A stretch of DNA of 64,000 bases from Pedococcus bigeumensis (lineage in GTDB: Bacteria; Actinomycetota; Actinomycetes; Actinomycetales; Dermatophilaceae). The translations under genes were made by a program, and so were the position numbers. Location of the stretch: NCBI RefSeq assembly GCF_006438965.1, contig NZ_RCZM01000001.1, positions 559,097 to 623,096 on the forward strand, given 5' to 3'. This document shows positions 1 to 64,000 of the stretch, piece after piece; the first letter of the stretch is position 1; each line of letters begins with the position of its first letter. The notes beneath the pieces are model-generated. The model did not search any database. It worked only from the letters and a program-made list of their open reading frames with translations, and was not told the origin of the DNA.

Positions 1-797
<797 letters not shown>

Positions 798-807
798 GCG
801 ACAGGCA

Positions 808-840
808 GGGTATGCCGGGTGGTCGCCACCCGGCATACCC
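808..840. terminator. Perfect 15-bp hairpin made of two GTATGCCG motifs
   Basis: A 15-nt arm at 808-822 pairs perfectly with 826-840 around a 3-nt loop. Each arm contains the dispersed GTATGCCG octamer. It lies 11 nt after the hpd stop and probably ends that transcript; no T-tract follows, so it could instead be an mRNA-stabilising hairpin. Confidence 0.6.
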
Positions 841-922
841 GGCGTCTGTCCTGGGGCTGGGGCTGCTCTCTGCGCTGGCATGACTGGCGGGGACCTCGCA
901 GCCAGCGTGAGAGGCTGGGCAC

Positions 923-1909
923 ATGGACATGCCCACGAAAGCCGGCTGGTACGACGACCCCGAGAACGACCAGCAGCTGCGCTACTTCGACGGTGTGGTC
1001 TGGTCCAAGCACACCACCCCGCGCTCGACGAGGGTGAACTCCGCGGCTGCCCAGCCCGGTCAGCAGGAGTTCCCCGGGCAGGGGCACGCACCCCAGTACC
1101 CCGGCCAGGTCCAGGCGCAGGCCCCCCAGCAGGCCCCGGGGTATGCCGCGCCGACGGCTCCCGGAGCAGGCGCGCCACCCGCTGGGCCCGCAACCACGCC
1201 CGGAGCACCACAGGCGACGTCGCCCGGTAGTCCCCAGCAGGCCGGCTGGCAGCAGCCGGGCCAGCCCGGTCAGCAGTACCCGGGCCAGAACCAGCAGTTC
1301 CCCGGGACCCCGCAGCAGGGTGGCTGGAACGCCACCGCCTACCCGGGCTGGCAGCCGGTGCCGACGACCCCGGACGGCCAGCCCCTGGCGAGCTATGGGC
1401 GACGGGCTGGGGCCTTTGCCATCGACTTCGTCGTGACGAGCGTCCTCGGCGGGCTGTTGTCGGCGCCGGTGCAGCTCAGCTCCAGTGGCGAGCTGCAGAA
1501 GGCCGTGGACGACTTCGTCGCCGGTGGCACCTCCACCAGCTTCCTCGACGCGGTGATGAACATGTCGGAGCAGAACCTCGTGCCGCTGACCCTGATCGGG
1601 CTGGCGACGAGCTTCCTCTACCACGTCATCTTCGTCGCGCTGTTGTCGGCGACACCCGGAAAGCTGCTGCTCGGGATCAGTGTCCGTCGACGCGCGGCGC
1701 CCGGACGCGTCGGCTGGTCGATCGCCGTCCGCCGTCGCTTGCTGCAGACGGTCCTGGGACTGCTGCCCCTCGTCCCGCTGCTGCAGCTGGCCTACCTGCT
1801 GGGTTCAGCGGTCGACCTGAGCTGGCCGCTCTGGGACGACAAGAAGCAGGCGCTGCACGACAAGATCGCCGGCACCAACGTGGTCGTCGGCAGGCAGCCG
1901 CCCCGCTAG
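923..1909 (+). CDS. DUF2510 and RDD domain membrane protein
   Basis: Predicted membrane protein of unknown function. The first 30 residues match the DUF2510 pattern (KAGWYDDP, LRYFDGVVW), followed by about 115 residues rich in Pro, Gln and Gly, then an RDD domain starting at SYGRRAGAFAIDF. The RDD part has hydrophobic segments around VTSVLGGLLS, TLIGLATSFLYHVIFVALL and TVLGLLPLVPLLQLAYLL, and the characteristic TPGKLLLGI and LHDKIAGT ends. The start at 923 has GAGAGG upstream; a second ATG two codons later is equally possible. RDD proteins are often suggested to be transporters or scaffold-like membrane proteins; no substrate can be inferred here. Confidence 0.85.
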   Translation: MDMPTKAGWYDDPENDQQLRYFDGVVWSKHTTPRSTRVNSAAAQPGQQEFPGQGHAPQYPGQVQAQAPQQAPGYAAPTAPGAGAPPAGPATTPGAPQATSPGSPQQAGWQQPGQPGQQYPGQNQQFPGTPQQGGWNATAYPGWQPVPTTPDGQPLASYGRRAGAFAIDFVVTSVLGGLLSAPVQLSSSGELQKAVDDFVAGGTSTSFLDAVMNMSEQNLVPLTLIGLATSFLYHVIFVALLSATPGKLLLGISVRRRAAPGRVGWSIAVRRRLLQTVLGLLPLVPLLQLAYLLGSAVDLSWPLWDDKKQALHDKIAGTNVVVGRQPPR

Positions 1910-1985
1910 CCCTGCCGCCGCGCCAGCCCTTCCGCGCGGCGCTGCCCGGTGGGTACGTGCGCGGCGGGTAACGCTGCGCGGTCGC

Positions 1986-3236
1986 TCAGCGAGCGGGGAG
2001 GATCCGCCCGCCGACCTCGCCGAGCCCGATCCGCGAACCAGCGGGACCCGGCGCCCACGCGCGCAGCACGACGGTGTCACCGTCCTCGAGGAAGCTGCGC
2101 TCGCTGCCGTCGGTCATCGTGACCGGCTCGGTGCCGTTCCAGGAGAGCTCGAGGAAGCTGCCGCGGCTGTCCCGAGCCGCCCCGGAGATGGTGCCCGAGC
2201 CGAACAGGTCACCGCTGCGGATCGACGCCCCGTTCACGGTCAGGTGCGCGAGCATCTGCGCGGGCGCCCAGTACATGTCGCGGTACTCAGGGCGTGACAC
2301 GACGGTCCCGTTCCACTCGACCTCGACGTGGATGTCGAGCCCGAAGACGGCATCGGCGGCGCCGCGCAGGTAGGGCAGGGGGAGCGGGTCCTGGGTCGGC
2401 AGCGCTGAACGTGCCGCCTCGAGGGCAGCCATCGGCGTCACCCAGGCAGAGATCGACGTTCCGAACGACTTGCCGAGGAACGGGCCCAGCGGGACGTACT
2501 CCCAGGCCTGGATGTCACGCGCGCTCCAGTCGTTGAGCAGCACGACCCCGAACAGGTGCTGCTCGGCGGCCAATGAGACGTCGACGCTCGCGCCCAACGT
2601 GGTGCTGCCGCCCACGACGAACCCCAGCTCGGCCTCGATGTCCAGCTTGCGGCTCGGCCCGAAGGTCGGTGCCGGGTCGGCAGGAGCCTTGCGCTGGCCG
2701 CTCGGTCGGACCACGTCGGTGCCGGACACCACCACCGTGCCTGAGCGGCCGTGGTACCCGATGGGCAGGTGCTTCCAGTTCGGGGTGAGCGGCTCGGAGT
2801 TGGGACGGAAGATCTTGCCGACGTTCGTGGCGTGGTGCTCGCTGGCGTAGAAGTCGACGTAGTCGGCCACCGCGATCGGCAGGTGCATGGTGACCTCGCC
2901 CAGCGGGATGAGGTGAGGTCGGACAGCCTCCTCGTGGACCGCCTCCGAGAAGACCTCGGTGAGCCAGTCCCGCGCGATGGTCCACGCCTGATGCCCAAGC
3001 TCGAGGAAGGGGTTGAGGCTCGGGTTCGCCCACGCCACAGCGAGATCCGGCCCATCGCCGACCCCCACCGCGTCCTTCCCGATCTGCGCCACCGCGCCGG
3101 CGTCGAGCACCCAGTCACCGATCCGCACCCCGACCCGGGGGGCGGTGCCGTTGGTCGAGAAGACGCCGTAGGGCAGGTTGGCGAGGCCGAACGGGTGGTC
3201 GTCGGGCAGGTCGAGCCAGGTGCTGGCGGAGGACAA
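1986..3236 (-). CDS. fahA: Fumarylacetoacetase
   Basis: Hydrolyses fumarylacetoacetate to fumarate and acetoacetate, the last step of tyrosine/homogentisate degradation. The 416-residue length is normal for the family. Recognisable segments are the N-terminal DHPFGLANLPYGVF, the catalytic-region YVDFYASEHHATNVG, the metal-site ELGFVVGG and VLLNDWSARDIQAWEYVPLGPF, and GSGTISG near the end. The start is a TTG at 3236, supported by an AAGGAG Shine-Dalgarno 6 nt upstream; no ATG or GTG lies nearby. It begins one base after the stop of the upstream gene, so the two are cotranscribed and probably translationally coupled. Confidence 0.96.
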   Translation of the reverse strand: MSSASTWLDLPDDHPFGLANLPYGVFSTNGTAPRVGVRIGDWVLDAGAVAQIGKDAVGVGDGPDLAVAWANPSLNPFLELGHQAWTIARDWLTEVFSEAVHEEAVRPHLIPLGEVTMHLPIAVADYVDFYASEHHATNVGKIFRPNSEPLTPNWKHLPIGYHGRSGTVVVSGTDVVRPSGQRKAPADPAPTFGPSRKLDIEAELGFVVGGSTTLGASVDVSLAAEQHLFGVVLLNDWSARDIQAWEYVPLGPFLGKSFGTSISAWVTPMAALEAARSALPTQDPLPLPYLRGAADAVFGLDIHVEVEWNGTVVSRPEYRDMYWAPAQMLAHLTVNGASIRSGDLFGSGTISGAARDSRGSFLELSWNGTEPVTMTDGSERSFLEDGDTVVLRAWAPGPAGSRIGLGEVGGRILPAR

Positions 3237-3237
3237 G

Positions 3238-4092
3238 TCAGGCTCCTTGGACGAGGCCGAGCGTGGTGAGCTCGCCGATCGGGTCGGTCACCTCACAGCA
3301 TCCGTATGCCGTGAAGAAGGCCCGCACGATCGCCGCGTCGGCAGCGCTCATCCGGGTGATCTGGGGGACGAGGACGGCCGGATCGCGTTCCGCCAGAAGG
3401 GGAACGAGCTCGTCGACCTCCTCGCCGTTGAGCGCCCACCGGACGGCGGCGAGGACGTTGAGCAGGCCGTGCTGCTCCTCGCCGTCGTGGGTGCCGCGAA
3501 GGGCGTGATGCAGGCCGCCGGTGAGCTTGAAGCCGAGGTCGTGGTCGATGGCCGCGCGGACGAACGTCGCCAGCTCGGTCTCGTCCGGCCAGGCCCACGT
3601 CTCGGTCGCGCCGGTGCGGAACTTCGCCTGCAGCGGGGCGAGATCCGAGGCGTCGGAGGCGATGTCGGCGATGGCAGCCACCTGGTCCGAGCCTCGGGGC
3701 ACCTCGAGACTGAGGGGCAGCCCGCCGAGGTCGGTGGCCCGCCAGTCGGGCGTCCAGCCGAGCTCTGCACCCGCGACCTCGACTCCAGTGGTTGAGCGCA
3801 GCACCCCGACGGCGGCGGCCACCACCTCGCCGGGGGTGCCGGGGCGACCGATGACCCCCACGCGCAGCGGCTCACGATCGAGCAGGGGCTCGAGGTCACC
3901 GGCCGCGGAAGCGGGGACGAGCAGCGGACCCACGCACGCGGCATACCCGCTGGTGCGGTGGACGCGGTGCCTGCGGACCGCTTCGGGAAGCGGCGCGTTG
4001 CCGGGCGGGAAGACCGCGGCGTCGTCCACGAGGGAGGCGAACAGGGACGGCTCGGCAGGGCGGTCGGCGCGGGCATCCGACAGCGGTGGCAT
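3238..4092 (-). CDS. Uncharacterised protein of the homogentisate cluster
   Basis: A 284-residue protein that I cannot assign to a named family. Visible features are an N-terminal LVDDAAVFPPG block, a central QAKFRTG, the LGFKLTGGLHHALRG segment and EQHGLLNVLAA. Alternating hydrophobic strands and helices would fit an alpha/beta barrel, but that is only an impression. It is the promoter-proximal gene of the pair with fahA and diverges from hmgA, so a role in homogentisate breakdown is likely. The ATG at 4092 is chosen because a TAGCCT hexamer ends 7 nt upstream, the leaderless arrangement seen throughout this window. No maleylacetoacetate isomerase is visible here, so that step is one candidate role (inference). 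Confidence 0.75.
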   Translation of the reverse strand: MPPLSDARADRPAEPSLFASLVDDAAVFPPGNAPLPEAVRRHRVHRTSGYAACVGPLLVPASAAGDLEPLLDREPLRVGVIGRPGTPGEVVAAAVGVLRSTTGVEVAGAELGWTPDWRATDLGGLPLSLEVPRGSDQVAAIADIASDASDLAPLQAKFRTGATETWAWPDETELATFVRAAIDHDLGFKLTGGLHHALRGTHDGEEQHGLLNVLAAVRWALNGEEVDELVPLLAERDPAVLVPQITRMSAADAAIVRAFFTAYGCCEVTDPIGELTTLGLVQGA

Positions 4093-4099
4093 GACGGGC

Positions 4100-4105
4100 A
4101 GGCTA
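4100..4105 (-). promoter_or_regulatory. -10 element for a leaderless transcript (fahA operon)
   Basis: TAGCCT on the minus strand ends 7 nt before the ATG at 4092. This spacing puts the transcription start at or next to the start codon. The same hexamer family precedes many other starts in the window. Confidence 0.5.
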
Positions 4106-4168
4106 CTAGGGTGGGACGGGGCCGAGGACCCGGCCCGCACCGACGCGAGACCACACCGAGGTGGACCT

Positions 4169-5458
4169 GTGGCGCACTACCAGGCGATGGGCAGCATCCC
4201 GCCCAAGAGACACACCCAGCACCGCCGGCCGGCCGGCCGCGGGAAGAAGGGCGAGCTCTACTACGAGGAGCTGATGGGGGAGGAGGGGTTCTCCTCGGAC
4301 TCCTCGCTGCTCTACCACCGCAACATCCCCTCGACCATCGCGGCTGCGCGCGAGTGGGCCATCGGCGACCTGTCGACCACGCCGAACCACCCGCTCACGC
4401 CACGGCACCTCAAGCTGCACGACCTGTTCGAGGCCAAGGACGTCAAGAACACCGACGTCGTGACCGGGCGTCGTCTCGTCCTCGGCAACGGTGACGTCCG
4501 CATCTCGTATGCCGTGGCCGGGGCTCCCAGCCCGTGGTACCGCAACGGGATCGGTGACGAGTGCGTGTACGTCGAGCGCGGGGCGGCGCGCGTCGAGACG
4601 GTGTTCGGCGCGTTCGACGTGGCGCAGGGCGACTACCTCGTGATCCCCCGGGCCACGACCCACCGGTGGATCCCGAAGCGCTCCACCAAGGAACCGCTTC
4701 GGGCCTACTGCATCGAGGCCAACTCGCACATCGCGCCGCCGAAGCGCTACCTGAGCAAGTACGGGCAGCTGCTCGAGCACGCGCCCTACTGCGAGCGCGA
4801 CCTGCGACAGCCGTCTGGGCCGCTCCTTGCCGAGGACGTGGGTGCCAAGGCGGGCGACGAGACCGAGGTCTACCTCAAGCACCGCGGCACCGGGCCCGGG
4901 GGAATCGTCGGGACCGTGCACACTCTGCCGTTCCACCCGCTCGACGTCGTGGGCTGGGACGGCTGCCTCTACCCCTACGCGTTCAACGTCAGCGACTACG
5001 AGCCGATTACGGGGCGGGTGCACCAGCCGCCGCCGGTGCACCAGGTCTTCGAGGGCTGGAACTTCGTCATCTGCAACTTCGTGCCGCGCAAGGTGGACTA
5101 CCACCCGCTGTCGATCCCGGTGCCGTACTACCACTCGAACGTCGACAGCGACGAGATCATGTTCTACGTCGACGGCGACTACGAGGCGCGCAAGGGGTCG
5201 GGCATCGGCAAGGGCTCGATCTCGGTGCACCCCGGGGGTCACGCGCACGGCCCACAGCCTGGTGCGTCCGAGGGCTCGATCGGCGTCGAGTACTTCGACG
5301 AGCTCGCCGTCATGGTCGACACGTTCCGACCCCTGGAGCTGGGCGAGGGTGGCCGAGCCGTCGACGACGGCAAGTACGCGTGGTCCTGGAGCCGAGGTCG
5401 GGCCGCCGCCGGTGGTGCGCCGAAGGGTGCCGACGGGTCGGACTACAGCATCGGGTGA
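4169..5458 (+). CDS. hmgA: Homogentisate 1,2-dioxygenase
   Basis: Iron-dependent ring-cleaving dioxygenase that turns homogentisate into maleylacetoacetate. The protein is 429 residues from the GTG at 4169; this start gives the family-typical N-terminus AHYQAMGSIPPKRHTQ, and an ATG at 4187 is the alternative. The C-terminal active site shows the His of YYHSNVDSDE, the Glu of the same segment and the His of GGHAHGP, in the order known for the iron ligands. It is transcribed divergently from fahA and its uncharacterised partner, with a 76-bp shared promoter region between them. Confidence 0.95.
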   Translation: MAHYQAMGSIPPKRHTQHRRPAGRGKKGELYYEELMGEEGFSSDSSLLYHRNIPSTIAAAREWAIGDLSTTPNHPLTPRHLKLHDLFEAKDVKNTDVVTGRRLVLGNGDVRISYAVAGAPSPWYRNGIGDECVYVERGAARVETVFGAFDVAQGDYLVIPRATTHRWIPKRSTKEPLRAYCIEANSHIAPPKRYLSKYGQLLEHAPYCERDLRQPSGPLLAEDVGAKAGDETEVYLKHRGTGPGGIVGTVHTLPFHPLDVVGWDGCLYPYAFNVSDYEPITGRVHQPPPVHQVFEGWNFVICNFVPRKVDYHPLSIPVPYYHSNVDSDEIMFYVDGDYEARKGSGIGKGSISVHPGGHAHGPQPGASEGSIGVEYFDELAVMVDTFRPLELGEGGRAVDDGKYAWSWSRGRAAAGGAPKGADGSDYSIG

Positions 5459-5624
5459 CCCAGCGGTGGGGTGAGCCTCGTCGATGAGCGGGGCTGTCTG
5501 GGACACAGCATGTCGAATGTCCGTTTTCGCGAGTAGGGTTGGGAACCCCCGCCACGTCGACGCAGCCGTGGCTTGCGCACCGGGCACTCCGTGAGCTCCC
5601 GGCCACTTGTCGTTGGAGGCAATC

Positions 5625-7523
5625 GTGACGTCCGCACGCACCGCCGTTCAGGAGCTCGCCCAGCAGGAGCGCAGCCGTCGCGAGATGATCGCGCTCGCCG
5701 TGGTGGGTGGAGCAGGGGCCGCCGTCTTCGGCGGCGCCACGCGCGCAGACGCAGCGCCCGAGAAGGGGCCACTGAAGTCGGACCAGCCGGCACGGTTCCG
5801 GCTCACCGTGCTCGGGACGACGGACACCCACGGCAACGTCTTCAACTGGGACTACTTCAAGGACGTCGAGTACGACGACTCGGCCCACAACGACATCGGC
5901 CTGGCCAAGATCTCGACTCTCGTGACGGCGATGCGCGCCGAGCGGGGCGAGGCCAACACGCTCCTGCTCGACGCCGGCGACACGATCCAGGGCACCCCGC
6001 TGGCCTACTACTACGCCAAGGTCGACCCGATCACCGGTGGCTCTGTCCACCCGATGGCCAAGGCGATGAACGCCATCGGCTACGACGCGGCCGCCCTGGG
6101 CAACCACGAGTACAACTACGGCCTCGAGACCCTCCGCGCCTTCGAGTCCCAGCTCGACTTCCCCCTGCTCAGCGCCAACTCGGTCGACTGGGCCAGCGGT
6201 GCGCCCATCTTCAAGCCCTACCTCATCCGCACCTTCAAGGCTCGCGGCAAGGCCGTCAAGGTCGGCATCCTCGGGCTCGTCACCCCCGGCGTGGCCATCT
6301 GGGACAAGGCCAACGTCGAGGGTCAGGTCCGCTTCCCCGGGATCGTCGAGCAGGCCAAGGTGATGGTGCCCAGGCTCAAGGCAGCCGGGTGCGATCTCGT
6401 GATCGTGTCCTGCCACTCAGGTGCCACGCCCGGCTCCTCCTACGGCGACGCACTGCCCTTCCCGGAGAACGCGTCACGCCAGCTCGCTGAGGAGGTGGCG
6501 GGGGTGGACGCCGTGCTCGTCGGACACGCCCACGTCGAGATCATCGAGAACCTCGTCGCCAGCAAGGTCACCCCCGGCAAGAAGGTGCTGTTGACCGAGC
6601 CGCTCAAGTGGGGCATGCGCCTGTCGGTCATGGACTTCGACCTCGACTACGTCAAGGGACGCTGGGTGCTGGTCGACGCCCACTCGCACGTGCTCAATGC
6701 CAACACCGTCACCGAGGACCCCGAGGTCGCGGACCTCGTCCGTGACGACCACGCCATCGTGCGCACCTACGTCAACTCGGTCATCGGGACCTGCACGATG
6801 GCCATGTCGGCCGCCACCGCACGGTTCGAGGACACCGCCGCGATCGACTTCATCAACCACGTCCAGGCCGGCGCTGTGAGGGCCGCCCTGGTGGGGACGG
6901 CGGACGAGTCGCTGCCGGTGCTGTCCATTGCCGCGCCGTTCAACCGGGACGCCGCCATCCCCGCCGGCAACGTCACGGTGCGTGACGTCGCGGGCCTCTA
7001 CATCTACGACAACACGTTGCTCGGGATCCGCTTCTCCGGCGCCCAGGTCAAGGCCTACCTCGAGTACTCGGCGGCCTTCTTCAAGACGGTGACCGGCCCC
7101 GGGCCCTATGCCCCTGACGACGTGACCGGCGCCCTCAGCCCCACGACGGGGACCACGATCCCGGACTACAACTACGACATCATGGGCGGGCTCGACGCGT
7201 CGCTCGCCTACGACATCGACATCGCCAAGCCGGTGGGGCAGCGCATTGCCAACCTCACGTACGCGGGCCAGGCGATCGACCCTGCGGCCCAGTTCGTCAT
7301 CGCCATCAACAACTACCGACAGTCCGGTGGTGGTGGTTTCCCCGGCGTCACCACCGCGCCCGTGCTCTACAACGCGCAGGTCGAGATCCGCCAGCTGCTC
7401 ATCGACTGGACCGTCGACCAGGGCGTCATCGACCCGACCACGTTCACGACCTACGACTGGAAGCTCGTGGCCAACGGCCAGCCGGTCGTCGTCGAGGGTG
7501 CAGCAGAGGGCGGCCGGCACTAA
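5625..7523 (+). CDS. Exported 5'-nucleotidase family metallophosphatase
   Basis: Two-domain periplasm/cell-surface-type nucleotidase likely to release phosphate from nucleotides or related phosphoesters. The GTG at 5625 follows a GGAGG Shine-Dalgarno with 5-nt spacing. Residues about 1-45 form an export signal with SRREMIALAVVGGAG, which resembles a twin-arginine signal, ending near ATRADAA. The metallophosphatase domain has TDTHGN, DAGDTIQGTP, GNHEYNYG, SCHSG and GHAHVEI, which supply the metal ligands. The C-terminal nucleotidase domain follows, with PLLSIAAPFNRDAAI-like and NNYRQSGGGGF segments. It stands alone as a transcription unit. Confidence 0.9.
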   Translation: MTSARTAVQELAQQERSRREMIALAVVGGAGAAVFGGATRADAAPEKGPLKSDQPARFRLTVLGTTDTHGNVFNWDYFKDVEYDDSAHNDIGLAKISTLVTAMRAERGEANTLLLDAGDTIQGTPLAYYYAKVDPITGGSVHPMAKAMNAIGYDAAALGNHEYNYGLETLRAFESQLDFPLLSANSVDWASGAPIFKPYLIRTFKARGKAVKVGILGLVTPGVAIWDKANVEGQVRFPGIVEQAKVMVPRLKAAGCDLVIVSCHSGATPGSSYGDALPFPENASRQLAEEVAGVDAVLVGHAHVEIIENLVASKVTPGKKVLLTEPLKWGMRLSVMDFDLDYVKGRWVLVDAHSHVLNANTVTEDPEVADLVRDDHAIVRTYVNSVIGTCTMAMSAATARFEDTAAIDFINHVQAGAVRAALVGTADESLPVLSIAAPFNRDAAIPAGNVTVRDVAGLYIYDNTLLGIRFSGAQVKAYLEYSAAFFKTVTGPGPYAPDDVTGALSPTTGTTIPDYNYDIMGGLDASLAYDIDIAKPVGQRIANLTYAGQAIDPAAQFVIAINNYRQSGGGGFPGVTTAPVLYNAQVEIRQLLIDWTVDQGVIDPTTFTTYDWKLVANGQPVVVEGAAEGGRH

Positions 7524-7525
7524 CC

Positions 7526-7562
7526 GGGCGCCCCGCCACTCATCGGTCACCGATGGGCGCCC
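7526..7562. terminator. Bidirectional terminator-like hairpin between convergent genes
   Basis: An inner 7-bp stem (7541-7547 with 7549-7555) closes on a single C, and outer GGGCGCC/GGCGCCC arms (7526-7532 and 7556-7562) extend it with an 8-nt bulge. It lies between the nucleotidase stop and the convergent NirD-like gene. A further 16-bp palindrome at 7563-7578 spans that gene's stop codon. Confidence 0.5.
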
Positions 7563-7568
7563 CGGCGC

Positions 7569-7994
7569 CTAGGCGCCGATGCTCACCCCAGCCAGGGTGG
7601 CTCGTGGACTGCGGGCAGGGCCGACGTGGACGACGTCACCGATGAGCTCCACGGCGAAGGTGCGCAGCCGCTGCTGTGGCATGTCGATGGCGTTCAGGCA
7701 CGCGCCGGTCCGCAGGTCGAACACGAGGTGGTACATCGGCGACACGACCACGGGTGTGTGACCGACCCGTGACAGCCGGCCACCTGCGATGCCACAGGCG
7801 GTGTAGGGGTTCCGGTCCTCGACCGCCCAGACCCGGTCACCCGACCGGAACAGCGCGACGGCCTCGCCGGCAACCGGGAAGGACGCGCCGTGCCGGGTCG
7901 GCAGGTGCTTGAGCCCGATGAGCGCCACCATGTCCCGCGCCGCCCTCGGCGACGCCACCGGCGGCCCCGTGGCACCATCGCTGTCCTCGTCCAC
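7569..7994 (-). CDS. NirD-like (ligand-less Rieske fold) protein
   Basis: A 141-residue protein resembling the small subunit of assimilatory nitrite reductase. The segments SGDRVWAVEDRNPYT, VVVSPMYHLVFDLRTG and VELIGDVVHVGP line up with the same positions in NirD at 10479-10901. It has no CxH...CxxH cluster motif, as is normal for NirD. It is the last gene of the nitrate operon, 128 nt after hemD, with a GTG start at 7994. A duplicate or diverged NirD, or a related oxidoreductase partner, are the options; the second copy is unusual. Confidence 0.7.
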   Translation of the reverse strand: MDEDSDGATGPPVASPRAARDMVALIGLKHLPTRHGASFPVAGEAVALFRSGDRVWAVEDRNPYTACGIAGGRLSRVGHTPVVVSPMYHLVFDLRTGACLNAIDMPQQRLRTFAVELIGDVVHVGPARSPRATLAGVSIGA

Positions 7995-8122
7995 GCCGTC
8001 AGGCTAGGGACGGGCTGTTTCGCGGCGACGGTGCTCGTGTGACGTCCCTGTAAACCCTCCGCCCGGAAGGCTGGCCCTGCCCTCATCGGGCGGTCGCGGG
8101 CCATCGCCCGGTGGGGCCGGCT

Positions 8123-9235
8123 TCACGTGGCCAGACGGTAGCCGCGCTTCACGACAGTCTGGATCAGGGCGCGGCCGCACACGTCGCGCAGCCGCGCGAC
8201 CGCGACCTCCGCCGTGTGCGGGTCGGCCGAGTCTCCCGGAAGCACCGCAAGGACCTGTGCACGGGTCACCACATCGCCCCCGGCGTCGGCGAGCAGGCGC
8301 AGCACCTCCAGGCCGTTGGGGGAGACCGGAAGGACGTGGCCGTCGAGCAGGGCAACAGTGCTGCGCACCTGGAGTGGCCCGGCGCTCGTGAGCACCGCGG
8401 TCGACTGTGCCTGCTCGAAGTGCCCAACCAGGGCCCGGACCAGCGCCCCCAACCTGCCGCGGTCCGGTATCAATGGCGTGATTCCCCTGTCCTGCAACGG
8501 CTTTGCCGTGACCGGACCGACGGCAGCCGCCACCAGGGCGCCGGACGCCATACGCGCGGCGATGCCCGTCCACTGGTCCTGCAGCTCGGCCTCGGCCAGC
8601 CAGGCAGCCGCTCCCGGCGCGGACGTGAAGACGACGGCGTCGATCTGTCCTGCGGCGGCAGCGTGCACGGACTCGCGGAGGGCCGCTGGCTGAGGGGACG
8701 GACCCCACCGGTAGACCACGAGGCTCACCACGTCCGCGCCGGCAGCCGAGAGCTCGGTGTCGACACCGTCAGCGCCCGCGCCGTGGTGCTGCACTGCGAT
8801 GCGCACTCCCGCGACCCCTTCGGTGAGGAGCAGGTCGAGGATCTCGGCAGAGGTCTCGGACTCTGCCACCCAGTCGGCCTGGAGTCCCGCGGCCTGGATC
8901 GCGCCGTGTGCCTTGGGTCCACGGGCGACGATCCGGGCGCCGGACAGCACGTCGATGAGCTCGTCCGCCACCCCGGCCGCGTCGGCGGCCTCGACCCACC
9001 CTCGGAACCCGATGCCGGTGGTGATGACGACGATGTCCGGAGGGGACTCCAACAGGCGCTTGGTGTCGAGGAGGAGCTGGTCGTCGTGCTCGTGCGGCAC
9101 GATGCTCAGGGCTGGCGCGTGCCGGACCGTGGCGCCGCGCCGAGTCAGCGCCGACGAGAGCTCGGCCGAGCGGCGGTCCGCCGTGACGAGGACGACGCAT
9201 CCGGCCATGACCTGGCTGAGTCGGCTCGCCGTCAC
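8123..9235 (-). CDS. hemD: Uroporphyrinogen-III synthase fused to a winged-helix DNA-binding domain
   Basis: The first 265 or so residues look like HemD, which closes hydroxymethylbilane to uroporphyrinogen III; visible blocks are DIVVITTGIGFRGWVEAA, IDAVVFTSAPGAAAWL and ALVAAAVGPVTAKPL. The last 95 residues resemble an OmpR-type winged helix (VSPNGLEVLRLLADAGGDVVTR, HTAEVAVARLRDVCG, VVKRGYRLAT). The 370-residue length equals the sum of both. Its GTG start overlaps the siroheme synthase stop by 4 bp. Placement suggests it feeds siroheme synthesis for NirB and may also regulate the operon; the regulatory role is inference. Confidence 0.85.
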   Translation of the reverse strand: MTASRLSQVMAGCVVLVTADRRSAELSSALTRRGATVRHAPALSIVPHEHDDQLLLDTKRLLESPPDIVVITTGIGFRGWVEAADAAGVADELIDVLSGARIVARGPKAHGAIQAAGLQADWVAESETSAEILDLLLTEGVAGVRIAVQHHGAGADGVDTELSAAGADVVSLVVYRWGPSPQPAALRESVHAAAAGQIDAVVFTSAPGAAAWLAEAELQDQWTGIAARMASGALVAAAVGPVTAKPLQDRGITPLIPDRGRLGALVRALVGHFEQAQSTAVLTSAGPLQVRSTVALLDGHVLPVSPNGLEVLRLLADAGGDVVTRAQVLAVLPGDSADPHTAEVAVARLRDVCGRALIQTVVKRGYRLAT

Positions 9236-10482
9236 GTGCTGGCCGCCGCATCGAGTGTCGCTGCGTCAACCGGCGCTGCGGCGAGCAGCGAAGGATCTGC
9301 GACGGCGCCGACCACCACCACCGCGGGTGCCTTGACTCCCCGAGCGGCCGCCGCCTCGACGATCTGCCGCAGGGGCGCGCGCGTCACGCGCTGGGTCGGC
9401 AGGGTGGCGTCCTCGACGATGGCCACAGGCACCAAGGGGTCGGATCCGGCGGCGAGCAGCTGGTCGACGTGCGAGGCGAGACGGCCGACCCCCATGAGGA
9501 CCACCAACGTCGCGTGGCGACGGACCACGACGTCCAGGGCCGACTGGTCCAGCTGGCGATGACCGTGCGTGACGTGGACCGAGGCAACGGTGCCGCGGTG
9601 GGTGACCGGGATGCCGGCGGCCAGCGGGGCGGACAGCGCCGACGTCACCCCCGGCACCACCTCGACGGGTATGCCGTGGGCCGCCAGCGCCTGCTGCTCC
9701 TCGCCCCCTCGGCCGAAGAGGAAGGGATCGCCACCCTTGAGCCGGGCCACGACCCGGCCGCGTCCCGACTGGTCGATGAGGATGGCGTTGATCTCGTGCT
9801 GGGTGGCGGCGTGACGGCCTGGTGCCTTGCCGACGTCGATGACCTCGACGTCCCCCGGGAGCGAGTCGAGGATCGAGGTCGGCCCGAGTCGGTCGGTGAC
9901 CACGACGTCCGCCTCGAACAGCGCCCTGCGCGCCCGGACGGTCATCAGGTCCGCGGCACCGGGGCCGCCACCGATCAGGATGACCCGACCGCGTGAACCG
10001 CTGCCGCGGCGGTGGTGGCGCAGGTCGAGGGTGCCCATGGTCAGCGTGCCGGCGAGCTGGTCCCGGACTCGCGCGGCACGAGCCGGGTCGGGGTCGCCCA
10101 CGGAGGTCACGGCCACGGTGAGCCCGGCGTGCCGAGTGCTGGCCGGGGTGCGAGCCGTTCCCAGCGAAGCGCCACTGGCGCAGACGCTCCACACTCGTCG
10201 GTCGGTGGCCCACCGGCAGACCTCCGCGTTGACCGCGGAGTCGTCGGTGGCGGCGTGCACGAACCACACGCCGTCGAGGTCGGACTGCTCCACCGGGCGA
10301 CGGTGCCAGACCACCTCGTCCGCCAGCACGCGGTCGACCAGGTCCTCGCAGAGCTGCGGTGCGACCACCGTGACAGCAGCACCACCATCGAGCAGCGTGG
10401 CGGCGCGGCGTGCCGCCACGGGCCCTCCGCCGGCGACGAGCACCGCACGTCCGGCCAGGTCCAGCCCGACGAGGGTCGTCAT
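9232..10482 (-). CDS. cysG: Siroheme synthase: precorrin-2 dehydrogenase domain plus uroporphyrinogen-III methyltransferase
   Basis: Makes the siroheme cofactor of nitrite reductase. Residues about 1-150 form the NAD-binding precorrin-2 dehydrogenase part (GRAVLVAGGGPVAARRAATLL). Residues about 165-400 are the SAM-dependent uroporphyrinogen-III C-methyltransferase, with GGGPGAADLMT, RLKGGDPFLFGRGGEE, VPGVTSALSAP and the TLVVLMG block. The 416-residue length is a little short of enterobacterial CysG (about 457), mainly in the middle helical domain, so the ferrochelatase activity is less certain. It overlaps nirD upstream and hemD downstream by 4 bp each. Confidence 0.9.
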   Translation of the reverse strand: MTTLVGLDLAGRAVLVAGGGPVAARRAATLLDGGAAVTVVAPQLCEDLVDRVLADEVVWHRRPVEQSDLDGVWFVHAATDDSAVNAEVCRWATDRRVWSVCASGASLGTARTPASTRHAGLTVAVTSVGDPDPARAARVRDQLAGTLTMGTLDLRHHRRGSGSRGRVILIGGGPGAADLMTVRARRALFEADVVVTDRLGPTSILDSLPGDVEVIDVGKAPGRHAATQHEINAILIDQSGRGRVVARLKGGDPFLFGRGGEEQQALAAHGIPVEVVPGVTSALSAPLAAGIPVTHRGTVASVHVTHGHRQLDQSALDVVVRRHATLVVLMGVGRLASHVDQLLAAGSDPLVPVAIVEDATLPTQRVTRAPLRQIVEAAAARGVKAPAVVVVGAVADPSLLAAAPVDAATLDAAAST

Positions 10483-10901
10483 CCGGTGCCGCGCTCGACT
10501 GCGTCGGGCAGGAGGGCCTGACCGGGCTCCACAGGTGGGCCGACGCTGACGACGTCATCGGCCACGTGCACGGCATAGGCGAGCAGGTGGCGGGGGTCCT
10601 TGCCGACCGGGTCGAGGCACTGCCCGGTCCGCAGGTCGAAGACCTGTTTGTACATCGGTGAGGCCACCGTGGGTGTGCCGCCCCGCGTGCCCACGATCCC
10701 GCGCGACATGACGTGGGCGCCGCTGTACGGGTCGAGCTGCTGCACGGCATACACGGTGTCGTCGAAGGTGCGGAACAGGGCGACCTGGCTGCCGTGGACC
10801 AGGGCACACGCCCCGCGCTCGCGGGGCAGGTCCTCGACGGTGCAGACCGGGAGCCAGCTCGGCTCCAGCGCCAGCGGGGACAGGCTCGTCTCGGTGGTCA
10901 T
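10479..10901 (-). CDS. nirD: Nitrite reductase (NADH) small subunit
   Basis: Small subunit of the assimilatory NADH nitrite reductase, 140 residues, cytoplasmic. Family blocks are LDPYSGAHVMSRGIVG, TVASPMYKQVFDLRTGQC and VADDVVSVGP. As in other NirD proteins the Rieske fold lacks cluster ligands. Its ATG overlaps the end of nirB by 4 bp and its own stop overlaps cysG, so translation is coupled along the operon. Confidence 0.93.
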   Translation of the reverse strand: MTTETSLSPLALEPSWLPVCTVEDLPRERGACALVHGSQVALFRTFDDTVYAVQQLDPYSGAHVMSRGIVGTRGGTPTVASPMYKQVFDLRTGQCLDPVGKDPRHLLAYAVHVADDVVSVGPPVEPGQALLPDAVERGTG

Positions 10902-13477
10902 CGGCGCACCTCCAGGGTCGTGCCGGCGATGAGGAGGGAGCCGCCTGCTCGCTCGGACTCCGTTGCGGGACGGGCCTGTCCGCGCTCGTTCACATAGGCG
11001 AGTGAGTCGTCCGGCTGGTCCGGCGCGTTGACGAAGGACCCGAACCGCCGCAGCTTCTCCGGGTCATTCAGGGCCGCGGCCCACTCGTCCTCGTAGCCCT
11101 CCACGTGGCCGGCCATGGCCTCGTCGAGGTCGGCGCCGATGCCGAGTGAGTCCTCGAGGACGACGTCGCGGATGGCGTCGAGCCCACCCTCGTGGTCCTC
11201 GACCCACACGGCGGTGCGCTGCAGCCGGTCCGCGGTGCGGACGTAGTACATGAGGAACCGGTCGATGGTGCGCACCAGCATCTCGGTGTCGAGGTCCTCG
11301 GCCAGCAGCTCGGCGTGCCGTGGGGTGAAGCCGCCGTTGCCCCCGACATAGAGGTTCCAGCCGTTGTCGGTCGCGATGACACCGACGTCCTTGCCGCGGG
11401 CCTCGGCGCACTCACGCGCGCACCCGGACACGCCCAGCTTGATCTTGTGCGGGGACCGCAGCCCTCGGTAGCGCAGCTCGAGGGCGATGGCGAGACCGAC
11501 CGAGTCCTGCACGCCGTAGCGACACCAGGTCGAGCCGACGCACGACTTCACGGTGCGCAGCGACTTCCCGTAGGCGTGCCCCGACTCGAAGCCCGCGTCG
11601 ACGAGCCGCTTCCAGATCTTCGGCAGCTGCTCGATGCGGGCGCCGAAGAGGTCGATCCGCTGGCCGCCGGTGATCTTCGTGTAGAGCCCGAAGTCCTTGG
11701 CCACCTCGCCGATAACGATGAGCCGCTCCGGCGTGATCTCGCCGCCGGGGATGCGGGGAACGACCGAGTACGAGCCGTCCTTCTGCAGGTTGGCCATCAC
11801 GTGGTCGTTGGTGTCCTGCAACGTCGCCCGCTCACCCTCGAGGATGTGCCCGGTGCCGAGCGAGGCGAGGATGGAGCCGATGACCGGCTTGCAGATGTCG
11901 CAGCCGCGGCCGTTGCCGTGCCGGCCGATGATCTCGCTGAACGTCGTCAGGCCCTGCACCCGCACCACGTCGAAGAGCTGCGCGCGCGACAGCTCGAAGT
12001 GCTCGCAGAGCGCGTTGCTCACCTCGACGCCGGACCTCTCCAGCTCGGTGGTGACGAGGCGCTTGACCAGCGGGAGGCAGGAGCCGCAGCTCGTGCCCGC
12101 CCTCGTGCACGCCTTGACGCCGGCGAGGTCGGTGCAGCCGGCGTCGGTCACCGAGCACCGGATCGCACCGGCAGTGACGTTGTTGCAGGAGCACACGGCT
12201 GCGTCGTCGGGCAGGTCGCCGGCAGCAGCCGGAGCCGCCCCTTCGGGGAGGAGGTATGCCGCGGGGTCTCCGCCCAGCTCGCGGCCCACCATCGGCCGCA
12301 ACGCGGCATACGCACTGGCGTCGCCGACGAGGATGCCGCCGCGCAGGGTGCGGGCGTCGTCGGACATCACGAGCTTCTTGTAGACGCCGGCGACCGGGTC
12401 GGAGATGACGACCTCGAGTCCGCCGGCCTCGGCCGCGAAGGCGTCGCCGAAGGACGCCACGTCGACTCCGAGGAGCTTGAGCTTCGTGGACAGGTCCGCA
12501 CCGGGGAAGGTGCCCTCACCGCCGAGCAGCCGGTCGGCGACGATCTCGGCCATCGTGTAGCCCGGGGCGACCAGTCCGAGGGTCCGGCCACCGATGCAGG
12601 CCACCTCACCGACCGCCCAGACCGCAGGATCGGCTGTCGCGCACGAGTCGTCGACCACGACACCACCGCGCTCACCGACCTCGAGGCCGGCCTCGCGGGC
12701 GAGCTCGTCGCGCGGTCGCACGCCGACGGCGAAGACGACCACGTCGACGTCGAGGCCAGGGCCGTCGGCGAACTCCATCTTCGAGACGCGGCCGAGGAGC
12801 CCCACGATCTTGGACGTCGCGGTGCTCGTGCGCACCTTCACGCCCAGGGCCTCGATGAGCCGGCGCAGTGCCTCGCCGCCACCGTCGTCGACCTGGAGCG
12901 GCATCAGCCGGGAGGCGAACTCGACGACGGTGGTCTCGACCTGGAGGGCGGTGAGGGCACCTGCGGCCTCGAGACCCAGAAGTCCGCCGCCGACGACCGC
13001 TCCACGCAGCGGGCGGCCCACCTCGTCGCGGAGGTTCTCGACGTAGGCGCGCAGGGCGGCGACGTCGTCGATGGTCCGGTAGACGAAGGCGCCGCGGAGG
13101 TCCCTGCCGGGCACCGGGGGTACGGCGGCATACGAGCCGGTCGCGAGGACGAGGGAGTCATAGGGGAGCGTGCGGCCGTCCGATGTGGCGATCGTGCGGG
13201 CCTCGCGGTCGATCGCCGTCGCGGCGACCCCACGGCGGAGCGTCACCAGCGGGTCGTCCCAGATCTCCTGACCTCCCAGGGCGAGGTCGTCGGGGTCGCG
13301 TCCGGTGAAGTACGAGGTGAGGGCGACGCGGTCATAGGGAGCCCGTGGCTCCTCGCACAGGAGGGTCACCGCCCACTCACCAGCGGTGTCGCGCGAACGC
13401 AGGGCGTCCACGAGCCGTCGAGCCACCATGCCGCCGCCGACCACGACGAGCTCGCGTGGAGACGGGGGCTGGACCAT
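10898..13477 (-). CDS. nirB: Nitrite reductase (NADH) large subunit
   Basis: Reduces nitrite to ammonium with NADH, siroheme and iron-sulfur centres. The 859-residue protein begins with an FAD domain (ELVVVGGGMVARR), then an NAD-binding domain (GAVVGGGLLGLEAAGAL). Next come BFD-type [2Fe-2S] motifs (CSCNNVTAGAI, TSCGSCLPL) and a nitrite/sulfite reductase half-domain. The siroheme/4Fe-4S cysteines appear in SCVGSTWCRYG and GVSGCARECAE. The ATG at 13477 is preferred; a GTG at 13486 is in frame. It starts 10 nt after the stop of the upstream oxidoreductase, with no clear Shine-Dalgarno, consistent with coupling. Confidence 0.96.
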   Translation of the reverse strand: MVQPPSPRELVVVGGGMVARRLVDALRSRDTAGEWAVTLLCEEPRAPYDRVALTSYFTGRDPDDLALGGQEIWDDPLVTLRRGVAATAIDREARTIATSDGRTLPYDSLVLATGSYAAVPPVPGRDLRGAFVYRTIDDVAALRAYVENLRDEVGRPLRGAVVGGGLLGLEAAGALTALQVETTVVEFASRLMPLQVDDGGGEALRRLIEALGVKVRTSTATSKIVGLLGRVSKMEFADGPGLDVDVVVFAVGVRPRDELAREAGLEVGERGGVVVDDSCATADPAVWAVGEVACIGGRTLGLVAPGYTMAEIVADRLLGGEGTFPGADLSTKLKLLGVDVASFGDAFAAEAGGLEVVISDPVAGVYKKLVMSDDARTLRGGILVGDASAYAALRPMVGRELGGDPAAYLLPEGAAPAAAGDLPDDAAVCSCNNVTAGAIRCSVTDAGCTDLAGVKACTRAGTSCGSCLPLVKRLVTTELERSGVEVSNALCEHFELSRAQLFDVVRVQGLTTFSEIIGRHGNGRGCDICKPVIGSILASLGTGHILEGERATLQDTNDHVMANLQKDGSYSVVPRIPGGEITPERLIVIGEVAKDFGLYTKITGGQRIDLFGARIEQLPKIWKRLVDAGFESGHAYGKSLRTVKSCVGSTWCRYGVQDSVGLAIALELRYRGLRSPHKIKLGVSGCARECAEARGKDVGVIATDNGWNLYVGGNGGFTPRHAELLAEDLDTEMLVRTIDRFLMYYVRTADRLQRTAVWVEDHEGGLDAIRDVVLEDSLGIGADLDEAMAGHVEGYEDEWAAALNDPEKLRRFGSFVNAPDQPDDSLAYVNERGQARPATESERAGGSLLIAGTTLEVRR

Positions 13478-13487
13478 GGCGCCCACG

Positions 13488-15125
13488 CTAGGAGGCTGCC
13501 GTTTCGGCGTTGTGGTTCATGTGTTTCCCCTTCGTTACGTGGTTCTCACCCGGACGGACGTCGGAGGGTGAGAAGGCCATGGCGGTCGTGCCGAGGGCGT
13601 CCTTGCTCGTGCTTGCCGCCGGCGACAGCCACTCGACGAGCGCGCACACGTCGTCCGAGCACCCGCCGCAGCCGGTGGTTGCCCGGGTTGCCGCGGCGAC
13701 GTCCGGGACACTGGTCGCCCCGTCGTGCACGCAGGCGACGATGGCCGCCTTGCTCACGCCGTTGCACCGGCAGATGGTGGCGTCGTCCGGGATTGCGTCG
13801 GGCGAGGTGGGTGCGCTTGCCGGGCCCGGCATCAGGGCAGGCAGCAGCAGGTATGCCGGGTCGGCGGGTACCGGGGTGCGCCGGGTGTACGTCGTGACGA
13901 GGTCCGCCGCGACCGCGCCCGCACCGACGCAGGTGGCGCCGACGAGGAGCCCACCGGACACGACGACCTCGACGTGCCGGCCGACATCGGGGTCGCTGAG
14001 GCGAAGGGTGCGCTGCGCCGGGTCGTCGACACGTTGCGAGCCGCACACCCCCATGGTCACGACGTCGAGGCCGTGCGCCTTGAGCCGCACCACGTCGCTC
14101 CCGACCGAGGAGGGTCGTGGTGACGCGGCGGTCGGGCGGGTCGGCAAGAGTTCCGCCCCGCCGCTGATGCTCCCGCACAGGAGCGCGGCGAGGCGGCGGG
14201 ACTGCTCCCACCCTTGGGCGACGAGGCCGGAGCCACCCTCGGGTGGCTGGGCGCAGTCGCCGATGGCAAACACGCGGTGGTCGTCCGGCGAACGCAGGTC
14301 GTCATCCACGACGACGCCGCGGTCGACCGATAGCCCGGCAGTGGTCGCCAGGACGGTGCTGGGCACCGTGCCGGTCGCGAGCACGAGCAGGTCGGCAGGG
14401 ACGATCTCGCCGTCATCCAGACGCAGTCCCCGGAGCCGACCATCCTCGACCAGTGCCTCGGTGGCTCCGACGCCGACCCGGTGGTCGATGCCCAGACCGG
14501 ACATGGCGAGCTCGACCACCCGGCCGGCCTCCTCGTCGAGCTGACGCTCCATGAGGGTGCTCGCCGGGTGGACCACGGTGACGGCGACCCCGCGTCTGGC
14601 GAGGCCGCAAGCAGCCTCCATGCCGAGGACGCCCGCCCCGAGGACCACCGCTCGTTGCGCGTTCAGCGTGGCGGCGACGATCTCGCGGGCGTCGTCGATC
14701 GAGCGCAGGCCGTGGACGCCGTGGGTCAGCGTGCCGTCGTCTGCGCCGCCGCCATCGCCTCGGTCCGCGGCACGCAGACCGGGCAACGGCGGGACCCGGG
14801 CTGCGGACCCGGTGGCGAGGACCAGCCGGTCGTAGCGCAGCCGCCCACCACCGGCGGTCACGACGACACGGTCCTCGCGGTCGAGGTGGTCCGCCTGCTC
14901 ACCACGCAGCACCGTGAGGCGAGGGCTCTGCGGAGTGGGGAGGGTCAGCGCCGACAGGTCGTGCTTGCCGGCGACGACCTCGCTGAGGAGCACGCGGTTG
15001 TAGGGCTCGCACGCCTCGGCCCCCACGACCGTCACGTCATAGCGTCCGGCCGCGTCGGCACCGAGGAGGTCCTCGACGAAGCGCGACCCGACCATGCCGT
15101 TGCCGATGACGACCAGGCGGGTCAT
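13488..15125 (-). CDS. nasB: FAD-dependent oxidoreductase with BFD [2Fe-2S] domain, nitrate reductase electron-transfer subunit
   Basis: Probable NAD(P)H-oxidising electron donor for the neighbouring nitrate reductase. The 545-residue protein has two dinucleotide folds (RLVVIGNGMVGSRF; RAVVLGAGVLGMEAACGLARR) and the DHRVFAIGDCAQ flavin motif. A C-terminal BFD-type iron-sulfur region shows ICRCNGVSKAAI and TGCGGCSDDV. It resembles the N-terminal half of NirB, from which it differs by lacking the sulfite reductase module. ATG at 15125 overlaps the nasA stop by 4 bp. The exact electron route is inferred from the operon context. Confidence 0.85.
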   Translation of the reverse strand: MTRLVVIGNGMVGSRFVEDLLGADAAGRYDVTVVGAEACEPYNRVLLSEVVAGKHDLSALTLPTPQSPRLTVLRGEQADHLDREDRVVVTAGGGRLRYDRLVLATGSAARVPPLPGLRAADRGDGGGADDGTLTHGVHGLRSIDDAREIVAATLNAQRAVVLGAGVLGMEAACGLARRGVAVTVVHPASTLMERQLDEEAGRVVELAMSGLGIDHRVGVGATEALVEDGRLRGLRLDDGEIVPADLLVLATGTVPSTVLATTAGLSVDRGVVVDDDLRSPDDHRVFAIGDCAQPPEGGSGLVAQGWEQSRRLAALLCGSISGGAELLPTRPTAASPRPSSVGSDVVRLKAHGLDVVTMGVCGSQRVDDPAQRTLRLSDPDVGRHVEVVVSGGLLVGATCVGAGAVAADLVTTYTRRTPVPADPAYLLLPALMPGPASAPTSPDAIPDDATICRCNGVSKAAIVACVHDGATSVPDVAAATRATTGCGGCSDDVCALVEWLSPAASTSKDALGTTAMAFSPSDVRPGENHVTKGKHMNHNAETAAS

Positions 15126-17374
15126 GCGGGGGTCTCCGTGCCCACGTGATCCGGCTCGGGGTGCGTTTCCCGACGCGCGAGGTGGCGTCGCGCCGGGGTG
15201 ATGTCGACAGCACAGACCTTGAACTCCGGCATGCCCGACACCGGGTCGGTCGCGTCGGTCGTCAGCCGGTTCACGCTGGCGGCACCGCTCCAGTGGAACG
15301 GCATGAAGATGGTGTCCGGTCGGATCGAGTACGTGATGCGTGCGGGCACGGCGACCGAGCCGCGGCTGGTCGTGAGACGCACGCGCTCACCGTCGACCAC
15401 TCCCAGTCGGGCTGCGAGCAGCGGGTGCACCTCCGCGGTCGGTCCGGGGACCGCGGTGGCCAGCGTCGCTACCCGCCGGGTCTGCGCGCCGGACTGGTAG
15501 TGCTGCAGCACCCGCCCGGTGACGAGGTAGAGCGGCGCGTCCGGACGCAGGTCGTCGGCCGGGCCGACATGGTCCACGGCGACCATGTGAGCACACCCGT
15601 CGTGGGTGGGGAACGAGTCGGCAAACAGGCGCGGGGTGCCGGGGTGCGGTGCCACACCGCCACCGGCTCCGGTGGCCGGGCACGGCCAGTACAGCGCCTC
15701 TTCGGTGTCGAGTCGGGCGTGACTGAGGCCGCTGTAGTCGGCGCGTCCGCCCCGGCTGGCGCGCGCCAGCTCGTCGAAGACGAGGGTCGGCTCGGTGTCC
15801 CATGTCCCCTTCGAGCCGAGACGGGCGGCCAGCTGCGACCACACCCAGAGCTCGCTGCGGACACCGCTGGGTGGGTCGATCGCCTTGCGGCGCCTGATGA
15901 CTCGGCCCTCCAGGGAGGTCATGGTGCCCTCCTCCTCGGCCCACTGGGTGACTGGCAGGATGACGTCGGCGAGCATGGCCGTCTCGGACGGCACGAAGTC
16001 GCAGACCACGAGGAGGTCGAGGGCGGCGAGCCGCTCGGCGACCTGTTGGGCGTTGGGGGCGCTGACCAGCAGGTTGGAGCCGTGCACGAGCAGGGCGCGT
16101 GGGCCACCGGGCGTCCCGAGCGAGGCCAGCAGCTCGACGGCGGGTTGGCCCTTGCCCGGCAGGGACGACTCAGGGACGCCCCAGACCGCGGCCACGTGGG
16201 CGCGCGCGTCCGGGTCGTTGATCATCCGGTAGCCGGGGAGCTGGTCGCACTTCTGGCCGTGCTCGCGGCCGCCCTGGCCGTTGCCCTGTCCGGTGACCGC
16301 GCCGTACCCGCTGCCGACGCGACCCGGCAGGCCGAGCAGGAGGGCGAGGTTGATGGCGGCCGAGACCGTGGCCGTGCCCTGGCGGGACTGCTCGACGCCC
16401 CGTCCGGTGAGGACGAACGCTCCACGACCGCCCCTGGCGGGACTGGCGGCCGCGAGCAGGCGTGCTGCGTCGCGGAGCACGCCTGCCGGGACCCCGCACA
16501 CCTGCTCGGCCCGCTCCGGCCACCACAGCGCCGAGCGCCGGCGGATCTCCTCGAGGCCGGTGGTGCGTGCCTCGAGGTAGTCGAGGTCGGCGAGGCCCTC
16601 GGTGAGCAGGATGTGCTGGAGCGCCATGAGGACGACCAGGTCGGTGCCCGGCACCGGCTGCAGGTGCAGTCCCTGGCCGTCCGCCGCGAGGTCGGCCGTC
16701 GCGCTGCGCCGCGGGTCGACGACGACCAGGCCACCGCGCCCCCGGACATCCGCTAGGTGGGCGACCGAGGGCGGCATCGTCTCGGCGAGGTTGCTGCCGA
16801 GTAGGAGCACCGCGTCGGCACCGCTGAGATCGGTCAACGGGAATGGGAGCCCGCGGTCGATGCCGAGGGTCTGGTTTGCGGCGGCCGCCGCGCTGCTCAT
16901 GCAGAAGCGGCCGTTGTAGTCGATGTTTGCGGTGCCGAGGGCAATACGGGCGAACTTGCCCAGCTGGTAAGCCTTTTCGTTCGTCAGGCCGCCCCCACCG
17001 AACACCGCCACGGCGTCCGCACCGTCCTCGTCGCGGATGCGGCGGAGCTGGATGGCGACCAGGTCCAGCGCCTCGTCCCAGCCGACCGGAACGAGGTCGC
17101 CGTCGGCAGTGCGCACGAGCGGGGTGGTGAGTCGGTCGGGCGCCGCCAGCACCTCGGCGCTGGTCCAGCCCTTCTGGCACAGTCCGCCGCGGTTCGTCGG
17201 GAAGGCCCGGCCCTCGACGGCGACGCCGTTATCGCCGTCGAGGCCGGGGTTCGGGGTGAGGGTCTGGGCGCACTGCAGCGCGCAGTACGGGCAGTGCGTT
17301 GCGACGCCTTCGGTGCCGGCACCGCCGGTCGCAGCGGTGAGGGCGGTGTCGGTGTCGCGGGGGAGAGGGGTCAC
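15122..17374 (-). CDS. nasA: Assimilatory nitrate reductase, molybdopterin catalytic subunit
   Basis: Reduces nitrate to nitrite in the cytoplasm using bis-MGD and one [4Fe-4S] cluster. The cluster cysteines are in HCPYCALQC near residue 30 and GGLCQKGW about 35 residues later. The molybdenum-ligand cysteine is in NGRFCMSSAAAA. Other family blocks are GSNLAETMPPSVAHL, GQGNGQGGREHGQKCDQLPG and the cofactor-binding C-terminus with GRVLQHYQSG. The open frame extends further upstream, but the GTG at 17374 is chosen because it lies 14 nt after the narK stop and just before the conserved region; it gives 750 residues, normal for the family. Confidence 0.94.
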   Translation of the reverse strand: MTPLPRDTDTALTAATGGAGTEGVATHCPYCALQCAQTLTPNPGLDGDNGVAVEGRAFPTNRGGLCQKGWTSAEVLAAPDRLTTPLVRTADGDLVPVGWDEALDLVAIQLRRIRDEDGADAVAVFGGGGLTNEKAYQLGKFARIALGTANIDYNGRFCMSSAAAAANQTLGIDRGLPFPLTDLSGADAVLLLGSNLAETMPPSVAHLADVRGRGGLVVVDPRRSATADLAADGQGLHLQPVPGTDLVVLMALQHILLTEGLADLDYLEARTTGLEEIRRRSALWWPERAEQVCGVPAGVLRDAARLLAAASPARGGRGAFVLTGRGVEQSRQGTATVSAAINLALLLGLPGRVGSGYGAVTGQGNGQGGREHGQKCDQLPGYRMINDPDARAHVAAVWGVPESSLPGKGQPAVELLASLGTPGGPRALLVHGSNLLVSAPNAQQVAERLAALDLLVVCDFVPSETAMLADVILPVTQWAEEEGTMTSLEGRVIRRRKAIDPPSGVRSELWVWSQLAARLGSKGTWDTEPTLVFDELARASRGGRADYSGLSHARLDTEEALYWPCPATGAGGGVAPHPGTPRLFADSFPTHDGCAHMVAVDHVGPADDLRPDAPLYLVTGRVLQHYQSGAQTRRVATLATAVPGPTAEVHPLLAARLGVVDGERVRLTTSRGSVAVPARITYSIRPDTIFMPFHWSGAASVNRLTTDATDPVSGMPEFKVCAVDITPARRHLARRETHPEPDHVGTETPA

Positions 17375-17388
17375 GAAGGGTCCCGGAC

Positions 17389-18777
17389 TCAGATCGTCTC
17401 GGCGGCGAGCGGGGAACCGCGCCGGGCGTACACGGCATACGTCGTGATGGCCATGAGCAGGTAGGCGGCGATGAAGACCCACAGCGCTGGGACGAGAGAG
17501 CCGTACTGGGCCTTGGCCATCGCGAACCCGCGGGGGATGAAGAAGCCCCCGTAGGCGCCGACAGCACCAGCGATCCCGATGCACCCGGCTGCCGTCTTGC
17601 GCGCGATGGGCAGGCGGTCCGCGCTGACCCCGGCCCGGAACACCGCTGGGATCATCCGGTAGGTCGCGCCGTTGCCGATTCCGGCGCCGACGAAGAGCAC
17701 GAGGAAGGAGCTGAAGAAGACCGCGAAGCTGTGCGACGTGAGCCCCTCGATGGCACCCACGGCCCCGAGGGCGAGGAGCACGAACGAGCCGATCGTCACG
17801 CGGGCTCCACCGAACCGGTCAGCGACGATTCCGCCGAGCGGCCTGGTGAGGGCCCCGATCAGTGCGCCGAGGAACGCGATGGTCGTCGGCGTCTCGGGGA
17901 ACTGGGTCTTGAGCAGCGTTGGGAAGGCCCCCGAGTAGCCGATGAACGACCCGAAGGTGCCGATGTAGAGGAACGAGATGATCCAGGTGTGCCGGTTGCG
18001 GGTGGCCGCGGCGAAGCTGCCGTAGTCGGCCTTGACGCCGGTCAGGTTGTCCATGCCGCGCCAGGCGAGCACCGCAGCGAGGATCGCCAGCGGGATGAAC
18101 ATCAGGCCGGCTCGTTCGAGGTGCGTGCCGGCGCCGATGGCGATCACTGCCGGCACGACCAGCTGGACGAGACCGGTGCCGAGGTTGCCCCCGGCGGCGT
18201 TGATCCCGAGGGCCTTGCCCTTCTCCGCCTCGGGGAAGAAGAACGAGATGTTCGTCATCGAGGAGGCGAAGTTGCCGCCGCCGAAGCCCGCAAGGGCCGC
18301 GCAGCCGAGCAGCAGCCCGAACGACGACGACGGATCGCTCACCACCCAGGCGAGGGCTGACGCCGGGATGAGCAGGAGCAGTGCCGAGATGATGGTCCAG
18401 TTGCGGCCGCCGAAGCGCGGGACGGCGAAGGTGTAGGGGATCCGCACGGTCGCGCCGACCAGGCTGGGCACGGCGATCAGCCAGAACTGCTGATCCAGGG
18501 TCAGGCTGAACCCGGCCGCTGGAAGCAGAGGGACGACGACGCTCCAGAGGGCCCAGACGCAGAAGCCGAGGAACTCGGCGAGGACGGACAGGCTGAGGTT
18601 GCGTCGCGCGATCGACCGCCCACCTCCGCGCCAGAACGTCGGGTCCTCAGGGTCCCAGTGGTCGATCCACCGGCCCGACCGATGGGTCGGCGCTGCGGTG
18701 GTGGCTGGCGTGGGGGCAGCCGGGCTCACCGGTGCCGTGGTCGTCGCGGAATCGCCGGAGGTCAGGTTCGTGGTCAC
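17389..18777 (-). CDS. narK: Nitrate/nitrite transporter, major facilitator superfamily
   Basis: Imports nitrate and/or exports nitrite; first gene of the nitrate assimilation operon. The 462 residues comprise a Pro/Thr/Ala-rich N-terminal tail of about 55 residues and about 12 membrane segments. NarK nitrate signature-like stretches are GFGGGNFASSMTNISFFFP and GAGIGNGATYRMIPAVF. The GTG at 18777 lacks a strong Shine-Dalgarno. The 133-bp region upstream contains the candidate GlnR-type site listed separately. Confidence 0.94.
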   Translation of the reverse strand: MTTNLTSGDSATTTAPVSPAAPTPATTAAPTHRSGRWIDHWDPEDPTFWRGGGRSIARRNLSLSVLAEFLGFCVWALWSVVVPLLPAAGFSLTLDQQFWLIAVPSLVGATVRIPYTFAVPRFGGRNWTIISALLLLIPASALAWVVSDPSSSFGLLLGCAALAGFGGGNFASSMTNISFFFPEAEKGKALGINAAGGNLGTGLVQLVVPAVIAIGAGTHLERAGLMFIPLAILAAVLAWRGMDNLTGVKADYGSFAAATRNRHTWIISFLYIGTFGSFIGYSGAFPTLLKTQFPETPTTIAFLGALIGALTRPLGGIVADRFGGARVTIGSFVLLALGAVGAIEGLTSHSFAVFFSSFLVLFVGAGIGNGATYRMIPAVFRAGVSADRLPIARKTAAGCIGIAGAVGAYGGFFIPRGFAMAKAQYGSLVPALWVFIAAYLLMAITTYAVYARRGSPLAAETI

Positions 18778-18820
18778 CCGGGAAGCGTGACCAACCGATG
18801 TTTCGCAACCCTGCGACCGC

Positions 18821-18837
18821 CGTAAAGCGTTCGTAAC
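18821..18837 (-). promoter_or_regulatory. Candidate GlnR-type site upstream of narK
   Basis: On the minus strand this reads GTTACGAACGCTTTACG, which fits the AC-n9-AC half-site spacing described for mycobacterial GlnR. It lies 44-60 nt before the narK start. Nitrate operons of this kind are commonly nitrogen-regulated, but the match is short and could be chance. Confidence 0.3.
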
Positions 18838-18910
18838 AGTTGCCGCACAGTCCCGTCACCGGGGCTGTGAGAACTTCGATCCAGGTATGCCGCAGACGGG
18901 CAGTGACCGG

Positions 18911-19303
18911 TCAGCCGCGCGGCATCTGCATGGGAGAGGTAGGCGTCGAGTGTCGCCGCCACACCCGCCAGGAACCGTCGTCCCCGCGCAGCCAGGTGTC
19001 GCTGAGGATGAAACGACTGCTGCGGTCCTGACCGAGGACCGTGGCGTGCTGTGTCGCCAGGGTCAGGGCGCAGGCTGTGTCGTTGCCGACGTGCAGGAAC
19101 TGTTCGTGCACCTCGTAGTGGTGCACGACGTAGTCGGGCAGCACGCGTAGCCACTCCTCCCGGTCCACGGTCACGGCAGCCGGGACCACCAGGACCAGCG
19201 CGTAGTCCTGGTGCAGGAGGTCCTGCGCAGCCACCACGTCGCGTCCTTGGATCGCGGACTGCCACGCGTCGGCTCGCGCCCGGACATCGTCGTGGTCACT
19301 CAC
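18911..19303 (-). CDS. SnoaL/NTF2-like domain protein
   Basis: A 130-residue protein with the compact alpha-plus-beta pattern of SnoaL/NTF2-like folds: an N-terminal helix (RADAWQSAIQGRDVVAAQDLL) followed by strands ending in SRFILSDTWLRGDDGSWRVWRRH. Family members include small enzymes, isomerases and ligand-binding proteins, so no reaction can be given. The GTG at 19303 is the most likely start because the frame upstream is out of character. It lies between the narK promoter and pncA on the same strand; operon membership with pncA is possible with an 88-nt gap. Confidence 0.7.
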   Translation of the reverse strand: MSDHDDVRARADAWQSAIQGRDVVAAQDLLHQDYALVLVVPAAVTVDREEWLRVLPDYVVHHYEVHEQFLHVGNDTACALTLATQHATVLGQDRSSRFILSDTWLRGDDGSWRVWRRHSTPTSPMQMPRG

Positions 19304-19391
19304 CGGGTAAGCATGGCACCGAGCGCGACGTGACGTGCGGCCATCGATGCAGGCCGTGGGCACCGCATCCTCCAGCACCTGCGGGCAGCGG

Positions 19392-19982
19392 CTATTCGCC
19401 CGCGACCTCACCGCGGGTGGCAACCTCTGCGGCGGCCAGGTCGGCCAGTGCCGTCGCCGTGCTCGCGGGTGCCACGCCGGCCGTGAGGTCGAGCAGCACC
19501 GTCGTCTCGAAACCCTCCTCCGCGGAGTCGAGGGCGGTGGCGCGCACACAGTAGTCGGTGGCGATCCCGACGACGTGGACCTCCTCGATGGCCCGGTCGC
19601 GCAGCCAGTCGGCCAGGCCCACCTTGGCGTCGGCCTGCACCGTGTGCCCCTCGAACCCGCTGTAGGCAGCGGTGTGGTGACCCTTGCGGAAGATCGCCTC
19701 GACGTGCTCGAACGCGGGTTCCGCGGCCGGGTGGAACAGCGCCCCGTCGCTGCCGACCCGGCAGTGCGTCGGCCAGCTGTCGACGAAGTCCGGCGAGTCG
19801 CTGAAGTGGGCGCCCGGGTCGTCGTGCCAGTCGGCGGTGGCGACGATCGCGGCATACTCCCCGAGGTGGGTGAGGACGTGCTCACTGATCCGTCGCGCCA
19901 CCTCGGCTCCGCCGGCCACGGCGAGCGAACCGCCCTCGCAGAAGTCGTTCTGCACGTCCACGATGACCAGCGCCCGGCTCAT
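19392..19982 (-). CDS. pncA: Nicotinamidase
   Basis: Deamidates nicotinamide to nicotinate for NAD salvage. The 196-residue isochorismatase-fold protein has the catalytic Asp in VIVDVQNDFCEGGSL, metal-site residues in ATADWHDDPGAHF, the catalytic Lys in FRKGHH, and the nucleophilic Cys in VGIATDYCVRATALDS. The ATG at 19982 has a TAGCGT hexamer ending 6 nt upstream, again a leaderless pattern. pncB, the next salvage enzyme, lies 2.7 kb away on the same strand. Confidence 0.94.
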   Translation of the reverse strand: MSRALVIVDVQNDFCEGGSLAVAGGAEVARRISEHVLTHLGEYAAIVATADWHDDPGAHFSDSPDFVDSWPTHCRVGSDGALFHPAAEPAFEHVEAIFRKGHHTAAYSGFEGHTVQADAKVGLADWLRDRAIEEVHVVGIATDYCVRATALDSAEEGFETTVLLDLTAGVAPASTATALADLAAAEVATRGEVAGE

Positions 19983-20072
19983 GGGACGACGCTACTGCGC
20001 CCAGGTCGGTAACGCTCCGTCCGGTGCCGGACATGAGGGGAGTGTCAGACTCTCGGCCGTGGAGGGGGATGG

Positions 20073-20663
20073 ATGAGCTCGCCGGAGGAACGTTTCTCGG
20101 CGCTCTTCGAGCGAACGCACGTGGCACTGCTGGGGTATGCCGTGCGGCGGGTTGCGGACCCCGCTGACGCTGCCGATGTGGTGGCTGAGACGTTCCTCGT
20201 CGCGTGGCGGCGGCTCGAGGACGTGCCGGTGGGGGAGCAGGCCAGGCCGTGGCTGTTCGGTGTCGCCCGCCGCGTGCTGGCCAACCACTACCGCGGCGAG
20301 CGACGGCGGGTGGCGCTCGCTGACCGTCTGCGGGACTCCCTGCACGAAGCCGTCCAGCCACTCGAGGTGCGCGAGGCGACCGCCGTCGAGCGGGCCCTCG
20401 ACCGGCTGCCGGACGACGACCGTGAGCTGCTGCGCCTGCTGGCCTGGGAGGAGCTCGCCCGCGAGGAGATCGCCGTGGCGATGGGCCTGACCAGAGGGGC
20501 GGTGCGGGTGCGGCTGCACCGAGCCCGCACGAAGCTCAAACAGGCGATGGAGGACATCGATCGCGAGACGGATCGTGTTGCGGTGAAACGCAGCTCGAGT
20601 ACCGGACATGACTCAGGCAGATGGGCACTCGCCCGTCGCGACCCCAGGGAGGAGATCTCATGA
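20073..20663 (+). CDS. ECF-type RNA polymerase sigma factor
   Basis: Directs RNA polymerase to an unknown stress or envelope regulon. The 196 residues contain region 2 (FERTHVALLGYAVRRVADPADAADVVAETFLVAWRR, with the ADVVAETF core) and region 4 (LPDDDRELLRLLAWEELAREEIAVAMGLTRGAVRVRLHRAR). A GGAGGGGG Shine-Dalgarno precedes the ATG. Its stop overlaps the next gene by ATGA, so sigma factor and membrane partner are co-produced. The long C-terminal tail after region 4 (about 35 residues) is unlike minimal ECF factors. Confidence 0.92.
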   Translation: MSSPEERFSALFERTHVALLGYAVRRVADPADAADVVAETFLVAWRRLEDVPVGEQARPWLFGVARRVLANHYRGERRRVALADRLRDSLHEAVQPLEVREATAVERALDRLPDDDRELLRLLAWEELAREEIAVAMGLTRGAVRVRLHRARTKLKQAMEDIDRETDRVAVKRSSSTGHDSGRWALARRDPREEIS

Positions 20664-21670
20664 AGGACCACGAGCTGATGGACGCACTGCGCACAACGCG
20701 TCGCGTGCCGGACGCCGTGATCGCCCGAGGGGTCGATCGACACGCGCTCGGCGCGCTGCGTGACGGGATCATCATGACCGACCGGAACCAGCTCGACACC
20801 ATTGAGGCGCCGCGGAGGGGTCGGCGCCTCGGCAGACGGGGCATGGCCGCAGGGGCCCTGGGCATCGTGCTGATCGGCAGTGGGGCGGCCTATGCGGCCT
20901 ACAGCCAGTGGTACGTCGGTGGTGCAGCGGACGGCCTGACGTGCATGACGACGTGGGCAGACCCGCTGGACAGTGAGCACGCTCTGGATGGTTCGACGGG
21001 TGGTCCGCCGTTGACAGGTGACCCCGTCGCCGACTGCCAGCGGTACCAACAGCTGTCCGGCAAACCGGCGATCCTCGACCCCGTCGCCTTCACGCGCAGC
21101 GGGCAGGTCTTCGTCGTCCCACGCGAGCAGGCGCCGACAGATGGCCAGGCGCTCGTGACCGATCCCGCTGACCGAGCGGCAGCGATCCGGCTGGACGCCG
21201 CGTTGGAGGACTGGATCGACGGAGGCAGCAGCGGGTGCTTCACGAGAGCCAACGCGGTGCCCTACATGGCGTCCGAGATCAAGCGTCTCGGCATGGTGGG
21301 GTGGACGACGAAGGTCATGCCGGACAACCGTCCCTACGAGGACGGTCCGTGCGGCTTCTTCGACACGGACCCGGCCACCCGGACGGCCCGGTTCTTCCCC
21401 GACCGTGTGACCGACCCCAACATCCGCAGGCCGGACAAGGATGTGGCTGGGTTCGTCTACGACGTGCGCGACGCACTGCGCTCCGGAATCACCAGCAGGT
21501 GCACCTCGACGGGGGAGGCGGAGGCGGTCGTGGCGAAGGCGTTGGGGACGCAGCACCACTGGCCGACCACCGTGGTGGTCGACGACCAGGCGAAGTGCGC
21601 GAGCGTCGACCTGCAGGTGGGGGGCAGCATGCAGATCTGGATCTACGGACCCGGGGCAGCCAAGCCCTGA
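20660..21670 (+). CDS. Single-pass membrane partner of the ECF sigma factor (putative anti-sigma factor)
   Basis: A 336-residue protein with a short cytoplasmic part of about 55 residues, one membrane segment (MAAGALGIVLIGSGAAYAAY) and a long external domain. The N-terminus (KDHELMDALRTTRRVPDAV) could bind the sigma factor. No zinc-binding HxxxCxxC anti-sigma motif is present. The external part has several cysteines that might form disulfides. It has its own GGAGG Shine-Dalgarno and overlaps the sigma gene by 4 bp. The anti-sigma role is inferred from position and topology only. Confidence 0.6.
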   Translation: MKDHELMDALRTTRRVPDAVIARGVDRHALGALRDGIIMTDRNQLDTIEAPRRGRRLGRRGMAAGALGIVLIGSGAAYAAYSQWYVGGAADGLTCMTTWADPLDSEHALDGSTGGPPLTGDPVADCQRYQQLSGKPAILDPVAFTRSGQVFVVPREQAPTDGQALVTDPADRAAAIRLDAALEDWIDGGSSGCFTRANAVPYMASEIKRLGMVGWTTKVMPDNRPYEDGPCGFFDTDPATRTARFFPDRVTDPNIRRPDKDVAGFVYDVRDALRSGITSRCTSTGEAEAVVAKALGTQHHWPTTVVVDDQAKCASVDLQVGGSMQIWIYGPGAAKP

Positions 21671-21675
21671 CTGAA

Positions 21676-22995
21676 CTACTCGGCGTCGAGGTAGGTCGTC
21701 GGGATGGCGGGCTCTCCCCGTTGCAGCCTCCGGGCCGCGGCGGGGAGCTCTGCGCGGGACGTCGTGTGCCGCGTCCGCGCCGCCTCGAGGTCCACGGCCG
21801 CGTCGTCCACCACCCTGCCGTCAGCCATCAGGGGGACCAGCAGCGCACGGTCGTCACCATCGTCGTCAGGCGGCTGCCCGATGCCGATCACCTCCGCTTC
21901 CGCGATGCCCCGGGCGTTGCGGCGACGGAGCGCGTACTTGCGCCCGGCCACGGACGCCTTGTCCTTGCTCTTCTTGGCGACGCCGACCATCACGCCGGCG
22001 TCGTCGGTGCGGGCCACGAGCTTGTAGACCATCCCCGCGGTTGGTGCCCCGGACCCGGTGACCAGCGACGTCCCCACGCCGTAGCGGTCCACCGGTCCCG
22101 CGGCCAGGGCGGCGATGGCGTACTCGTCGAGGTCGCTCGTCACGATGATCTGGGTGTCCGTGGCCCCGAGCCGGTCGAGCTGGTCGCGGACCTCGCGCGC
22201 CTGGACGAGCAGGTCACCCGAGTCGAGTCGGACCCCGCCGAGCTCGGGCCCGGCCAGCTCGACAGCCAGGGCGACCGCCGTGGGCACGTCGTAGGTGTCG
22301 ACGAGCAGCGTCGTGCCCTTGCCGAGCGCGGCGATCTGGGCGCTGAACGCCTCGCGTTCGTCGTCGTGCAGCAGGGTGAACGCGTGCGCCGCCGTGCCCG
22401 CCGTCGGCACCCCGAACCGGCGCCCGGCCTCCAGGTTCGACGTGGTCGCGAACCCCGCGATGTATGCCGCGCGGGCAGCCGCGACCGCCGCCTCCTCGTG
22501 GGTGCGGCGCGAGCCCATCTCGATGCAGGGCCGGTCGCCGGCGGCGGAGGTCATCCGCGACGCGGCGGACGCGATGGCGCTGTCGTGGTTGAGGATGCTC
22601 AGGGCCAGGGTCTCCAGCACCACCCCGTGCGCGAAGTCGGCCTCGACGACGAGCACCGGTGAGCCGGGGAAGTAGCACTCGCCCTCGGCATACCCCCAGA
22701 TGTCGCCGTCGAAGCGGTAGTCCGCGAGGAACCCCAGCGTCGCCTCGTCCACGACGCCACGCAGCTGGTCGAGCTCGTCGTCCCCGAACCGGAACTGTTC
22801 GATCGCGGCGAGCAACCGGCCGGTCCCGGCGACCACGCCGTAGCGCCGTCCGTCGGGCAGCCGCCGCGCGAACACCTCGAAGACGCACCGACGCGAGGCG
22901 GCACCGCTGCGCAGGGCGGCCTCGAGCATGGTGAGCTCGTAGTGGTCGGTCAGCAGGGCCGTGCTGGACGAGCTGCTCGATGAACGTGGGGTCAC
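21676..22995 (-). CDS. pncB: Nicotinate phosphoribosyltransferase
   Basis: Converts nicotinate and PRPP to nicotinate mononucleotide in NAD salvage. The 439 residues show ALLTDHYELTMLEAAL, the phosphoribosyl region ETLALSILNHDSAIASAA, IEMGSRRTHEEAA and GVRLDSGDLLVQAREVR. The GTG at 22995 lies 6 nt after a TAGGCT hexamer on the minus strand, so a leaderless mRNA is likely. Its -10 overlaps that of the divergent clpS gene. It converges with the sigma/anti-sigma pair, leaving only 5 bp between stop codons. Confidence 0.94.
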   Translation of the reverse strand: MTPRSSSSSSSTALLTDHYELTMLEAALRSGAASRRCVFEVFARRLPDGRRYGVVAGTGRLLAAIEQFRFGDDELDQLRGVVDEATLGFLADYRFDGDIWGYAEGECYFPGSPVLVVEADFAHGVVLETLALSILNHDSAIASAASRMTSAAGDRPCIEMGSRRTHEEAAVAAARAAYIAGFATTSNLEAGRRFGVPTAGTAAHAFTLLHDDEREAFSAQIAALGKGTTLLVDTYDVPTAVALAVELAGPELGGVRLDSGDLLVQAREVRDQLDRLGATDTQIIVTSDLDEYAIAALAAGPVDRYGVGTSLVTGSGAPTAGMVYKLVARTDDAGVMVGVAKKSKDKASVAGRKYALRRRNARGIAEAEVIGIGQPPDDDGDDRALLVPLMADGRVVDDAAVDLEAARTRHTTSRAELPAAARRLQRGEPAIPTTYLDAE

Positions 22996-23001
22996 CTCGG
23001 C

Positions 23002-23011
23002 AGCCTAAGGT
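23002..23011. promoter_or_regulatory. Overlapping divergent -10 elements (pncB and clpS)
   Basis: AGCCTA at 23002-23007 is the minus-strand TAGGCT serving pncB, and TAAGGT at 23006-23011 is the plus-strand hexamer serving clpS; they share two bases. Each ends 6-7 nt from its start codon. Polymerase probably cannot occupy both at once. Confidence 0.5.
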
Positions 23012-23018
23012 GGTGGCC

Positions 23019-23348
23019 GTGCCGAGTGCCTTCCCCATCATGACGTCAACTGCGGTGATGTCCATCGCGCCTGTCGAGCAGAAGAGTGCCTCGACGGACG
23101 AGCTGACGGAGGTCGACGTCCCGTGGATCACGTTGGTGTGGAACGACCCGGTCAACCTGATGTCCTACGTCACGTTCGTCTTCCAGAGCTACTTCGGCTA
23201 CTCCAAGTCCAAGGCCGAGCGGCTGATGATGGACGTCCACGTCAAGGGTCGCGCGGTCGTGTCGACCGGTGCCCGCGAGCGCATGGAGACCGACACCGAG
23301 GCGCTCCAGGGCTACGGCCTCTGGGCCACCTTCCAGAAGGACGACTGA
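23019..23348 (+). CDS. clpS: ATP-dependent Clp protease adaptor
   Basis: N-end-rule adaptor that hands substrates to ClpA/ClpC. The core has the family motif ITLVWNDPVNLMSYVTFVF and the helix DVHVKGRAVVSTGARERME, ending in the WATFQKDD tail. The GTG at 23019 is preferred because TAAGGT ends 7 nt upstream, giving 109 residues; ATG codons at 23040 and 23058 would give shorter proteins and lack a Shine-Dalgarno. It is followed immediately by DUF2017 and murI, a common actinobacterial order. Confidence 0.9.
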   Translation: MPSAFPIMTSTAVMSIAPVEQKSASTDELTEVDVPWITLVWNDPVNLMSYVTFVFQSYFGYSKSKAERLMMDVHVKGRAVVSTGARERMETDTEALQGYGLWATFQKDD

Positions 23349-23349
23349 C

Positions 23350-24027
23350 GTGGCGCGGGGGTTCAAGCGACGCCACGGCCGCTATGTGGCCACCCTCGAC
23401 GCGGTCGAGCGCGGTCTGGTCGTCGGGTTGATGGAGCAGGTGCTCGAGCTCATCGAGCCCGAGCAGGCGCCGAGCGGCGATGGCGCACCCGGCGCGGATG
23501 GCGCGGATGGCCCCTACGGTCCGGGCGGCGAGAGCGGTGGGGACGAGTTCGACCAGATCGTGGCCGGGCTGGGCGGGATCGGCATGGGGGTGTCGCTGTC
23601 CGCCGCCGACCAGGCACCGGAGCTGACCGGATCGTTCCCGCGGGACCGCGACCCGGCCCTCGAGCGGATCTTCCCGACGGCCAACCGCGAGGACGACCAG
23701 ATCGCAGCGGAGTTCCGGAGGCTGACCGAGGGCGGCCTGCGGGACCGCAAGTCGGCCAACCTGACCACGGCGATCCGGGCGCTGTCCGGCATCGAGGACC
23801 AGAAGATCTCGCTCGAGCAGCCGCAGGCGCTGGCCCTGCTGATCGCGCTGACGGATGTCCGGCTGGTGCTGGGCGAGCGGCTCGGGCTCCAGCGGGACGA
23901 CGACTTCGACCTGCTCGAGGAGCAGGTGTCGGGCCTGCCGCCGGACGACCCGGCCGTCTATGCCCTCGCCGTCTACGACTTCCTCACCTGGCTGCAGGAA
24001 ACCCTCGCCCACGCGCTCACCCCCTGA
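23350..24027 (+). CDS. DUF2017 family protein
   Basis: A 225-residue cytoplasmic protein of unknown function, recognised mainly by its place directly after clpS and by the motifs FKRRHGRYVATLDAVERGLV, DPALERIFPTANREDD, FRRLTEGGLRDRKSAN and the C-terminal VYDFLTWLQETLAHAL. A Gly/Asp-rich low-complexity insert lies around residues 38-62. The GTG start is 2 nt after the clpS stop, so it is probably translated by coupling. Confidence 0.85.
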   Translation: MARGFKRRHGRYVATLDAVERGLVVGLMEQVLELIEPEQAPSGDGAPGADGADGPYGPGGESGGDEFDQIVAGLGGIGMGVSLSAADQAPELTGSFPRDRDPALERIFPTANREDDQIAAEFRRLTEGGLRDRKSANLTTAIRALSGIEDQKISLEQPQALALLIALTDVRLVLGERLGLQRDDDFDLLEEQVSGLPPDDPAVYALAVYDFLTWLQETLAHALTP

Positions 24028-24115
24028 CCGGCCCTGACCACGTCCGTCCCGGGTGTGACACACCAGACGCCGTACGGATGAGGTCAGCAGGGGTGCGCGC
24101 ACCTAGCCTTGACCC

Positions 24116-24967
24116 GTGGCGGATGCACCCATCGGGATCTTCGACTCGGGCTACGGCGGACTGACCGTCGCACGCGCCGTGCTCGACCAGCTCCCGCACG
24201 AGTCGATCGCCTACTTCGGCGACACGGCCAGGGCGCCCTACGGACCGCGTCCGATTGCTGAGTCCCGTGAGTTCGCCCTCGAGTGCCTCGACCGCCTGGT
24301 CGACCACGGCGTCAAGGCCCTCGTCATCGCCTGCAACACCGCCAGCGCGGCCGTCCTCCACGATGCCCGGGAGCGCTATGACGTGCCCGTGGTCGAGGTG
24401 ATCCGGCCCGCCGTGCGTCGCGCCGCCCGGGCCACCCGCAACCACCGGGTGGGCGTCATCTCGACACAGGGCACCCACCAGTCCGGTGCCTACGTCGACG
24501 CCTTCGCCGCGGCGCCCCACCTCGAGGTGACCAGCGTGCCGTGCCCGCGGTTCGTGGAGTTCGTCGAGTCCGGTGTGACCAGCGGGCCCGCCGTCATCGA
24601 CGTGGCCCGCAGCTACCTAGCGCCGCTCATCGACGGCGACGTCGACACCCTGGTGCTCGGCTGCACGCACTACCCCCTGCTCACCGGCGCGATCTCCTAC
24701 GTGATGGGTGACGGGGTGACCCTGGTGTCGTCCGCCGACGAGACGGCCAAGGACGTCTACCGCGTGCTGGCCGACTCCGACGCGCTGCGCCCGGCCCACC
24801 TGCCGCCGCCGAGCCACGGGTTCACGACGACCGGTGACGCTGCAGAGTTCACCCGCCTCGCGCGCCGGTTCCTCGGTCCTGAGGTGGGGGCCGACAGCGA
24901 CGCCGTCTTCGGGGACGCGGTCGTCCGCTCCGTCGTGACGCCCGTCGCCTCGGGAGGACCCCGATGA
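24116..24967 (+). CDS. murI: Glutamate racemase
   Basis: Makes D-glutamate for peptidoglycan. The 283 residues have the family N-terminus [16 protein letters not shown], the first catalytic Cys in [10 protein letters not shown] and the second in [11 protein letters not shown]. The GTG at 24116 follows a TAGCCT hexamer by 6 nt (leaderless pattern). The 3' end overlaps the next gene by ATGA. Confidence 0.96.
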
Positions 24968-25734
24968 GGCTCACCGTCGTCGGCTGCTCCGGCTCGTTCG
25001 CCGGTCCCGACTCGCCCGCCTCCTCCTACCTGCTGCAGGCCGAGCACGAGGGCCGCACCTGGTCCGTCGTGCTCGACCTGGGCAACGGCGCCCTCGGCCC
25101 GTTGCAGCGCTACGTCGACCTGGCCGAGATCGACGCGGTGTTCATCACCCACCTGCATCCCGACCACTGTGTCGACGTCTGCGGCCTGTACGTCACCCGC
25201 AAGTACCGCCCCGGCGGCCGGGTGGAGGGGCAGCTCGCGATCCACGCACCCAGTGGAGCCGAGGAGCGGTTCGCCCTGATGTACCACGGGCTCGAACGCG
25301 GTGGGATGAGCTCCGAGTTCGCTGTCCACGAGCTCGCTGACACCCAGGTGACGCGCGTCGGGCCCTTCGCCATCACGGCATACCGGGTGAACCACCCCGT
25401 GGAGGCCTATGGCTTCCGCGTCGAGGCCGACGGGGTCGTCCTCGCCTACACCGGTGACACCGACTCCTGCGACGCGCTCACGCCCTTGCTCGCCGGGGCC
25501 GACCTGGCTCTGGCCGACAGCGCCTTCATCGACGGCCGCGACGACGACTCGGTGGGCATCCACCTGTCCGGCTCTCGAGCGGCCGCCGCCGCGGTGGCCG
25601 CGGGTGACGTGCAGCGGCTGATGCTCACGCACATCCCGCCCTGGAACGACCCCGAGGTATGCCGCGCGCAGGCTGCCGCCGTCTGGTCCGGTCCGCTGGA
25701 CCTCGCCGTCGCCGGCAAGACCTACGAGCTCTGA
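24964..25734 (+). CDS. Metallo-beta-lactamase fold hydrolase
   Basis: A 256-residue MBL-fold protein of the ribonuclease Z/ElaC-like branch, substrate unknown. Metal-binding motifs are [22 protein letters not shown] and the final HIPPW. It overlaps murI by 4 bp, an arrangement frequent in actinobacteria, so it is part of the murI-rph neighbourhood. The last codons (TYEL) are the left boundary of a duplicated stretch that also precedes the second ASCH gene. Confidence 0.85.
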
Positions 25735-25758
25735 GCCGAGTCCCCTAGGCTGCCGCCC

Positions 25759-26253
25759 ATGAGCGAGCAGGTCCCGATCGACCGGGAGGCCGGTCTGCGG
25801 ATGTACGCCGACTTCCTCCGCGCCCACCCGGACGTGCCTCCGCAGCCGGACGTGGAGGTGGTGTGCTTCGGCGACCGCCCGGACCTCGCCGACGAGCTCG
25901 GCGGCTTCATCGTCGACGGCTTCAAGCGGGCCACCGCGTCGCTTGTCGCCGGGTACGTCGCCGCAGGCGAGCCGCTGCCCCCGCTCGGCGCCTACTGGGT
26001 CTGTTGTGACGGGTCGGGACAGCCCCGCGCGATCCTGCGGACCACCGAGCTCCGGCTGGGGCCGTTCCGCAGCGTCGACACACAGTTCGCCTGGGACGAG
26101 GGAGAGTACGACCGGACCCTGCAGACCTGGCTGGCTGGCCACCGCAGCGCCTACGAACGGCAGTGCGCGCGGCTCGGCATCGAGTTCTCCGAGGACCTTG
26201 AGGTCTGCTTCGAGCGGTTCGTCCTCGTCTGGCCGCCGGACCTCGCCGACTGA
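25759..26253 (+). CDS. ASCH domain protein, first copy
   Basis: A 164-residue protein with the ASCH-like pattern: CFGDRPDLADELGGFIVDGFKRATASL at the start and FAWDEGEYDRTLQTWLAGHR in the second half. ASCH proteins are thought to bind RNA or modified nucleotides; some related proteins are amidohydrolases of acetylated cytidine. A TAGGCT hexamer ends 7 nt before the ATG. It is a tandem paralogue of the following gene. Confidence 0.75.
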   Translation: MSEQVPIDREAGLRMYADFLRAHPDVPPQPDVEVVCFGDRPDLADELGGFIVDGFKRATASLVAGYVAAGEPLPPLGAYWVCCDGSGQPRAILRTTELRLGPFRSVDTQFAWDEGEYDRTLQTWLAGHRSAYERQCARLGIEFSEDLEVCFERFVLVWPPDLAD

Positions 26254-26303
26254 CCCCAGCGCGGACCGACGAGCTCTGAGCCGAGCCGTCTAGGCTGCCG
26301 CGC

Positions 26304-26825
26304 ATGAGCGAGCCCGTCGAGGTCGACGTTGATGCGGGGCTGGCGATGTGGGCCGACTACCGCGCCAGCCACCCCTACCTGCCCGACGAGGGCGAGCCGC
26401 CGGTGGAGTGTTTCGGCGACAGCCCGGAGCTCGCCGACGAGCTGATCGCGTTCGTCACCGACGGACCGAAACGGGCGACCGCGGGACTCGTGGCCGCGTA
26501 TGCCGCGGACGGCGACCCGCTGCCGCGGATCGGTGCGCACTGGGTCGCCTGCGACGGCTCGGGTGCGCCCCGAGTCGTGCTGCGGACGCGCGAGCTGCGG
26601 GTCGGGCCGCTGGACAGCGTCGACGCCCAGTTCGCCTGGGACGAGGGCGAGTACGACCGCTCCCTGGAGTCGTGGCTGGAGGGCCACCGGCGGTTCTTCC
26701 AGCGGGAGTGCGAGCGGATCGGCCTCGCCTTCTCGGAGCACCTGGAAGTGGTGTTCGAACGGTTCAGCATCGTCTGGCCGCCGGAGCTCGCCGACCTGGA
26801 AGCGCTCCGGACCCAGGAGACCTAG
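26304..26825 (+). CDS. ASCH domain protein, second copy
   Basis: A 173-residue paralogue of the preceding gene with the same landmarks: CFGDSPELADELIAFVTDGPKRATAGL and FAWDEGEYDRSLESWLEGHR. Its upstream region repeats that of copy one almost exactly, including the GAGCTCTGAGCCGAG stretch, the TAGGCT hexamer and the first codons ATGAGCGAG. The proteins have diverged more than the promoters. Function as for copy one. Confidence 0.75.
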   Translation: MSEPVEVDVDAGLAMWADYRASHPYLPDEGEPPVECFGDSPELADELIAFVTDGPKRATAGLVAAYAADGDPLPRIGAHWVACDGSGAPRVVLRTRELRVGPLDSVDAQFAWDEGEYDRSLESWLEGHRRFFQRECERIGLAFSEHLEVVFERFSIVWPPELADLEALRTQET

Positions 26826-26834
26826 GCTCAGCCC

Positions 26835-27554
26835 ATGGCCAAGACCCTCGCTGTCGCCCTCGCCCCCGGTGTGTGGCGCATCCCCCTGCTCGGTGACTTC
26901 GTCAACGGGTTCATCCTGCGCGACGACGACGGCCAGGTGACCCTGGTCGACATGGGCGTCAAGCAGTCCGGGGCCAAGGTGCTGGCTGCGCTCGCGTCCA
27001 TCGGCTCAGGTCCGAGCGACGTCACCCGGCTGATGCTCACCCACGCCCACCCCGACCACGCTGGTGGTGCAGCGCAGGTCGCCCGCGCGACGGGCAAGGA
27101 CTTCGGCATCCACGAGGACGACGCCCCGTTCGCCATGGCTGGCGCGTCGCCGCCCCGCGACCACGCGTTCCTGCTGGGCCGGCTGATGGACCGCCTCCCC
27201 GGAGGCGGCTTCGCAGCGCTGACGGTGGGGGAGACCTTCACTGATGGCCAGGTCGTGGCGTTCGGCAGCGGGGGCATCGAGGTGGTCCACACACCGGGGC
27301 ACTCACCCGGCCACGCGGCATACCTGCATCGCGACTCCGGGGTGCTCATCACCGGTGACTCGATCTTCAACGTGCGCAGCCTGCGCTGGCCGATCAAGTC
27401 GTTCTGCAGCAACTTCGCGCTGACCCAGAAGACCGCGCACCGGTTGGGCGAGCTGGACTACACGACTGCGGCGTTCACGCACGGCCCGCACCTGGCGGAC
27501 AACCCGCGCGAGCACATCCGTCGGTTCCTGGCGACGCACCCGCTGGTGGACTGA
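26835..27554 (+). CDS. Metallo-beta-lactamase fold hydrolase
   Basis: A 239-residue glyoxalase II-like MBL protein of unknown substrate. Zinc ligands lie in LTHAHPDHAGGAA, HTPGHSPGHAAY, ITGDSIF and the C-terminal FTHGPH. A TAGGCT hexamer 6 nt before the ATG overlaps the stop region of the ASCH gene. It converges with nfo, leaving 7 bp between stops. Confidence 0.88.
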   Translation: MAKTLAVALAPGVWRIPLLGDFVNGFILRDDDGQVTLVDMGVKQSGAKVLAALASIGSGPSDVTRLMLTHAHPDHAGGAAQVARATGKDFGIHEDDAPFAMAGASPPRDHAFLLGRLMDRLPGGGFAALTVGETFTDGQVVAFGSGGIEVVHTPGHSPGHAAYLHRDSGVLITGDSIFNVRSLRWPIKSFCSNFALTQKTAHRLGELDYTTAAFTHGPHLADNPREHIRRFLATHPLVD

Positions 27555-27561
27555 CCTCGGC

Positions 27562-28374
27562 CTAGAGCCGGGCGCGCAGCCAGTCGAGGTCGGCGCGCTG
27601 GCCGTCGAGACCGCCCCGGGTCTCGATGACGACGGGCGAGCCTGCAGCCCGGACCGCACCGGCCAGCTCGTCCGGGTCGATGAGGCCCTCGCCGAGGTTG
27701 GTGTGGCGGTCGGCGCCGGAGTCGAACTCGTCGCGGCTGTCGTTGCAGTGCACGAGGTCGATCCGGCCGGTGATGGCCTTGACCTGGTCCACCGCAGTGG
27801 CGAGCGGGATGCCGCCGGCGTGCGCGTGGCAGGTGTCGAGGCAGAAGCCGACGTTGTCGGATCCCTCGGCGCTGCCGATGGCGTCCCAGACCCGGGCGAT
27901 GCGCTCGAGGGTGCGAGCCATCGCGTTGTCGCCACCGGCGGTGTTCTCGAGGAGCAGCGGGATCTTCAGGTCGGTGGCCTCGATCGCTTTGCGCCAGTTG
28001 TCGAAGCCCTTGTCGACCTCCTCGGCCTTGTCGACGTGGCCGCCGTGCACGATCAGCCCTTTGGCACCGATCGCGGCCCCCGCGTCGATGAACTGCTGGA
28101 GCAGCTTGCGGCTCGGGATGCGGATCCGGTTGTTGGTCGTCGCGACGTTGATGAGGTAGGGCGCGTGGATGTAGAGGTCGATGTCGGCAGCCTCGGCGGC
28201 AGCACGCAGCGCCTCGGGCCCACCCTCGTACTCGTACTCCGGACCCTTGTAGCCCTGCGGGTTGCCGAGGAAGAACTGGCTGAGGCCGGCACCCCGCTCC
28301 TGGGCGGCCGTGATGGGGTCGGCCGAGTCGACGTGGGCACCGAGTCGCGGGGCCAGGGAGGTGGTGTCAGCCAT
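27562..28374 (-). CDS. nfo: Endonuclease IV (AP endonuclease family 2)
   Basis: Cleaves abasic sites in base-excision repair. The 270-residue TIM-barrel protein has metal-site motifs IHAPYLINVAT, IVHGGH, LLENTAGG, FCLDTCHAHAGG, HCNDSRDEF and RHTNLGEGLI, the order found in endonuclease IV. Close relatives in the sugar phosphate isomerase superfamily lack that full set. The ATG at 28374 follows a TAGGCT hexamer by 7 nt. Confidence 0.88.
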   Translation of the reverse strand: MADTTSLAPRLGAHVDSADPITAAQERGAGLSQFFLGNPQGYKGPEYEYEGGPEALRAAAEAADIDLYIHAPYLINVATTNNRIRIPSRKLLQQFIDAGAAIGAKGLIVHGGHVDKAEEVDKGFDNWRKAIEATDLKIPLLLENTAGGDNAMARTLERIARVWDAIGSAEGSDNVGFCLDTCHAHAGGIPLATAVDQVKAITGRIDLVHCNDSRDEFDSGADRHTNLGEGLIDPDELAGAVRAAGSPVVIETRGGLDGQRADLDWLRARL

Positions 28375-28438
28375 GGGGACCAGCCTAGGCCGGGCGACTG
28401 ACGCCCGACACGTCCCCGCTGCCCGCCCCTGCTCGCCC

Positions 28439-28488
28439 CCTGTTGGAAGTGAAACTTCCGGATATCCGGAAGTTTCACTTCCAACAGG
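28439..28488. repeat. Perfect 50-bp palindrome of GGAAGT/ACTTCC units
   Basis: The 25 nt at 28439-28463 are exactly complementary to 28464-28488 with no spacer. Each arm itself contains GGAAGT-GAA-ACTTCC, so the element presents four GGAAGT half-sites around a central GGATATCC. It is richer in A and T than its surroundings and lies between the divergent nfo and rph promoters, not between convergent genes, so it is unlikely to be only a terminator. Confidence 0.9.
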
Positions 28489-28544
28489 AGCCGGGGTGTG
28501 GGGTGTCGGGGAGCACCCGGCATACCCCCGTTAGCCTTGCCGGC

Positions 28545-29291
28545 ATGACTCGTCACGACGGCCGCACCCCCGACCAGACCCGCGAGGTGCGCATCACGCG
28601 CAACTGGCTCGACCACGCGGAGGGCAGCGTGCTCGTCGAGTTCGGGCGCACCCGAGTGCTGGTGGCGGCGTCGTTCACCGAGGGGGTGCCGCGCTGGCTC
28701 AAGGGCAAGGGCACCGGCTGGGTGACGTCGGAGTACGAGATGCTGCCGCGCTCGACCAACACGCGCTCCGACCGCGAGTCCCGCAAGGGCAAGGTCGGTG
28801 GCCGCACCCACGAGATCAGCCGCCTCATCGGCCGCAGCCTGCGCGCCATCATCGACACCAAGGCGCTCGGCGAGAACACCATCGTGCTCGACTGCGACGT
28901 GCTCCAGGCCGACGGTGGCACCCGCACCGCGTCGATCACCGGCGCCTATGTCGCGCTCGTCGACGCCATCGAGGACGCCCGCGCCAAGGGCCTGATCAAG
29001 AAGGACGCCCAGCCGCTCACCGGGTCCATCGCGGCCGTCTCCGTGGGCATCGTCAAGGGGGAGGCGGTGATCGACCTCGACTACCCCGAGGACTCGACCG
29101 CCGAGACCGACATGAACGTCGTGATGACCGGCGACGGACGCTTCGTCGAGGTGCAGGGCACGGCCGAGAACGGCGCCTTCGACCGCGAGATGCTCGACAA
29201 GCTGCTCGACAAGGCCACTGCCGGCTGCGCCGACCTCACCCGCAAGCAGCAGGAGGCGCTGGCAGCCACACCGCGGGAGCGCGTGCTGTGA
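28545..29291 (+). CDS. rph: Ribonuclease PH
   Basis: Phosphorolytic 3'-5' exoribonuclease that trims tRNA 3' ends. The 248 residues show [17 protein letters not shown], the RNA-binding [36 protein letters not shown] and [27 protein letters not shown] hexamer ends 7 nt before the ATG. The 3' end overlaps rdgB by GTGA, the usual actinobacterial pairing. Confidence 0.96.
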
Positions 29292-29896
29292 CTCGCGTCG
29301 TCCTCGCCACCCGCAACGACCACAAGGTCGGCGAGCTCCGCGCCATCCTCGCCGACGTGTGCGAGGAGCTCGGCCTCGAGATCGTTGGTGCGTCGGAGTT
29401 CCCGGGGGCGCCAGACGTGGTCGAGGACGAAGTGACCTTCGAGGGCAACGCCCGGCTCAAGGCCGAGGCGCTCGCCGCCTTCACCGGGCTCCCGTCGCTC
29501 GCCGACGACTCGGGCCTGGCCGTCGACGTGCTCGGCGGCGCACCCGGCATCTTCTCGGCGCGCTGGTCAGGTCGGCACGGCGACGACCAGGCCAACCTCG
29601 ACCTGTTGTTGGCGCAGGTCGCCGACGTCAAGGACGAGCACCGTGCAGCGGCGTTCGTGTGCGCTGCCGTGCTCGCCCTGCCGGACGGCACGGTGCGTGC
29701 CACCGAGGGGCGTATGCCGGGTGCCTTGGCCCGAGAGCCCAAGGGCGCCAACGGTTTTGGGTACGACCCGGTCCTCGTGGTGGAGGGTGACACGCGCCAC
29801 GCTGCCGAGCTGTCTCCCGACGAGAAGAACGCCATCTCGCACCGTGGCAAGGCGTTCCGCGAGATGGTCCCGCACCTGCGCGAGCTGCTCGGCTGA
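29288..29896 (+). CDS. rdgB: XTP/dITP diphosphatase (Ham1/RdgB)
   Basis: Removes inosine and xanthosine triphosphates from the nucleotide pool. The 202-residue protein has the N-terminal [17 protein letters not shown], the metal-site [42 protein letters not shown] and [11 protein letters not shown] start overlapping the rph stop by 4 bp. It converges on the tRNA-Leu gene. Confidence 0.96.
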
Positions 29897-29915
29897 GCCC
29901 GCGACGAAACCCTTG

Positions 29916-29997
29916 TGCCAGAGGGGGGACTCGAACCCCCACGCCCGAAGGCACGGCATCCTAAGTGCCGCGTGTCTACCAGTTCCACCACTCCGGC
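29916..29997 (-). tRNA. tRNA-Leu (anticodon TAG)
   Basis: On the minus strand the acceptor GCCGGAG pairs with CTCTGGC, the D-arm region GGTGGAACTGGTAGAC is typical of leucine tRNAs, the anticodon loop reads CTTAGGA between CGGCA and TGCCG, there is a long variable arm (GTGCCTTCGGGCGT) and the T-loop GTTCGAGTC. The CCA end is not encoded. Confidence 0.95.
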
Positions 29998-30010
29998 GAG
30001 CGGCGTCAGT

Positions 30011-30529
30011 TTACGCAGACCCGTCTTCGAACAGGGCACCCTCTCCCGCCCCGTGGCGGTAGCCGCCCTTTCCGCGCCCGGCGAAGTTTGGCGTCTGTGC
30101 GTGGCAGTTCGGGCAGAGAAACCTCACGTTCTCGATTCGATTGTCGTGAAAGTCGCCGCTGATGTGGTCGACGTGCAGTGTCAAAGGCAACTCCTGCCAG
30201 TTGTTGCTCAGGTCGCAGAGTGCGCATCGATACGGAACGCCAGTCTCAATCAAGGCGCGGCGCAAGAATTCTGGCCGCATTCGTCTACTGCCGAACGGCA
30301 CCTCACGGAGGATCTGGGCTGGCGTCAAGCGATTGTGGCCTCCACCCCGCCTGTGTCTGTCGAAGTGTGATGTATCGATCCCAAACTCCCGGATCTTGCG
30401 ACTGATGTGCGCGTGCGTTCCCCCCGCTTGGGGCATCCCCAAGAATCGAAGAACACCCATGACGGAGTCGCAGGCGTCGACAGCCTCCTGTAGCAGTTCG
30501 GGTGTGTACTTGCGATGCCTCGTCCCCAT
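30011..30529 (-). CDS. HNH endonuclease with N-terminal helix-turn-helix-like region
   Basis: A 172-residue predicted nuclease. The N-terminal half (YTPELLQEAVDACDSVMGVLRFLG, HISRKIREFGIDTSHF) resembles a DNA-binding region often joined to HNH domains. The C-terminal half has the zinc pair CALC and CPNC and the catalytic LHVDHISGDFHDNRIENVRFLCPNCH. Base composition is visibly less GC-rich than its neighbours and codon use differs, suggesting acquisition. It lies 13 nt upstream of the tRNA-Leu gene on the same strand. A TAGGTT hexamer ends 6 nt before the ATG. Homing or phage-derived nuclease is likely; the target is unknown. Confidence 0.85.
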   Translation of the reverse strand: MGTRHRKYTPELLQEAVDACDSVMGVLRFLGMPQAGGTHAHISRKIREFGIDTSHFDRHRRGGGHNRLTPAQILREVPFGSRRMRPEFLRRALIETGVPYRCALCDLSNNWQELPLTLHVDHISGDFHDNRIENVRFLCPNCHAQTPNFAGRGKGGYRHGAGEGALFEDGSA

Positions 30530-30646
30530 CCACGAAACCTAAGGCGATGCACCGACGGTCGAGGAAGGTAGGCAAGACCACCAACCACGCGGGTTCGCGA
30601 TCGCTGGAGCAGGACCTCGCTCCTGGGATCTGCCTAGACTCCCTCC

Positions 30647-31237
30647 ATGCGGACCGGTCGGCTCGAGGCGTTCAGCGACGGGGTGCTCGCCATCCTCATC
30701 ACCATCATGGTGCTCGAGCTCAAGGTCCCCGAGGAGCCGACGTTCGAGGCCCTGAGGCCGTCCCTGGTCGGGCTGTTGACCTACCTGCTGAGCTTCGTTT
30801 ACATCGGCATCTACTGGAACAACCACCACCACATGTTCCAGCTGGTCCGGCACGTGAGCGGCGCCATCCTCTGGGCCAATCTCGGACTGCTCTTCATGCT
30901 CTCCCTGGTGCCGTTCACGACGGCGTGGATGGACGACACGCGGTTCGCGCAGCTGCCCGTCGTCGTCTACGGCATCAACCTGCTGGGGGCGGCCATCGCC
31001 TACTACGTCCTCCAGCTGACGGTCTTTCGCCGCGACGGACCGGACGGCCTGCTGCGGCAGGCGGTGGGGCGCGACCTTAAGGGCAAGCTGAGCCCGGTCG
31101 TCTACGTGCTCGGCATCCTCGGATCGCTCGTCGCACCGTGGATCGGCGTGCTGGCCTACGTCGCCGTCGCCGTCACGTGGCTGGTTCCCGACCGTCGAGC
31201 CGAGCGGTTCGTCCACGACCATGCCTTGGAGGACTGA
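30647..31237 (+). CDS. TMEM175/DUF1211 family membrane protein, putative potassium channel
   Basis: A 196-residue protein with about six membrane segments, beginning with the family signature RLEAFSDGVLAILITIMVLEL. Other typical pieces are SFVYIGIYWNNHHHMF and SLVPFTTAWM. Bacterial TMEM175 proteins conduct potassium as oligomers. A TAGACT hexamer ends 6 nt before the ATG. The next gene starts 3 nt after its stop, so the two form an operon. Confidence 0.88.
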   Translation: MRTGRLEAFSDGVLAILITIMVLELKVPEEPTFEALRPSLVGLLTYLLSFVYIGIYWNNHHHMFQLVRHVSGAILWANLGLLFMLSLVPFTTAWMDDTRFAQLPVVVYGINLLGAAIAYYVLQLTVFRRDGPDGLLRQAVGRDLKGKLSPVVYVLGILGSLVAPWIGVLAYVAVAVTWLVPDRRAERFVHDHALED

Positions 31238-31240
31238 CCC

Positions 31241-31876
31241 ATGACCCTTGCCGACGACGATCAGGACGAGCTGCAGTACCCCGGCGCCCTCGACGTCGCA
31301 TCGTGGCGGCGTGAGGTGCACGCCCTGTATGCCGCGGTGCGCGCCGAGCCCGACCCGGTCGCCGCCCACGCGGTGTGGGTCGACACCCGTTCCCGACTCT
31401 TCCTCGAGCACCCCGCCTCACCGCGGCGGGACGAACAGCAGCTGCGGCACGCGCCCTACGACGCGGCATACCGGTTTGTCGTCGAGGTGGAGGAGGTCGG
31501 CGACGACCAGGAGCCGTGGGAGTTCAGGTCCGCGACCGACGGGATCGTGCCCTTCGCCGGCGCCGGGCGCGTCACGCTGGACGGCCTCGGGACCCTCGAC
31601 CTCTGGTGGCTGAACTCCTATGGCGGCGGGCTCTTCCTGCCCGTCCGCGACGGCTCCGCCGGGAGCGAGACCTACGGTGCGGGGCGCTACCTGCTCGACA
31701 CCGTCAAGGGCACCGACCTGGGCCGCGACGACGCCGGCCGCTGGGTGGTCGACCTCAACTTCGCCTACAACCCGTCCTGCGTCTACGACTACCGCTGGGT
31801 GTGCCCGTTGGCACCCGCCGCGAACCGGCTCGAAGCGAGCACGCCCGTGGGCGAGCTGCTTCCCGAGGGCTACTGA
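31241..31876 (+). CDS. DUF1684 family protein
   Basis: A 211-residue protein with the DUF1684 landmarks WRREVHALYAAVR, DTRSRLFLEHPASP, the GLGTLDLWWLNSYGGGLFLPVRD strand region and the C-terminal LNFAYNPSCVYDYRWVCPLAPAANRL. Function unknown; the family is widespread in actinobacteria. Its position 3 nt after the channel-like gene suggests cotranscription but tells nothing of the role. Confidence 0.85.
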   Translation: MTLADDDQDELQYPGALDVASWRREVHALYAAVRAEPDPVAAHAVWVDTRSRLFLEHPASPRRDEQQLRHAPYDAAYRFVVEVEEVGDDQEPWEFRSATDGIVPFAGAGRVTLDGLGTLDLWWLNSYGGGLFLPVRDGSAGSETYGAGRYLLDTVKGTDLGRDDAGRWVVDLNFAYNPSCVYDYRWVCPLAPAANRLEASTPVGELLPEGY

Positions 31877-31992
31877 GGCGGCCTGTGTTCACGCTGGTCG
31901 GAGCGGACGGAATGCCTTGTGCGAGTGAGGTCCCCGGCACGGCAGACCCGCCGGACCGGCGCCCTCTTGATCCCACAAACCGCCACACGTGA

Positions 31993-32031
31993 CCGCCGTT
32001 CCGGGGCAGTCCTGCTGCCCCGGAACGACGG
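31993..32031. terminator. Bidirectional terminator hairpin
   Basis: A perfect 12-bp stem (31998-32009 with 32015-32026) closes on TCCTG and is extended outward by four more pairs with one mismatch. It lies between the convergent DUF1684 and S53 peptidase genes. Confidence 0.7.
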
Positions 32032-32051
32032 CCCGCCAGTCACCGCTGTCG

Positions 32052-33605
32052 TCAGGGTGCTGCCGTGAGCCCTGCGACGTAGCCGGCGGCCTTGGGACTG
32101 CCCCAGCCGGTGGTGAGGTCGTAGCCCGACGTCGTCGGGACCCCGGGCACAGCACCCGGCGTGACGAACCCGTCGGAGCCGGTCTCCCACATCCGGTTGT
32201 CCTGCAGGACGCCGCTGGGTGCGGTTCCGTAGGTGTGCGGCGTGACGTCGCTGAAGGCACTGGCCCGGGGGAAGCTGCTCGCATAGATCGCCGCGTTGAG
32301 GTTGCCGATACCGGGCTTCCCTGCGGCCTTGCGTGACGCGTTGGCGATGGCGGTGACTGCCGCGACCTGAGGTGAGCTGGCCGAGGTTCCGCCGAAGACC
32401 CCCCACGCCGCGGGGCCTTCGATTTCGGGGAAGTACGAGTAGTAGACGAGCACGCCGCCGTTGACCGCCGCGTTCCACGCGAGGTCCGGCACCCCGCGGT
32501 GGGTGCCCACGACGCCGGCCACGGTCGACTGGTACGCCGGACGCGGGTAGACGCTCGAGAGGCCGCCTCCGGTGCCGATCGACGCCCAGCTCTCGTTCCA
32601 GACGGCCTGGCTGCTGCCGCCCTGGGTCCAGGCCCAGTAGAGCGGGTTGCGGCTTCCGTCGTCGTTGAACGGCTTGTCCTGCGTCGGCGCCCACGTCCAG
32701 CCGGACTGGACTTGCGTGCCGCCCACCGAGGTCACGTATGGCGAGGAGTTGGGGTAGCTCACCGACGGGTGGTCCAGCGTCTGCCCCTGGTGGTGTGCGC
32801 GACCGGTGCCGAGCGACCCGTCGTCACCGGACGACGCGAAGAACGTGTCGTGCTTGGCGAGTCCGCGCTGGAAGGTCTGGTCGAACTTCGCGAACTGGGG
32901 GGCCGCTGACGCACCGCCGAAGGCTTCCTCGCTGGTGCCGAACGACATGGAGAACACGGTCCCGGCGGGGTACTTGGCGATGGCCCAGTCGATCGCCTTC
33001 ATGAAGTTGGGCATGCCCTGCACGCCCTGGGTCTCGGCCACCGGCGTGCCGACGAGCACGATGTGCGCCTTGGGAGCCATGGCGTAGGCCCACTGGACGT
33101 CGAGGTTGGCCTCGCCCGCCCAGCCGTCGGCGGACGTCGGCCCAGCGGTGCCGCTGCCGTTGCCGGTGGCGTGGGTGTAGTCGACCTTGCCGAGGGGAAA
33201 GACCGCTTCGAAGTCGGGGGTCGGCCCGTTGAAGGTCTTGGCGAAGAAGGCGACGTCGTTGGCCGCGGTGGGGCTGCCGTACGAGTCCACGAGGACGATC
33301 GTCTGTCCGGCTCCGTCCGTCGTGGCCGGGGTGAGTGGGGACAGTCCGTAGAAGGCACGGATCTGGTCGGGGGTGTAGCAGTGGATGGTCGTGGACACGC
33401 GCCCGTCCGGGGCGGGCCGCGTGCAGCTGGCTGGGTCGGCCGCGCCGGCAGCGGCACCGGCCGCATGGAAGGCGGACTCGGGTGCTCGTGCGGACAGAGA
33501 GGTGCCGGTGGAGACCGGCGTCGTGGTGCCGGCCAGGGCGGGTGCCCCAGCGGCGAGGCCGAGACATCCGGCCGCGGCTACCGCCAGGCCAATTCGAAGG
33601 GTCAT
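32052..33605 (-). CDS. Secreted S53 family (sedolisin) peptidase without a prodomain
   Basis: Predicted exported acid-type serine carboxyl peptidase. Residues 1-25 are a signal peptide. The catalytic domain begins near CYTPDQIRAFYG. The Glu/Asp pair is in GEANLDVQWAYA, the oxyanion Asp in FASSGDDGS and the nucleophile in GGTSASSPQ; the calcium-site region FSDVTPH and GYDLTTGWGSP closes the domain. At 517 residues it has only about 45 residues between signal and catalytic core, so the usual 150-180-residue activation prodomain is missing. It may be active without processing or may be a non-peptidase relative. It is flanked by terminators and forms its own unit. Confidence 0.88.
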   Translation of the reverse strand: MTLRIGLAVAAAGCLGLAAGAPALAGTTTPVSTGTSLSARAPESAFHAAGAAAGAADPASCTRPAPDGRVSTTIHCYTPDQIRAFYGLSPLTPATTDGAGQTIVLVDSYGSPTAANDVAFFAKTFNGPTPDFEAVFPLGKVDYTHATGNGSGTAGPTSADGWAGEANLDVQWAYAMAPKAHIVLVGTPVAETQGVQGMPNFMKAIDWAIAKYPAGTVFSMSFGTSEEAFGGASAAPQFAKFDQTFQRGLAKHDTFFASSGDDGSLGTGRAHHQGQTLDHPSVSYPNSSPYVTSVGGTQVQSGWTWAPTQDKPFNDDGSRNPLYWAWTQGGSSQAVWNESWASIGTGGGLSSVYPRPAYQSTVAGVVGTHRGVPDLAWNAAVNGGVLVYYSYFPEIEGPAAWGVFGGTSASSPQVAAVTAIANASRKAAGKPGIGNLNAAIYASSFPRASAFSDVTPHTYGTAPSGVLQDNRMWETGSDGFVTPGAVPGVPTTSGYDLTTGWGSPKAAGYVAGLTAAP

Positions 33606-33706
33606 CGTGTGCTCCCGTGATGGAGGGGTGGGGCCTCGTGGTCCCCTGGTGACACCGTGGGTGCGGCGTCACTCGCAAGGCTCCGTCCAAAGCACGAAAT
33701 GTCCCC

Positions 33707-33720
33707 ATGACAATTGTCAT
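33707..33720. promoter_or_regulatory. 14-bp palindrome, candidate operator
   Basis: ATGACAATTGTCAT is a perfect palindrome in the 206-bp region between the divergent S53 peptidase and CoA-transferase genes. It sits about 100 nt before the peptidase start. It resembles a dimeric repressor site, but no regulator is encoded nearby. Confidence 0.35.
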
Positions 33721-33811
33721 CACCGGGACGCCGACCCCGGGACCGCGGGAGGGCTGCGGACCGGGACCGGCTCTGACCGCCAGCGGGCCCTCCGGGTTCT
33801 AGAGTCGAGGG

Positions 33812-35139
33812 GTGAACCACCTGCTGCGTGAGGTGCTCCCGGCCCTTGGCCTCGACGAGGGGTATGCCGCGGCGCACCTCGACCTCGCGACCGGCAGTGC
33901 CCTGCCTGCCGCCCTCCCGGTCAACACCCTCGCCTGCGGCTCGGTCGCCGCGGCCGGCCTTGCCGGTGCCGCCCTGCGTGCAGGAGAGCGGGTGCACATC
34001 GACCCACGCCAGGTGGCGGTGTCCTTCCGGAACGAGCAGACGGTCAACGGGAAGCACGAGCCCGGATTCGCCCCGCTGTCAGGTTTCTTCGAGGCACGGG
34101 ACGGCTGGGTTCGCACCCACGCCAACTATCCGCACCACCTGGTTCGGCTGCTTCGGGCGCTGGGTCTGGCTGAGGACGCCACCCGTGAGGAGGCCGCGGC
34201 GGCGATCGTCGACCGTTCGGCCCAGGAGGTCGAGGACGTCGTCACCGCCGACCACGGGATCGCGGTGCGGGTGCGGACAGTGGCCGAGTGGATGTCCTCG
34301 GAGGCGGGCCGGTCGGTGGCCGCGCACGACCTGCTGAGGGTGGCCGCCACCGCGACCGCCACCCCTGTCGAGGTGCCCCGTCGACCACGAGTCCTCGACC
34401 TCACCCGGGTGCTCGCGGGTCCGGTCGCCACCCGGGCCCTGGCGCAGCTCGGCTGCGACGTCCTGCGGGTCGACGGCCCGCACCTTCCGGAGCTCGAGGC
34501 CCTCCATCTCGACACCGACGCCGGCAAGCGCTCGACCCTGTTCGACCTGCAGGACGAGCACGCCCGGCACCGCCTCCACGAGCTCCTGGCCGAGGCCGAC
34601 GTGCTGGTGACCGGCTACCGCCCCGGCGCCCTCGCGGCATACGGACTGGACCCCGACCACCTCGCCGAGCAGCACCCGCACCTCGTCTGCGCCACGCTCA
34701 CCGCCTGGACCCCGAGCGGCCCATGGGGGAGGAGGCGCGGGTTCGACAGCATCGTCCAGGCGGCCACGGGGATCGCCCTCATCGAGTCACGAGACGGGGT
34801 CTCGCCGGGCGCGCTACCCGCCCAGGCTCTCGACCACGCGACGGGTTACCTCCTCGCTGCCGGGGTGCTGAGCGCCCTGCGGCGGCGGGCCACCGAGGGT
34901 GGTACGTGGCGGGTCGAGGCGCACCTGGCCCGCACCGCCCACTGGCTGCTCCAGACCGATGCACTCGACGGACCCGCCGCGCCGGTGGACGATCCGGCTC
35001 CGTGGCTGGTCGAGTCCAGCTCCGTGTACGGCCGGGTCGCGCAGTCGCGACCGGCCTTCGGGATCGATGACGCACCAAGGGAGTTCGCGTGGGTGGGTCG
35101 ACGCTGGGGGAGTGACGAAGGGGTCTGGGACCCGACCGG

Positions 35140-35143
<4 letters not shown>
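33812..35143 (+). CDS. Family III CoA-transferase (CaiB/BaiF type) with an extra N-terminal module
   Basis: A 443-residue protein. From about residue 192 it carries the usual N-terminal sequence of the family (RPRVLDLTRVLAGPVATRALAQLGCDVLRVD), then VTGYRPGAL, FDSIVQAATG and the region of the catalytic Asp, QALDHATGYLLAAGV. The first 190 residues look like a degenerate second CaiB-type segment (GFFEARDGWVRTHANYPHH), so the order is like two half-modules joined in tandem. Substrate unknown. A TAGAGT hexamer ends 6 nt before the GTG. Its TAG stop overlaps the convergent cbiO stop by two bases. Confidence 0.82.
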
Positions 35144-35885
<742 letters not shown>

Positions 35886-35889
<4 letters not shown>

Positions 35890-36647
35890 AGCGCCACCGC
35901 CACGAGGAGCGTGGCCAGCGCCGCGGCGGGGAGCATGCCGGCCCGTCGCCACTGCTCGGCGGTCGCCGTCATGGGACGGGTCACCGGCAGCTGGCCCGTG
36001 TATCCCCGGGACAGCATGGCGAGGTGGACCCGCTCACCTCGCTCGTAGGAGCGGATGAACAAGGCGCCGGCGGTGGTGGCGAGGACCGGCCAGGACCGGA
36101 TGCTGCGGGCCTGGAAGCCGCGCGACTCCCGGGCGACCTTCATCCGCGCCATCTCCCCGGTCACGACCTCGAGGTAGCGCACCATGAAGCCCATGATCTG
36201 CACGAGCTGGTCGGGCAGCCGCAGTCGTTCCAGCCCGCCCACGATGTGCCGTGGCTCGGTGGTCGTCGCGAGCACGAGGGAGGCCATCACCCCCAGGGTC
36301 CCCTTGGCCAGCAGTGCCCAGGCGCTGAGCAGTCCGCTCTCGGACAGCCGCAAGGGACCGACCTCGACCCGGGGCCCAGTGGCCACGAACGGCATCAGCA
36401 GGGCGAACACGACGAAGGGCACCTCGACCACCATCCGCTTGGCGTAGTAGCCGAACGGCACCCGGGAGCAGCGCTGGGCGACGAGGACGAGGGGGAGGTA
36501 GACGGCATACGCGGCGAAGGCCGTCCGTGGGGTGAGGACGACGGTGACGACAAAGCCCAGCAGCGCCACGAGCTTGGCGTGGGCGGGCAGCCGGTGCGCG
36601 AGCGAGTGCCCGTGGAAGTGCAGGTGGTGGCCGTGTCCTGCGCCCAC
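35886..36647 (-). CDS. cbiQ: Energy-coupling factor transporter transmembrane protein (nickel/cobalt)
   Basis: T-component that couples the ATPase to the substrate-binding membrane subunit. The 253 residues have several membrane segments and the coupling-helix motifs of the family (ARESRGFQAR and LAMLSRGYTG). The N-terminus is remarkably His-rich (GHGHHLHFHGHSLAH), which could bind metal near the membrane. The GTG at 36647 begins one base after the stop of the PDGLE gene. Confidence 0.9.
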
Positions 36648-36648
36648 G

Positions 36649-37131
36649 TCAGCCGTCGCCGTCGCTCGGGGAGTCGCCAGCAGCGCCGCCAGCAGCGCCG
36701 CCGGCAGTGTCGCCAGCCGTGTCGCGCTGGTCGCGGCGTCGGACGACAAGGAAGAGGCCACCGGCGAGCACGAAGACCAAGGTGGCGCCCACGACGCCCG
36801 CAAGACCGCGCGAGAGCCTGGCGTTCTCGACACCCCGGGTCGAGTAGCCGGCGAACGGCGAGCCGTCGCTGGCATGGGCGCCCGCAGAGTGCAGGAAACC
36901 CTTCTCGCCGGCCACGAACGCCAGTCCGTCGGGGTGGGTCGAGGCGTAGAACGACACGACACCGGCGAGGAAGAGCGACACGAGGATGCCGACGACGACG
37001 ACCCGTCGGGTGCTCACTCGAGGCCGGGCCGAGGGAGATCCCTTGGGGGTCTCGGTGGCACCGGTCGTCCGGGCCGCATCGGTCTGGCTGCCGGGATCGG
37101 TCGCGCTGGTCGCGGGGCTGGCCTTGGTCAT
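36649..37131 (-). CDS. PDGLE domain protein (CbiN/NikN-like accessory subunit)
   Basis: A 160-residue membrane protein of the kind that replaces CbiN in actinobacterial nickel/cobalt ECF transporters. It has a Ser/Thr/Pro-rich cytoplasmic N-terminus, one membrane segment (VVVVGILVSLFLAGVVSFYA), the signature HPDGLAFVAGEKGF, and a second segment (GVVGATLVFVLAGGLFLVV). The Gly/Ala/Asp-rich tail is low complexity. It overlaps cbiM by 4 bp. Confidence 0.85.
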   Translation of the reverse strand: MTKASPATSATDPGSQTDAARTTGATETPKGSPSARPRVSTRRVVVVGILVSLFLAGVVSFYASTHPDGLAFVAGEKGFLHSAGAHASDGSPFAGYSTRGVENARLSRGLAGVVGATLVFVLAGGLFLVVRRRDQRDTAGDTAGGAAGGAAGDSPSDGDG

Positions 37132-37817
37132 GCCGGCACCTCGTCACGGATGGTCAGGGTGCGCTGGCGCAGGGCGGGTCGCGCGCCGTAGACGAGGTCC
37201 GGGCGGACGGCGACGATGCTCGACACGGCCAGTGCCGTAATGGCGGCCTCGCCCAGCCCGATCAGGCTGTGGACGCCGACCATCGCGGTGGCCACGGTCG
37301 AGAACGGCACGTCGGCGACGCCTCCGATGGCGAACAGGACCGAGAACGCGAACGCGGCCGTCGGCACGGACACGAACGCCGCGACGCAAGCGGCCGGGAC
37401 GACGGAGGCGGGGCGCCTGGGCAGCACGCGGCGCAGGGCGATGAAGACCAGCCAGCCGACCCAGACCCCGACGAGGCCCATCAGGGTGATGTTGGTGCCG
37501 AGTGCGGTGAGCCCACCGTCGGCCATCAGGGTCGCCTGGACGATGAGCACGACCGTGATCGCCAGGGTCGCCGTCCACGGGCCGACCAGCACCGCCGCGA
37601 GGGCGCCACCGAGGAGGTGGCCGGACGTCCCGGCGCCGATCGGGAAGTTGAGCAGCTGCGTCGCGAAGATGAACAGCGCGACCAGCCCGGCCAGGGGGGC
37701 AGTGCGGTCGTCGAGCTCGCGACGGGCGCCCCGCAGGGCCAGTCCCACCCCGGCTGCGGCGACGACGGCGGTGCCGACCGACGTGGGTGCGTCGAGGAAT
37801 CCGTCGGGGACGTGCAC
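37128..37817 (-). CDS. cbiM: Nickel/cobalt ECF transporter substrate-binding membrane subunit
   Basis: Metal-specific S-component, 229 residues with about seven membrane segments. The N-terminus MHVPDGFLDAPTS carries the invariant His2 that forms the metal site together with the amino terminus; TGHLLGG-like residues (GTSGHLLGGALAA) follow. First gene of the operon. The operator upstream is a Nur-type box, so the transporter probably serves nickel and could be called NikM; sequence alone does not decide between nickel and cobalt. Confidence 0.92.
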   Translation of the reverse strand: MHVPDGFLDAPTSVGTAVVAAAGVGLALRGARRELDDRTAPLAGLVALFIFATQLLNFPIGAGTSGHLLGGALAAVLVGPWTATLAITVVLIVQATLMADGGLTALGTNITLMGLVGVWVGWLVFIALRRVLPRRPASVVPAACVAAFVSVPTAAFAFSVLFAIGGVADVPFSTVATAMVGVHSLIGLGEAAITALAVSSIVAVRPDLVYGARPALRQRTLTIRDEVPA

Positions 37818-37889
37818 GAGGTGCTCCTGCCTGCTCGGGTGGGCCGCCTGCTGCTGGGATAGGTTTGACGCAGGACGTGAACCAGCCTA

Positions 37890-37906
37890 TTGCAAACTAT
37901 TCGCAA
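37890..37906. promoter_or_regulatory. Nur-type operator (TTGCAA-N5-TCGCAA)
   Basis: TTGCAA-ACTAT-TCGCAA matches the nickel-responsive Nur box described in Streptomyces (TTGCAA-N5-TTGCAA) with one substitution. It is embedded in a larger CCTATTGC/GCAATAGG inverted repeat (37886-37910) and lies 73 nt upstream of cbiM and 32 nt upstream of the divergent peroxiredoxin gene. Confidence 0.65.
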
Positions 37907-37938
37907 TAGGCACCTTGCCGGATTGGAGACCAACGACC

Positions 37939-38409
37939 GTGAGCGAGCGACTCAGCCCGGGTGACACCGCACCCGACTTCACCCTGACCGACGACAAGGG
38001 TGCCCAGGTCAGCCTGTCCGACCTTCGCGGCAAGAAGGTCATCGTCTACTTCTACCCGGCCGCGATGACTCCGGGCTGCACCACGCAGGCCTGCGACTTC
38101 AGCGACAACATCAACACCCTGCACCGCGAGGGCTACGAGGTGCTCGGCATCTCGCCCGACAAGCCGGAGAAGCTGGCCAAGTTCCGCGAGCAGGACGGCC
38201 TCACCATCCAGCTGCTGTCCGACGCGGACAAGTCGGTGATGAACGCCTACGGCGCGTTCGGCGAGAAGAAGCTCTACGGCAAGACCGTCCAGGGTGTCCT
38301 GCGCAGCACGGTGGTCGTCGACGAGTCCGGCACGGTGTCCAACGCCTGGTACAACGTCAAGGCCACCGGCCACGTCGCCAAGCTGCGCCGCGACCTCGGC
38401 CTGGCCTGA
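37939..38409 (+). CDS. bcp: Thiol peroxidase, bacterioferritin comigratory protein (AhpC/TSA family)
   Basis: Reduces hydroperoxides. The 156 residues carry the peroxidatic Cys in YPAAMTPGCTTQACDF, with a possible resolving Cys five residues later, and the family blocks LSDLRGKKVIVYFYP and DKPEKLAKF. GTG start with GGAG 9-12 nt upstream. It is divergent from the nickel transporter and shares the intergenic region containing the Nur-type box. Confidence 0.94.
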   Translation: MSERLSPGDTAPDFTLTDDKGAQVSLSDLRGKKVIVYFYPAAMTPGCTTQACDFSDNINTLHREGYEVLGISPDKPEKLAKFREQDGLTIQLLSDADKSVMNAYGAFGEKKLYGKTVQGVLRSTVVVDESGTVSNAWYNVKATGHVAKLRRDLGLA

Positions 38410-38445
38410 CCCGCTCCACCCACCCGATCCACCGAGGAGCGCCGC

Positions 38446-38736
38446 ATGAGCGACAACAGCACGAGCAAGCCGTCCAGCGAGCGCAGCAAGTCGGTCGACC
38501 AGATCGAGGCCGACATCGCCGCGGCGCGGGAGCGCCTCGCGGGCACCGTCGACGAGCTGCACACCCGCACGGCGCCGCAGGAGATCGCCCGCCGGCAGGT
38601 CGAGTCGGCCAAGACGAAGTTCACCGAGGCGACCCGCACCGAGTCCGGTGACCTGCGCACCGAACGCATCGCGGCGCTCGCTGCCGCCGCTGTCGCGCTC
38701 ATCGGGTTGGGCGTCGTCCGACGCCGTCGCGGCTGA
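38446..38736 (+). CDS. DUF3618 domain protein
   Basis: A 96-residue protein with the DUF3618 pattern SVDQIEADIAAARERLAGTVDELHTR (helical, charged) followed by one C-terminal membrane segment (IAALAAAAVALIGLGVV) and a basic RRRRG end. GAGGAG precedes the ATG. It is 36 nt after bcp and may be cotranscribed. Role unknown; the family occurs in actinobacterial envelope contexts. Confidence 0.85.
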   Translation: MSDNSTSKPSSERSKSVDQIEADIAAARERLAGTVDELHTRTAPQEIARRQVESAKTKFTEATRTESGDLRTERIAALAAAAVALIGLGVVRRRRG

Positions 38737-38781
38737 GTCCCACGCGGCCGGCTGCGGACCGAGGTCGCGCCACGGCACACG

Positions 38782-38827
38782 GAGGTGAGGTATGCCGCGG
38801 GGCCAGCCCCACGGCATACCTCACCTC
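38782..38827. terminator. 21-bp hairpin containing two GTATGCCG motifs
   Basis: A 46-nt inverted repeat with 21 base pairs, one C-A mismatch and a 2-nt loop; each arm includes the dispersed octamer. It lies between the convergent DUF3618 and rhodanese genes and touches the rhodanese stop codon, so it is a likely bidirectional terminator. Confidence 0.7.
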
Positions 38828-39308
38828 AGCCGGCGACCGGCAGACCCGCCTCGCGCCAGGCCCGGAATCCGCCGACCACGTCGGTGGCCCGGCGAATCCC
38901 CAAGCGGAGCAATGCGTCCGCTGCCAGTGACGAGGTGAAGCCCTCCTGGCACAGGACGAGCACGCGGGTGTCGTAGGCGGCGATCGGGAGACGCGCCTCG
39001 TGCCGCGGGTCGAACCGCCACTCGAGCACGTTGCGCTCGACGGCCAGCGGGCCGAGAGGGGCCGCGACCTCACCCTCGAACGCACGCTGCGTCACGGGCC
39101 GGATGTCGACGAGCACGCCACGGCCGTAGAGCACCTCCTGGTAGGCCCCGCGCGCGCTGACCCGGTCCAGCCGGCTGCGGGCGTCGGTCAGCTGGTCGTC
39201 GATGCCCGCATAGGTGGGGGCTTCCCAGCCGCGGCCGCTCGCCGGTGCTGGCGTAGCCGTCGGGTCGCTGAACAGCCGCGTCTCCCAGTGCACGGTCGGG
39301 GCGCTCAC
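38826..39308 (-). CDS. Rhodanese-like domain protein
   Basis: A single rhodanese domain of 160 residues, probably a sulfurtransferase. It has the early GVLVDIRPVTQRAFEG segment and the active-site loop VLCQEGFTSSLAADAL with the catalytic Cys, ending with VVGGFRAWREAGLPV. The GTG at 39308 overlaps the cysteine dioxygenase stop by GTGA; another GTG lies one codon upstream. Pairing with cysteine dioxygenase points to cysteine sulfur turnover. Confidence 0.9.
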   Translation of the reverse strand: MSAPTVHWETRLFSDPTATPAPASGRGWEAPTYAGIDDQLTDARSRLDRVSARGAYQEVLYGRGVLVDIRPVTQRAFEGEVAAPLGPLAVERNVLEWRFDPRHEARLPIAAYDTRVLVLCQEGFTSSLAADALLRLGIRRATDVVGGFRAWREAGLPVAG

Positions 39309-39790
39309 CACTGCTCACCCGCCTTTTCGACACTGGTCTGGCGAAGCGTGGTGTCCAGCAGGGCGTAGCGGGTCATGCCGCGCAGGGCGGGGGAGTAGAC
39401 GTGGACGGAGAGGGCGGGTCGGTCGCCGAGGTTGGTCACGTTGTGGATGTGGTGGGGACCGAACGAACGGCCCTCGCCCTCCCAGAGGTAGCGGTCGTGG
39501 GCCGCGTTGCCCGACCACGACTGCTCGGCCAGGTCGCCCTTGACGGTGAGGAAGGCTCCCTCGGACTGGAGGTGGTCGTGCCAGCCGGTCGAGGACCCGA
39601 CCGGCCAGCGGATCAGCCAGATCTCGAGGTGGTCGGTGGCATCGAGCCGGTGCCAGCTGCGCTCGGTGGCGTCGAGGTCGACCTCGCGTTCGAGGTCGGG
39701 GTCGGTGGCGAACAGCCGTGCGGTGCGCAGCAGCTGGCTACGGGTGAAGCGGTTGACGCCGGGAGTGCCGGCGGTGGTGATGGCGGTCAT
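39305..39790 (-). CDS. Cysteine dioxygenase family protein
   Basis: Cupin enzyme of 161 residues that likely oxidises cysteine (or another small thiol such as 3-mercaptopropionate) to its sulfinate. Iron ligands are in STGWHDHLQSEGAF and HHIHNVTNLG. ATG at 39790 follows AGGAGAG. The 450-nt region upstream to the histidine kinase holds a polycysteine leader frame, and a second open frame ending in CPRMCC overlaps this start, so cysteine-responsive translation control is plausible. Confidence 0.9.
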   Translation of the reverse strand: MTAITTAGTPGVNRFTRSQLLRTARLFATDPDLEREVDLDATERSWHRLDATDHLEIWLIRWPVGSSTGWHDHLQSEGAFLTVKGDLAEQSWSGNAAHDRYLWEGEGRSFGPHHIHNVTNLGDRPALSVHVYSPALRGMTRYALLDTTLRQTSVEKAGEQW

Positions 39791-39998
39791 GGTGTCTCTC
39801 CTGCTCGTGAGTCTGGGTCGAAGTGTCGGAATGCGGCGCGTGGCAACACATTCGGGGACACAGCGATCCCTGCGTCAGGAGCAGGTCGAGGTGGATGCGG
39901 TGGTATGCCGCGTGGCTGAGAAGGGGTGAAGCCATGGGTTCGTCTCCGGTTCGGGCGGCGCGCTCACAGAGGTGCGCCGGGGCTGGTGCGGGCTGGGG

Positions 39999-40079
39999 TC
40001 AGGCGCAGCAGCAACACCGCATGGCGCCGCCGCACATGGAGCCCATGTGCATGCGGAACGCCGCGGTGGTCGAAGACAT
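39999..40079 (-). CDS. Polycysteine leader peptide, candidate cysteine-responsive attenuator
   Basis: A 26-codon frame upstream of cysteine dioxygenase, too short for normal gene calling. It is Met-rich (six ATG codons) and ends MRCCCCA-stop: four consecutive Cys codons directly before the end, plus one earlier Cys. The frame ends 208 nt before the dioxygenase ATG. Internal ATG codons at 40052 or 40019 could be the real start. Polycysteine upstream frames acting as cysteine-sensing attenuators are known in mycobacteria; the same role here is inference. No clear Shine-Dalgarno or TANNNT hexamer was found. The rest of 39791-40241 shows no other convincing gene. Confidence 0.6.
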   Translation of the reverse strand: MSSTTAAFRMHMGSMCGGAMRCCCCA

Positions 40080-40241
40080 GGCACCAGTGCAGCACGAGGT
40101 GCGGGGAGCCGTCCACGGGGAAGGGTCCCGTCTCGCAGATCGGACCATGCGGTGGGTCCGTTCGACGCGTCCGGGTCAGGCTGGGCGACTCTGCATCGTC
40201 AGTTCGTCACGGGCGTTGGGAACCTCGTGGATCTGACTACC

Positions 40242-42035
40242 TCAGGAGGACGTTCGATTGGCGGCGCTGAGTGCGCGTCTCGCGGAGATGTACTTCTCGT
40301 TGTCGGGTACCTGCCAGGCCTGTGGCGCGAGATCTTCTGCCTCGGCGGGTGCCAGCGGAAGGCGGATCACGAACGTGCTCCCGGAGCCGTAACTGCTCTG
40401 GACCGTGATGGTTCCGCCCATCAGCTGAGTCAGCTCCTTGCAGATTGCCAGACCCAAGCCACTACCGCCGTAGTTCCGGGTCGTGGACCCGTCGACCTGG
40501 TTGAACGACGCGAATATCGAGTCCTGGTCCTGCGCCCGGATCCCGATGCCCGTGTCGTCGACGCTGAACCTGACCACCTTGCTCGCACTGCCATCCCCGG
40601 CGGCGGTCGTTTCCGGGCCGACCGCGAGGGTCACCTTGCCTTGATGGGTGAACTTCAGCGCGTTGTCGAGCAGGTTGGTGAGAACTTGGAAGAGTCGCGC
40701 AGGGTCGCCGACGACCAGTTGCGGTAGTCCCGGGTCCAGGTGGCACTCGAATCCGATTTCGACCTGTGCCGCCCGTGGCCCGTACACGTCCGCCGCATCT
40801 TCAATCATGGCGTGGAGGTCGAACGTCTTGGGGGACAGCTCCAGCTGACCTGCCTCAATTCGGGAGAAGTCGAGAACCCCCTCGACCAGCGTCTTGAGCA
40901 TCTCCCCCGAGCGGTGCATCTTTCCCAGCAGCTTGAGCTGGAGGGTGTTCAGGGGTGTGTCTTCCAGGATCTCGGCCGCAGCGAGCACGGTCGTCAGTGG
41001 TGTGCGGATCTCGTGACTCATGTTCGCCAAGAACATCGACTTGGCACGGGAGGCCTCAAGAGCCGCGTCCCGCGCCTCTTCCAGTTCTCGATGTGCGTGC
41101 TCCTCGGAGCGGAGCAACCGCGCGGTCCGTACGAACGCCAGCGCCACGACCGCTGTAGTGCCGATGAACAGCTGCAGCGGGTCGTCCGGCGCCCCACGGA
41201 GGTGAGCGATGAGCTCAAGGGCCGGAGGCGCCAGGAGAGGACACACCGCGACCATGAGCTGAGGCACCCGACCGCCGGTCGACGAGTCTGCAACCTCGGT
41301 GGTCTCGAAACCGGACCGCCATGCAGCGCGGGCCATGAGGACGGGAGCAACCATCCACGCGGGGTCCAGCCAGGTCTGCTGGAACGAGCTGCTTGGTTCC
41401 AACATGTAGGTGATGTCGGCGGCCAGCCACAAACAGGTTCCCACCGCGAACGACATGCCGGTGGCAAGACGGGCACCCCGGCTCATCAGGGTGCGGACCA
41501 CCAGCGCAAGCAGGACGGCGTCCGCAATCGGGTACGCCGCCCAAACCGTGCGCACGAAGGGCGCGACGCTGTGGTCAGCCACGATGGGCCCAACGGAAAA
41601 GCTCCACATGGCCAGCACGCTGACGACGATGATGGTCCCCGCGTCGACGACGAGGTCCATCTCGGCCCTGGCGGGGCTCGCCCCACGACCCGTCACGAGC
41701 ACCCGCCATAGTGCCGCGCAAAGGACGACGTAGGCGGCGAACCAGGGCGGGTCCGCAATCGACACGTCCGTACCGGCGCCCAGCTCGTCGAGCAGGGTCC
41801 ACAGAGCGTCACCCAGCGCTGTCAGGAAGAGTCCTGCGGCGATCAGTCGCGGCACCAGTTGCTGTCCACGTGGTGCGCGCGCCGCGCCGATCCACGCGCC
41901 CACGCTGGCGCCCACCAGGACGCCGAGGTAGCAGAAGGAGACGAGCGCATCGTTGTCCGAGACCACGTGGACCAGGACTGCCGCGGCGACGGCGAGCGCC
42001 AGAGCGCCGCTCGCCAGCCGTGTCCTCGTGACCAT
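40242..42035 (-). CDS. Membrane sensor histidine kinase, orphan
   Basis: A 597-residue kinase. About 290 residues at the N-terminus form seven or eight membrane segments with no recognised ligand domain. A short coiled-coil-like stretch (SEEHAHRELEEARDAALEASRAK) links to the phosphoacceptor region FLANMSHEIRTPLTTVL. The ATPase has NLLDNALKFT (N box), VDDTGIGI (G1) and YGGSGLGLAICKELTQLMGG (G2). The H-box style is that of hybrid-type kinases, but no receiver domain or response regulator is adjacent. Base composition and the absence of GTATGCCG set it apart from the flanking core genes. Confidence 0.9.
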   Translation of the reverse strand: MVTRTRLASGALALAVAAAVLVHVVSDNDALVSFCYLGVLVGASVGAWIGAARAPRGQQLVPRLIAAGLFLTALGDALWTLLDELGAGTDVSIADPPWFAAYVVLCAALWRVLVTGRGASPARAEMDLVVDAGTIIVVSVLAMWSFSVGPIVADHSVAPFVRTVWAAYPIADAVLLALVVRTLMSRGARLATGMSFAVGTCLWLAADITYMLEPSSSFQQTWLDPAWMVAPVLMARAAWRSGFETTEVADSSTGGRVPQLMVAVCPLLAPPALELIAHLRGAPDDPLQLFIGTTAVVALAFVRTARLLRSEEHAHRELEEARDAALEASRAKSMFLANMSHEIRTPLTTVLAAAEILEDTPLNTLQLKLLGKMHRSGEMLKTLVEGVLDFSRIEAGQLELSPKTFDLHAMIEDAADVYGPRAAQVEIGFECHLDPGLPQLVVGDPARLFQVLTNLLDNALKFTHQGKVTLAVGPETTAAGDGSASKVVRFSVDDTGIGIRAQDQDSIFASFNQVDGSTTRNYGGSGLGLAICKELTQLMGGTITVQSSYGSGSTFVIRLPLAPAEAEDLAPQAWQVPDNEKYISARRALSAANRTSS

Positions 42036-42180
42036 TCAGGGACTCTACGATGCGGGCGTCCCCATCCTTGGACTGAACACAACTATGTGCCTGAAGGGAC
42101 GAGCGCCGACCGCCAAGGAATGATCCCCTCAACGGGAGCCCGAGATGTTCTTCGGGTCCGAGGGTGGTCTCGTCAGCAGG

Positions 42181-42819
42181 TCAGGGTGGCGATGTTGCTG
42201 CCAGCCGGGCACCTTCGCTGAAGAAGGCCGTGATCGCTGCGACGTCGGCGAGCTCATCGACCAGCCGAGCGGCGCCGAAGGGGGCGTTCCAGAAGTCACC
42301 AGTCCGTGGGCGGTGTGGTCCCACGTAGGCGTACGGAAGTGCCAAGTAGTCGTCGCCAGGGGAGACACCGTAGTTGACCCCCTCCACAGTGGTGGCGACG
42401 TCGAAGTGTTCCGGCCAGAGGGTGCGCTCGGCATCTGGTCGGAACGCGCGCAGGGCGTTCTCGCCGAGGCGGAACGCCGTCTCGACCACGTGGACCGACG
42501 CTGGGTCGAGACGAACTGTCTCCGAGGGTGAGACATGAGGGCCGTCGTTGTAGACGTCATCCAGTGGGCTGGCCTCCAGCCCCGCCCTCAGCGCGGCGTC
42601 CGCGATGGTCAATCCGTCGACGGCGATCCGCGAGGAGGGTGTGACCAGCTCACCGCCGGCCAGCAGGACGATGGGACCGTCCCAGGTGCCGATGCCCTCC
42701 GGATGCACGCGCAACCGCAGGTCGCCGGTCTGGCGGAACCGCGGGCCGGCGACGACCAGCTCCGCCAGTGCGTGAAGGCTGCGACGGGTCTGGGTGTAGG
42801 TGTCGGTGGGTACGGCCAT
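42181..42819 (-). CDS. Uncharacterised protein
   Basis: A 212-residue soluble protein I cannot assign. Visible features: SLHALAELVVAGPRFRQTGDLRLRV at the N-terminus, GTWDGPIVLLAGGELV, and a C-terminal PYAYVGPHRPRTGDFWNAPFGAARL. A strong GAGGAGG-type Shine-Dalgarno precedes the ATG at 42819, so the gene is probably real. It lies immediately outside the tRNA-Lys 3' copy that bounds the putative island. Confidence 0.65.
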   Translation of the reverse strand: MAVPTDTYTQTRRSLHALAELVVAGPRFRQTGDLRLRVHPEGIGTWDGPIVLLAGGELVTPSSRIAVDGLTIADAALRAGLEASPLDDVYNDGPHVSPSETVRLDPASVHVVETAFRLGENALRAFRPDAERTLWPEHFDVATTVEGVNYGVSPGDDYLALPYAYVGPHRPRTGDFWNAPFGAARLVDELADVAAITAFFSEGARLAATSPP

Positions 42820-42885
42820 CTCGTCCTCCTCGAGCTCGGTGTGGACACCGGCGTGATCGTGAGACCAAGCATCCCGCGGACGACA

Positions 42886-42915
42886 AGAGGGCCGTCGCAC
42901 AGCGATCGGCCCTCT
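42886..42915. terminator. Hairpin next to the tRNA-Lys 3' copy
   Basis: A perfect 9-bp stem (42886-42894 with 42907-42915) and a 12-nt loop. On the minus strand it comes 5 nt after the tRNA-like fragment, the place expected for a tRNA terminator; no comparable hairpin follows the intact tRNA-Lys gene. Confidence 0.55.
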
Positions 42916-42920
42916 CGTGG

Positions 42921-42962
42921 ATAGTGCGCCATCAGGGACTGGAACCCCGAACCAGCGGATTA
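42921..42962 (-). repeat. Degenerate copy of the tRNA-Lys 3' end (putative attachment site)
   Basis: Matches 47211-47252, the 3' half of tRNA-Lys, at 38 of 42 positions, with a 17-bp exact core GTGCGCCATCAGGGACT. One substitution lies in the T-loop, so it could not form a working tRNA. No 5' tRNA half is present next to it. Confidence 0.75.
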
Positions 42963-43095
42963 TCCAAAGGGGATTCGCGTCGTTGCCCGTCCCAGCCCGC
43001 GAATGCCCCCCTCTGGCCTCCCTCAGGTCGCGGTGCATAGGCACGTTTGCGCTGATCAGTAGCCGGGTAGGCATTCGCCGTCACGGCGTCGGGGA

Positions 43096-43239
43096 TCAGC
43101 GGGGGACGCAGCCACGGCGCCGTGACTCTCCACAAAACAGCATGGCGGCGAGTGCCTGTTCCTTGGCGCTCGTGAACCGGTCCCCTGGCTCGGACAGCTG
43201 CTGGTTGGACGCGCTCTCGGCGAAGATGACACCAGGCAT
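43096..43239 (-). CDS. Small uncharacterised protein
   Basis: A possible 47-residue protein beginning MPGVIFAESASNQQL, with GGAG 6 nt before the ATG at 43239. No known domain, no membrane segment. The frame is open further upstream, but the Shine-Dalgarno supports this start. It could equally be a chance frame. Confidence 0.3.
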   Translation of the reverse strand: MPGVIFAESASNQQLSEPGDRFTSAKEQALAAMLFCGESRRRGCVPR

Positions 43240-43421
43240 GAGAACTCCATCCGTCGGGGCGGTCTGCCCTGCCCGAACCCCCGTCACATGCCCACTGGGC
43301 GGCACCTACACCTCACCTTAGGGAAATGGCGGACGCGTCGAGGGATTGATGAAGACCACGAGTGGGTAAGGAAGCGACATGCACGCCCGTCGGGCGCGCG
43401 CCCTGCGGAAGGAGGTCTTCG

Positions 43422-43652
43422 ATGACCGACATGGAGATGGCCATCCTTGACTTCGAACGAGAATGGTGGCGTCACGCTGGTGCGAAGGACCGAGAGGTCT
43501 CCCAGCGTTGGGGCATCAGCGCCTCTGAGTACGACCATCTCCTGGCCGCGGTCGCCGTGCGTCCTGAAGCGATGGCTTACGACCCTCTGACGGTGCGGCG
43601 CATTCGCCGGCGACTCGTGCCCCCGAGTAGTAGGCGGTTCGGAAGTAGCTGA
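43422..43652 (+). CDS. DUF3263 domain protein
   Basis: A 76-residue protein matching the DUF3263 pattern: ILDFEREWWRHAGAKDREVSQRWGISASEYDHLL then AYDPLTVRRIRRRL. The helices resemble a small DNA-binding fold, but its role is unknown. A textbook GGAAGGAGG Shine-Dalgarno precedes the ATG at 43422, whereas the upstream extension of the frame has none. Confidence 0.8.
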   Translation: MTDMEMAILDFEREWWRHAGAKDREVSQRWGISASEYDHLLAAVAVRPEAMAYDPLTVRRIRRRLVPPSSRRFGSS

Positions 43653-43690
43653 CCGGACGATCGCGCTGGGATGCGTTCGCGGCACGGAGT

Positions 43691-44062
43691 TCAGCGTTCT
43701 TGGCCGCTGCCGGGCCGGTTCGTGATCGACCGCAGCCCGGCTCCGGCGTACGTCGCGAGAAGGGCTGGCAGGCAGAGCACGAGCAGGCTGGCGGCGCCAG
43801 GCAGGCCGGGCGGCTCGAGGTGATGAAGGCGATCAGGCGCGACAAGAAGCAGGATGAACGTGGCTGCTGCAGGCACCATCCCCAGTGCCAGGCCGGTCGC
43901 CCAGGCCAGGGACGGAGCCAGCGTGCCGAGGGCGAAAGCGGTGGCCAGCAGGACCAGGAGGACCACCGGGCCCGCGTCGTCCGAGTTGGGCAGCAGATCG
44001 ACAACCAGGACAGCGACGGTGGCGCCCGACAAGGCGATGCCGTACCTGAGAGTGTGCGCCAT
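43691..44062 (-). CDS. Small uncharacterised membrane protein
   Basis: A 123-residue protein, mostly hydrophobic, with about four membrane segments (including ATVAVLVVDLL, VVLLVLLATAFALGTLAP and LLVLCLPALLATYAG) and a polar C-terminal tail. GGGAGG lies 7-12 nt before the ATG. It loosely recalls the membrane part of DUF4118-type sensor proteins, but too little is present to assign. Single gene inside the putative island. Confidence 0.6.
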   Translation of the reverse strand: MAHTLRYGIALSGATVAVLVVDLLPNSDDAGPVVLLVLLATAFALGTLAPSLAWATGLALGMVPAAATFILLLVAPDRLHHLEPPGLPGAASLLVLCLPALLATYAGAGLRSITNRPGSGQER

Positions 44063-44507
44063 GCAGACCTCCCGACAAGATCAACCCACGGAGTTGTTTC
44101 CGTCCCGCCACCGATGATGCAGTCCCCGGGACCTCAACCTGACCTGTACCCATCCGAGCCCGTTGGCCCTGGGTACATATCGTCGCGACACATCACGCCC
44201 ACGGGCAACAACGGTGGGTCGCGATTGCGCGAGGGACGCGGAACCTGAAACTGCTTCTTTCGAGCGGATCGCGGCAGGTCCAGGCGCGCGAGGCCTCATT
44301 AGACGTCGTCGTGCCCGAGGGGTGGAGGCCAGTTCTCAGTGGGAGTCGGCCTGGGCAAGGAGGAGCGGGCCCTTGGTCTCAGAGAGGCTGACTGCTGGGC
44401 CACGAGCTCGGTGCGGAAGAAGCCTGCGGGGAGGCTGCCGGCTGTGACGCGGGGCGACTGATCAGCCCGTCCCCGGTCGATGTGGGTGACGCCCACCGGG
44501 ATGCTGT
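44063..44507. other. 445-bp stretch without a convincing gene
   Basis: No reading frame here has both a plausible start signal and a coherent protein pattern. Some short frames exist on both strands but look like chance. The stretch lies between the membrane protein and the molybdoenzyme inside the putative island and may hold a decayed gene. Confidence 0.5.
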
Positions 44508-46898
44508 TCAGGACAGGTGCTTGGGCTCCGGGGTCTTCTTGTGGTCCCAGTCCGAACCCGTGGGGTTCTGGGAGCTGCCAGGGGTCTCCGCCGACGTGGT
44601 GCCGTTCACCGCACCGGGGCCGGTGGCCGGCGTCAGGGACACCACCACCGACTTGGAGGTCGGCGTGTTGCTCCCGATGGCTGTCGAGTCCAGCGGCACC
44701 AGCGGGTTGGTCTCGGGGTAGTAGGCGGCGGCCGATCCGCGCGGGGTGTCGTAGCTGACCACGCGGAACCCGCGAACGCGGCGGTCGATGTCGTCACCGG
44801 CCCACCGCGTGGTGAGGTCGACAAGGTCGCCGTCGTTGAGCCCGAAGGCAGTGATGTCGTCGGGGTGCACGAAGACCACCTTGCGGCCCCCCTCGATGCC
44901 GCGGTAGCGGTCGCTGAGGCCGTAGATCGTGGTGTTGTACTGGTCATGGCTGCGCAGGGTCTGGAGCAGCACGTGGCCCTCGGGGACGTGGACGACCTCG
45001 ATGGGAGAGGCGACGAACTCGGCCTTGCCTGACTTGGTGTCGAAGGTCCGGGTGTCGCGCGGCGGGTGCGGCATGATCATGCCGCCGGGCTTGCGGACGT
45101 TGACCTCGTAGTCCTCGCACCCGGGGACGACCTTGGCGATGTGGTGACGGATGACGCGGTAGTCGTCACGCATCGCCTTCCACTGCAAGCCGTAGCGGTC
45201 CCCGAGCGTCGCCTCGGCCATGCTGGTGACGATGTCGACCTCGGACCTGAGCTGGGGGCTGGCCGGTTCCAGCGGGCCGCGGGAGGCGTGCACGGAGCAG
45301 GTGGAGTCCTCGACGGAGATCCACTGGGCGCCACTGGCCTGGATGTCCTTCTCGGTGCGGCCCTTGGTCGGCAGGATCAGCGCGGTCTCCCCGCAGACGA
45401 GGTGCGAGCGGTTGAGCTTGGTGGACACCTGCACCGTCATGCGGACCTTGCGCATGACCGGGATCGCGGTGTCGGTGTCTGAGACCGCCTGCACGAAGTT
45501 GCCGCCGAGGCCCATGAAGAAGTGGACCTTCCCGTCGCGCATGCCGCGTAGGGAGTCGACGACGTCCAGGCCGTTCTCACGAGGCGGGTCGAAGCCGAAC
45601 TCCTTCTGGAGGGCGTCGAGGAAGGCGGCGGGCGGTCGCTCCCAGATGCCCATCGTGCGGTCGCCCTGGACGTTGGAGTGGCCGCGCACCGGCAGCAGAC
45701 CGGCGCCCTCGCGGCCGATGTTGCCCTGCGCCAGGGCGAGGTTGACGACCTCCTTGATGGTCGCGACCCCGTTGCGGTGCTGGGTCAGGCCCATCGCCCA
45801 GCAGTAGACGGTGCGCGTGGAGCCGCGCAGCATCTCGGCGGCCTGCGTGATGAGCTCGCGGGACAGCCCGGTCACCTCGACGACCCGGTCCCAGTCGACG
45901 GCGCGGACGTGGTCGCGCCACTGTTCGAAGCCCGTGGCGTGGGTGTCGATGAACTCGTGGTCGAGCGCGTCCCACTCGACGAGGAGCGAGCCGATCGCCT
46001 GGAAGAGGGCGAGGTCGCTGTTGACCTTCACCGGCAGGTGCAGGTCGGCCATGGCCGTGCCGTGCCCGAGGACGCCCTTGGGCTTCTGCGGGTTCTTGAA
46101 CCTGACCAGCCCGGCCTCACGCAGCGGGTTGACCGAGATGATCTTCGCACCGTTCTGTTTGGCGATCTCGAGGGCCGAGAGCATGCGCGGGTGGTTGGTC
46201 CCGGGGTTCTGGCCGGCGATGACGATGACGGATGCGGTGTGGACGTCATCGAGCGTCACGCTGGCCTTGCCGATGCCGATGGACTCTTGCAGCGCGATGC
46301 TCGTCGACTCGTGGCACATGTTGGAGCAGTCCGGCAGGTTGTTGGTGCCGAACGCGCGGACGAACAGCTGGTAGGCGAACGCCGACTCGTTGGAGGCCCG
46401 CCCTGAGGTGTAGAACGTCGCCTCGTCGGGGCTGGCGAGCGAGCACAGCTCGGCACCGATGAGGTCGAATGCCTCGTCCCACTCGATCGGCTCGTAGTGC
46501 GTGCCTCCGGGCCGCTTGACCATGGGGTGGGTGATACGGCCCTGCTGGCCGAGCCAGTGCTCCGTGTGGGCGTCGAGCTCGGCGATGCTGTGCTGGGCGA
46601 AGAACTCCGGCGTGGCCCGGTCGCGGGTCGCCTCCTCAGCGACGGCCTTGGCGCCGTTCTCGCAGAACTCAGCCGTGTGGCGGTGGCCTGGGTCGGGGTC
46701 CGGCCACGCACAGCTCATGCAGTCGAAGCCCTCGGCCTGGTTGAGCTTGAGAAGAGTCTGCGCGGTCCGCTTCACACCCATGTGGTCGAGGGACCGCTTC
46801 ATCGACACCGCGACCGCGGTGGGGCCGGCTGCGTGGTCCTCCTGACCCTTGACCACCAGGTCCGCCTCGGAGTAGTCGCCCTCGTCGTGCTTGGACAT
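44508..46898 (-). CDS. FdhF/YdeP family molybdopterin oxidoreductase
   Basis: A 796-residue molybdoenzyme of the YdeP branch, related to formate dehydrogenase H. Iron-sulfur/cofactor motifs are FDCMSCAWPDP and FCENGAKAV near the N-terminus; the active-site cysteine is in NMCHESTSIALQ where true FdhF has selenocysteine or cysteine. Other blocks are VIAGQNPGTNHPRML, VRGHSNVQGDRTMG and HDQYNTTIYGLSDRYRG. The ATG at 46898 with GAGG upstream is chosen over an earlier in-frame start. No electron-transfer subunit or FdhD is adjacent. Substrate unknown; YdeP of E. coli is linked to acid resistance. Confidence 0.9.
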   Translation of the reverse strand: MSKHDEGDYSEADLVVKGQEDHAAGPTAVAVSMKRSLDHMGVKRTAQTLLKLNQAEGFDCMSCAWPDPDPGHRHTAEFCENGAKAVAEEATRDRATPEFFAQHSIAELDAHTEHWLGQQGRITHPMVKRPGGTHYEPIEWDEAFDLIGAELCSLASPDEATFYTSGRASNESAFAYQLFVRAFGTNNLPDCSNMCHESTSIALQESIGIGKASVTLDDVHTASVIVIAGQNPGTNHPRMLSALEIAKQNGAKIISVNPLREAGLVRFKNPQKPKGVLGHGTAMADLHLPVKVNSDLALFQAIGSLLVEWDALDHEFIDTHATGFEQWRDHVRAVDWDRVVEVTGLSRELITQAAEMLRGSTRTVYCWAMGLTQHRNGVATIKEVVNLALAQGNIGREGAGLLPVRGHSNVQGDRTMGIWERPPAAFLDALQKEFGFDPPRENGLDVVDSLRGMRDGKVHFFMGLGGNFVQAVSDTDTAIPVMRKVRMTVQVSTKLNRSHLVCGETALILPTKGRTEKDIQASGAQWISVEDSTCSVHASRGPLEPASPQLRSEVDIVTSMAEATLGDRYGLQWKAMRDDYRVIRHHIAKVVPGCEDYEVNVRKPGGMIMPHPPRDTRTFDTKSGKAEFVASPIEVVHVPEGHVLLQTLRSHDQYNTTIYGLSDRYRGIEGGRKVVFVHPDDITAFGLNDGDLVDLTTRWAGDDIDRRVRGFRVVSYDTPRGSAAAYYPETNPLVPLDSTAIGSNTPTSKSVVVSLTPATGPGAVNGTTSAETPGSSQNPTGSDWDHKKTPEPKHLS

Positions 46899-47211
46899 GC
46901 TGAGCCTCGTTCTGCGGGTGCGTGGGCAGCCCCTCGTGGGACGTGCGTGGGTCACCTCGAAAGTACCCACTCGCGCCCGGGACAAACCACTCGGAGGCCG
47001 TCACGTGTGTCGGGCCGTCACGGTCCCGAGGGAGCCAGGGAGCTCGAGAACGACGTCTGGCATCGAGGGTCTGTGGGGAGAGGAACGCCCAGATCAGATG
47101 GATACGTCTTGAGAGCAGTGCACACGTCGGCGCCGAACCCCGAACCCCGGCGATAAGAGTTACCTCACGTCGGGAAGCAACGAGCACCAACGGACCTCTG
47201 ACCAGCAGTAA

Positions 47212-47287
<76 letters not shown>

Positions 47288-47344
47288 GCGAGGAGAGACC
47301 TTACAGGACGAAGCGGGCCGGGTGAAATCGGCTGACGCGACGGC

Positions 47345-47980
47345 TCATTCGCCCGGATCCCGGCCGGATTGGCGCCGGCCCGAGGCGACCAGGGCGGTCC
47401 CGCCAGCCAGGGCGAGAGCCGCGACTCCGACGGCCAGTCCGATCCGTAGTCCCCGCCCGCTGCCGGCCGCGTCCGCATCATCGGGGACGGTCGACGCAGC
47501 ACTGCTTCTGGACGCGCTCGGAGTAGCCGGCAGCGGCGTCGCCGACGGCACGCTGGTCTCGGAGGCCGAAGGGGTGGAAGTGGCAGCAGCCACCGTGAAG
47601 GTCGTCCTGTCCGACACGGGGTGCCCGTCCTCGCTGACGACGCGGTAGGTCACGGTGTAGCGGCCGTTGGCCAGGTCGGGGGCGAGGGCCTGGGTGACGG
47701 TGCCGCCGTCGACGACCGTCTTGCCGGCGGAGACCACACCATCGGCTCCGGTCACCGTGACGGTCGCAAAGCTGGTGCTGATCGGTTCGTTGAAGGTCAG
47801 CACGACCTGCGTCGGCGTGGTGGACACCGAGGAGCCGTCCTTGGGGGAGATCGACTTCAGCGCGGCGTGGGCGTCGGCGCCGGTCGCCATGATGATCGAG
47901 CTGAGCACGCCGAGGAGCAGGCCGAGGATCGCGACCCAGACGCCGATCCGGATGACCCTGCGTTTGCCTTCGGAGTCCAT
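47345..47980 (-). CDS. CopC domain protein with C-terminal membrane anchor
   Basis: Probable copper-binding exported protein, 211 residues. A signal/anchor segment (VWVAILGLLLGVLSSIIMA) is followed by the mature start HAALKSISPKDGSSV, whose first His is the usual copper ligand, and the CopC core with VVLTFNEPIS and VVSEDGHPVSDRTTFTV. A Ser/Thr/Pro/Ala-rich linker leads to a C-terminal membrane segment (LAVGVAALALAGGTALV). ATG at 47980; a GTG at 47986 preceded by CAAGAT is an alternative leaderless start. No CopD partner is adjacent. Confidence 0.9.
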   Translation of the reverse strand: MDSEGKRRVIRIGVWVAILGLLLGVLSSIIMATGADAHAALKSISPKDGSSVSTTPTQVVLTFNEPISTSFATVTVTGADGVVSAGKTVVDGGTVTQALAPDLANGRYTVTYRVVSEDGHPVSDRTTFTVAAATSTPSASETSVPSATPLPATPSASRSSAASTVPDDADAAGSGRGLRIGLAVGVAALALAGGTALVASGRRQSGRDPGE

Positions 47981-48070
47981 GAACACGCGACCATCTTGCC
48001 TGACGTCTGCCGAGCCGAACCCGCGACCCCGCTGCCGCTGTCGCTCCACCCGCGGCGCGTCAGCAGCCGG

Positions 48071-48757
48071 TCAGCCCGCCTCAGCCGGTCCGCCTGCCTC
48101 AGCCGGTCCGCCCGCCTCGCGGGCCAGGCCCTCGACGTGCCAGACGAACCCGCGTCGGGCGTGCACCGCCGTCAGCCCACGTCCGCGAAGCACCTCGAGC
48201 ATCGCCTCGGGCGGGTGTGTGAACGCCTGGAACCGGCGACCCGTCAGTCGCAACACAGCGTTTTGCGCGGAGACGAACGCCCTGCTGGCCAGGTTGCGCG
48301 GGGGGTGGCTGAACACCAGCAAGTGCCGGGCATGGTCGGCCGCCGCGCCCAGGAGCCGCTCGTAGTCGGGGTAACAGCAGACGACACGGTGCAGCACCAC
48401 GACGTCGGCCTTGTCGACCTCGTCCGGCGCCTCGACGATGTCGTGCAGCCGCCGCTCCATCTGGTTGCCGAAGCCGGCTTCTTCCGCGAGCGCGCGGGCC
48501 GGGCCGTCGTAGGACGTCACGAGCTCGAGGTTCGTCGTCCGCGCCGCACCACGCTTCAGCAGCTCGAGCTGGATCTCGCCGACGCCACCACCGATCTCCA
48601 GCACCGAGGCGCCGGACAGCCCACGGCCGGCTAAGAAGTCGACCATGTCGCGCTCGGTCTGCCCGAGGCCGCGCTTGCGGTAGCGACGGGCCACCCGCCG
48701 GGCGAAGCGTGGCCCGAAGATCTCGTCGTACCCCTGGGGGTCGCAGCAGCCCGGCAT
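48071..48757 (-). CDS. Class I SAM-dependent methyltransferase
   Basis: A 228-residue methyltransferase of unknown substrate. The SAM-binding motif I is VLEIGGGVGEIQLELL; the post-motif acidic residue region is NLELVTSYDGPA, and VVLHRVVCCYPDYERLL serves as motif IV. The N-terminus has a CC pair (MPGCCDPQGYDEIFG). The C-terminus ends in a short in-frame repeat (AGGPAE twice) from a duplicated 15-bp stretch near 48071-48110. The ATG overlaps one GTATGCCG motif. Confidence 0.85.
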   Translation of the reverse strand: MPGCCDPQGYDEIFGPRFARRVARRYRKRGLGQTERDMVDFLAGRGLSGASVLEIGGGVGEIQLELLKRGAARTTNLELVTSYDGPARALAEEAGFGNQMERRLHDIVEAPDEVDKADVVVLHRVVCCYPDYERLLGAAADHARHLLVFSHPPRNLASRAFVSAQNAVLRLTGRRFQAFTHPPEAMLEVLRGRGLTAVHARRGFVWHVEGLAREAGGPAEAGGPAEAG

Positions 48758-48807
48758 ACGCCCAGTCTCCCGGCGCGCGTCCGCCGGCACCAGAGCCGAG
48801 CGACGAC

Positions 48808-48840
48808 GAAGGCCCCCGACCATCACGGTCAGGGGCCTTC
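48808..48840. terminator. Hairpin downstream of tRNA-His
   Basis: Nine outer pairs (48808-48816 with 48832-48840), one mismatch and four inner pairs. It begins 6 nt after the 3' end of the tRNA-His gene on the minus strand and probably ends that transcript. Confidence 0.65.
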
Positions 48841-48845
48841 GGTAT

Positions 48846-48922
48846 TGGGGTGAGCGACGGGGCTTGAACCCGCGACCCCCGCGACCACAACGCGGTGCTC
48901 TACCAGCTGAGCTACGCCCACC
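48846..48922 (-). tRNA. tRNA-His (anticodon GTG)
   Basis: On the minus strand: extra G-1 before the acceptor GTGGGCG, which pairs with CGCTCAC; D-arm TAGCTCAGCTGGTAGAGCA; anticodon loop TTGTGGT; T-loop GTTCAAGCC; discriminator C and encoded CCA. The G-1/C73 pair is the histidine identity element. Confidence 0.96.
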
Positions 48923-49073
48923 ATGCGTCACGACCGGACAAATGCCGGCCGCGGAAGCGACGCCAATAGTACCTGTTCCGGACCGGTGCTCGTGACCACC
49001 CCGTCGACCGCCGCCCAAGGCGAGGGGCGCGCTGCCGGCGACCCGGCGGCATACGGATCGGTCGTGGTCAGGG

Positions 49074-49703
49074 TCAGCTGTGGTCGACCACGTGACGCGC
49101 CGCGAGGCCCTTGGCCGTGTCGCTGTCGGGTCCGGGCGTCGGGACGAACACGGCCTCGCGGTAGTAGCGCAGCTCGGCGATCGACTCGCGGATGTCGGCG
49201 AGCGCGCGGTGGCCGCCGGACTTCTTGGGCGACCCGAAGTAGGCGCGCGGGTACCAGCGCCGCGACAGCTCCTTGATGGAGGACACGTCGATGATGCGGT
49301 AGTGCAGGTGCGCCTCCAGCTCGGCCATGTCACGGGCGAGGAAGTTGCGGTCGGTGCCCACGGTGTTGCCACCCAGCGGCGCCTTGCGCGGCTCGGGCAC
49401 CCACTCGCGGATGTAGGCGAGCACCTGCTGCTGCGCGTCGTCCATCGTCGTGCCACCGTCGAGCTCCTCGAGCAGCCCCGAGGTCGTGTGCATGTTGCGC
49501 ACGAAGTCGTCCATCTGCACCAGGGCCTCGCCCGGCGGCTTGATCACGACGTCGACGCCGTCCCCGAGCTGGTTGAGCTCGAAGTCGGTCACGAGCGCCG
49601 CGACCTCGATGAGGGCGTCGGCCTCCAGGGAGAGTCCGGTCATCTCGCAGTCGATCCAGACGATGCGGTCGTTGACGGACTTTTCGGTGGGGGTGGCAGT
49701 CAC
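49074..49703 (-). CDS. orn: Oligoribonuclease
   Basis: Degrades 2-5-nt RNA fragments. The 209-residue DEDDh exonuclease has VWIDCEMTGL (two acidic residues), the middle NTVGTDRNFLARDM, and the final HRALADIRESIAELRYYR. The GTG at 49703 follows TATGGT by 6 nt, a leaderless pattern; the frame continues upstream in a low-complexity way that is clearly the shadow of prsW. Confidence 0.95.
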   Translation of the reverse strand: MTATPTEKSVNDRIVWIDCEMTGLSLEADALIEVAALVTDFELNQLGDGVDVVIKPPGEALVQMDDFVRNMHTTSGLLEELDGGTTMDDAQQQVLAYIREWVPEPRKAPLGGNTVGTDRNFLARDMAELEAHLHYRIIDVSSIKELSRRWYPRAYFGSPKKSGGHRALADIRESIAELRYYREAVFVPTPGPDSDTAKGLAARHVVDHS

Positions 49704-49790
49704 CGGAACACCATATGGCCCCGCAGTGACAAAGCAGTGGCAAGGAAGCGACGAGGCAGTGCCACGACCGCCTCGACTACCCTGCCCGTC

Positions 49791-50990
49791 ATGACGTGGG
49801 GACCAGAGCAGGGGTATGCCGCGGCCGCACCGCCCGCGGGCGGGCCCGCCTCGGGGGCGGCGGCCGCCGGTGGGACGGGTGCGACCGGCCGGGGGAGGTT
49901 GCGTGGGTGGTTGCTCGCGGGCTTCATCCTGGTTGGCTTCGGACTGGCTGCGATCGTCCTGTCCGTGTACTACGGGGCGACGCTCGGGTTCGTCACCACG
50001 CTGTTGGCGGTGGTGCTGGCGGCCATCCCGTTGGGCATCGTCATCCCCACCTTCCTGTGGCTCGACCGGTTCGAGGCCGAGCCGTGGCGCTACCTCGTCA
50101 CGGCATTCCTGTGGGGAGCCCTCGTCGCGGCGCTCGCCGCCGGCGTCTTCAACACCGGGGCCAACATCGCCTTCCAGGCCGCGACCGGCCAGGACGACAA
50201 TGCGATGCTCGCCACTGCCGTGTTCTCGGCGCCGCTCGTGGAGGAGGCGTGCAAGGGTCTGCTCGTCCTGCTGATCTGGTGGTTCCGCCGTCGCGAGTTC
50301 GACGGGATCATCGACGGGATGGTCTACGCCGGGGTCGTCGCGGCCGGCTTCGCGTTCACCGAGAACATCCAGTACCTCGGGATGGCCTACAGCGACGGTG
50401 GCGACTCGGCTCTCACGGGCACGTTCATCGCCCGGTGCCTGTTCACGCCGTTCGCCCACCCCATGTTCACCGTGCTCACCGGCATCGGCATCGGCATCGC
50501 CGCGACCACCGGCAACCGTGCGCTGAAGGTCCTCGCGCCGGTGGGCGGCTACCTCCTGGCGGCGCTCTCCCATGCGGTGTGGAACCTCGCAGCCATCACG
50601 GGCGGAGCCGGGATGCTGTCGGTCTACTTCATCGTCGAGGTGCCGATCTTCATCGCCTTCGTCGTGCTCGTGGTCTGGGCCCGACGCCGGGAGGGCCGCC
50701 TGATCGGGCGCCACCTCAGCGAGTACGCCGACGCCGGGTGGCTGTCGCCCAGCGAGGTCCGCATGCTGTCGACGATGAACGGCCGCCGGTCGGCCCGCGT
50801 GTGGGCCCGCACCTCCGGTGGTCGCAGCATGCTGCGGTCGATGCGGCGCTTCCAGGACACGGCCAGCGAGCTGGCCCTGCTGCGCGCCCGCATGCACCAC
50901 AGCGCTGCCGATGCCAGGGCCCTGGAGACCGAGCGCGAGCTGCTCCAGACCATCACCGCCAGCCGCAGGGACTTCCTCGGGGCGTACTAG
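49791..50990 (+). CDS. PrsW-family intramembrane metalloprotease
   Basis: A 399-residue multipass membrane protease; relatives cleave anti-sigma factors. About 35 Gly/Ala/Pro-rich residues precede eight or so membrane segments. The expected motifs are APLVEEACKGLLVLL (EExxK), GFAFTENIQYLG (FxxxEN) and the His of FTPFAHPMFT, plus SHAVWN. The ATG at 49791 lies 7 nt after TACCCT. The C-terminal 70 residues are a charged cytoplasmic tail. Whether it acts on the sigma-factor partner at 20.7 kb cannot be told. Confidence 0.9.
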   Translation: MTWGPEQGYAAAAPPAGGPASGAAAAGGTGATGRGRLRGWLLAGFILVGFGLAAIVLSVYYGATLGFVTTLLAVVLAAIPLGIVIPTFLWLDRFEAEPWRYLVTAFLWGALVAALAAGVFNTGANIAFQAATGQDDNAMLATAVFSAPLVEEACKGLLVLLIWWFRRREFDGIIDGMVYAGVVAAGFAFTENIQYLGMAYSDGGDSALTGTFIARCLFTPFAHPMFTVLTGIGIGIAATTGNRALKVLAPVGGYLLAALSHAVWNLAAITGGAGMLSVYFIVEVPIFIAFVVLVVWARRREGRLIGRHLSEYADAGWLSPSEVRMLSTMNGRRSARVWARTSGGRSMLRSMRRFQDTASELALLRARMHHSAADARALETERELLQTITASRRDFLGAY

Positions 50991-51000
50991 CGTGCAGGTC

Positions 51001-52248
51001 GTGCGCACCCAGGAGATCGCCTCGACCATCGCCCCCGACCTGATCGCGCTGCGGCGTGAGCTGCACCAGATCCCGGAGCTCGGGATGTCACTGCCCCTGA
51101 CACAGCAAGCCGTCGTGGACGCGCTGAAGGGACTCGATCTCGAGGTCACCCTGGGGAAGTCGCTCTCCTCGGTCGTGGCCGTGCTGCGCGGCCGTGGCGG
51201 CGCCGGATCCAGCGCCGCGACCGGCGCTGGCGGCGGGCGTCCCGTGGTGCTGCTGCGCGGCGACATGGACGCGCTGCCGGTGACCGAGGACCTGTCGCTG
51301 GACTTCGTGTCGCGGCACGAAGGTCTCATGCACGCGTGCGGCCATGACCTGCACGTCGCGGGGCTGGTCGGCGCCGCACGGATCCTGCACGAGCTGCGCG
51401 ACGAGCTCGAGGGTGACGCGGTGTTCATGTTCCAGCCGGGGGAGGAGGGTCCCGGCGGTGCGAAGCCGATGATCGACGAGGGCCTGCTCGAGGCGGCTGG
51501 AAGGCGCGTCGACGCGGCATACGCGCTGCACGTGTATTCGTCCGAGCATCCGCTCGGGATGTGGTTCGGACGTCCCGGGCCGCTGATGGCGGCAGCCGAC
51601 GAGATCAAGGTGCGGGTCGTGGGGGAGGGCGGCCACGGGTCGCAGCCGTTCCGCGCCAAGGACCCGATCCCGGTGGCCTGCGAGATCGTCGTCGCCCTGC
51701 AGACCCTGGTCACGCGGCAGTTCAACGTCTTCGACCCGGTGGTCATCACGGTCGGCAAGTTCGCGGGCGGGACCAAGGACAACATCATTCCCGACGACGC
51801 GGTGTTCGAGGCGACGGTGCGCAGCCTCTCGGAGGTGGCGCGGGCCGAGGTCGCCCGCAAGATCGAGCTGCTCTCCACCCAGCTGGCCGAGGCGCACGGG
51901 CTGACGGCGGAGGTCGAGTACCTGCCGGGCTATCCCGTGACGGTCAACGACGACGCCGAGTATGCGTTCGCCAAGGACACGATCATCGACCTGTTCGGGG
52001 CGGATCGGTACACGCACCAACGCGATCCGGAGATGGGTTCGGAGGACTTCTCCTTCGTCGGGCAACTGGTGCCGAGCGCCTACGTGAACCTCAGTGCCTG
52101 CCCGGCCGCGGATTTCGACGCGGCCCCGGACAACCACTCGCCGAGAGCGGACTTCGACGACTCGGTCGTGCCCGACGGTGCAGCCCTGTTGGCCGAGCTC
52201 GCCCTGCGTCGGCTGGCGCAACTCAACGCGGGCTCGCCCTCGTCCTAG
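51001..52248 (+). CDS. M20 family amidohydrolase (peptidase M20D type)
   Basis: A 415-residue metal-dependent amidohydrolase, probably acting on N-acyl amino acids. Metal and catalytic motifs are LRRELHQIPELG, LLRGDMDALPV, GLMHACGHDLH, FQPGEEGPGGA, GGHGSQP and MGSEDFSF, with NHSPRADFDD at the end. The GTG at 51001 is chosen because TAGCGT ends 7 nt upstream; the TAG of that hexamer is also the stop of prsW. Confidence 0.93.
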   Translation: MRTQEIASTIAPDLIALRRELHQIPELGMSLPLTQQAVVDALKGLDLEVTLGKSLSSVVAVLRGRGGAGSSAATGAGGGRPVVLLRGDMDALPVTEDLSLDFVSRHEGLMHACGHDLHVAGLVGAARILHELRDELEGDAVFMFQPGEEGPGGAKPMIDEGLLEAAGRRVDAAYALHVYSSEHPLGMWFGRPGPLMAAADEIKVRVVGEGGHGSQPFRAKDPIPVACEIVVALQTLVTRQFNVFDPVVITVGKFAGGTKDNIIPDDAVFEATVRSLSEVARAEVARKIELLSTQLAEAHGLTAEVEYLPGYPVTVNDDAEYAFAKDTIIDLFGADRYTHQRDPEMGSEDFSFVGQLVPSAYVNLSACPAADFDAAPDNHSPRADFDDSVVPDGAALLAELALRRLAQLNAGSPSS

Positions 52249-52261
52249 ACTCTGCGGCATT

Positions 52262-52338
52262 GCCCCCGTAGCTCAGCTGGATAGAGCAAGAGCCTTCTAA
52301 TCTCTAGGTCGCAGGTTCGAGTCCTGCCGGGGGCACCA
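52262..52338 (+). tRNA. tRNA-Arg (anticodon TCT)
   Basis: Acceptor GCCCCCG pairs with CGGGGGC, D-arm TAGCTCAGCTGGATAGAGCA, anticodon loop CTTCTAA, T-loop GTTCGAGTC, discriminator A and encoded CCA. The base pair next to the anticodon loop (C31-U39) is a mismatch where a G-C pair is usual. Confidence 0.94.
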
Positions 52339-52387
52339 CTCGCGGGTCGATCGGAGCGAGGACGGGCCGGCCCCGACGGGGGGTCTG

Positions 52388-52449
52388 GTCGAGTGGCCAC
52401 GACGCGCTGACGTCCGGGCGCGGCCGCCAGCGTGTCGTGGCCACTCGAC
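52388..52449. terminator. 22-bp inverted repeat, bidirectional terminator
   Basis: Arms 52388-52409 and 52428-52449 pair at 21 of 22 positions around an 18-nt loop. It lies between tRNA-Arg and the convergent RNA ligase gene. No T-tract is present. Confidence 0.6.
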
Positions 52450-52481
52450 TGCCGGACCCGCTACTCGGCAGAGACTTTGGC

Positions 52482-53048
52482 TCAGCCGGAGAGCTCGACC
52501 ACGGCGACCGGTTCGTAGTGCGGGCGGCCCTTGCCTTCGCCGCGGTGGGACGCGAAGAGGGTGACCTCGTCCGCGGTCCAGGCCGGCCCGGCATACGCGT
52601 CGAGCACTCGCAGCCACCGGGTCGCCTCGAACGGGTGGCGCGAGCGCGCCACCGTGAGGTGCGGGGTGAAGGGGCCGCCCTCGGGGTTGGCGCCGGCGTG
52701 GCTGCAGGCGCGCCGCACGGCGCGGGCCAGACCCGCGAGCGACTCCAGGGACTCCGGCTCGCCGTCGACGCCCATCCAGGTGACCCGGGCTTCGTAGGGG
52801 TTGGGGAACGCCCCGCCACCCTTGATGCGCAACGGAATGGGGCTGCGGTCGCCCACCGCCTCGGCGATGCCGTCGACCAGGCTCTCGACCAGGCGGCTGG
52901 GCACGTCCGCCATGAACGCGGTGGTGACGTGCCAGAGGCTCGAGTCGGTCCACCGCAGGTCGGGCCCTGCGTCCCGGCGGGGGTCGAGGAACTCGGCGAG
53001 ATCCTCCAGGGCTGCCTCGGTCGGCACGACGGCGGCAAAGATGCGCAT
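52482..53048 (-). CDS. thpR: 2'-5' RNA ligase family protein (2H phosphoesterase)
   Basis: A 188-residue 2H phosphoesterase, likely a cyclic nucleotide/RNA phosphodiesterase. The two catalytic HxT motifs are SLWHVTTAF and FTPHLTVAR, about 90 residues apart as expected. Start ATG at 53048, with CACAAT ending 6 nt upstream. The biological substrate is unknown for most members. Confidence 0.9.
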   Translation of the reverse strand: MRIFAAVVPTEAALEDLAEFLDPRRDAGPDLRWTDSSLWHVTTAFMADVPSRLVESLVDGIAEAVGDRSPIPLRIKGGGAFPNPYEARVTWMGVDGEPESLESLAGLARAVRRACSHAGANPEGGPFTPHLTVARSRHPFEATRWLRVLDAYAGPAWTADEVTLFASHRGEGKGRPHYEPVAVVELSG

Positions 53049-53108
53049 CGCCCCATTGTGGCGGGGGCGGGCTCGATTAGATTGGACGCCGGGAGGAAGG
53101 GGCCAACC

Positions 53109-53876
53109 ATGAAGCTGATGTCGGGGCGGCTCGACTGGAGCCTGCCGCGCACCTGGTTCGTCACCGCCCGGGTGCTCGAGGTGACGGCCGGCGTGGCGCT
53201 CGCCGGGTCGGCCTACCAGTGCTGGCTGGTCTTCCGCACGTCGACCCAGGCCTTCGGACCCAACGGTGAGATCCTGCCCGCCGGCCCTCCGTTCCTCGAC
53301 CGGATCGCGCTGTTCGCCATCTACGGGACCGGGTTCGGGCAGTCGCCGGTCAGCGCCTTCCTGGCCTGTCTGCTGGTGCCGGCGGTGCTGGCCGTGCTGC
53401 TCTTCGCCCAGCCGGTGGCTCACTCCGCGCTGCTGCGCTGGGAGGTCCTCGCCGTCGGGTCGGTGGTCGTCCTGCTGAACGTGTTCCTCCTCGCCTCGGC
53501 GGCCGTGGGACTGGTTCGCGGTGACCCCAACGCGCCGACCGACGGCACAGCCACGTACTACGGCGGACCCAACCCCACCGAACAGGTGCTCAACGGGGTA
53601 CCCATCCCGGTCATCTGCCTGCTGCTGATGGGGCTGTCCGCGATCTGGTGGCTGCGCCTCCCAGATGAGTTCGACGAGTCGGACGCAGAGCCGGACGGCG
53701 AACGCGCACGAGAGCGGCGACGGTGGCGCCCAGCACCGGCACAGGACGCCAACATCGACGACCTCACCCTCGAAGGTGTCGAGCTGATCGAGCCCGTCGA
53801 ACGCCTCCAGCCACGAGGCGGCGGCAGCGACGGCTCGACGGCCAGCGGCTACGACGACTACTTCCGGCGCTTCTAG
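53109..53876 (+). CDS. Uncharacterised membrane protein
   Basis: A 255-residue protein with four predicted membrane segments (around VTAGVALAGSAYQCWLVF, SAFLACLLVPAVLAVLLFA, VLAVGSVVVLLNVFLLASAAVG and GVPIPVICLLLMGLSAIWWL) and an acidic, Arg-rich cytoplasmic tail. No known domain recognised. GGGAGGAAGG lies 8 nt before the ATG at 53109. A four-copy tandem repeat starts 7 nt after the stop. Confidence 0.75.
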   Translation: MKLMSGRLDWSLPRTWFVTARVLEVTAGVALAGSAYQCWLVFRTSTQAFGPNGEILPAGPPFLDRIALFAIYGTGFGQSPVSAFLACLLVPAVLAVLLFAQPVAHSALLRWEVLAVGSVVVLLNVFLLASAAVGLVRGDPNAPTDGTATYYGGPNPTEQVLNGVPIPVICLLLMGLSAIWWLRLPDEFDESDAEPDGERARERRRWRPAPAQDANIDDLTLEGVELIEPVERLQPRGGGSDGSTASGYDDYFRRF

Positions 53877-53882
53877 CCGCCA

Positions 53883-53950
53883 GGCGCTCCCAGCCGTCGG
53901 CCGCTCCCAGCTGTCGGCCGCTCCCAGCCGTCGGGCGCTCCCAGCCGACA
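53883..53950. repeat. Four tandem 17-bp repeats
   Basis: Units at 53883, 53900, 53917 and 53934, consensus GSCGCTCCCAGCCGTCG with one to three changes. Each contains GCTCCCAGC. Lies in the 265-bp gap before the GTPase pair. Too short and too closely packed for CRISPR. Confidence 0.85.
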
Positions 53951-54141
53951 GGCCCCTCCAGCGCTCGGGCCCTGACCCCTTCGGACGGGCCGTTGCGGTC
54001 GACGGTCCGGACCGGATGTCACCGCCCTCCGCTGGGGGCGGATGTCGCGCTCGTCCGTTTGGACAGGATCTTTACCGAACGCCTGCTCCGACCGGGTCTG
54101 TCGCGCACGGTGCATGGCGTCCGGTTCGTTAGGCTTGCGGT

Positions 54142-55848
54142 GTGATTTCAAGGGACGACGCCATGTTGATGCTGGGCGCCGTGACGACCCTCCGTGAACG
54201 GGTCGAGGAGGCGGATCTGCCGCTCGACATCCCCGACGTCGTGACCGGCCGGGCGACCCGCGACGCGCTCCTCAAGCAGCTCGACGACTACGTCATCCCG
54301 CGCCTGCGCTCGCTCGACGCACCCCTGCTGGCGGTCGTGGGTGGCTCGACCGGTGCGGGCAAGTCGACCCTGGTGAACTCCATCGTCGATGCCGAGGTGA
54401 GCCGGTCCGGGGTGTTGCGTCCGACGACGACCACCCCCGTCCTGGTGCACCACCCCCAGGACGAGCGGTGGTTCTCCGACGACCGCGTGCTGCCGGGACT
54501 GAGCCGCGTGACCGGTGCCCCGAGCAAGGACGACGGGGGCAACGCGCTGCGCATGGTCGCGTCCACCTCCCTGCCGCCGGGCATGGCCCTGCTCGACGCG
54601 CCCGACATCGACTCGGTCGTCAGTGCCAACCGCGCGCTCGCGACCCAGCTCCTCGCGGCGGCCGACCTCTGGCTCTTCGTCACCACTGCCGCCCGGTATG
54701 CCGACGCCGTCCCGTGGGACCTCCTGCGGCAGGCGTCTGAACGCGGCACGGCCGTCGCGATCGTGCTCGACCGGGTGCCGCCCGAGGCGATGGCCGATAT
54801 CCGCAGCCATCTGGCGTCGATGCTCCGCGAGCAGGGGTTGTCCACCGCACCGATCTTCGGCATCCCCGAGGCCGGACTGACTGCCGAGGGGCGGCTGCCC
54901 GAGCAGGACGTGGCCCGGCTCCGTTCGTGGCTGACCGCGCTCGCGAGCGACGCGCGCGCCCGCTCGGTCGTCGTCACGCAGACCCTCGACGGCGCTCTCG
55001 GCAGCCTCGACGCCAGGGCCGACGTCCTCGTCGACGCGACCCACCGGCAGGCCCACGCGGTCGCCGCGCTGAACAAAGCCTCCCACGTGGCATACCTCGA
55101 CGCACTGTCCAACGTCGAGCACGGCATGACCGACGGCACCCTCCTGCGCGGCGAGGTGCTGGCGCGGTGGCAGGAGTACGTCGGCACCGGCGAGTTCTTC
55201 AAGCAGGTCGAGTCGACGATCTCCAAGGTGCGTGACCGGATCACCGCGGCGCTCAAGGGCCAGGCGCCGCCGGCCGGTGACCTGGGCGAGGCGCTCCAGA
55301 CCGGCGTCGCAGCCCTCATCAACGCGCAGGGCCAGGGGGCCGCCGCGACCGTCGCCCGCCAGTGGCGTCAGCTCCCCGGCGGCGACTGGCTGCTCGACCA
55401 GACCCCCGAGCTGGCCAAGGCGTCACCCGACCTGTCGCCCGCGATCGAGCGACTGGTCCGGGACTGGCAGGGCGAGGTCCTCGAGCTCGTGCGCGGCGAA
55501 GGCAAGGACCGCCGCACGACGGCCCGCATCGCGGCATACGGCCTCAACGGCATCGGGGTGATCCTGATGCTGGTGGCCTTCGCCCACACCGGCGGCCTGG
55601 TGGGCGCCGAGGTCGGCATCGCCGGAGGGACTGCTGTGCTCGCCCAGAAGGTGCTCGAGGCGATCTTCGGCGACCAGGCCGTGCGCGACATGGCGACCAA
55701 GGCGCGCAAGCGTCTGCTCGAGCACGTGCAGGAGCTGTATGCCGCGGAGCGACTTCGGTATGCCGCAGCACTCGACGGGGTGGGAACCAGAGAACGCCAG
55801 GCAGAGCGCTTGGCGGACGCGGCAGCAGCGGTGAAGGCGGTTCGATGA
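54142..55848 (+). CDS. Dynamin-like GTPase, first of a tandem pair
   Basis: A 568-residue GTPase. P-loop VVGGSTGAGKSTLVN, switch region RPTTTTPVLVH, G3 LLDAPDIDSV and a weak G4 (VLDRVPPEA, lacking the usual NKxD). A helical region follows and a hydrophobic stretch near the C-terminus (GVILMLVAFAHTGGLVGAEVGIAGG) could insert in the membrane. The GTG at 54142 follows TAGGCT by 6 nt. Its stop overlaps the next GTPase by ATGA, so both are made together, like the paired dynamin-like proteins of other actinobacteria. Confidence 0.8.
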   Translation: MISRDDAMLMLGAVTTLRERVEEADLPLDIPDVVTGRATRDALLKQLDDYVIPRLRSLDAPLLAVVGGSTGAGKSTLVNSIVDAEVSRSGVLRPTTTTPVLVHHPQDERWFSDDRVLPGLSRVTGAPSKDDGGNALRMVASTSLPPGMALLDAPDIDSVVSANRALATQLLAAADLWLFVTTAARYADAVPWDLLRQASERGTAVAIVLDRVPPEAMADIRSHLASMLREQGLSTAPIFGIPEAGLTAEGRLPEQDVARLRSWLTALASDARARSVVVTQTLDGALGSLDARADVLVDATHRQAHAVAALNKASHVAYLDALSNVEHGMTDGTLLRGEVLARWQEYVGTGEFFKQVESTISKVRDRITAALKGQAPPAGDLGEALQTGVAALINAQGQGAAATVARQWRQLPGGDWLLDQTPELAKASPDLSPAIERLVRDWQGEVLELVRGEGKDRRTTARIAAYGLNGIGVILMLVAFAHTGGLVGAEVGIAGGTAVLAQKVLEAIFGDQAVRDMATKARKRLLEHVQELYAAERLRYAAALDGVGTRERQAERLADAAAAVKAVR

Positions 55849-57557
55849 GCCCGGTGAAGATGGGCCGCAAGCAGGTCAAGTCAGTGAGTGGCGAGGAGCT
55901 GACCGCGCGGTCGCGCGCCCTCGAACAGGCGGTGGCGGCAGGCGGGCCCCAGCTCGACCCCGCGGGTGTTGCGTCGGCCCACGCCGTCGTCGCCAAGATC
56001 ACGCAGCGGATCTCCAAGACAGGCAACCACACCGTGGTCGCCCTCGCCGGGGCCACGGGTTCGGGCAAGTCCAGCCTGTTCAACGCACTGGTGGGCTCGA
56101 CCGTCGCCCTCGTCGGCGCACGGCGCCCGACGACCTCTCGACCCGTCGCAGCAGTGTGGGGCGACGAGGATGCCACGGACCTGCTCGACTGGTTGTCGGT
56201 CGCCCAGCGGCACCACGTGGACCCGCCGCCGGAGTCCGATGACGCAGGCCCCGGGACGCCCTGGAACCTTGACGGCCTGGTGCTGCTCGACCTGCCTGAC
56301 TTCGACTCGCGGGTCGAGGCCCACCGTGCCGAGTCCGAGCGCGTGCTCGAGCTCGTGGACGTCTTCGTCTGGGTGACCGACCCCCAGAAGTACGCGGACG
56401 CGCGCCTGCACGACGACTACCTGCGCACCCTGTCGACCCACGACGCCGTGACCGTGGTCGTGCTCAACCAGGCCGACCGCCTGTCTGGCGAGGCGATGAG
56501 CCAGATCCGCGGCGACCTCGCGCGGCTGGCCGCCGAGGACGGCATCCCCGGCGTCCAGGTGATCGCGACCTCGGCCGCCACCGGCGCGGGGGTCGACGAC
56601 CTCCGGCTGCGGCTCGCGACGGCGGTGGCCGCCCAGAACGCCGCCCAGCACCGGCTCCTCGCCGACATCTCCGCCAGTGCAGCCTCGTTGCGCGGGGGAG
56701 TCGCCCTCTCCGAGCCGACGCTCTCCGACACGGTGGACTCCGAGCTGGTCGACGCACTTGCTCGTGCCGCAGGCATCCCCACGGTCGTGGCGGCCGTCGA
56801 GCGGGACTACCGCAACCAGGCCTGGGGTCGCACCGGATGGCCGTTCACCCGCTGGGTGCGCGCGCTGCGCCCCGACCCGATGAAGCGGCTGCGACTGAAC
56901 ACGCGGGACGCCGTGGAGGAGAAGCTCGCCGTCACGGCGGGCGACGTCCGCACCGTGCTGGGCCGGTCCTCGCTCCCACCGCCCACACCGGCCGCGCGGT
57001 CTGCGGTCGAGCTGGCCACCCGCCGGGTCGGGGACCAAGCCGCCGAGGGCCTGCCCAACCGTTGGGCCGAGGCGGTCGCGGACGCAGCCACGCCACCGGG
57101 CCCCGAGCTGGCGGACGCGCTCGACCAGGCTGTCGTGGGCACATCGCTGAAGATGAGGGCACCCATGTGGTGGCGAGCTTTCGGCCTCGCCCAGCTCGTC
57201 CTCGCGTTCATCGCGGTGCTCGGCATCCTCTGGCTGGCCGTGCTCGTGGTGATGGGTTGGCTGGCGCTCCCCGACATGGACACCCCCCGGGTCGGGCCGC
57301 TGCCCTACCCGTTGCTGATGTTCGCCGGAGGCCTGCTGCTCGGGCTGGCGCTGGCCGCGTTGGCCCGCACGCTCGGACGCACCGGCGCCCGTCGCCGCGG
57401 ACAGCAGATTCGACGCCGGTTGACCGACCAGATCGCCGAGGTGGCGCGTGAACGCATCGTCGGACCGGTGCGCGCTGTGCTGGAGCGGCACCGCACCACC
57501 CGCGAGTCGCTGGACCGGGCGGAAGCTCGGCTGGCCCCGGCCAGCACGCGCCGCTGA
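55845..57557 (+). CDS. Dynamin-like GTPase, second of a tandem pair
   Basis: A 570-residue GTPase. P-loop LAGATGSGKSSLFNAL, switch RRPTTSRPVAAVW, G3 LLDLPDFDSR and a full G4 VVLNQADRL followed by VIATSAATGAG. Two membrane segments lie near the C-terminus (LVLAFIAVLGILWLAVLVVMGWL and LLMFAGGLLLGLALAAL), then a basic helical end. It overlaps the first GTPase by 4 bp. The complete G4 motif here against the degenerate one in the partner suggests division of labour. Membrane remodelling or division-related roles are possible. Confidence 0.82.
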   Translation: MSPVKMGRKQVKSVSGEELTARSRALEQAVAAGGPQLDPAGVASAHAVVAKITQRISKTGNHTVVALAGATGSGKSSLFNALVGSTVALVGARRPTTSRPVAAVWGDEDATDLLDWLSVAQRHHVDPPPESDDAGPGTPWNLDGLVLLDLPDFDSRVEAHRAESERVLELVDVFVWVTDPQKYADARLHDDYLRTLSTHDAVTVVVLNQADRLSGEAMSQIRGDLARLAAEDGIPGVQVIATSAATGAGVDDLRLRLATAVAAQNAAQHRLLADISASAASLRGGVALSEPTLSDTVDSELVDALARAAGIPTVVAAVERDYRNQAWGRTGWPFTRWVRALRPDPMKRLRLNTRDAVEEKLAVTAGDVRTVLGRSSLPPPTPAARSAVELATRRVGDQAAEGLPNRWAEAVADAATPPGPELADALDQAVVGTSLKMRAPMWWRAFGLAQLVLAFIAVLGILWLAVLVVMGWLALPDMDTPRVGPLPYPLLMFAGGLLLGLALAALARTLGRTGARRRGQQIRRRLTDQIAEVARERIVGPVRAVLERHRTTRESLDRAEARLAPASTRR

Positions 57558-57719
57558 CGACTCTGCCTGGTACGGCGCCGATGCGGCGCGGCCTGCACAC
57601 AGCCGGCCGCGTCTGACCCTTGTCGTCCACAGCGGGCGCTGCGCGCTCTCGTCCGTGCCTGCCGGACCCACCACAGTTGCGTCAAACCCAGAGGGATTGA
57701 CACAGATGAGGTGAGTGAG

Positions 57720-58334
57720 ATGAACGAGTCCTACATCACGGTGACCGGCCGGGTCGTCGCCGATCCGGAGTCACGCACGACGCGCAACGGAGTGCCGTTC
57801 GCGGCCTTCCGGTTGGCGTCGACGGTGCGCCGGCTGAACCCCAAGACGCGCGACTACGAAGACGCGGGCACCAGCTTCTACAACGTCACGGCGTTCAGGT
57901 CGCTTGGCGCCAACGTGGCCAACTCGCTCAAGAAGGGCGAGCCGGTGGTCGTCTACGGACGCCTTCGGGTCAACCAGTGGATGCGGCAGGACAACACCCA
58001 CGCCACGTCGGTCGAGATCGACGCCTACAACGTCGGCCACGACCTCAGCTGGGGGACCACATCCCTGACCCGCGTGACGCGGGCGCAGCTGGACACCCAC
58101 GACCGGATGGCCGACGACGGTGTCCAGGACGCGATGGCGTCGCTCGAGGGCGAGGAGCCCGCCCAGGAGGAGGACTTCGCCTCGTACGACTCCGGCGACC
58201 TCGCGGGGCGACGCACCTCCGGTGAGGACGGCTCGGAAGCGGACGCCGCGCAGACCGACGACTACGTGGTGGCACAGGAGCCGACCGGTCTGGTGTCTCG
58301 GGAGGACGGGGAGCGCGAGCTCTCGGCCGTCTGA
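57720..58334 (+). CDS. ssb: Single-stranded DNA-binding protein
   Basis: OB-fold protein of 204 residues. The N-terminal 110 residues match Ssb (ITVTGRVVADPESRTTRNGVPFAAFRLAST, SFYNVTAFRSLGANVANSLKKGEPVVVYGRL). The long acidic C-terminal tail ends ELSAV and lacks the DDDIPF tip that binds partner proteins in the main replicative Ssb, so this is likely an accessory paralogue. Start ATG at 57720 with GAGGTGAG upstream; a GTG three codons earlier is possible. It sits between the GTPase pair and ettA. Confidence 0.9.
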   Translation: MNESYITVTGRVVADPESRTTRNGVPFAAFRLASTVRRLNPKTRDYEDAGTSFYNVTAFRSLGANVANSLKKGEPVVVYGRLRVNQWMRQDNTHATSVEIDAYNVGHDLSWGTTSLTRVTRAQLDTHDRMADDGVQDAMASLEGEEPAQEEDFASYDSGDLAGRRTSGEDGSEADAAQTDDYVVAQEPTGLVSREDGERELSAV

Positions 58335-58377
58335 CGCGGATTCGGGCGTGGGGGCGCCGGCCGATAGCCTTGCCCCC

Positions 58378-60060
58378 ATGCCTGAGTTCATCTACGTCAT
58401 GTCGAAGGCCCGCAAGGCCCACGGTGACAAGGTCATCCTCGATGACGTGACCATCTCCTTCTACCCCGGCGCCAAGATCGGCGTGGTGGGACCCAACGGA
58501 GCCGGCAAGTCCTCGGTCCTGAAGATCATGGCCGGTCTGGACCAGCCCTCCAACGGTGAAGCCCGCCTCACCCCCGGTTACACCGTGGGGATCCTCATGC
58601 AGGAGCCCGAGCTCAACGAGGAGAAGACGGTCCTCGGCAACGTCGAGGAGGGCGCCGGCGAGATCAAGGCGAAACTGGACCGCTACAACGCGATCTCCGT
58701 CGAGATGGCCGAGCCGGACGCCGACTTCGACGCCCTGATGGAGGAGATGGGCAAGCTCCAGGAGGCGATCGACTCCGCCGACGCGTGGGACCTCGACTCC
58801 CAGCTGGAGCAGGCCATGGACGCACTGCGCTGCCCTCCGCCGGACGCCGATGTCACCGTGCTGTCCGGTGGTGAGCGCCGCCGGGTTGCGCTGTGCAAGC
58901 TGCTGCTGCAGAAGCCCGACCTGCTCCTGCTCGACGAACCCACGAACCACCTCGACGCCGAGTCGGTCCTGTGGCTCGAGCAGCACCTCGGCGCCTACCA
59001 CGGTGCCGTCGTCGCAGTCACCCACGACCGGTACTTCATGGACAACGTGGCCCAGTGGATCCTCGAGCTCGACCGCGGTCGCGCCTACCCCTACGAGGGC
59101 AACTACTCGACCTACCTCGAGAAGAAGCAGTCCCGCCTCGAGGTCCAGGGCAAGAAGGACGCCAAGCTCTCCAAGCGCCTCAAGGAGGAGCTGGAGTGGG
59201 TGCGCTCCAACGCCAAGGCCCGCCAGGTGAAGTCCAAGGCCCGGCTCGCTCGCTACGAGGAGATGGCCGCCGAGGCCGACCGCACCCGCAAGCTCGACTT
59301 CGACGAGATCCAGATCCCGCCCGGCCCGCGGCTCGGCTCGACCGTGATCGAGGTCAAGAACCTGAAGAAGGGCTTCGGCGACCGGGTCCTCATCGACAAC
59401 CTCTCGTTCACGTTGCCCCGCAACGGGATCGTGGGAGTCATCGGCCCCAACGGTGTCGGCAAGACCACGCTGTTCAAGACCATCGTCGGCCTCGAGGAGG
59501 CCGACGATGGCGCCGTGAAGGTCGGCGAGACCGTCAGCATCTCGTACGTCGACCAGAGCCGCTCCGGCCTCGACCCCACCAAGAACCTGTGGGAGACCGT
59601 GTCCGAGGGCCTGGACTACATCCAGGTCGGGCACGTCGAGATCCCGTCCCGCGCCTACGTGTCGCAGTTCGGGTTCAAGGGCCCAGACCAGCAGAAGATG
59701 ACGGGCGTTCTCTCCGGTGGCGAGCGCAACCGGTTGAACCTGGCCCTGACCCTCAAGCAGGGCGGCAACCTGCTGCTGCTCGACGAGCCGACCAACGACC
59801 TCGACGTCGAGACCCTGGGTTCGCTCGAGAACGCCCTGCTCGAGTTCCCCGGGTGCGCCGTGGTCATCAGCCACGACCGGTGGTTCCTCGACCGGGTGGC
59901 GACGCACATCCTCGCGTACGAAGGCACCGACGAGAACCCGGGCAACTGGTACTGGTTCGAGGGCAACTTCGAGTCCTACGAGGCCAACAAGGTCGACCGT
60001 CTCGGTGCCGACGCCGCGCGCCCGCACCGCGTCACCTACCGCAAGCTGACCCGCGACTGA
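58378..60060 (+). CDS. ettA: Energy-dependent translational throttle protein EttA
   Basis: ABC-F ATPase that binds the ribosomal E site and gates translation by ATP/ADP ratio. The 560 residues contain two ABC domains: Walker A GPNGAGKSS and GPNGVGKTT, signatures LSGGERRRVAL and LSGGERNRLNLA, Walker B LLLLDEPTNHLD and LLLLDEPTNDLD, with the linker GKKDAKLSKRLKEELEWVRSN between. The start ATG lies 7 nt after TAGCCT. Length and N-terminus (PEFIYVMSKARKAHGDK) fit actinobacterial EttA. Confidence 0.96.
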   Translation: MPEFIYVMSKARKAHGDKVILDDVTISFYPGAKIGVVGPNGAGKSSVLKIMAGLDQPSNGEARLTPGYTVGILMQEPELNEEKTVLGNVEEGAGEIKAKLDRYNAISVEMAEPDADFDALMEEMGKLQEAIDSADAWDLDSQLEQAMDALRCPPPDADVTVLSGGERRRVALCKLLLQKPDLLLLDEPTNHLDAESVLWLEQHLGAYHGAVVAVTHDRYFMDNVAQWILELDRGRAYPYEGNYSTYLEKKQSRLEVQGKKDAKLSKRLKEELEWVRSNAKARQVKSKARLARYEEMAAEADRTRKLDFDEIQIPPGPRLGSTVIEVKNLKKGFGDRVLIDNLSFTLPRNGIVGVIGPNGVGKTTLFKTIVGLEEADDGAVKVGETVSISYVDQSRSGLDPTKNLWETVSEGLDYIQVGHVEIPSRAYVSQFGFKGPDQQKMTGVLSGGERNRLNLALTLKQGGNLLLLDEPTNDLDVETLGSLENALLEFPGCAVVISHDRWFLDRVATHILAYEGTDENPGNWYWFEGNFESYEANKVDRLGADAARPHRVTYRKLTRD

Positions 60061-60097
60061 CGTTCCCGTCGCGTCGTTCGGCGCCGTCGGTCGGGCT

Positions 60098-60418
60098 CTA
60101 GGACCCGCCGATGGCGCCGATCACGACGACGAGCAGCACGGCTCCAAGCAGCAGGAAGATGCTGAACCGCTTCCAGATGCTGGGTCGCAGCTGTTCGCCT
60201 CCGAGCAGCTGGAGGGCCTCGGCATCAGTGACGCCACGAGTCGCCCAGCCCTGTTCGGTGGCGGTCGCCACCGCGTACGTGTAGCCCCACGTCGTCGTGA
60301 AGACAAACATGAGGTGCAGGTAGCGGTAGGTGAGCAGCACCGCCTGCTGCGGCGACATCTGACGGGTGATGTTCTTGCGACCCCAACCCCAGAACAACAT
60401 CGAGACCCCCGGGTCCAT
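60098..60418 (-). CDS. Small uncharacterised membrane protein
   Basis: A 106-residue protein with an amphipathic N-terminus (MLFWGWGRKNITRQMSPQQAVLLTYRYLHLMFVF) and one clear C-terminal membrane segment (IFLLLGAVLLVVVIGAIGG). No known domain recognised. ATG at 60418; an internal ATG at 60400 would give 100 residues. Divergent from the LLM oxidoreductase with TATAGT on the minus strand upstream as a possible -10. Confidence 0.65.
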   Translation of the reverse strand: MDPGVSMLFWGWGRKNITRQMSPQQAVLLTYRYLHLMFVFTTTWGYTYAVATATEQGWATRGVTDAEALQLLGGEQLRPSIWKRFSIFLLLGAVLLVVVIGAIGGS

Positions 60419-60466
60419 GCGGCGACCCCTGCGGCGCCGCGGCGACTATAGGGGCAGGATGGGCAG

Positions 60467-61399
60467 ATGCGCCTCGGACTGCAAGTTTCGTACTTCTCCT
60501 GGCCGGATGCCCCGGCCTCCATCGGGCCCACCTTCGGGCGGATCGCCCGCAACGCCGAGGGGGCAGGGCTGACCAGCCTCTGGGTGATGGACCACTTCTT
60601 CCAGATCTCCAGCATCGGGCCGCCCGAGCTGGACATGGTCGAGGGCTACACCGCCCTGGCCTTCGCAGCCGGCCAGACCAGCCGGATCGAGCTCGGCACC
60701 CTGGTCACCGGTGTCACCTACCGGCACCCCGGACTGCTGGCCAAGATCGTGACCAGCCTCGACGTCCTCTCCGGTGGCCGGGCCTGGCTCGGGATCGGCG
60801 CGGCCTGGAACGAGGACGAGCACCGTGGACTGGGCGTGCCGTACCCGTCGACGAAGGAGCGGTTCGAGCGGCTCGAGGAGACGCTGCAGATCTGCCTCCA
60901 GATGTGGGCGGGTGACGAGAGCCCGTATGCCGGGCAGCACTACCAGCTCGACCGTCCCCTGAACGTGCCGCAGAGCCTGCGTCGACCGCACCCACCGATC
61001 CTCATCGGCGGTGGCGGTGAGAAGAAGACGTTGCGGCTCGTGGCGCAGTACGCCGACGCCTGCAACCTGTTCGACACCGGGCTCGGGCCCGATGGCATCC
61101 CGCGCAAGCTCGAGATCCTGCGCGGTCACTGCCAAGAGGTGGGTCGCGACTACGGGCAGATCCGTAAGACGGCACTGGCCCGGGTCAACCTCGGCCCGGC
61201 AGGGAGCACCGCCCCGTCCGGCGAGCCCTGTGTGTCGGTCGACGAGACGGTCGAGCGGTTCGGCAGGCTCTGCGAGGCGGGAGTCGACGACCTCATCCTC
61301 AGCATGGGCAACGACGCCGACGACGCGGTGTACCCGTTGCTGGCCGACGTCGTCGGTCAGGTCGGATCCTTGACGACGCCCGAGCGGACCCAGCCCTAG
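60467..61399 (+). CDS. LLM class F420-dependent oxidoreductase
   Basis: A 310-residue luciferase-like TIM-barrel protein. Family pieces are SLWVMDHFFQI, LGTLVTGVTYRHPGLLAKIVTSLDVLSGGRAWLGIGAAWNEDEH and PPILIGGGGEKKTLRL. The pattern matches F420-dependent members common in actinobacteria; substrate unknown. Ends 3 bp from the convergent TetR gene stop. CAGGAT 6 nt before the ATG could be a leaderless -10. Confidence 0.9.
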   Translation: MRLGLQVSYFSWPDAPASIGPTFGRIARNAEGAGLTSLWVMDHFFQISSIGPPELDMVEGYTALAFAAGQTSRIELGTLVTGVTYRHPGLLAKIVTSLDVLSGGRAWLGIGAAWNEDEHRGLGVPYPSTKERFERLEETLQICLQMWAGDESPYAGQHYQLDRPLNVPQSLRRPHPPILIGGGGEKKTLRLVAQYADACNLFDTGLGPDGIPRKLEILRGHCQEVGRDYGQIRKTALARVNLGPAGSTAPSGEPCVSVDETVERFGRLCEAGVDDLILSMGNDADDAVYPLLADVVGQVGSLTTPERTQP

Positions 61400-61401
61400 A
61401 G

Positions 61402-62013
61402 CTAGCTCGCGCGGACGAGACGCAGGCCGAGCTCGGCGTAGGCCGCGCCGATGGCTTCGGGAGTGCGCTTGATCTCCGGGTCGTACCAGCGGGCGACGTC
61501 GACGGCCATCGACATCAGGGCCAGCGTGGTGTCGGGCACGTCGTCGACGGTGAACTCGCCGCTGGCGACACCGGCCGTCACGACGTCCCGCACCACCGCG
61601 TCGATCTGCTTGCGCAGCGTGAGGACGGCGTCACGGTGTTCGGACGTCAGGTTCGCGAACTCGTACTGGACGATGCGGGCGACCCGGAAGTGCTCCGCGT
61701 GCCACGTGGCGAACCTGCCCATGATGGCGCGCAGCGCCTCCGTGGGGGTGGACGCGCCTGCGGCTGCCGCGAGCAGCATGTCTCGCGCCACCTCGTGCCC
61801 CTCACGGCTGAGCTGGTAGAGCAGCTCCTCCTTGGAGGCGAAGTGCACGTAGACGCCCGCGGGGGACAGGCCCGCCCGGGACGCGATGTCGCGGGTGGTG
61901 GTCGCGTGGAAGCCCCGGTCCGCGAAGGCCTCGGCCGCTGCCTCGAGCAGTCGGTGAGGGGTGTCAGTGACGGAGTCGACCGAACGCGCGGGGCTGGACA
62001 TGGTTGACAGCAT
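61402..62013 (-). CDS. TetR family transcriptional regulator
   Basis: A 203-residue repressor. The DNA-binding helices are RLLEAAAEAFADRGFHATTTRDIASRAGLSPAGVYVHFASKEELLYQL. The C-terminal ligand domain is of the kind linked to acyl-CoA metabolism genes. It diverges from an acyl-CoA dehydrogenase, and a perfect inverted repeat lies between them. ATG at 62013; a second at 62001 is possible. It probably represses both itself and the acyl-CoA dehydrogenase operon until an acyl-CoA ligand binds (inference). Confidence 0.92.
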   Translation of the reverse strand: MLSTMSSPARSVDSVTDTPHRLLEAAAEAFADRGFHATTTRDIASRAGLSPAGVYVHFASKEELLYQLSREGHEVARDMLLAAAAGASTPTEALRAIMGRFATWHAEHFRVARIVQYEFANLTSEHRDAVLTLRKQIDAVVRDVVTAGVASGEFTVDDVPDTTLALMSMAVDVARWYDPEIKRTPEAIGAAYAELGLRLVRAS

Positions 62014-62029
62014 GCCCCAGTCATCGCAG

Positions 62030-62047
62030 ACTAAGCAAGCGCTTAGT
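62030..62047. promoter_or_regulatory. TetR-type operator, ACTAAGC-N4-GCTTAGT
   Basis: A perfect 7-bp inverted repeat around AAGC, 17 nt upstream of the TetR start and 41 nt upstream of the acyl-CoA dehydrogenase start. Size and symmetry fit a TetR dimer site. Confidence 0.7.
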
Positions 62048-62087
62048 TACCTGTGTCAGTGTTGCCTGTTCAGCGTCAAGGAGAGCC

Positions 62088-63233
62088 ATGCCCCGCAATG
62101 TCTACGGTCCCGATCACGAGGCCTTCCGCAGTTCGGTCCGCGAGTTCATCGAGCGGACCCTCAAGCCGCGCGCTGAGCAGATGCTCGAGGTCAAGTCGGT
62201 CGACCGTGACATCTGGAAGGAAGCCGGCAAGCAGGGCTTGTTCGGCCTCGACATCCCCGAGGAGTTCGGCGGCGCGGGCGCGGAGGACTACCGCTTCAAC
62301 GCGATCGCGGCCGAGGAGATCGCCGGCTTCAACTTCGCTGTCTCCTCCTGCTTCGGGATCCACTCCGACGTGTGCCCGCCCTACATCGTGGACCTCGGCA
62401 CCCAGGAGCAGAAGGAGCGCTGGCTGCCGGGCATGGCCAACGGCGACCTGATCTGCGCGATCGCGATGACCGAGCCCTCGGGTGGGTCGGACCTCGCCGC
62501 CCTCAAGACCACCGCCGTGCGGGACGGCGACGGCTGGATCCTCAACGGTTCCAAGACCTTCATCACCAACGGTTACCAGGCCGACCTCGTCATCGTCGCC
62601 GCCAGGACCGACCCCTCCAAGGGCGCCAAGGGCATCACCCTCTTCATGGTGGAGGCCGGCATGGAGGGCTTCAGCCGGGGCCGCAAGCTCGACAAGGTCG
62701 GACAGGAGGAGGCAGACACCTCCGAGCTGTTCTTCGAGGACGTGCACCTTCCCGACACCAACCGGCTGGGCGACGAGGGACTGGGCTTCATCTCGATGAT
62801 GCAGCGGCTGCCGCAGGAGCGCGTCGGCGCGAGCGTCGCCAACACGGCCCACGCCTTCCAGATCTTCCGCGAGACCGTCGAGTACACCAAGGAGCGCAAG
62901 GCGTTCGGCCAGCCGATCGGCGCGTTCCAGCACAACAAGTTCAAGATGGCCGAGCTGCAGACCAAGCTCGAGGTCACCCAGGCCTATGTCGACGACTGCA
63001 TCGCCGCGCACGCCGAGCAGAAGCTCACGGCGATCGACGCGGCCAAGGCGAAGTGGTGGTCGGCGCAGGTGCAGAACGACGTGCTGGACGAGTGCGTGCA
63101 GCTCTACGGCGGCTACGGCTTCATGAACGAGTACCGCGTGGCCCGCGCCTGGCGCGATGCCCGGGTCTCGAAGATCTGGGCCGGGTCGAACGAGATCATG
63201 AAGGAGCTCATCGGCCGGGACCTCGGTCTCTGA
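62088..63233 (+). CDS. Acyl-CoA dehydrogenase
   Basis: FAD enzyme of 381 residues that oxidises an acyl-CoA to the enoyl-CoA. Blocks seen are AIAMTEPSGGSDLAALKTTA, GSKTFITNGYQADLVIV, RLPQERVGASVANTAHAF, RKAFGQPIGAFQHNKFKMAEL and CVQLYGGYGFMNEYRVARAWRDARV, where the Glu of MNEY is the expected catalytic base. The ATG at 62088 is preferred for its AAGGAGAG Shine-Dalgarno over earlier in-frame starts. First gene of an operon under the divergent TetR regulator. Chain-length preference unknown. Confidence 0.95.
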   Translation: MPRNVYGPDHEAFRSSVREFIERTLKPRAEQMLEVKSVDRDIWKEAGKQGLFGLDIPEEFGGAGAEDYRFNAIAAEEIAGFNFAVSSCFGIHSDVCPPYIVDLGTQEQKERWLPGMANGDLICAIAMTEPSGGSDLAALKTTAVRDGDGWILNGSKTFITNGYQADLVIVAARTDPSKGAKGITLFMVEAGMEGFSRGRKLDKVGQEEADTSELFFEDVHLPDTNRLGDEGLGFISMMQRLPQERVGASVANTAHAFQIFRETVEYTKERKAFGQPIGAFQHNKFKMAELQTKLEVTQAYVDDCIAAHAEQKLTAIDAAKAKWWSAQVQNDVLDECVQLYGGYGFMNEYRVARAWRDARVSKIWAGSNEIMKELIGRDLGL

Positions 63234-63234
63234 C

Positions 63235-63993
63235 GTGGGGGTCCACGACGGCGCGGTGGCCATCGTCACCGGCGCCTCGCGGGGCATCGGGCTCGGCATC
63301 GCCGAGAAGCTGGTGGCCGAAGGTGCTCGGGTCGTCATCACCGCCCGTAAGCCCGAGGCGTTGGCGGAGGCTGTCGCCCACCTGGGTGGCGAGTCGAAAG
63401 CCCTTGGTGTCGCGGGGAATGCGGCGGATGCGGCGCACCAGGACGAGGTGATCCGGGCTGCCCGCGAGACGTTCGGCGGCCTTGACTACCTCGTCAACAA
63501 CACGGGGATCAACCCGGCCTACGGTCCGATCATCGACACCGAGCTCGACGTCGCCCGCAAGATCATGGAGGTCAACGTCCTCGCGGCGTTCTCCTGGACC
63601 CAGAAGGCGATCGCCGCTGGGATCAGCACCGGCGAGGTGCCCGGGTCCGTGGTCAACGTCGCGTCCATCGCCGGACTCGGGGCCACCGGTTCGATCGGCT
63701 GGTATGCCGTGAGCAAGGCCGCGCTGATCCACCTCACCGTCGAGCTCGCCTACCAGCTCGGCCCGCAGCTGCGCGTCAACGCGGTGGCCCCGGCCATCGT
63801 CAAGACCCAGTTCGCGCAGGCCCTTTACGAAGGGCGCGAGGAGAAGGTCGCCGCCGGCTACCCGATGAAGCGACTCGGGGCTCCCGAGGACATCGCGGGT
63901 GCCGTGTCGTTCCTGCTGTCCAAGGACGCCGGCTGGGTGACCGGTCAGACGCTGGTCGTCGACGGCGGCGTCACGCTCGGAGGCGGCCTGTGA
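63235..63993 (+). CDS. SDR family oxidoreductase
   Basis: A 252-residue classical short-chain dehydrogenase. Cofactor motif VTGASRGIGLGIAEKL, NNTGIN in place of NNAG, the catalytic Ser of VVNVASIAGLG and the WYAVSKAA Tyr/Lys pair, and the C-terminal GQTLVVDGGVTLGGGL. GTG start 1 nt after the acyl-CoA dehydrogenase stop, so they are coupled. Probably acts on a beta-hydroxyacyl-CoA or related intermediate of the same pathway. Confidence 0.92.
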   Translation: MGVHDGAVAIVTGASRGIGLGIAEKLVAEGARVVITARKPEALAEAVAHLGGESKALGVAGNAADAAHQDEVIRAARETFGGLDYLVNNTGINPAYGPIIDTELDVARKIMEVNVLAAFSWTQKAIAAGISTGEVPGSVVNVASIAGLGATGSIGWYAVSKAALIHLTVELAYQLGPQLRVNAVAPAIVKTQFAQALYEGREEKVAAGYPMKRLGAPEDIAGAVSFLLSKDAGWVTGQTLVVDGGVTLGGGL

Positions 63994-64000
63994 CGCTCGA
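63990..64000 (+). CDS. Start of a further gene, cut by the right edge
   Basis: A GTG at 63990 overlaps the SDR stop by GTGA, the same coupling seen elsewhere in the window, and the next codons (Thr-Leu) are open to the edge. Only three codons are visible, so nothing can be said of the product. Confidence 0.35.

Follow-up and report, generated by a model that had tools for sequence, protein, structure and literature searches.

Conserved, structured leader frames precede a cysteine dioxygenase-rhodanese operon in Pedococcus bigeumensis and its relatives

Introduction

Cys-rich leaders of Mycobacterium smegmatis act by cysteine-dependent attenuation according to the available parts of two reports (PMC9031893, PMC13236596), and the available part of Shell 2015 (PMC4633059) places a mycobacterial Cys-rich short ORF before cysA2. 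The locus analyzed here, which lies in a 64,000-nucleotide stretch of the Pedococcus bigeumensis genome (the whole stretch is referred to as the window), resembles the mycobacterial polycysteine leaders in that a short ORF with a run of Cys codons close to its stop immediately precedes a sulfur-metabolism operon; its first ORF (ORF1) is probably leaderless, as the mycobacterial leaders are. The gene cysA2 is of the rhodanese type, cysteine shortage turns on the targets of mycobacterial polycysteine leaders, and Canestrari 2020 is said to deal with mycobacterial polycysteine short ORFs that are leaderless.

Several features set the locus apart from the mycobacterial polycysteine leaders: the target is a cysteine dioxygenase (cdo), two leaders stand in series, the predicted sequence complementary to the Shine-Dalgarno site (anti-SD) coincides with the first three codons of the leader, and homologs without polycysteine exist. 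In the accessible portion of Seliverstov 2005 (PMC1262725), the mycobacterial cys regions show no conserved hairpins that could be terminators and the mechanism is left open, whereas here we propose a covarying fold aimed at an SD; cdo goes unnamed in that portion.

The second ORF (ORF2) is like the putative leader peptides of the cis_reg_atten family NF042934, as this family appears from its own loci, in having an HxDL core followed by Cys and in being a short frame upstream of a sulfur gene. Because the window peptides fall below the cut-offs of both NF042934 and NF042936, the model of the Ms4527A Cys-rich leader, the ORF1-ORF2 pair is a member of neither model and is best filed among the Cys-containing leader ORFs of actinobacteria, as a new variant. 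In Erm/cat-type translational attenuators, which respond to antibiotics, and in TnaC, which responds to free tryptophan, a ribosome stalled or parked on the leader ORF alters expression of the downstream gene; here, too, a leader-ORF ribosome is proposed to act on the gene behind it, in response to a signal that is only presumed.

Meanwhile, in the part of PMC8079986 available to us, three of the last nine codons of the leaderless metL leader of Streptomyces lividans, which precedes metNIQ and is described as depending on methionine, encode Cys; this leader may be of the cysteine type. None of the matches listed (the best 15-20 per literature query) describes a cdo leader. Lyubetsky 2014, which by its title reportedly predicts sulfur regulation in genes of other domains, might mention cdo.

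Results

Organization of the locus

The leader region and the operon comprise the following elements.

39999 to 40079, minus strand: ORF1, predicted leaderless leader peptide MSSTTAAFRMHMGSMCGGAMRCCCCA, then stop, with homologs at cdo loci
39738 to 39935, minus strand: ORF2, HxDL-type leader beginning MASPLLSHAAYHRIHLDLLLTQGSLCPRMCC, overlapping the cdo start out of frame
39798 to 39803, minus strand: SD of cdo, CAGGAG
39305 to 39790, minus strand: cdo, enzyme assigned to the type I cysteine dioxygenase family (Pfam CDO_I, 1.5e-18)
38826 to 39311, minus strand: rhodanese-like gene (Pfam Rhodanese), overlapping the end of cdo

ORF1 has 26 codons, ends TGT TGC TGC TGC GCC TGA, and is separated by 208 nt from its stop to the cdo ATG (39790), which agrees in coordinates and sequence with a previous sequence-only reading of a 26-codon frame with four Cys codons, an Ala and a stop 5' of cdo. 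The same reading had noted a second open frame from 39935 that encodes CPRMCC and reaches the cdo start; this is the ORF2 frame, which indeed continues beyond that start, to 39738.

By its match to Pfam CDO_I (67.3 bits, gathering score 23), the cdo product is a member of the type I cysteine dioxygenase family. HDH and HHIH (the HxH and the downstream His) are present in the alignment, and the carboxylate-binding Arg of rat CDO has no certain placement in it. The nearest solved chain is 8qfl (1.8e-16), which we take to be an ergothioneine enzyme; as for another substrate, the nearest solved chains were named only cysteine dioxygenase, and the literature matches listed gave no help. The downstream gene matches Pfam Rhodanese marginally (23.0 bits, cut-off 22.2), and, of 85 cdo-like loci of the family, 54 have a Rhodanese match inside the stretch that was fetched. 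These 85 loci include distant paralogs and some approximate starts, and were counted after removal of L002 and L003, which are the same contigs as L004 and L008.

Two repeated words were observed in the 64-kb window. The octamer GTATGCCG has 43 copies, against about 1 expected, and GGTATGCC has 24 (for example at 809, 839, 38789, 38820 and 39902), one of them inside ORF2. With a density of about 5 per 10 kb in loci of genus g1 versus 0 in 89 kb of class-wide loci, GGTATGCC is, by these counts, a family-restricted genome word. Two copies lie in a long inverted repeat (38785-38821) between the convergent ends of the rhodanese-like gene and a DUF3618 gene, possibly a terminator without a T run.

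ORF1 is conserved at cdo

A conserved MRCCCC end upstream of cdo in relatives had been put forward as a check on the earlier reading, and the genus provides it: cdo was found in all 11 genomes, each time with ORF1 before it, ending in RCCCC in 8, RCRCC in 2 and RCCCHC in 1. Beyond the genus, versions of ORF1 at cdo (L014-L017) end in RCCCC in two loci of g42, RCRC in one of g52 and RRCC in one of g6. The codon pattern of the ORF1 end, ATG-MGN-TGY-NNY-TGY-TGY-NNN-TGA, occurs in 8 of 396 genomes of the order, once in each and always at cdo, and the reversed-pattern control had 0 matches in the same 396 genomes. Four successive TGY codons occur at 24 sites in the organism's own genome, two of them overlapping, and ORF1 is the only one that lies at most three codons from a stop and in frame with a start codon.

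Across the 85 cdo-like loci, short ORFs whose last 8 codons include at least 3 Cys lie upstream of 23, compared with 2 of 85 on the antisense strand, and leaders recognized by an MS(S/P/L)-type start, a length of 20-30 codons and the promoter Ts were found at 35, versus 0 of 85 antisense and 3 of 1700 shuffles. The pattern search, the census of TGY runs, and the start, length and promoter criteria set against shuffles rule out that ORF1 is a chance ORF. Of 32 leaders, 27 have a Cys at codon 22 and 31 have one at 22 or 23, a count from which the g2 and g48 leaders were left out; codon 22 is about 60 nt, or about two ribosome spacings, from the ORF1 AUG.

Both leader types are present at 15 loci (hereafter, the tandem loci), the ORF1 type alone at 21, the HxDL type alone at 9 and neither at 40; L018, with an HxDL leader and no ORF1, stands outside the tandem set. 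Four loci of the g2 kind (L084-L087), with leaders that start MSS, MSP or VSS and end RCPR before the stop, share the ORF and promoter features and a similar promoter spacing and have no P1 (the helix described below) in their predicted folds; they are counted in the 35 of 85 and among the 21 loci with ORF1 alone. ORF1 had no match in NCBIfam or Pfam, and neither did three of its homologs in NCBIfam. Besides, at L020 a single leader, located 139 to 43 nt upstream of cdo and ending in HLDLHLTQGQVCCC before the stop, joins the HxDL motif of ORF2 with a Cys run.

Promoter-like elements and the start of ORF1

No SD site was found for ORF1. The sequence before its ATG was compared across 23 loci, comprising the 15 tandem loci and 8 of genus g18.

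40086 to 40091, minus strand: -10-like element TGCACT, preceded by an extended TG, with T conserved at -12 and at -7, each in 22 of 23 loci
40111 to 40115, minus strand: -35-like element TGGAC, with T(G/T)G(A/C/T)C at -35 to -37 in 22 of 23 loci
40130 to 40134, minus strand: GAGAC box, at -55 to -57 relative to the ORF1 ATG and shared by 21 of 23 loci, where an activator or repressor might bind

In L007 the promoter elements are one base off. The TGCACT element, which is non-consensus at -11, predicts transcription to start at the A of the ORF1 ATG, and since this conserved, correctly spaced promoter-like sequence is combined with the lack of an SD, ORF1 is probably leaderless. Both hexamers depart from consensus and a generic sigma-70 promoter scan gave nothing at these elements, and for that reason the leaderless start is something we infer from spacing.

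Predicted RNA fold at the tandem loci

One shape recurs in single-sequence folds, consisting of the helix P1, the hairpin H1 with an inner hairpin, and the hairpin H2; separately, ORF2 codons pair with the cdo SD.

40071 to 40077, minus strand: 5' strand of P1, GUCUUCG, in ORF1 codons 1-3, predicted anti-SD for ORF2 (predicted partner 39942-39948)
39942 to 39948, minus strand: 3' strand of P1, CGGAGAC, which is the ORF2 SD
40015 to 40068, minus strand: predicted hairpin H1, CACCGC:GCGGUG, with inner hairpin GCACAUGG:CCAUGUGC, showing compensatory changes relative to other genera
39982 to 40012, minus strand: predicted hairpin H2, formed by the Cys codons and the sequence that follows the ORF1 stop
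39876 to 39890, minus strand: HLDLLLT codons of ORF2, the predicted partner of the cdo SD

At all 15 tandem loci, at least 3 of the 7 ORF2 SD positions have their most probable partner in nucleotides 3-12 of ORF1. Over these loci P1 has 6.98 expected pairs, against 3.72 when ORF1 is recoded synonymously, and the fold has a mean z of -3.27, negative in 15/15. At three loci P1 is weak when taken singly, with equally good recodings numbering 12 of 60 in L009, 23 of 60 in L010 and 7 of 60 in L015. The pairing of the cdo SD likewise exceeds that of synonymous recodings of ORF2 (6.86 versus 2.84 pairs); L017 lacks it, L016 shows little of it (1.99 pairs), and for L001 and L011 between 11 and 14 of 40 recodings do as well. 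Much of the leader conservation would thus be due to predicted folding, through P1 and the pairing of ORF2 codons with the cdo SD. Taken by themselves, the 15 tandem loci gave no covariation above shuffles, either for the ORF1 fold or for the ORF2-cdo helix, because the sequences are too alike. A known Rfam element was sought as well, and only tRNAs were found in the window at gathering scores.

ORF2 and the NF042934 leaders

ORF2 carries the HxDL core followed by Cys in 15/15 tandem loci, and its SD is of the type GGAGAC or GGAAGAC; in 14 it extends over the cdo start, that of L016 stopping just short of the start. Five HxDL peptides of relatives were scored against NF042934: the L016 ORF2 reaches 28.3 bits (cut-off 27) and the remaining four fall below the cut-off. 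The ORF2 of the window has no match, nor are there any NF042934 matches in the window's genome. The family itself was found in 88 of 118 genomes of the class, above the cut-off in 77. Thirty of its loci were fetched, of which 11 were readable to the downstream gene and 19 were not; a Pfam scan behind 8 of the readable 11 returned nitrite/sulfite reductase, APS kinase, CbiX, NMT1-like and SBP_bac_11 domains, as well as PALP (461 nt away) and, twice, luciferase-like domains. Given the shared HxDL core with Cys, the L016 score and the position of NF042934 leaders before sulfur genes, ORF2 looks like a divergent cousin of this known sulfur leader family. Neither ORF1 nor ORF2 of the window matched NF042936, against which the L016 ORF2 alone scores (19.4 bits, cut-off 45).

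The possibility that HxDL is conserved as a universal anti-SD was ruled out, pairing of HxDL with the SD being 1.48 versus 1.31 over 18 loci with HxDL leaders.

A wider family of cdo leaders and its covariation

A first covariance model (R1), built from the 15 tandem loci, matched just before cdo at the untrained loci L025, L028, L029, L034, L060 and L061 (E 1.5e-6 to 5.1e-5). L065 had an E of 0.011, no better than the best unrelated-looking match (0.0053, window 17552-17691), and the g18 loci gave weak matches from the ORF1 ATG (E 0.0006 to 1.0). The leaders found in this way, termed group B and numbering nine with L065, L071 and L074 included, start ATGTCTTCG, as in MSSTATYTAMRLTQRAAMWHRCRV and MSSIATHLTRIADRRPVMWHVCRY, each followed by a stop. 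They have the start and P1 in common with ORF1, most with one Cys and no run; 8 of the 9 have a single Cys in the last nine codons, and the leader end in other genera is mostly WHxCR(Y/V/L) before the stop. Since this homologous first leader is not polycysteine, the Cys run is apparently a feature of some lineages inside a broader cdo leader. In 8 of the 9 the P1 partner begins 11-17 nt before the cdo ATG, over the cdo SD, and in L060 it begins at -32.

An alignment of 21 sequences was made from the 15 tandem loci and six group B leaders, with L065 and g18 left out by the choice of sources and the E cut. In it, 13 pairs changed on both sides, versus 5.7 in shuffles, and the covariation score was 0.212 versus 0.113; 0 of 500 shuffles were as high for either score or pair count, and slid controls gave 0.025-0.059. 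The two-sided changes fall in H1, the inner hairpin and H2, while P1 has one-sided changes only. This alignment was fitted to the fold model, and a codon-anchored check served as a safeguard: with the strands of H1 placed by counting from start and stop codons, compensation from A-U to G-C and from G-C to A-U was found at two pairs in 6 of 7 group B leaders, the outermost H1 pair being lost in 5 of 7. In g18, P1 takes the form GUCGUCG:CGACGAC, with a U-A to G-C change in 6 of 7, and has 5.50 pairs versus 2.80 for recodings; it is absent in L031, and the 3' strand, some 20-27 nt ahead of the cdo start, falls next to the cdo SD and not on it. Taken whole, the g18 fold does not outperform recodings (mean z -0.48).

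A second covariance model (R2) matched 30 of 184 family genomes at E 0.01 or better. At cdo, its matches are the 21 training loci, the genomes of L065 (3.0e-9) and L071 (3.1e-7), two of g18 and two of g48 (0.004); four lie away from cdo (G184, G046, G111 and G007:C5, the last being a second match in its genome; E 2.9e-4 to 0.0095), and in three of these four no such leader was seen on reading. The weak g48 matches (L183, L184) are upstream of cdo and lack an MSS start, and both loci have 24-codon frames that end in WHRCR(V/A) and a stop, MHYLTATAPMRAMTRTAAWHRCRV and MFHTAIHQPMRRTARSAMWHRCRA, with Cys at codon 22. Both the conservation of ORF1 and the covariation of the fold are therefore supported.

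Discussion

The ORF1-ORF2 leader region is real, conserved and structured. The suggestion that it is a cousin of the mycobacterial polycysteine attenuators holds in part: the short frame is conserved at cdo, probably leaderless, and embedded in a conserved RNA fold. What has to be revised is that the second frame forms a conserved HxDL-type leader in its own right, and that the homologous first leader of other genera, mostly MSS...WHxCR(Y/V/L) before the stop, carries no polycysteine.

We give an even chance to the view that the region acts as a serial translational attenuator sensitive to cysteine and represents a variant form of the mycobacterial polycysteine leaders, and in this we infer the leaderlessness, the response to cysteine and its direction. 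Transcription would begin at the ORF1 ATG, and ribosomes would load onto the leaderless ORF1. In the resting RNA, the first ORF1 codons are predicted to pair with the ORF2 SD, closing a branched fold that binds up the Cys codons and is backed by the recoding controls and, in its inner helices, by covariation, and a ribosome on the 5' end would free the ORF2 SD, which would mean that ORF2 translation tracks ribosome occupancy of ORF1. In a footprint model, the ORF2 SD is unpaired at 0.08 in the free RNA, 0.10 with a stall at the Cys codons, 0.49 with a ribosome at the AUG and 0.55 with a stall plus an initiating ribosome. The idea that a stall alone opens the ORF2 SD is thus unsupported (0.10 versus 0.08), and, as a lone Cys stall leaves the site closed in the model, the attenuator reading needs a queue. 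When charged tRNA-Cys is scarce, ribosomes would halt from Cys codon 22 on and queue toward the AUG, keeping the ORF2 SD open. At a second stage, the HxDL codons of ORF2 would mask the cdo SD, and a ribosome there or at the next Cys would partly unmask it, the modeled unpaired value going from 0.15 in the free RNA to 0.30 if a ribosome stalls at the first ORF2 Cys and to 0.42 if one sits on HxDL. The predicted net effect is that CDO and rhodanese go up when cysteine is scarce.

The nine group B leaders behave similarly in the footprint model, with a mean going from 0.08 to 0.33 when a ribosome is at the AUG, and two loci of g28, L034 and L061, show the opposite sign. Against the attenuator reading stand this opposite sign, the need for a queue, the lack of covariation above shuffles in the tandem loci alone, the absence of two-sided changes in P1, the loci in which P1 or the ORF2-cdo SD pairing is weak or missing, the g18 results, and the finding that HxDL leaders do not generally pair with an SD. 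In addition, the single Cys near the end of 8 of the 9 group B leaders would make a weak starvation sensor, and the cdo product should consume cysteine. Higher CDO and rhodanese at low cysteine would misfit an enzyme that degrades cysteine, which leaves either sulfur salvage or a reversed sign, in line with the earlier reading, which had offered inverted logic or an enzyme for sulfide and persulfide handling.

With the sign reversed, abundant cysteine or thiol would lead the nascent leader chain to arrest or slow the ribosome near the stop, as TnaC does in response to tryptophan, and the parked or queued ribosome would free the next SD and turn cdo on. The catabolic target fits this alternative, as does the fixed position of Cys from the start with a stop close by; moreover, C-terminal residues (mostly WHxCR) are kept even where the Cys run is missing, which suggests sensing of the peptide rather than of codons. 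We nonetheless regard it as unlikely, as four successive Cys codons in most g1 loci and both g42 loci, together with 4-5 Cys near the end in g18, are a classic sign of tRNA-Cys sensing, HxDL leaders are located before sulfur-assimilation genes, and the polycysteine leaders of M. smegmatis are reported, in the available part of PMC9031893, as cysteine-dependent attenuators.

Alternatively, the control might be transcriptional, with ORF1 translation governing the access of Rho to the C-rich stretch behind the stop and thereby premature termination, instead of masking of an SD. That stretch is conserved (CCCCAGCCCGCACCAGCCCC in L001), Seliverstov 2005 proposed Rho for actinobacterial cys leaders (PMC1262725, in the portion available), and no intrinsic terminator was found, attenuation of the intrinsic kind being dismissed by 0 terminator hairpins with a U run in 38700-40300. 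The C-rich stretch is, however, explained by the pairing of H2 with the Cys codons, and P1 is aimed at an SD, so that we hold Rho-dependent attenuation to be distinctly improbable.

Finally, ORF1 and ORF2 might just bring ribosomes to cdo as a constitutive coupling leader with incidental Cys codons, much as an antenna role is proposed for short actinobacterial leader genes in the part of PMC4833913 available. Modeled SD access does track occupancy of the ORF1 AUG regardless of the Cys codons, and the majority of group B leaders carry a single Cys codon close to their end, but the Cys that 31 of 32 leaders have at codon 22 or 23 and the Cys-rich ends in several genera would then be left unexplained, and we consider pure coupling very unlikely.

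Returning to the cysteine-sensitive attenuator, a more specific version can be sketched, tentatively and as a rather unlikely whole: a two-stage ribosome-queue ruler in which ORF1 codons 1-3 would be the anti-SD of ORF2, Cys codon 22 (23 in some) would sit about two ribosome spacings from the AUG, the queue behind a stall would unlock the SD, two such stages would act in series, and the cysteine dioxygenase-rhodanese pair would work in sulfur salvage, not in cysteine disposal.

The locus would extend leaderless polycysteine leaders beyond mycobacteria, to a cdo operon, and adds to them an RNA fold supported by covariation. It suggests a simple physical rule, with leader codons as anti-SD and a Cys codon at a fixed distance from the start. 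Higher CDO and rhodanese at low cysteine would be understandable for an operon that salvages sulfur from thiols or persulfides and does not serve to remove surplus cysteine. In this sense, the puzzle of a cysteine-sensing leader on a cysteine-consuming enzyme becomes a direct question about the role of bacterial cysteine dioxygenase-rhodanese operons.
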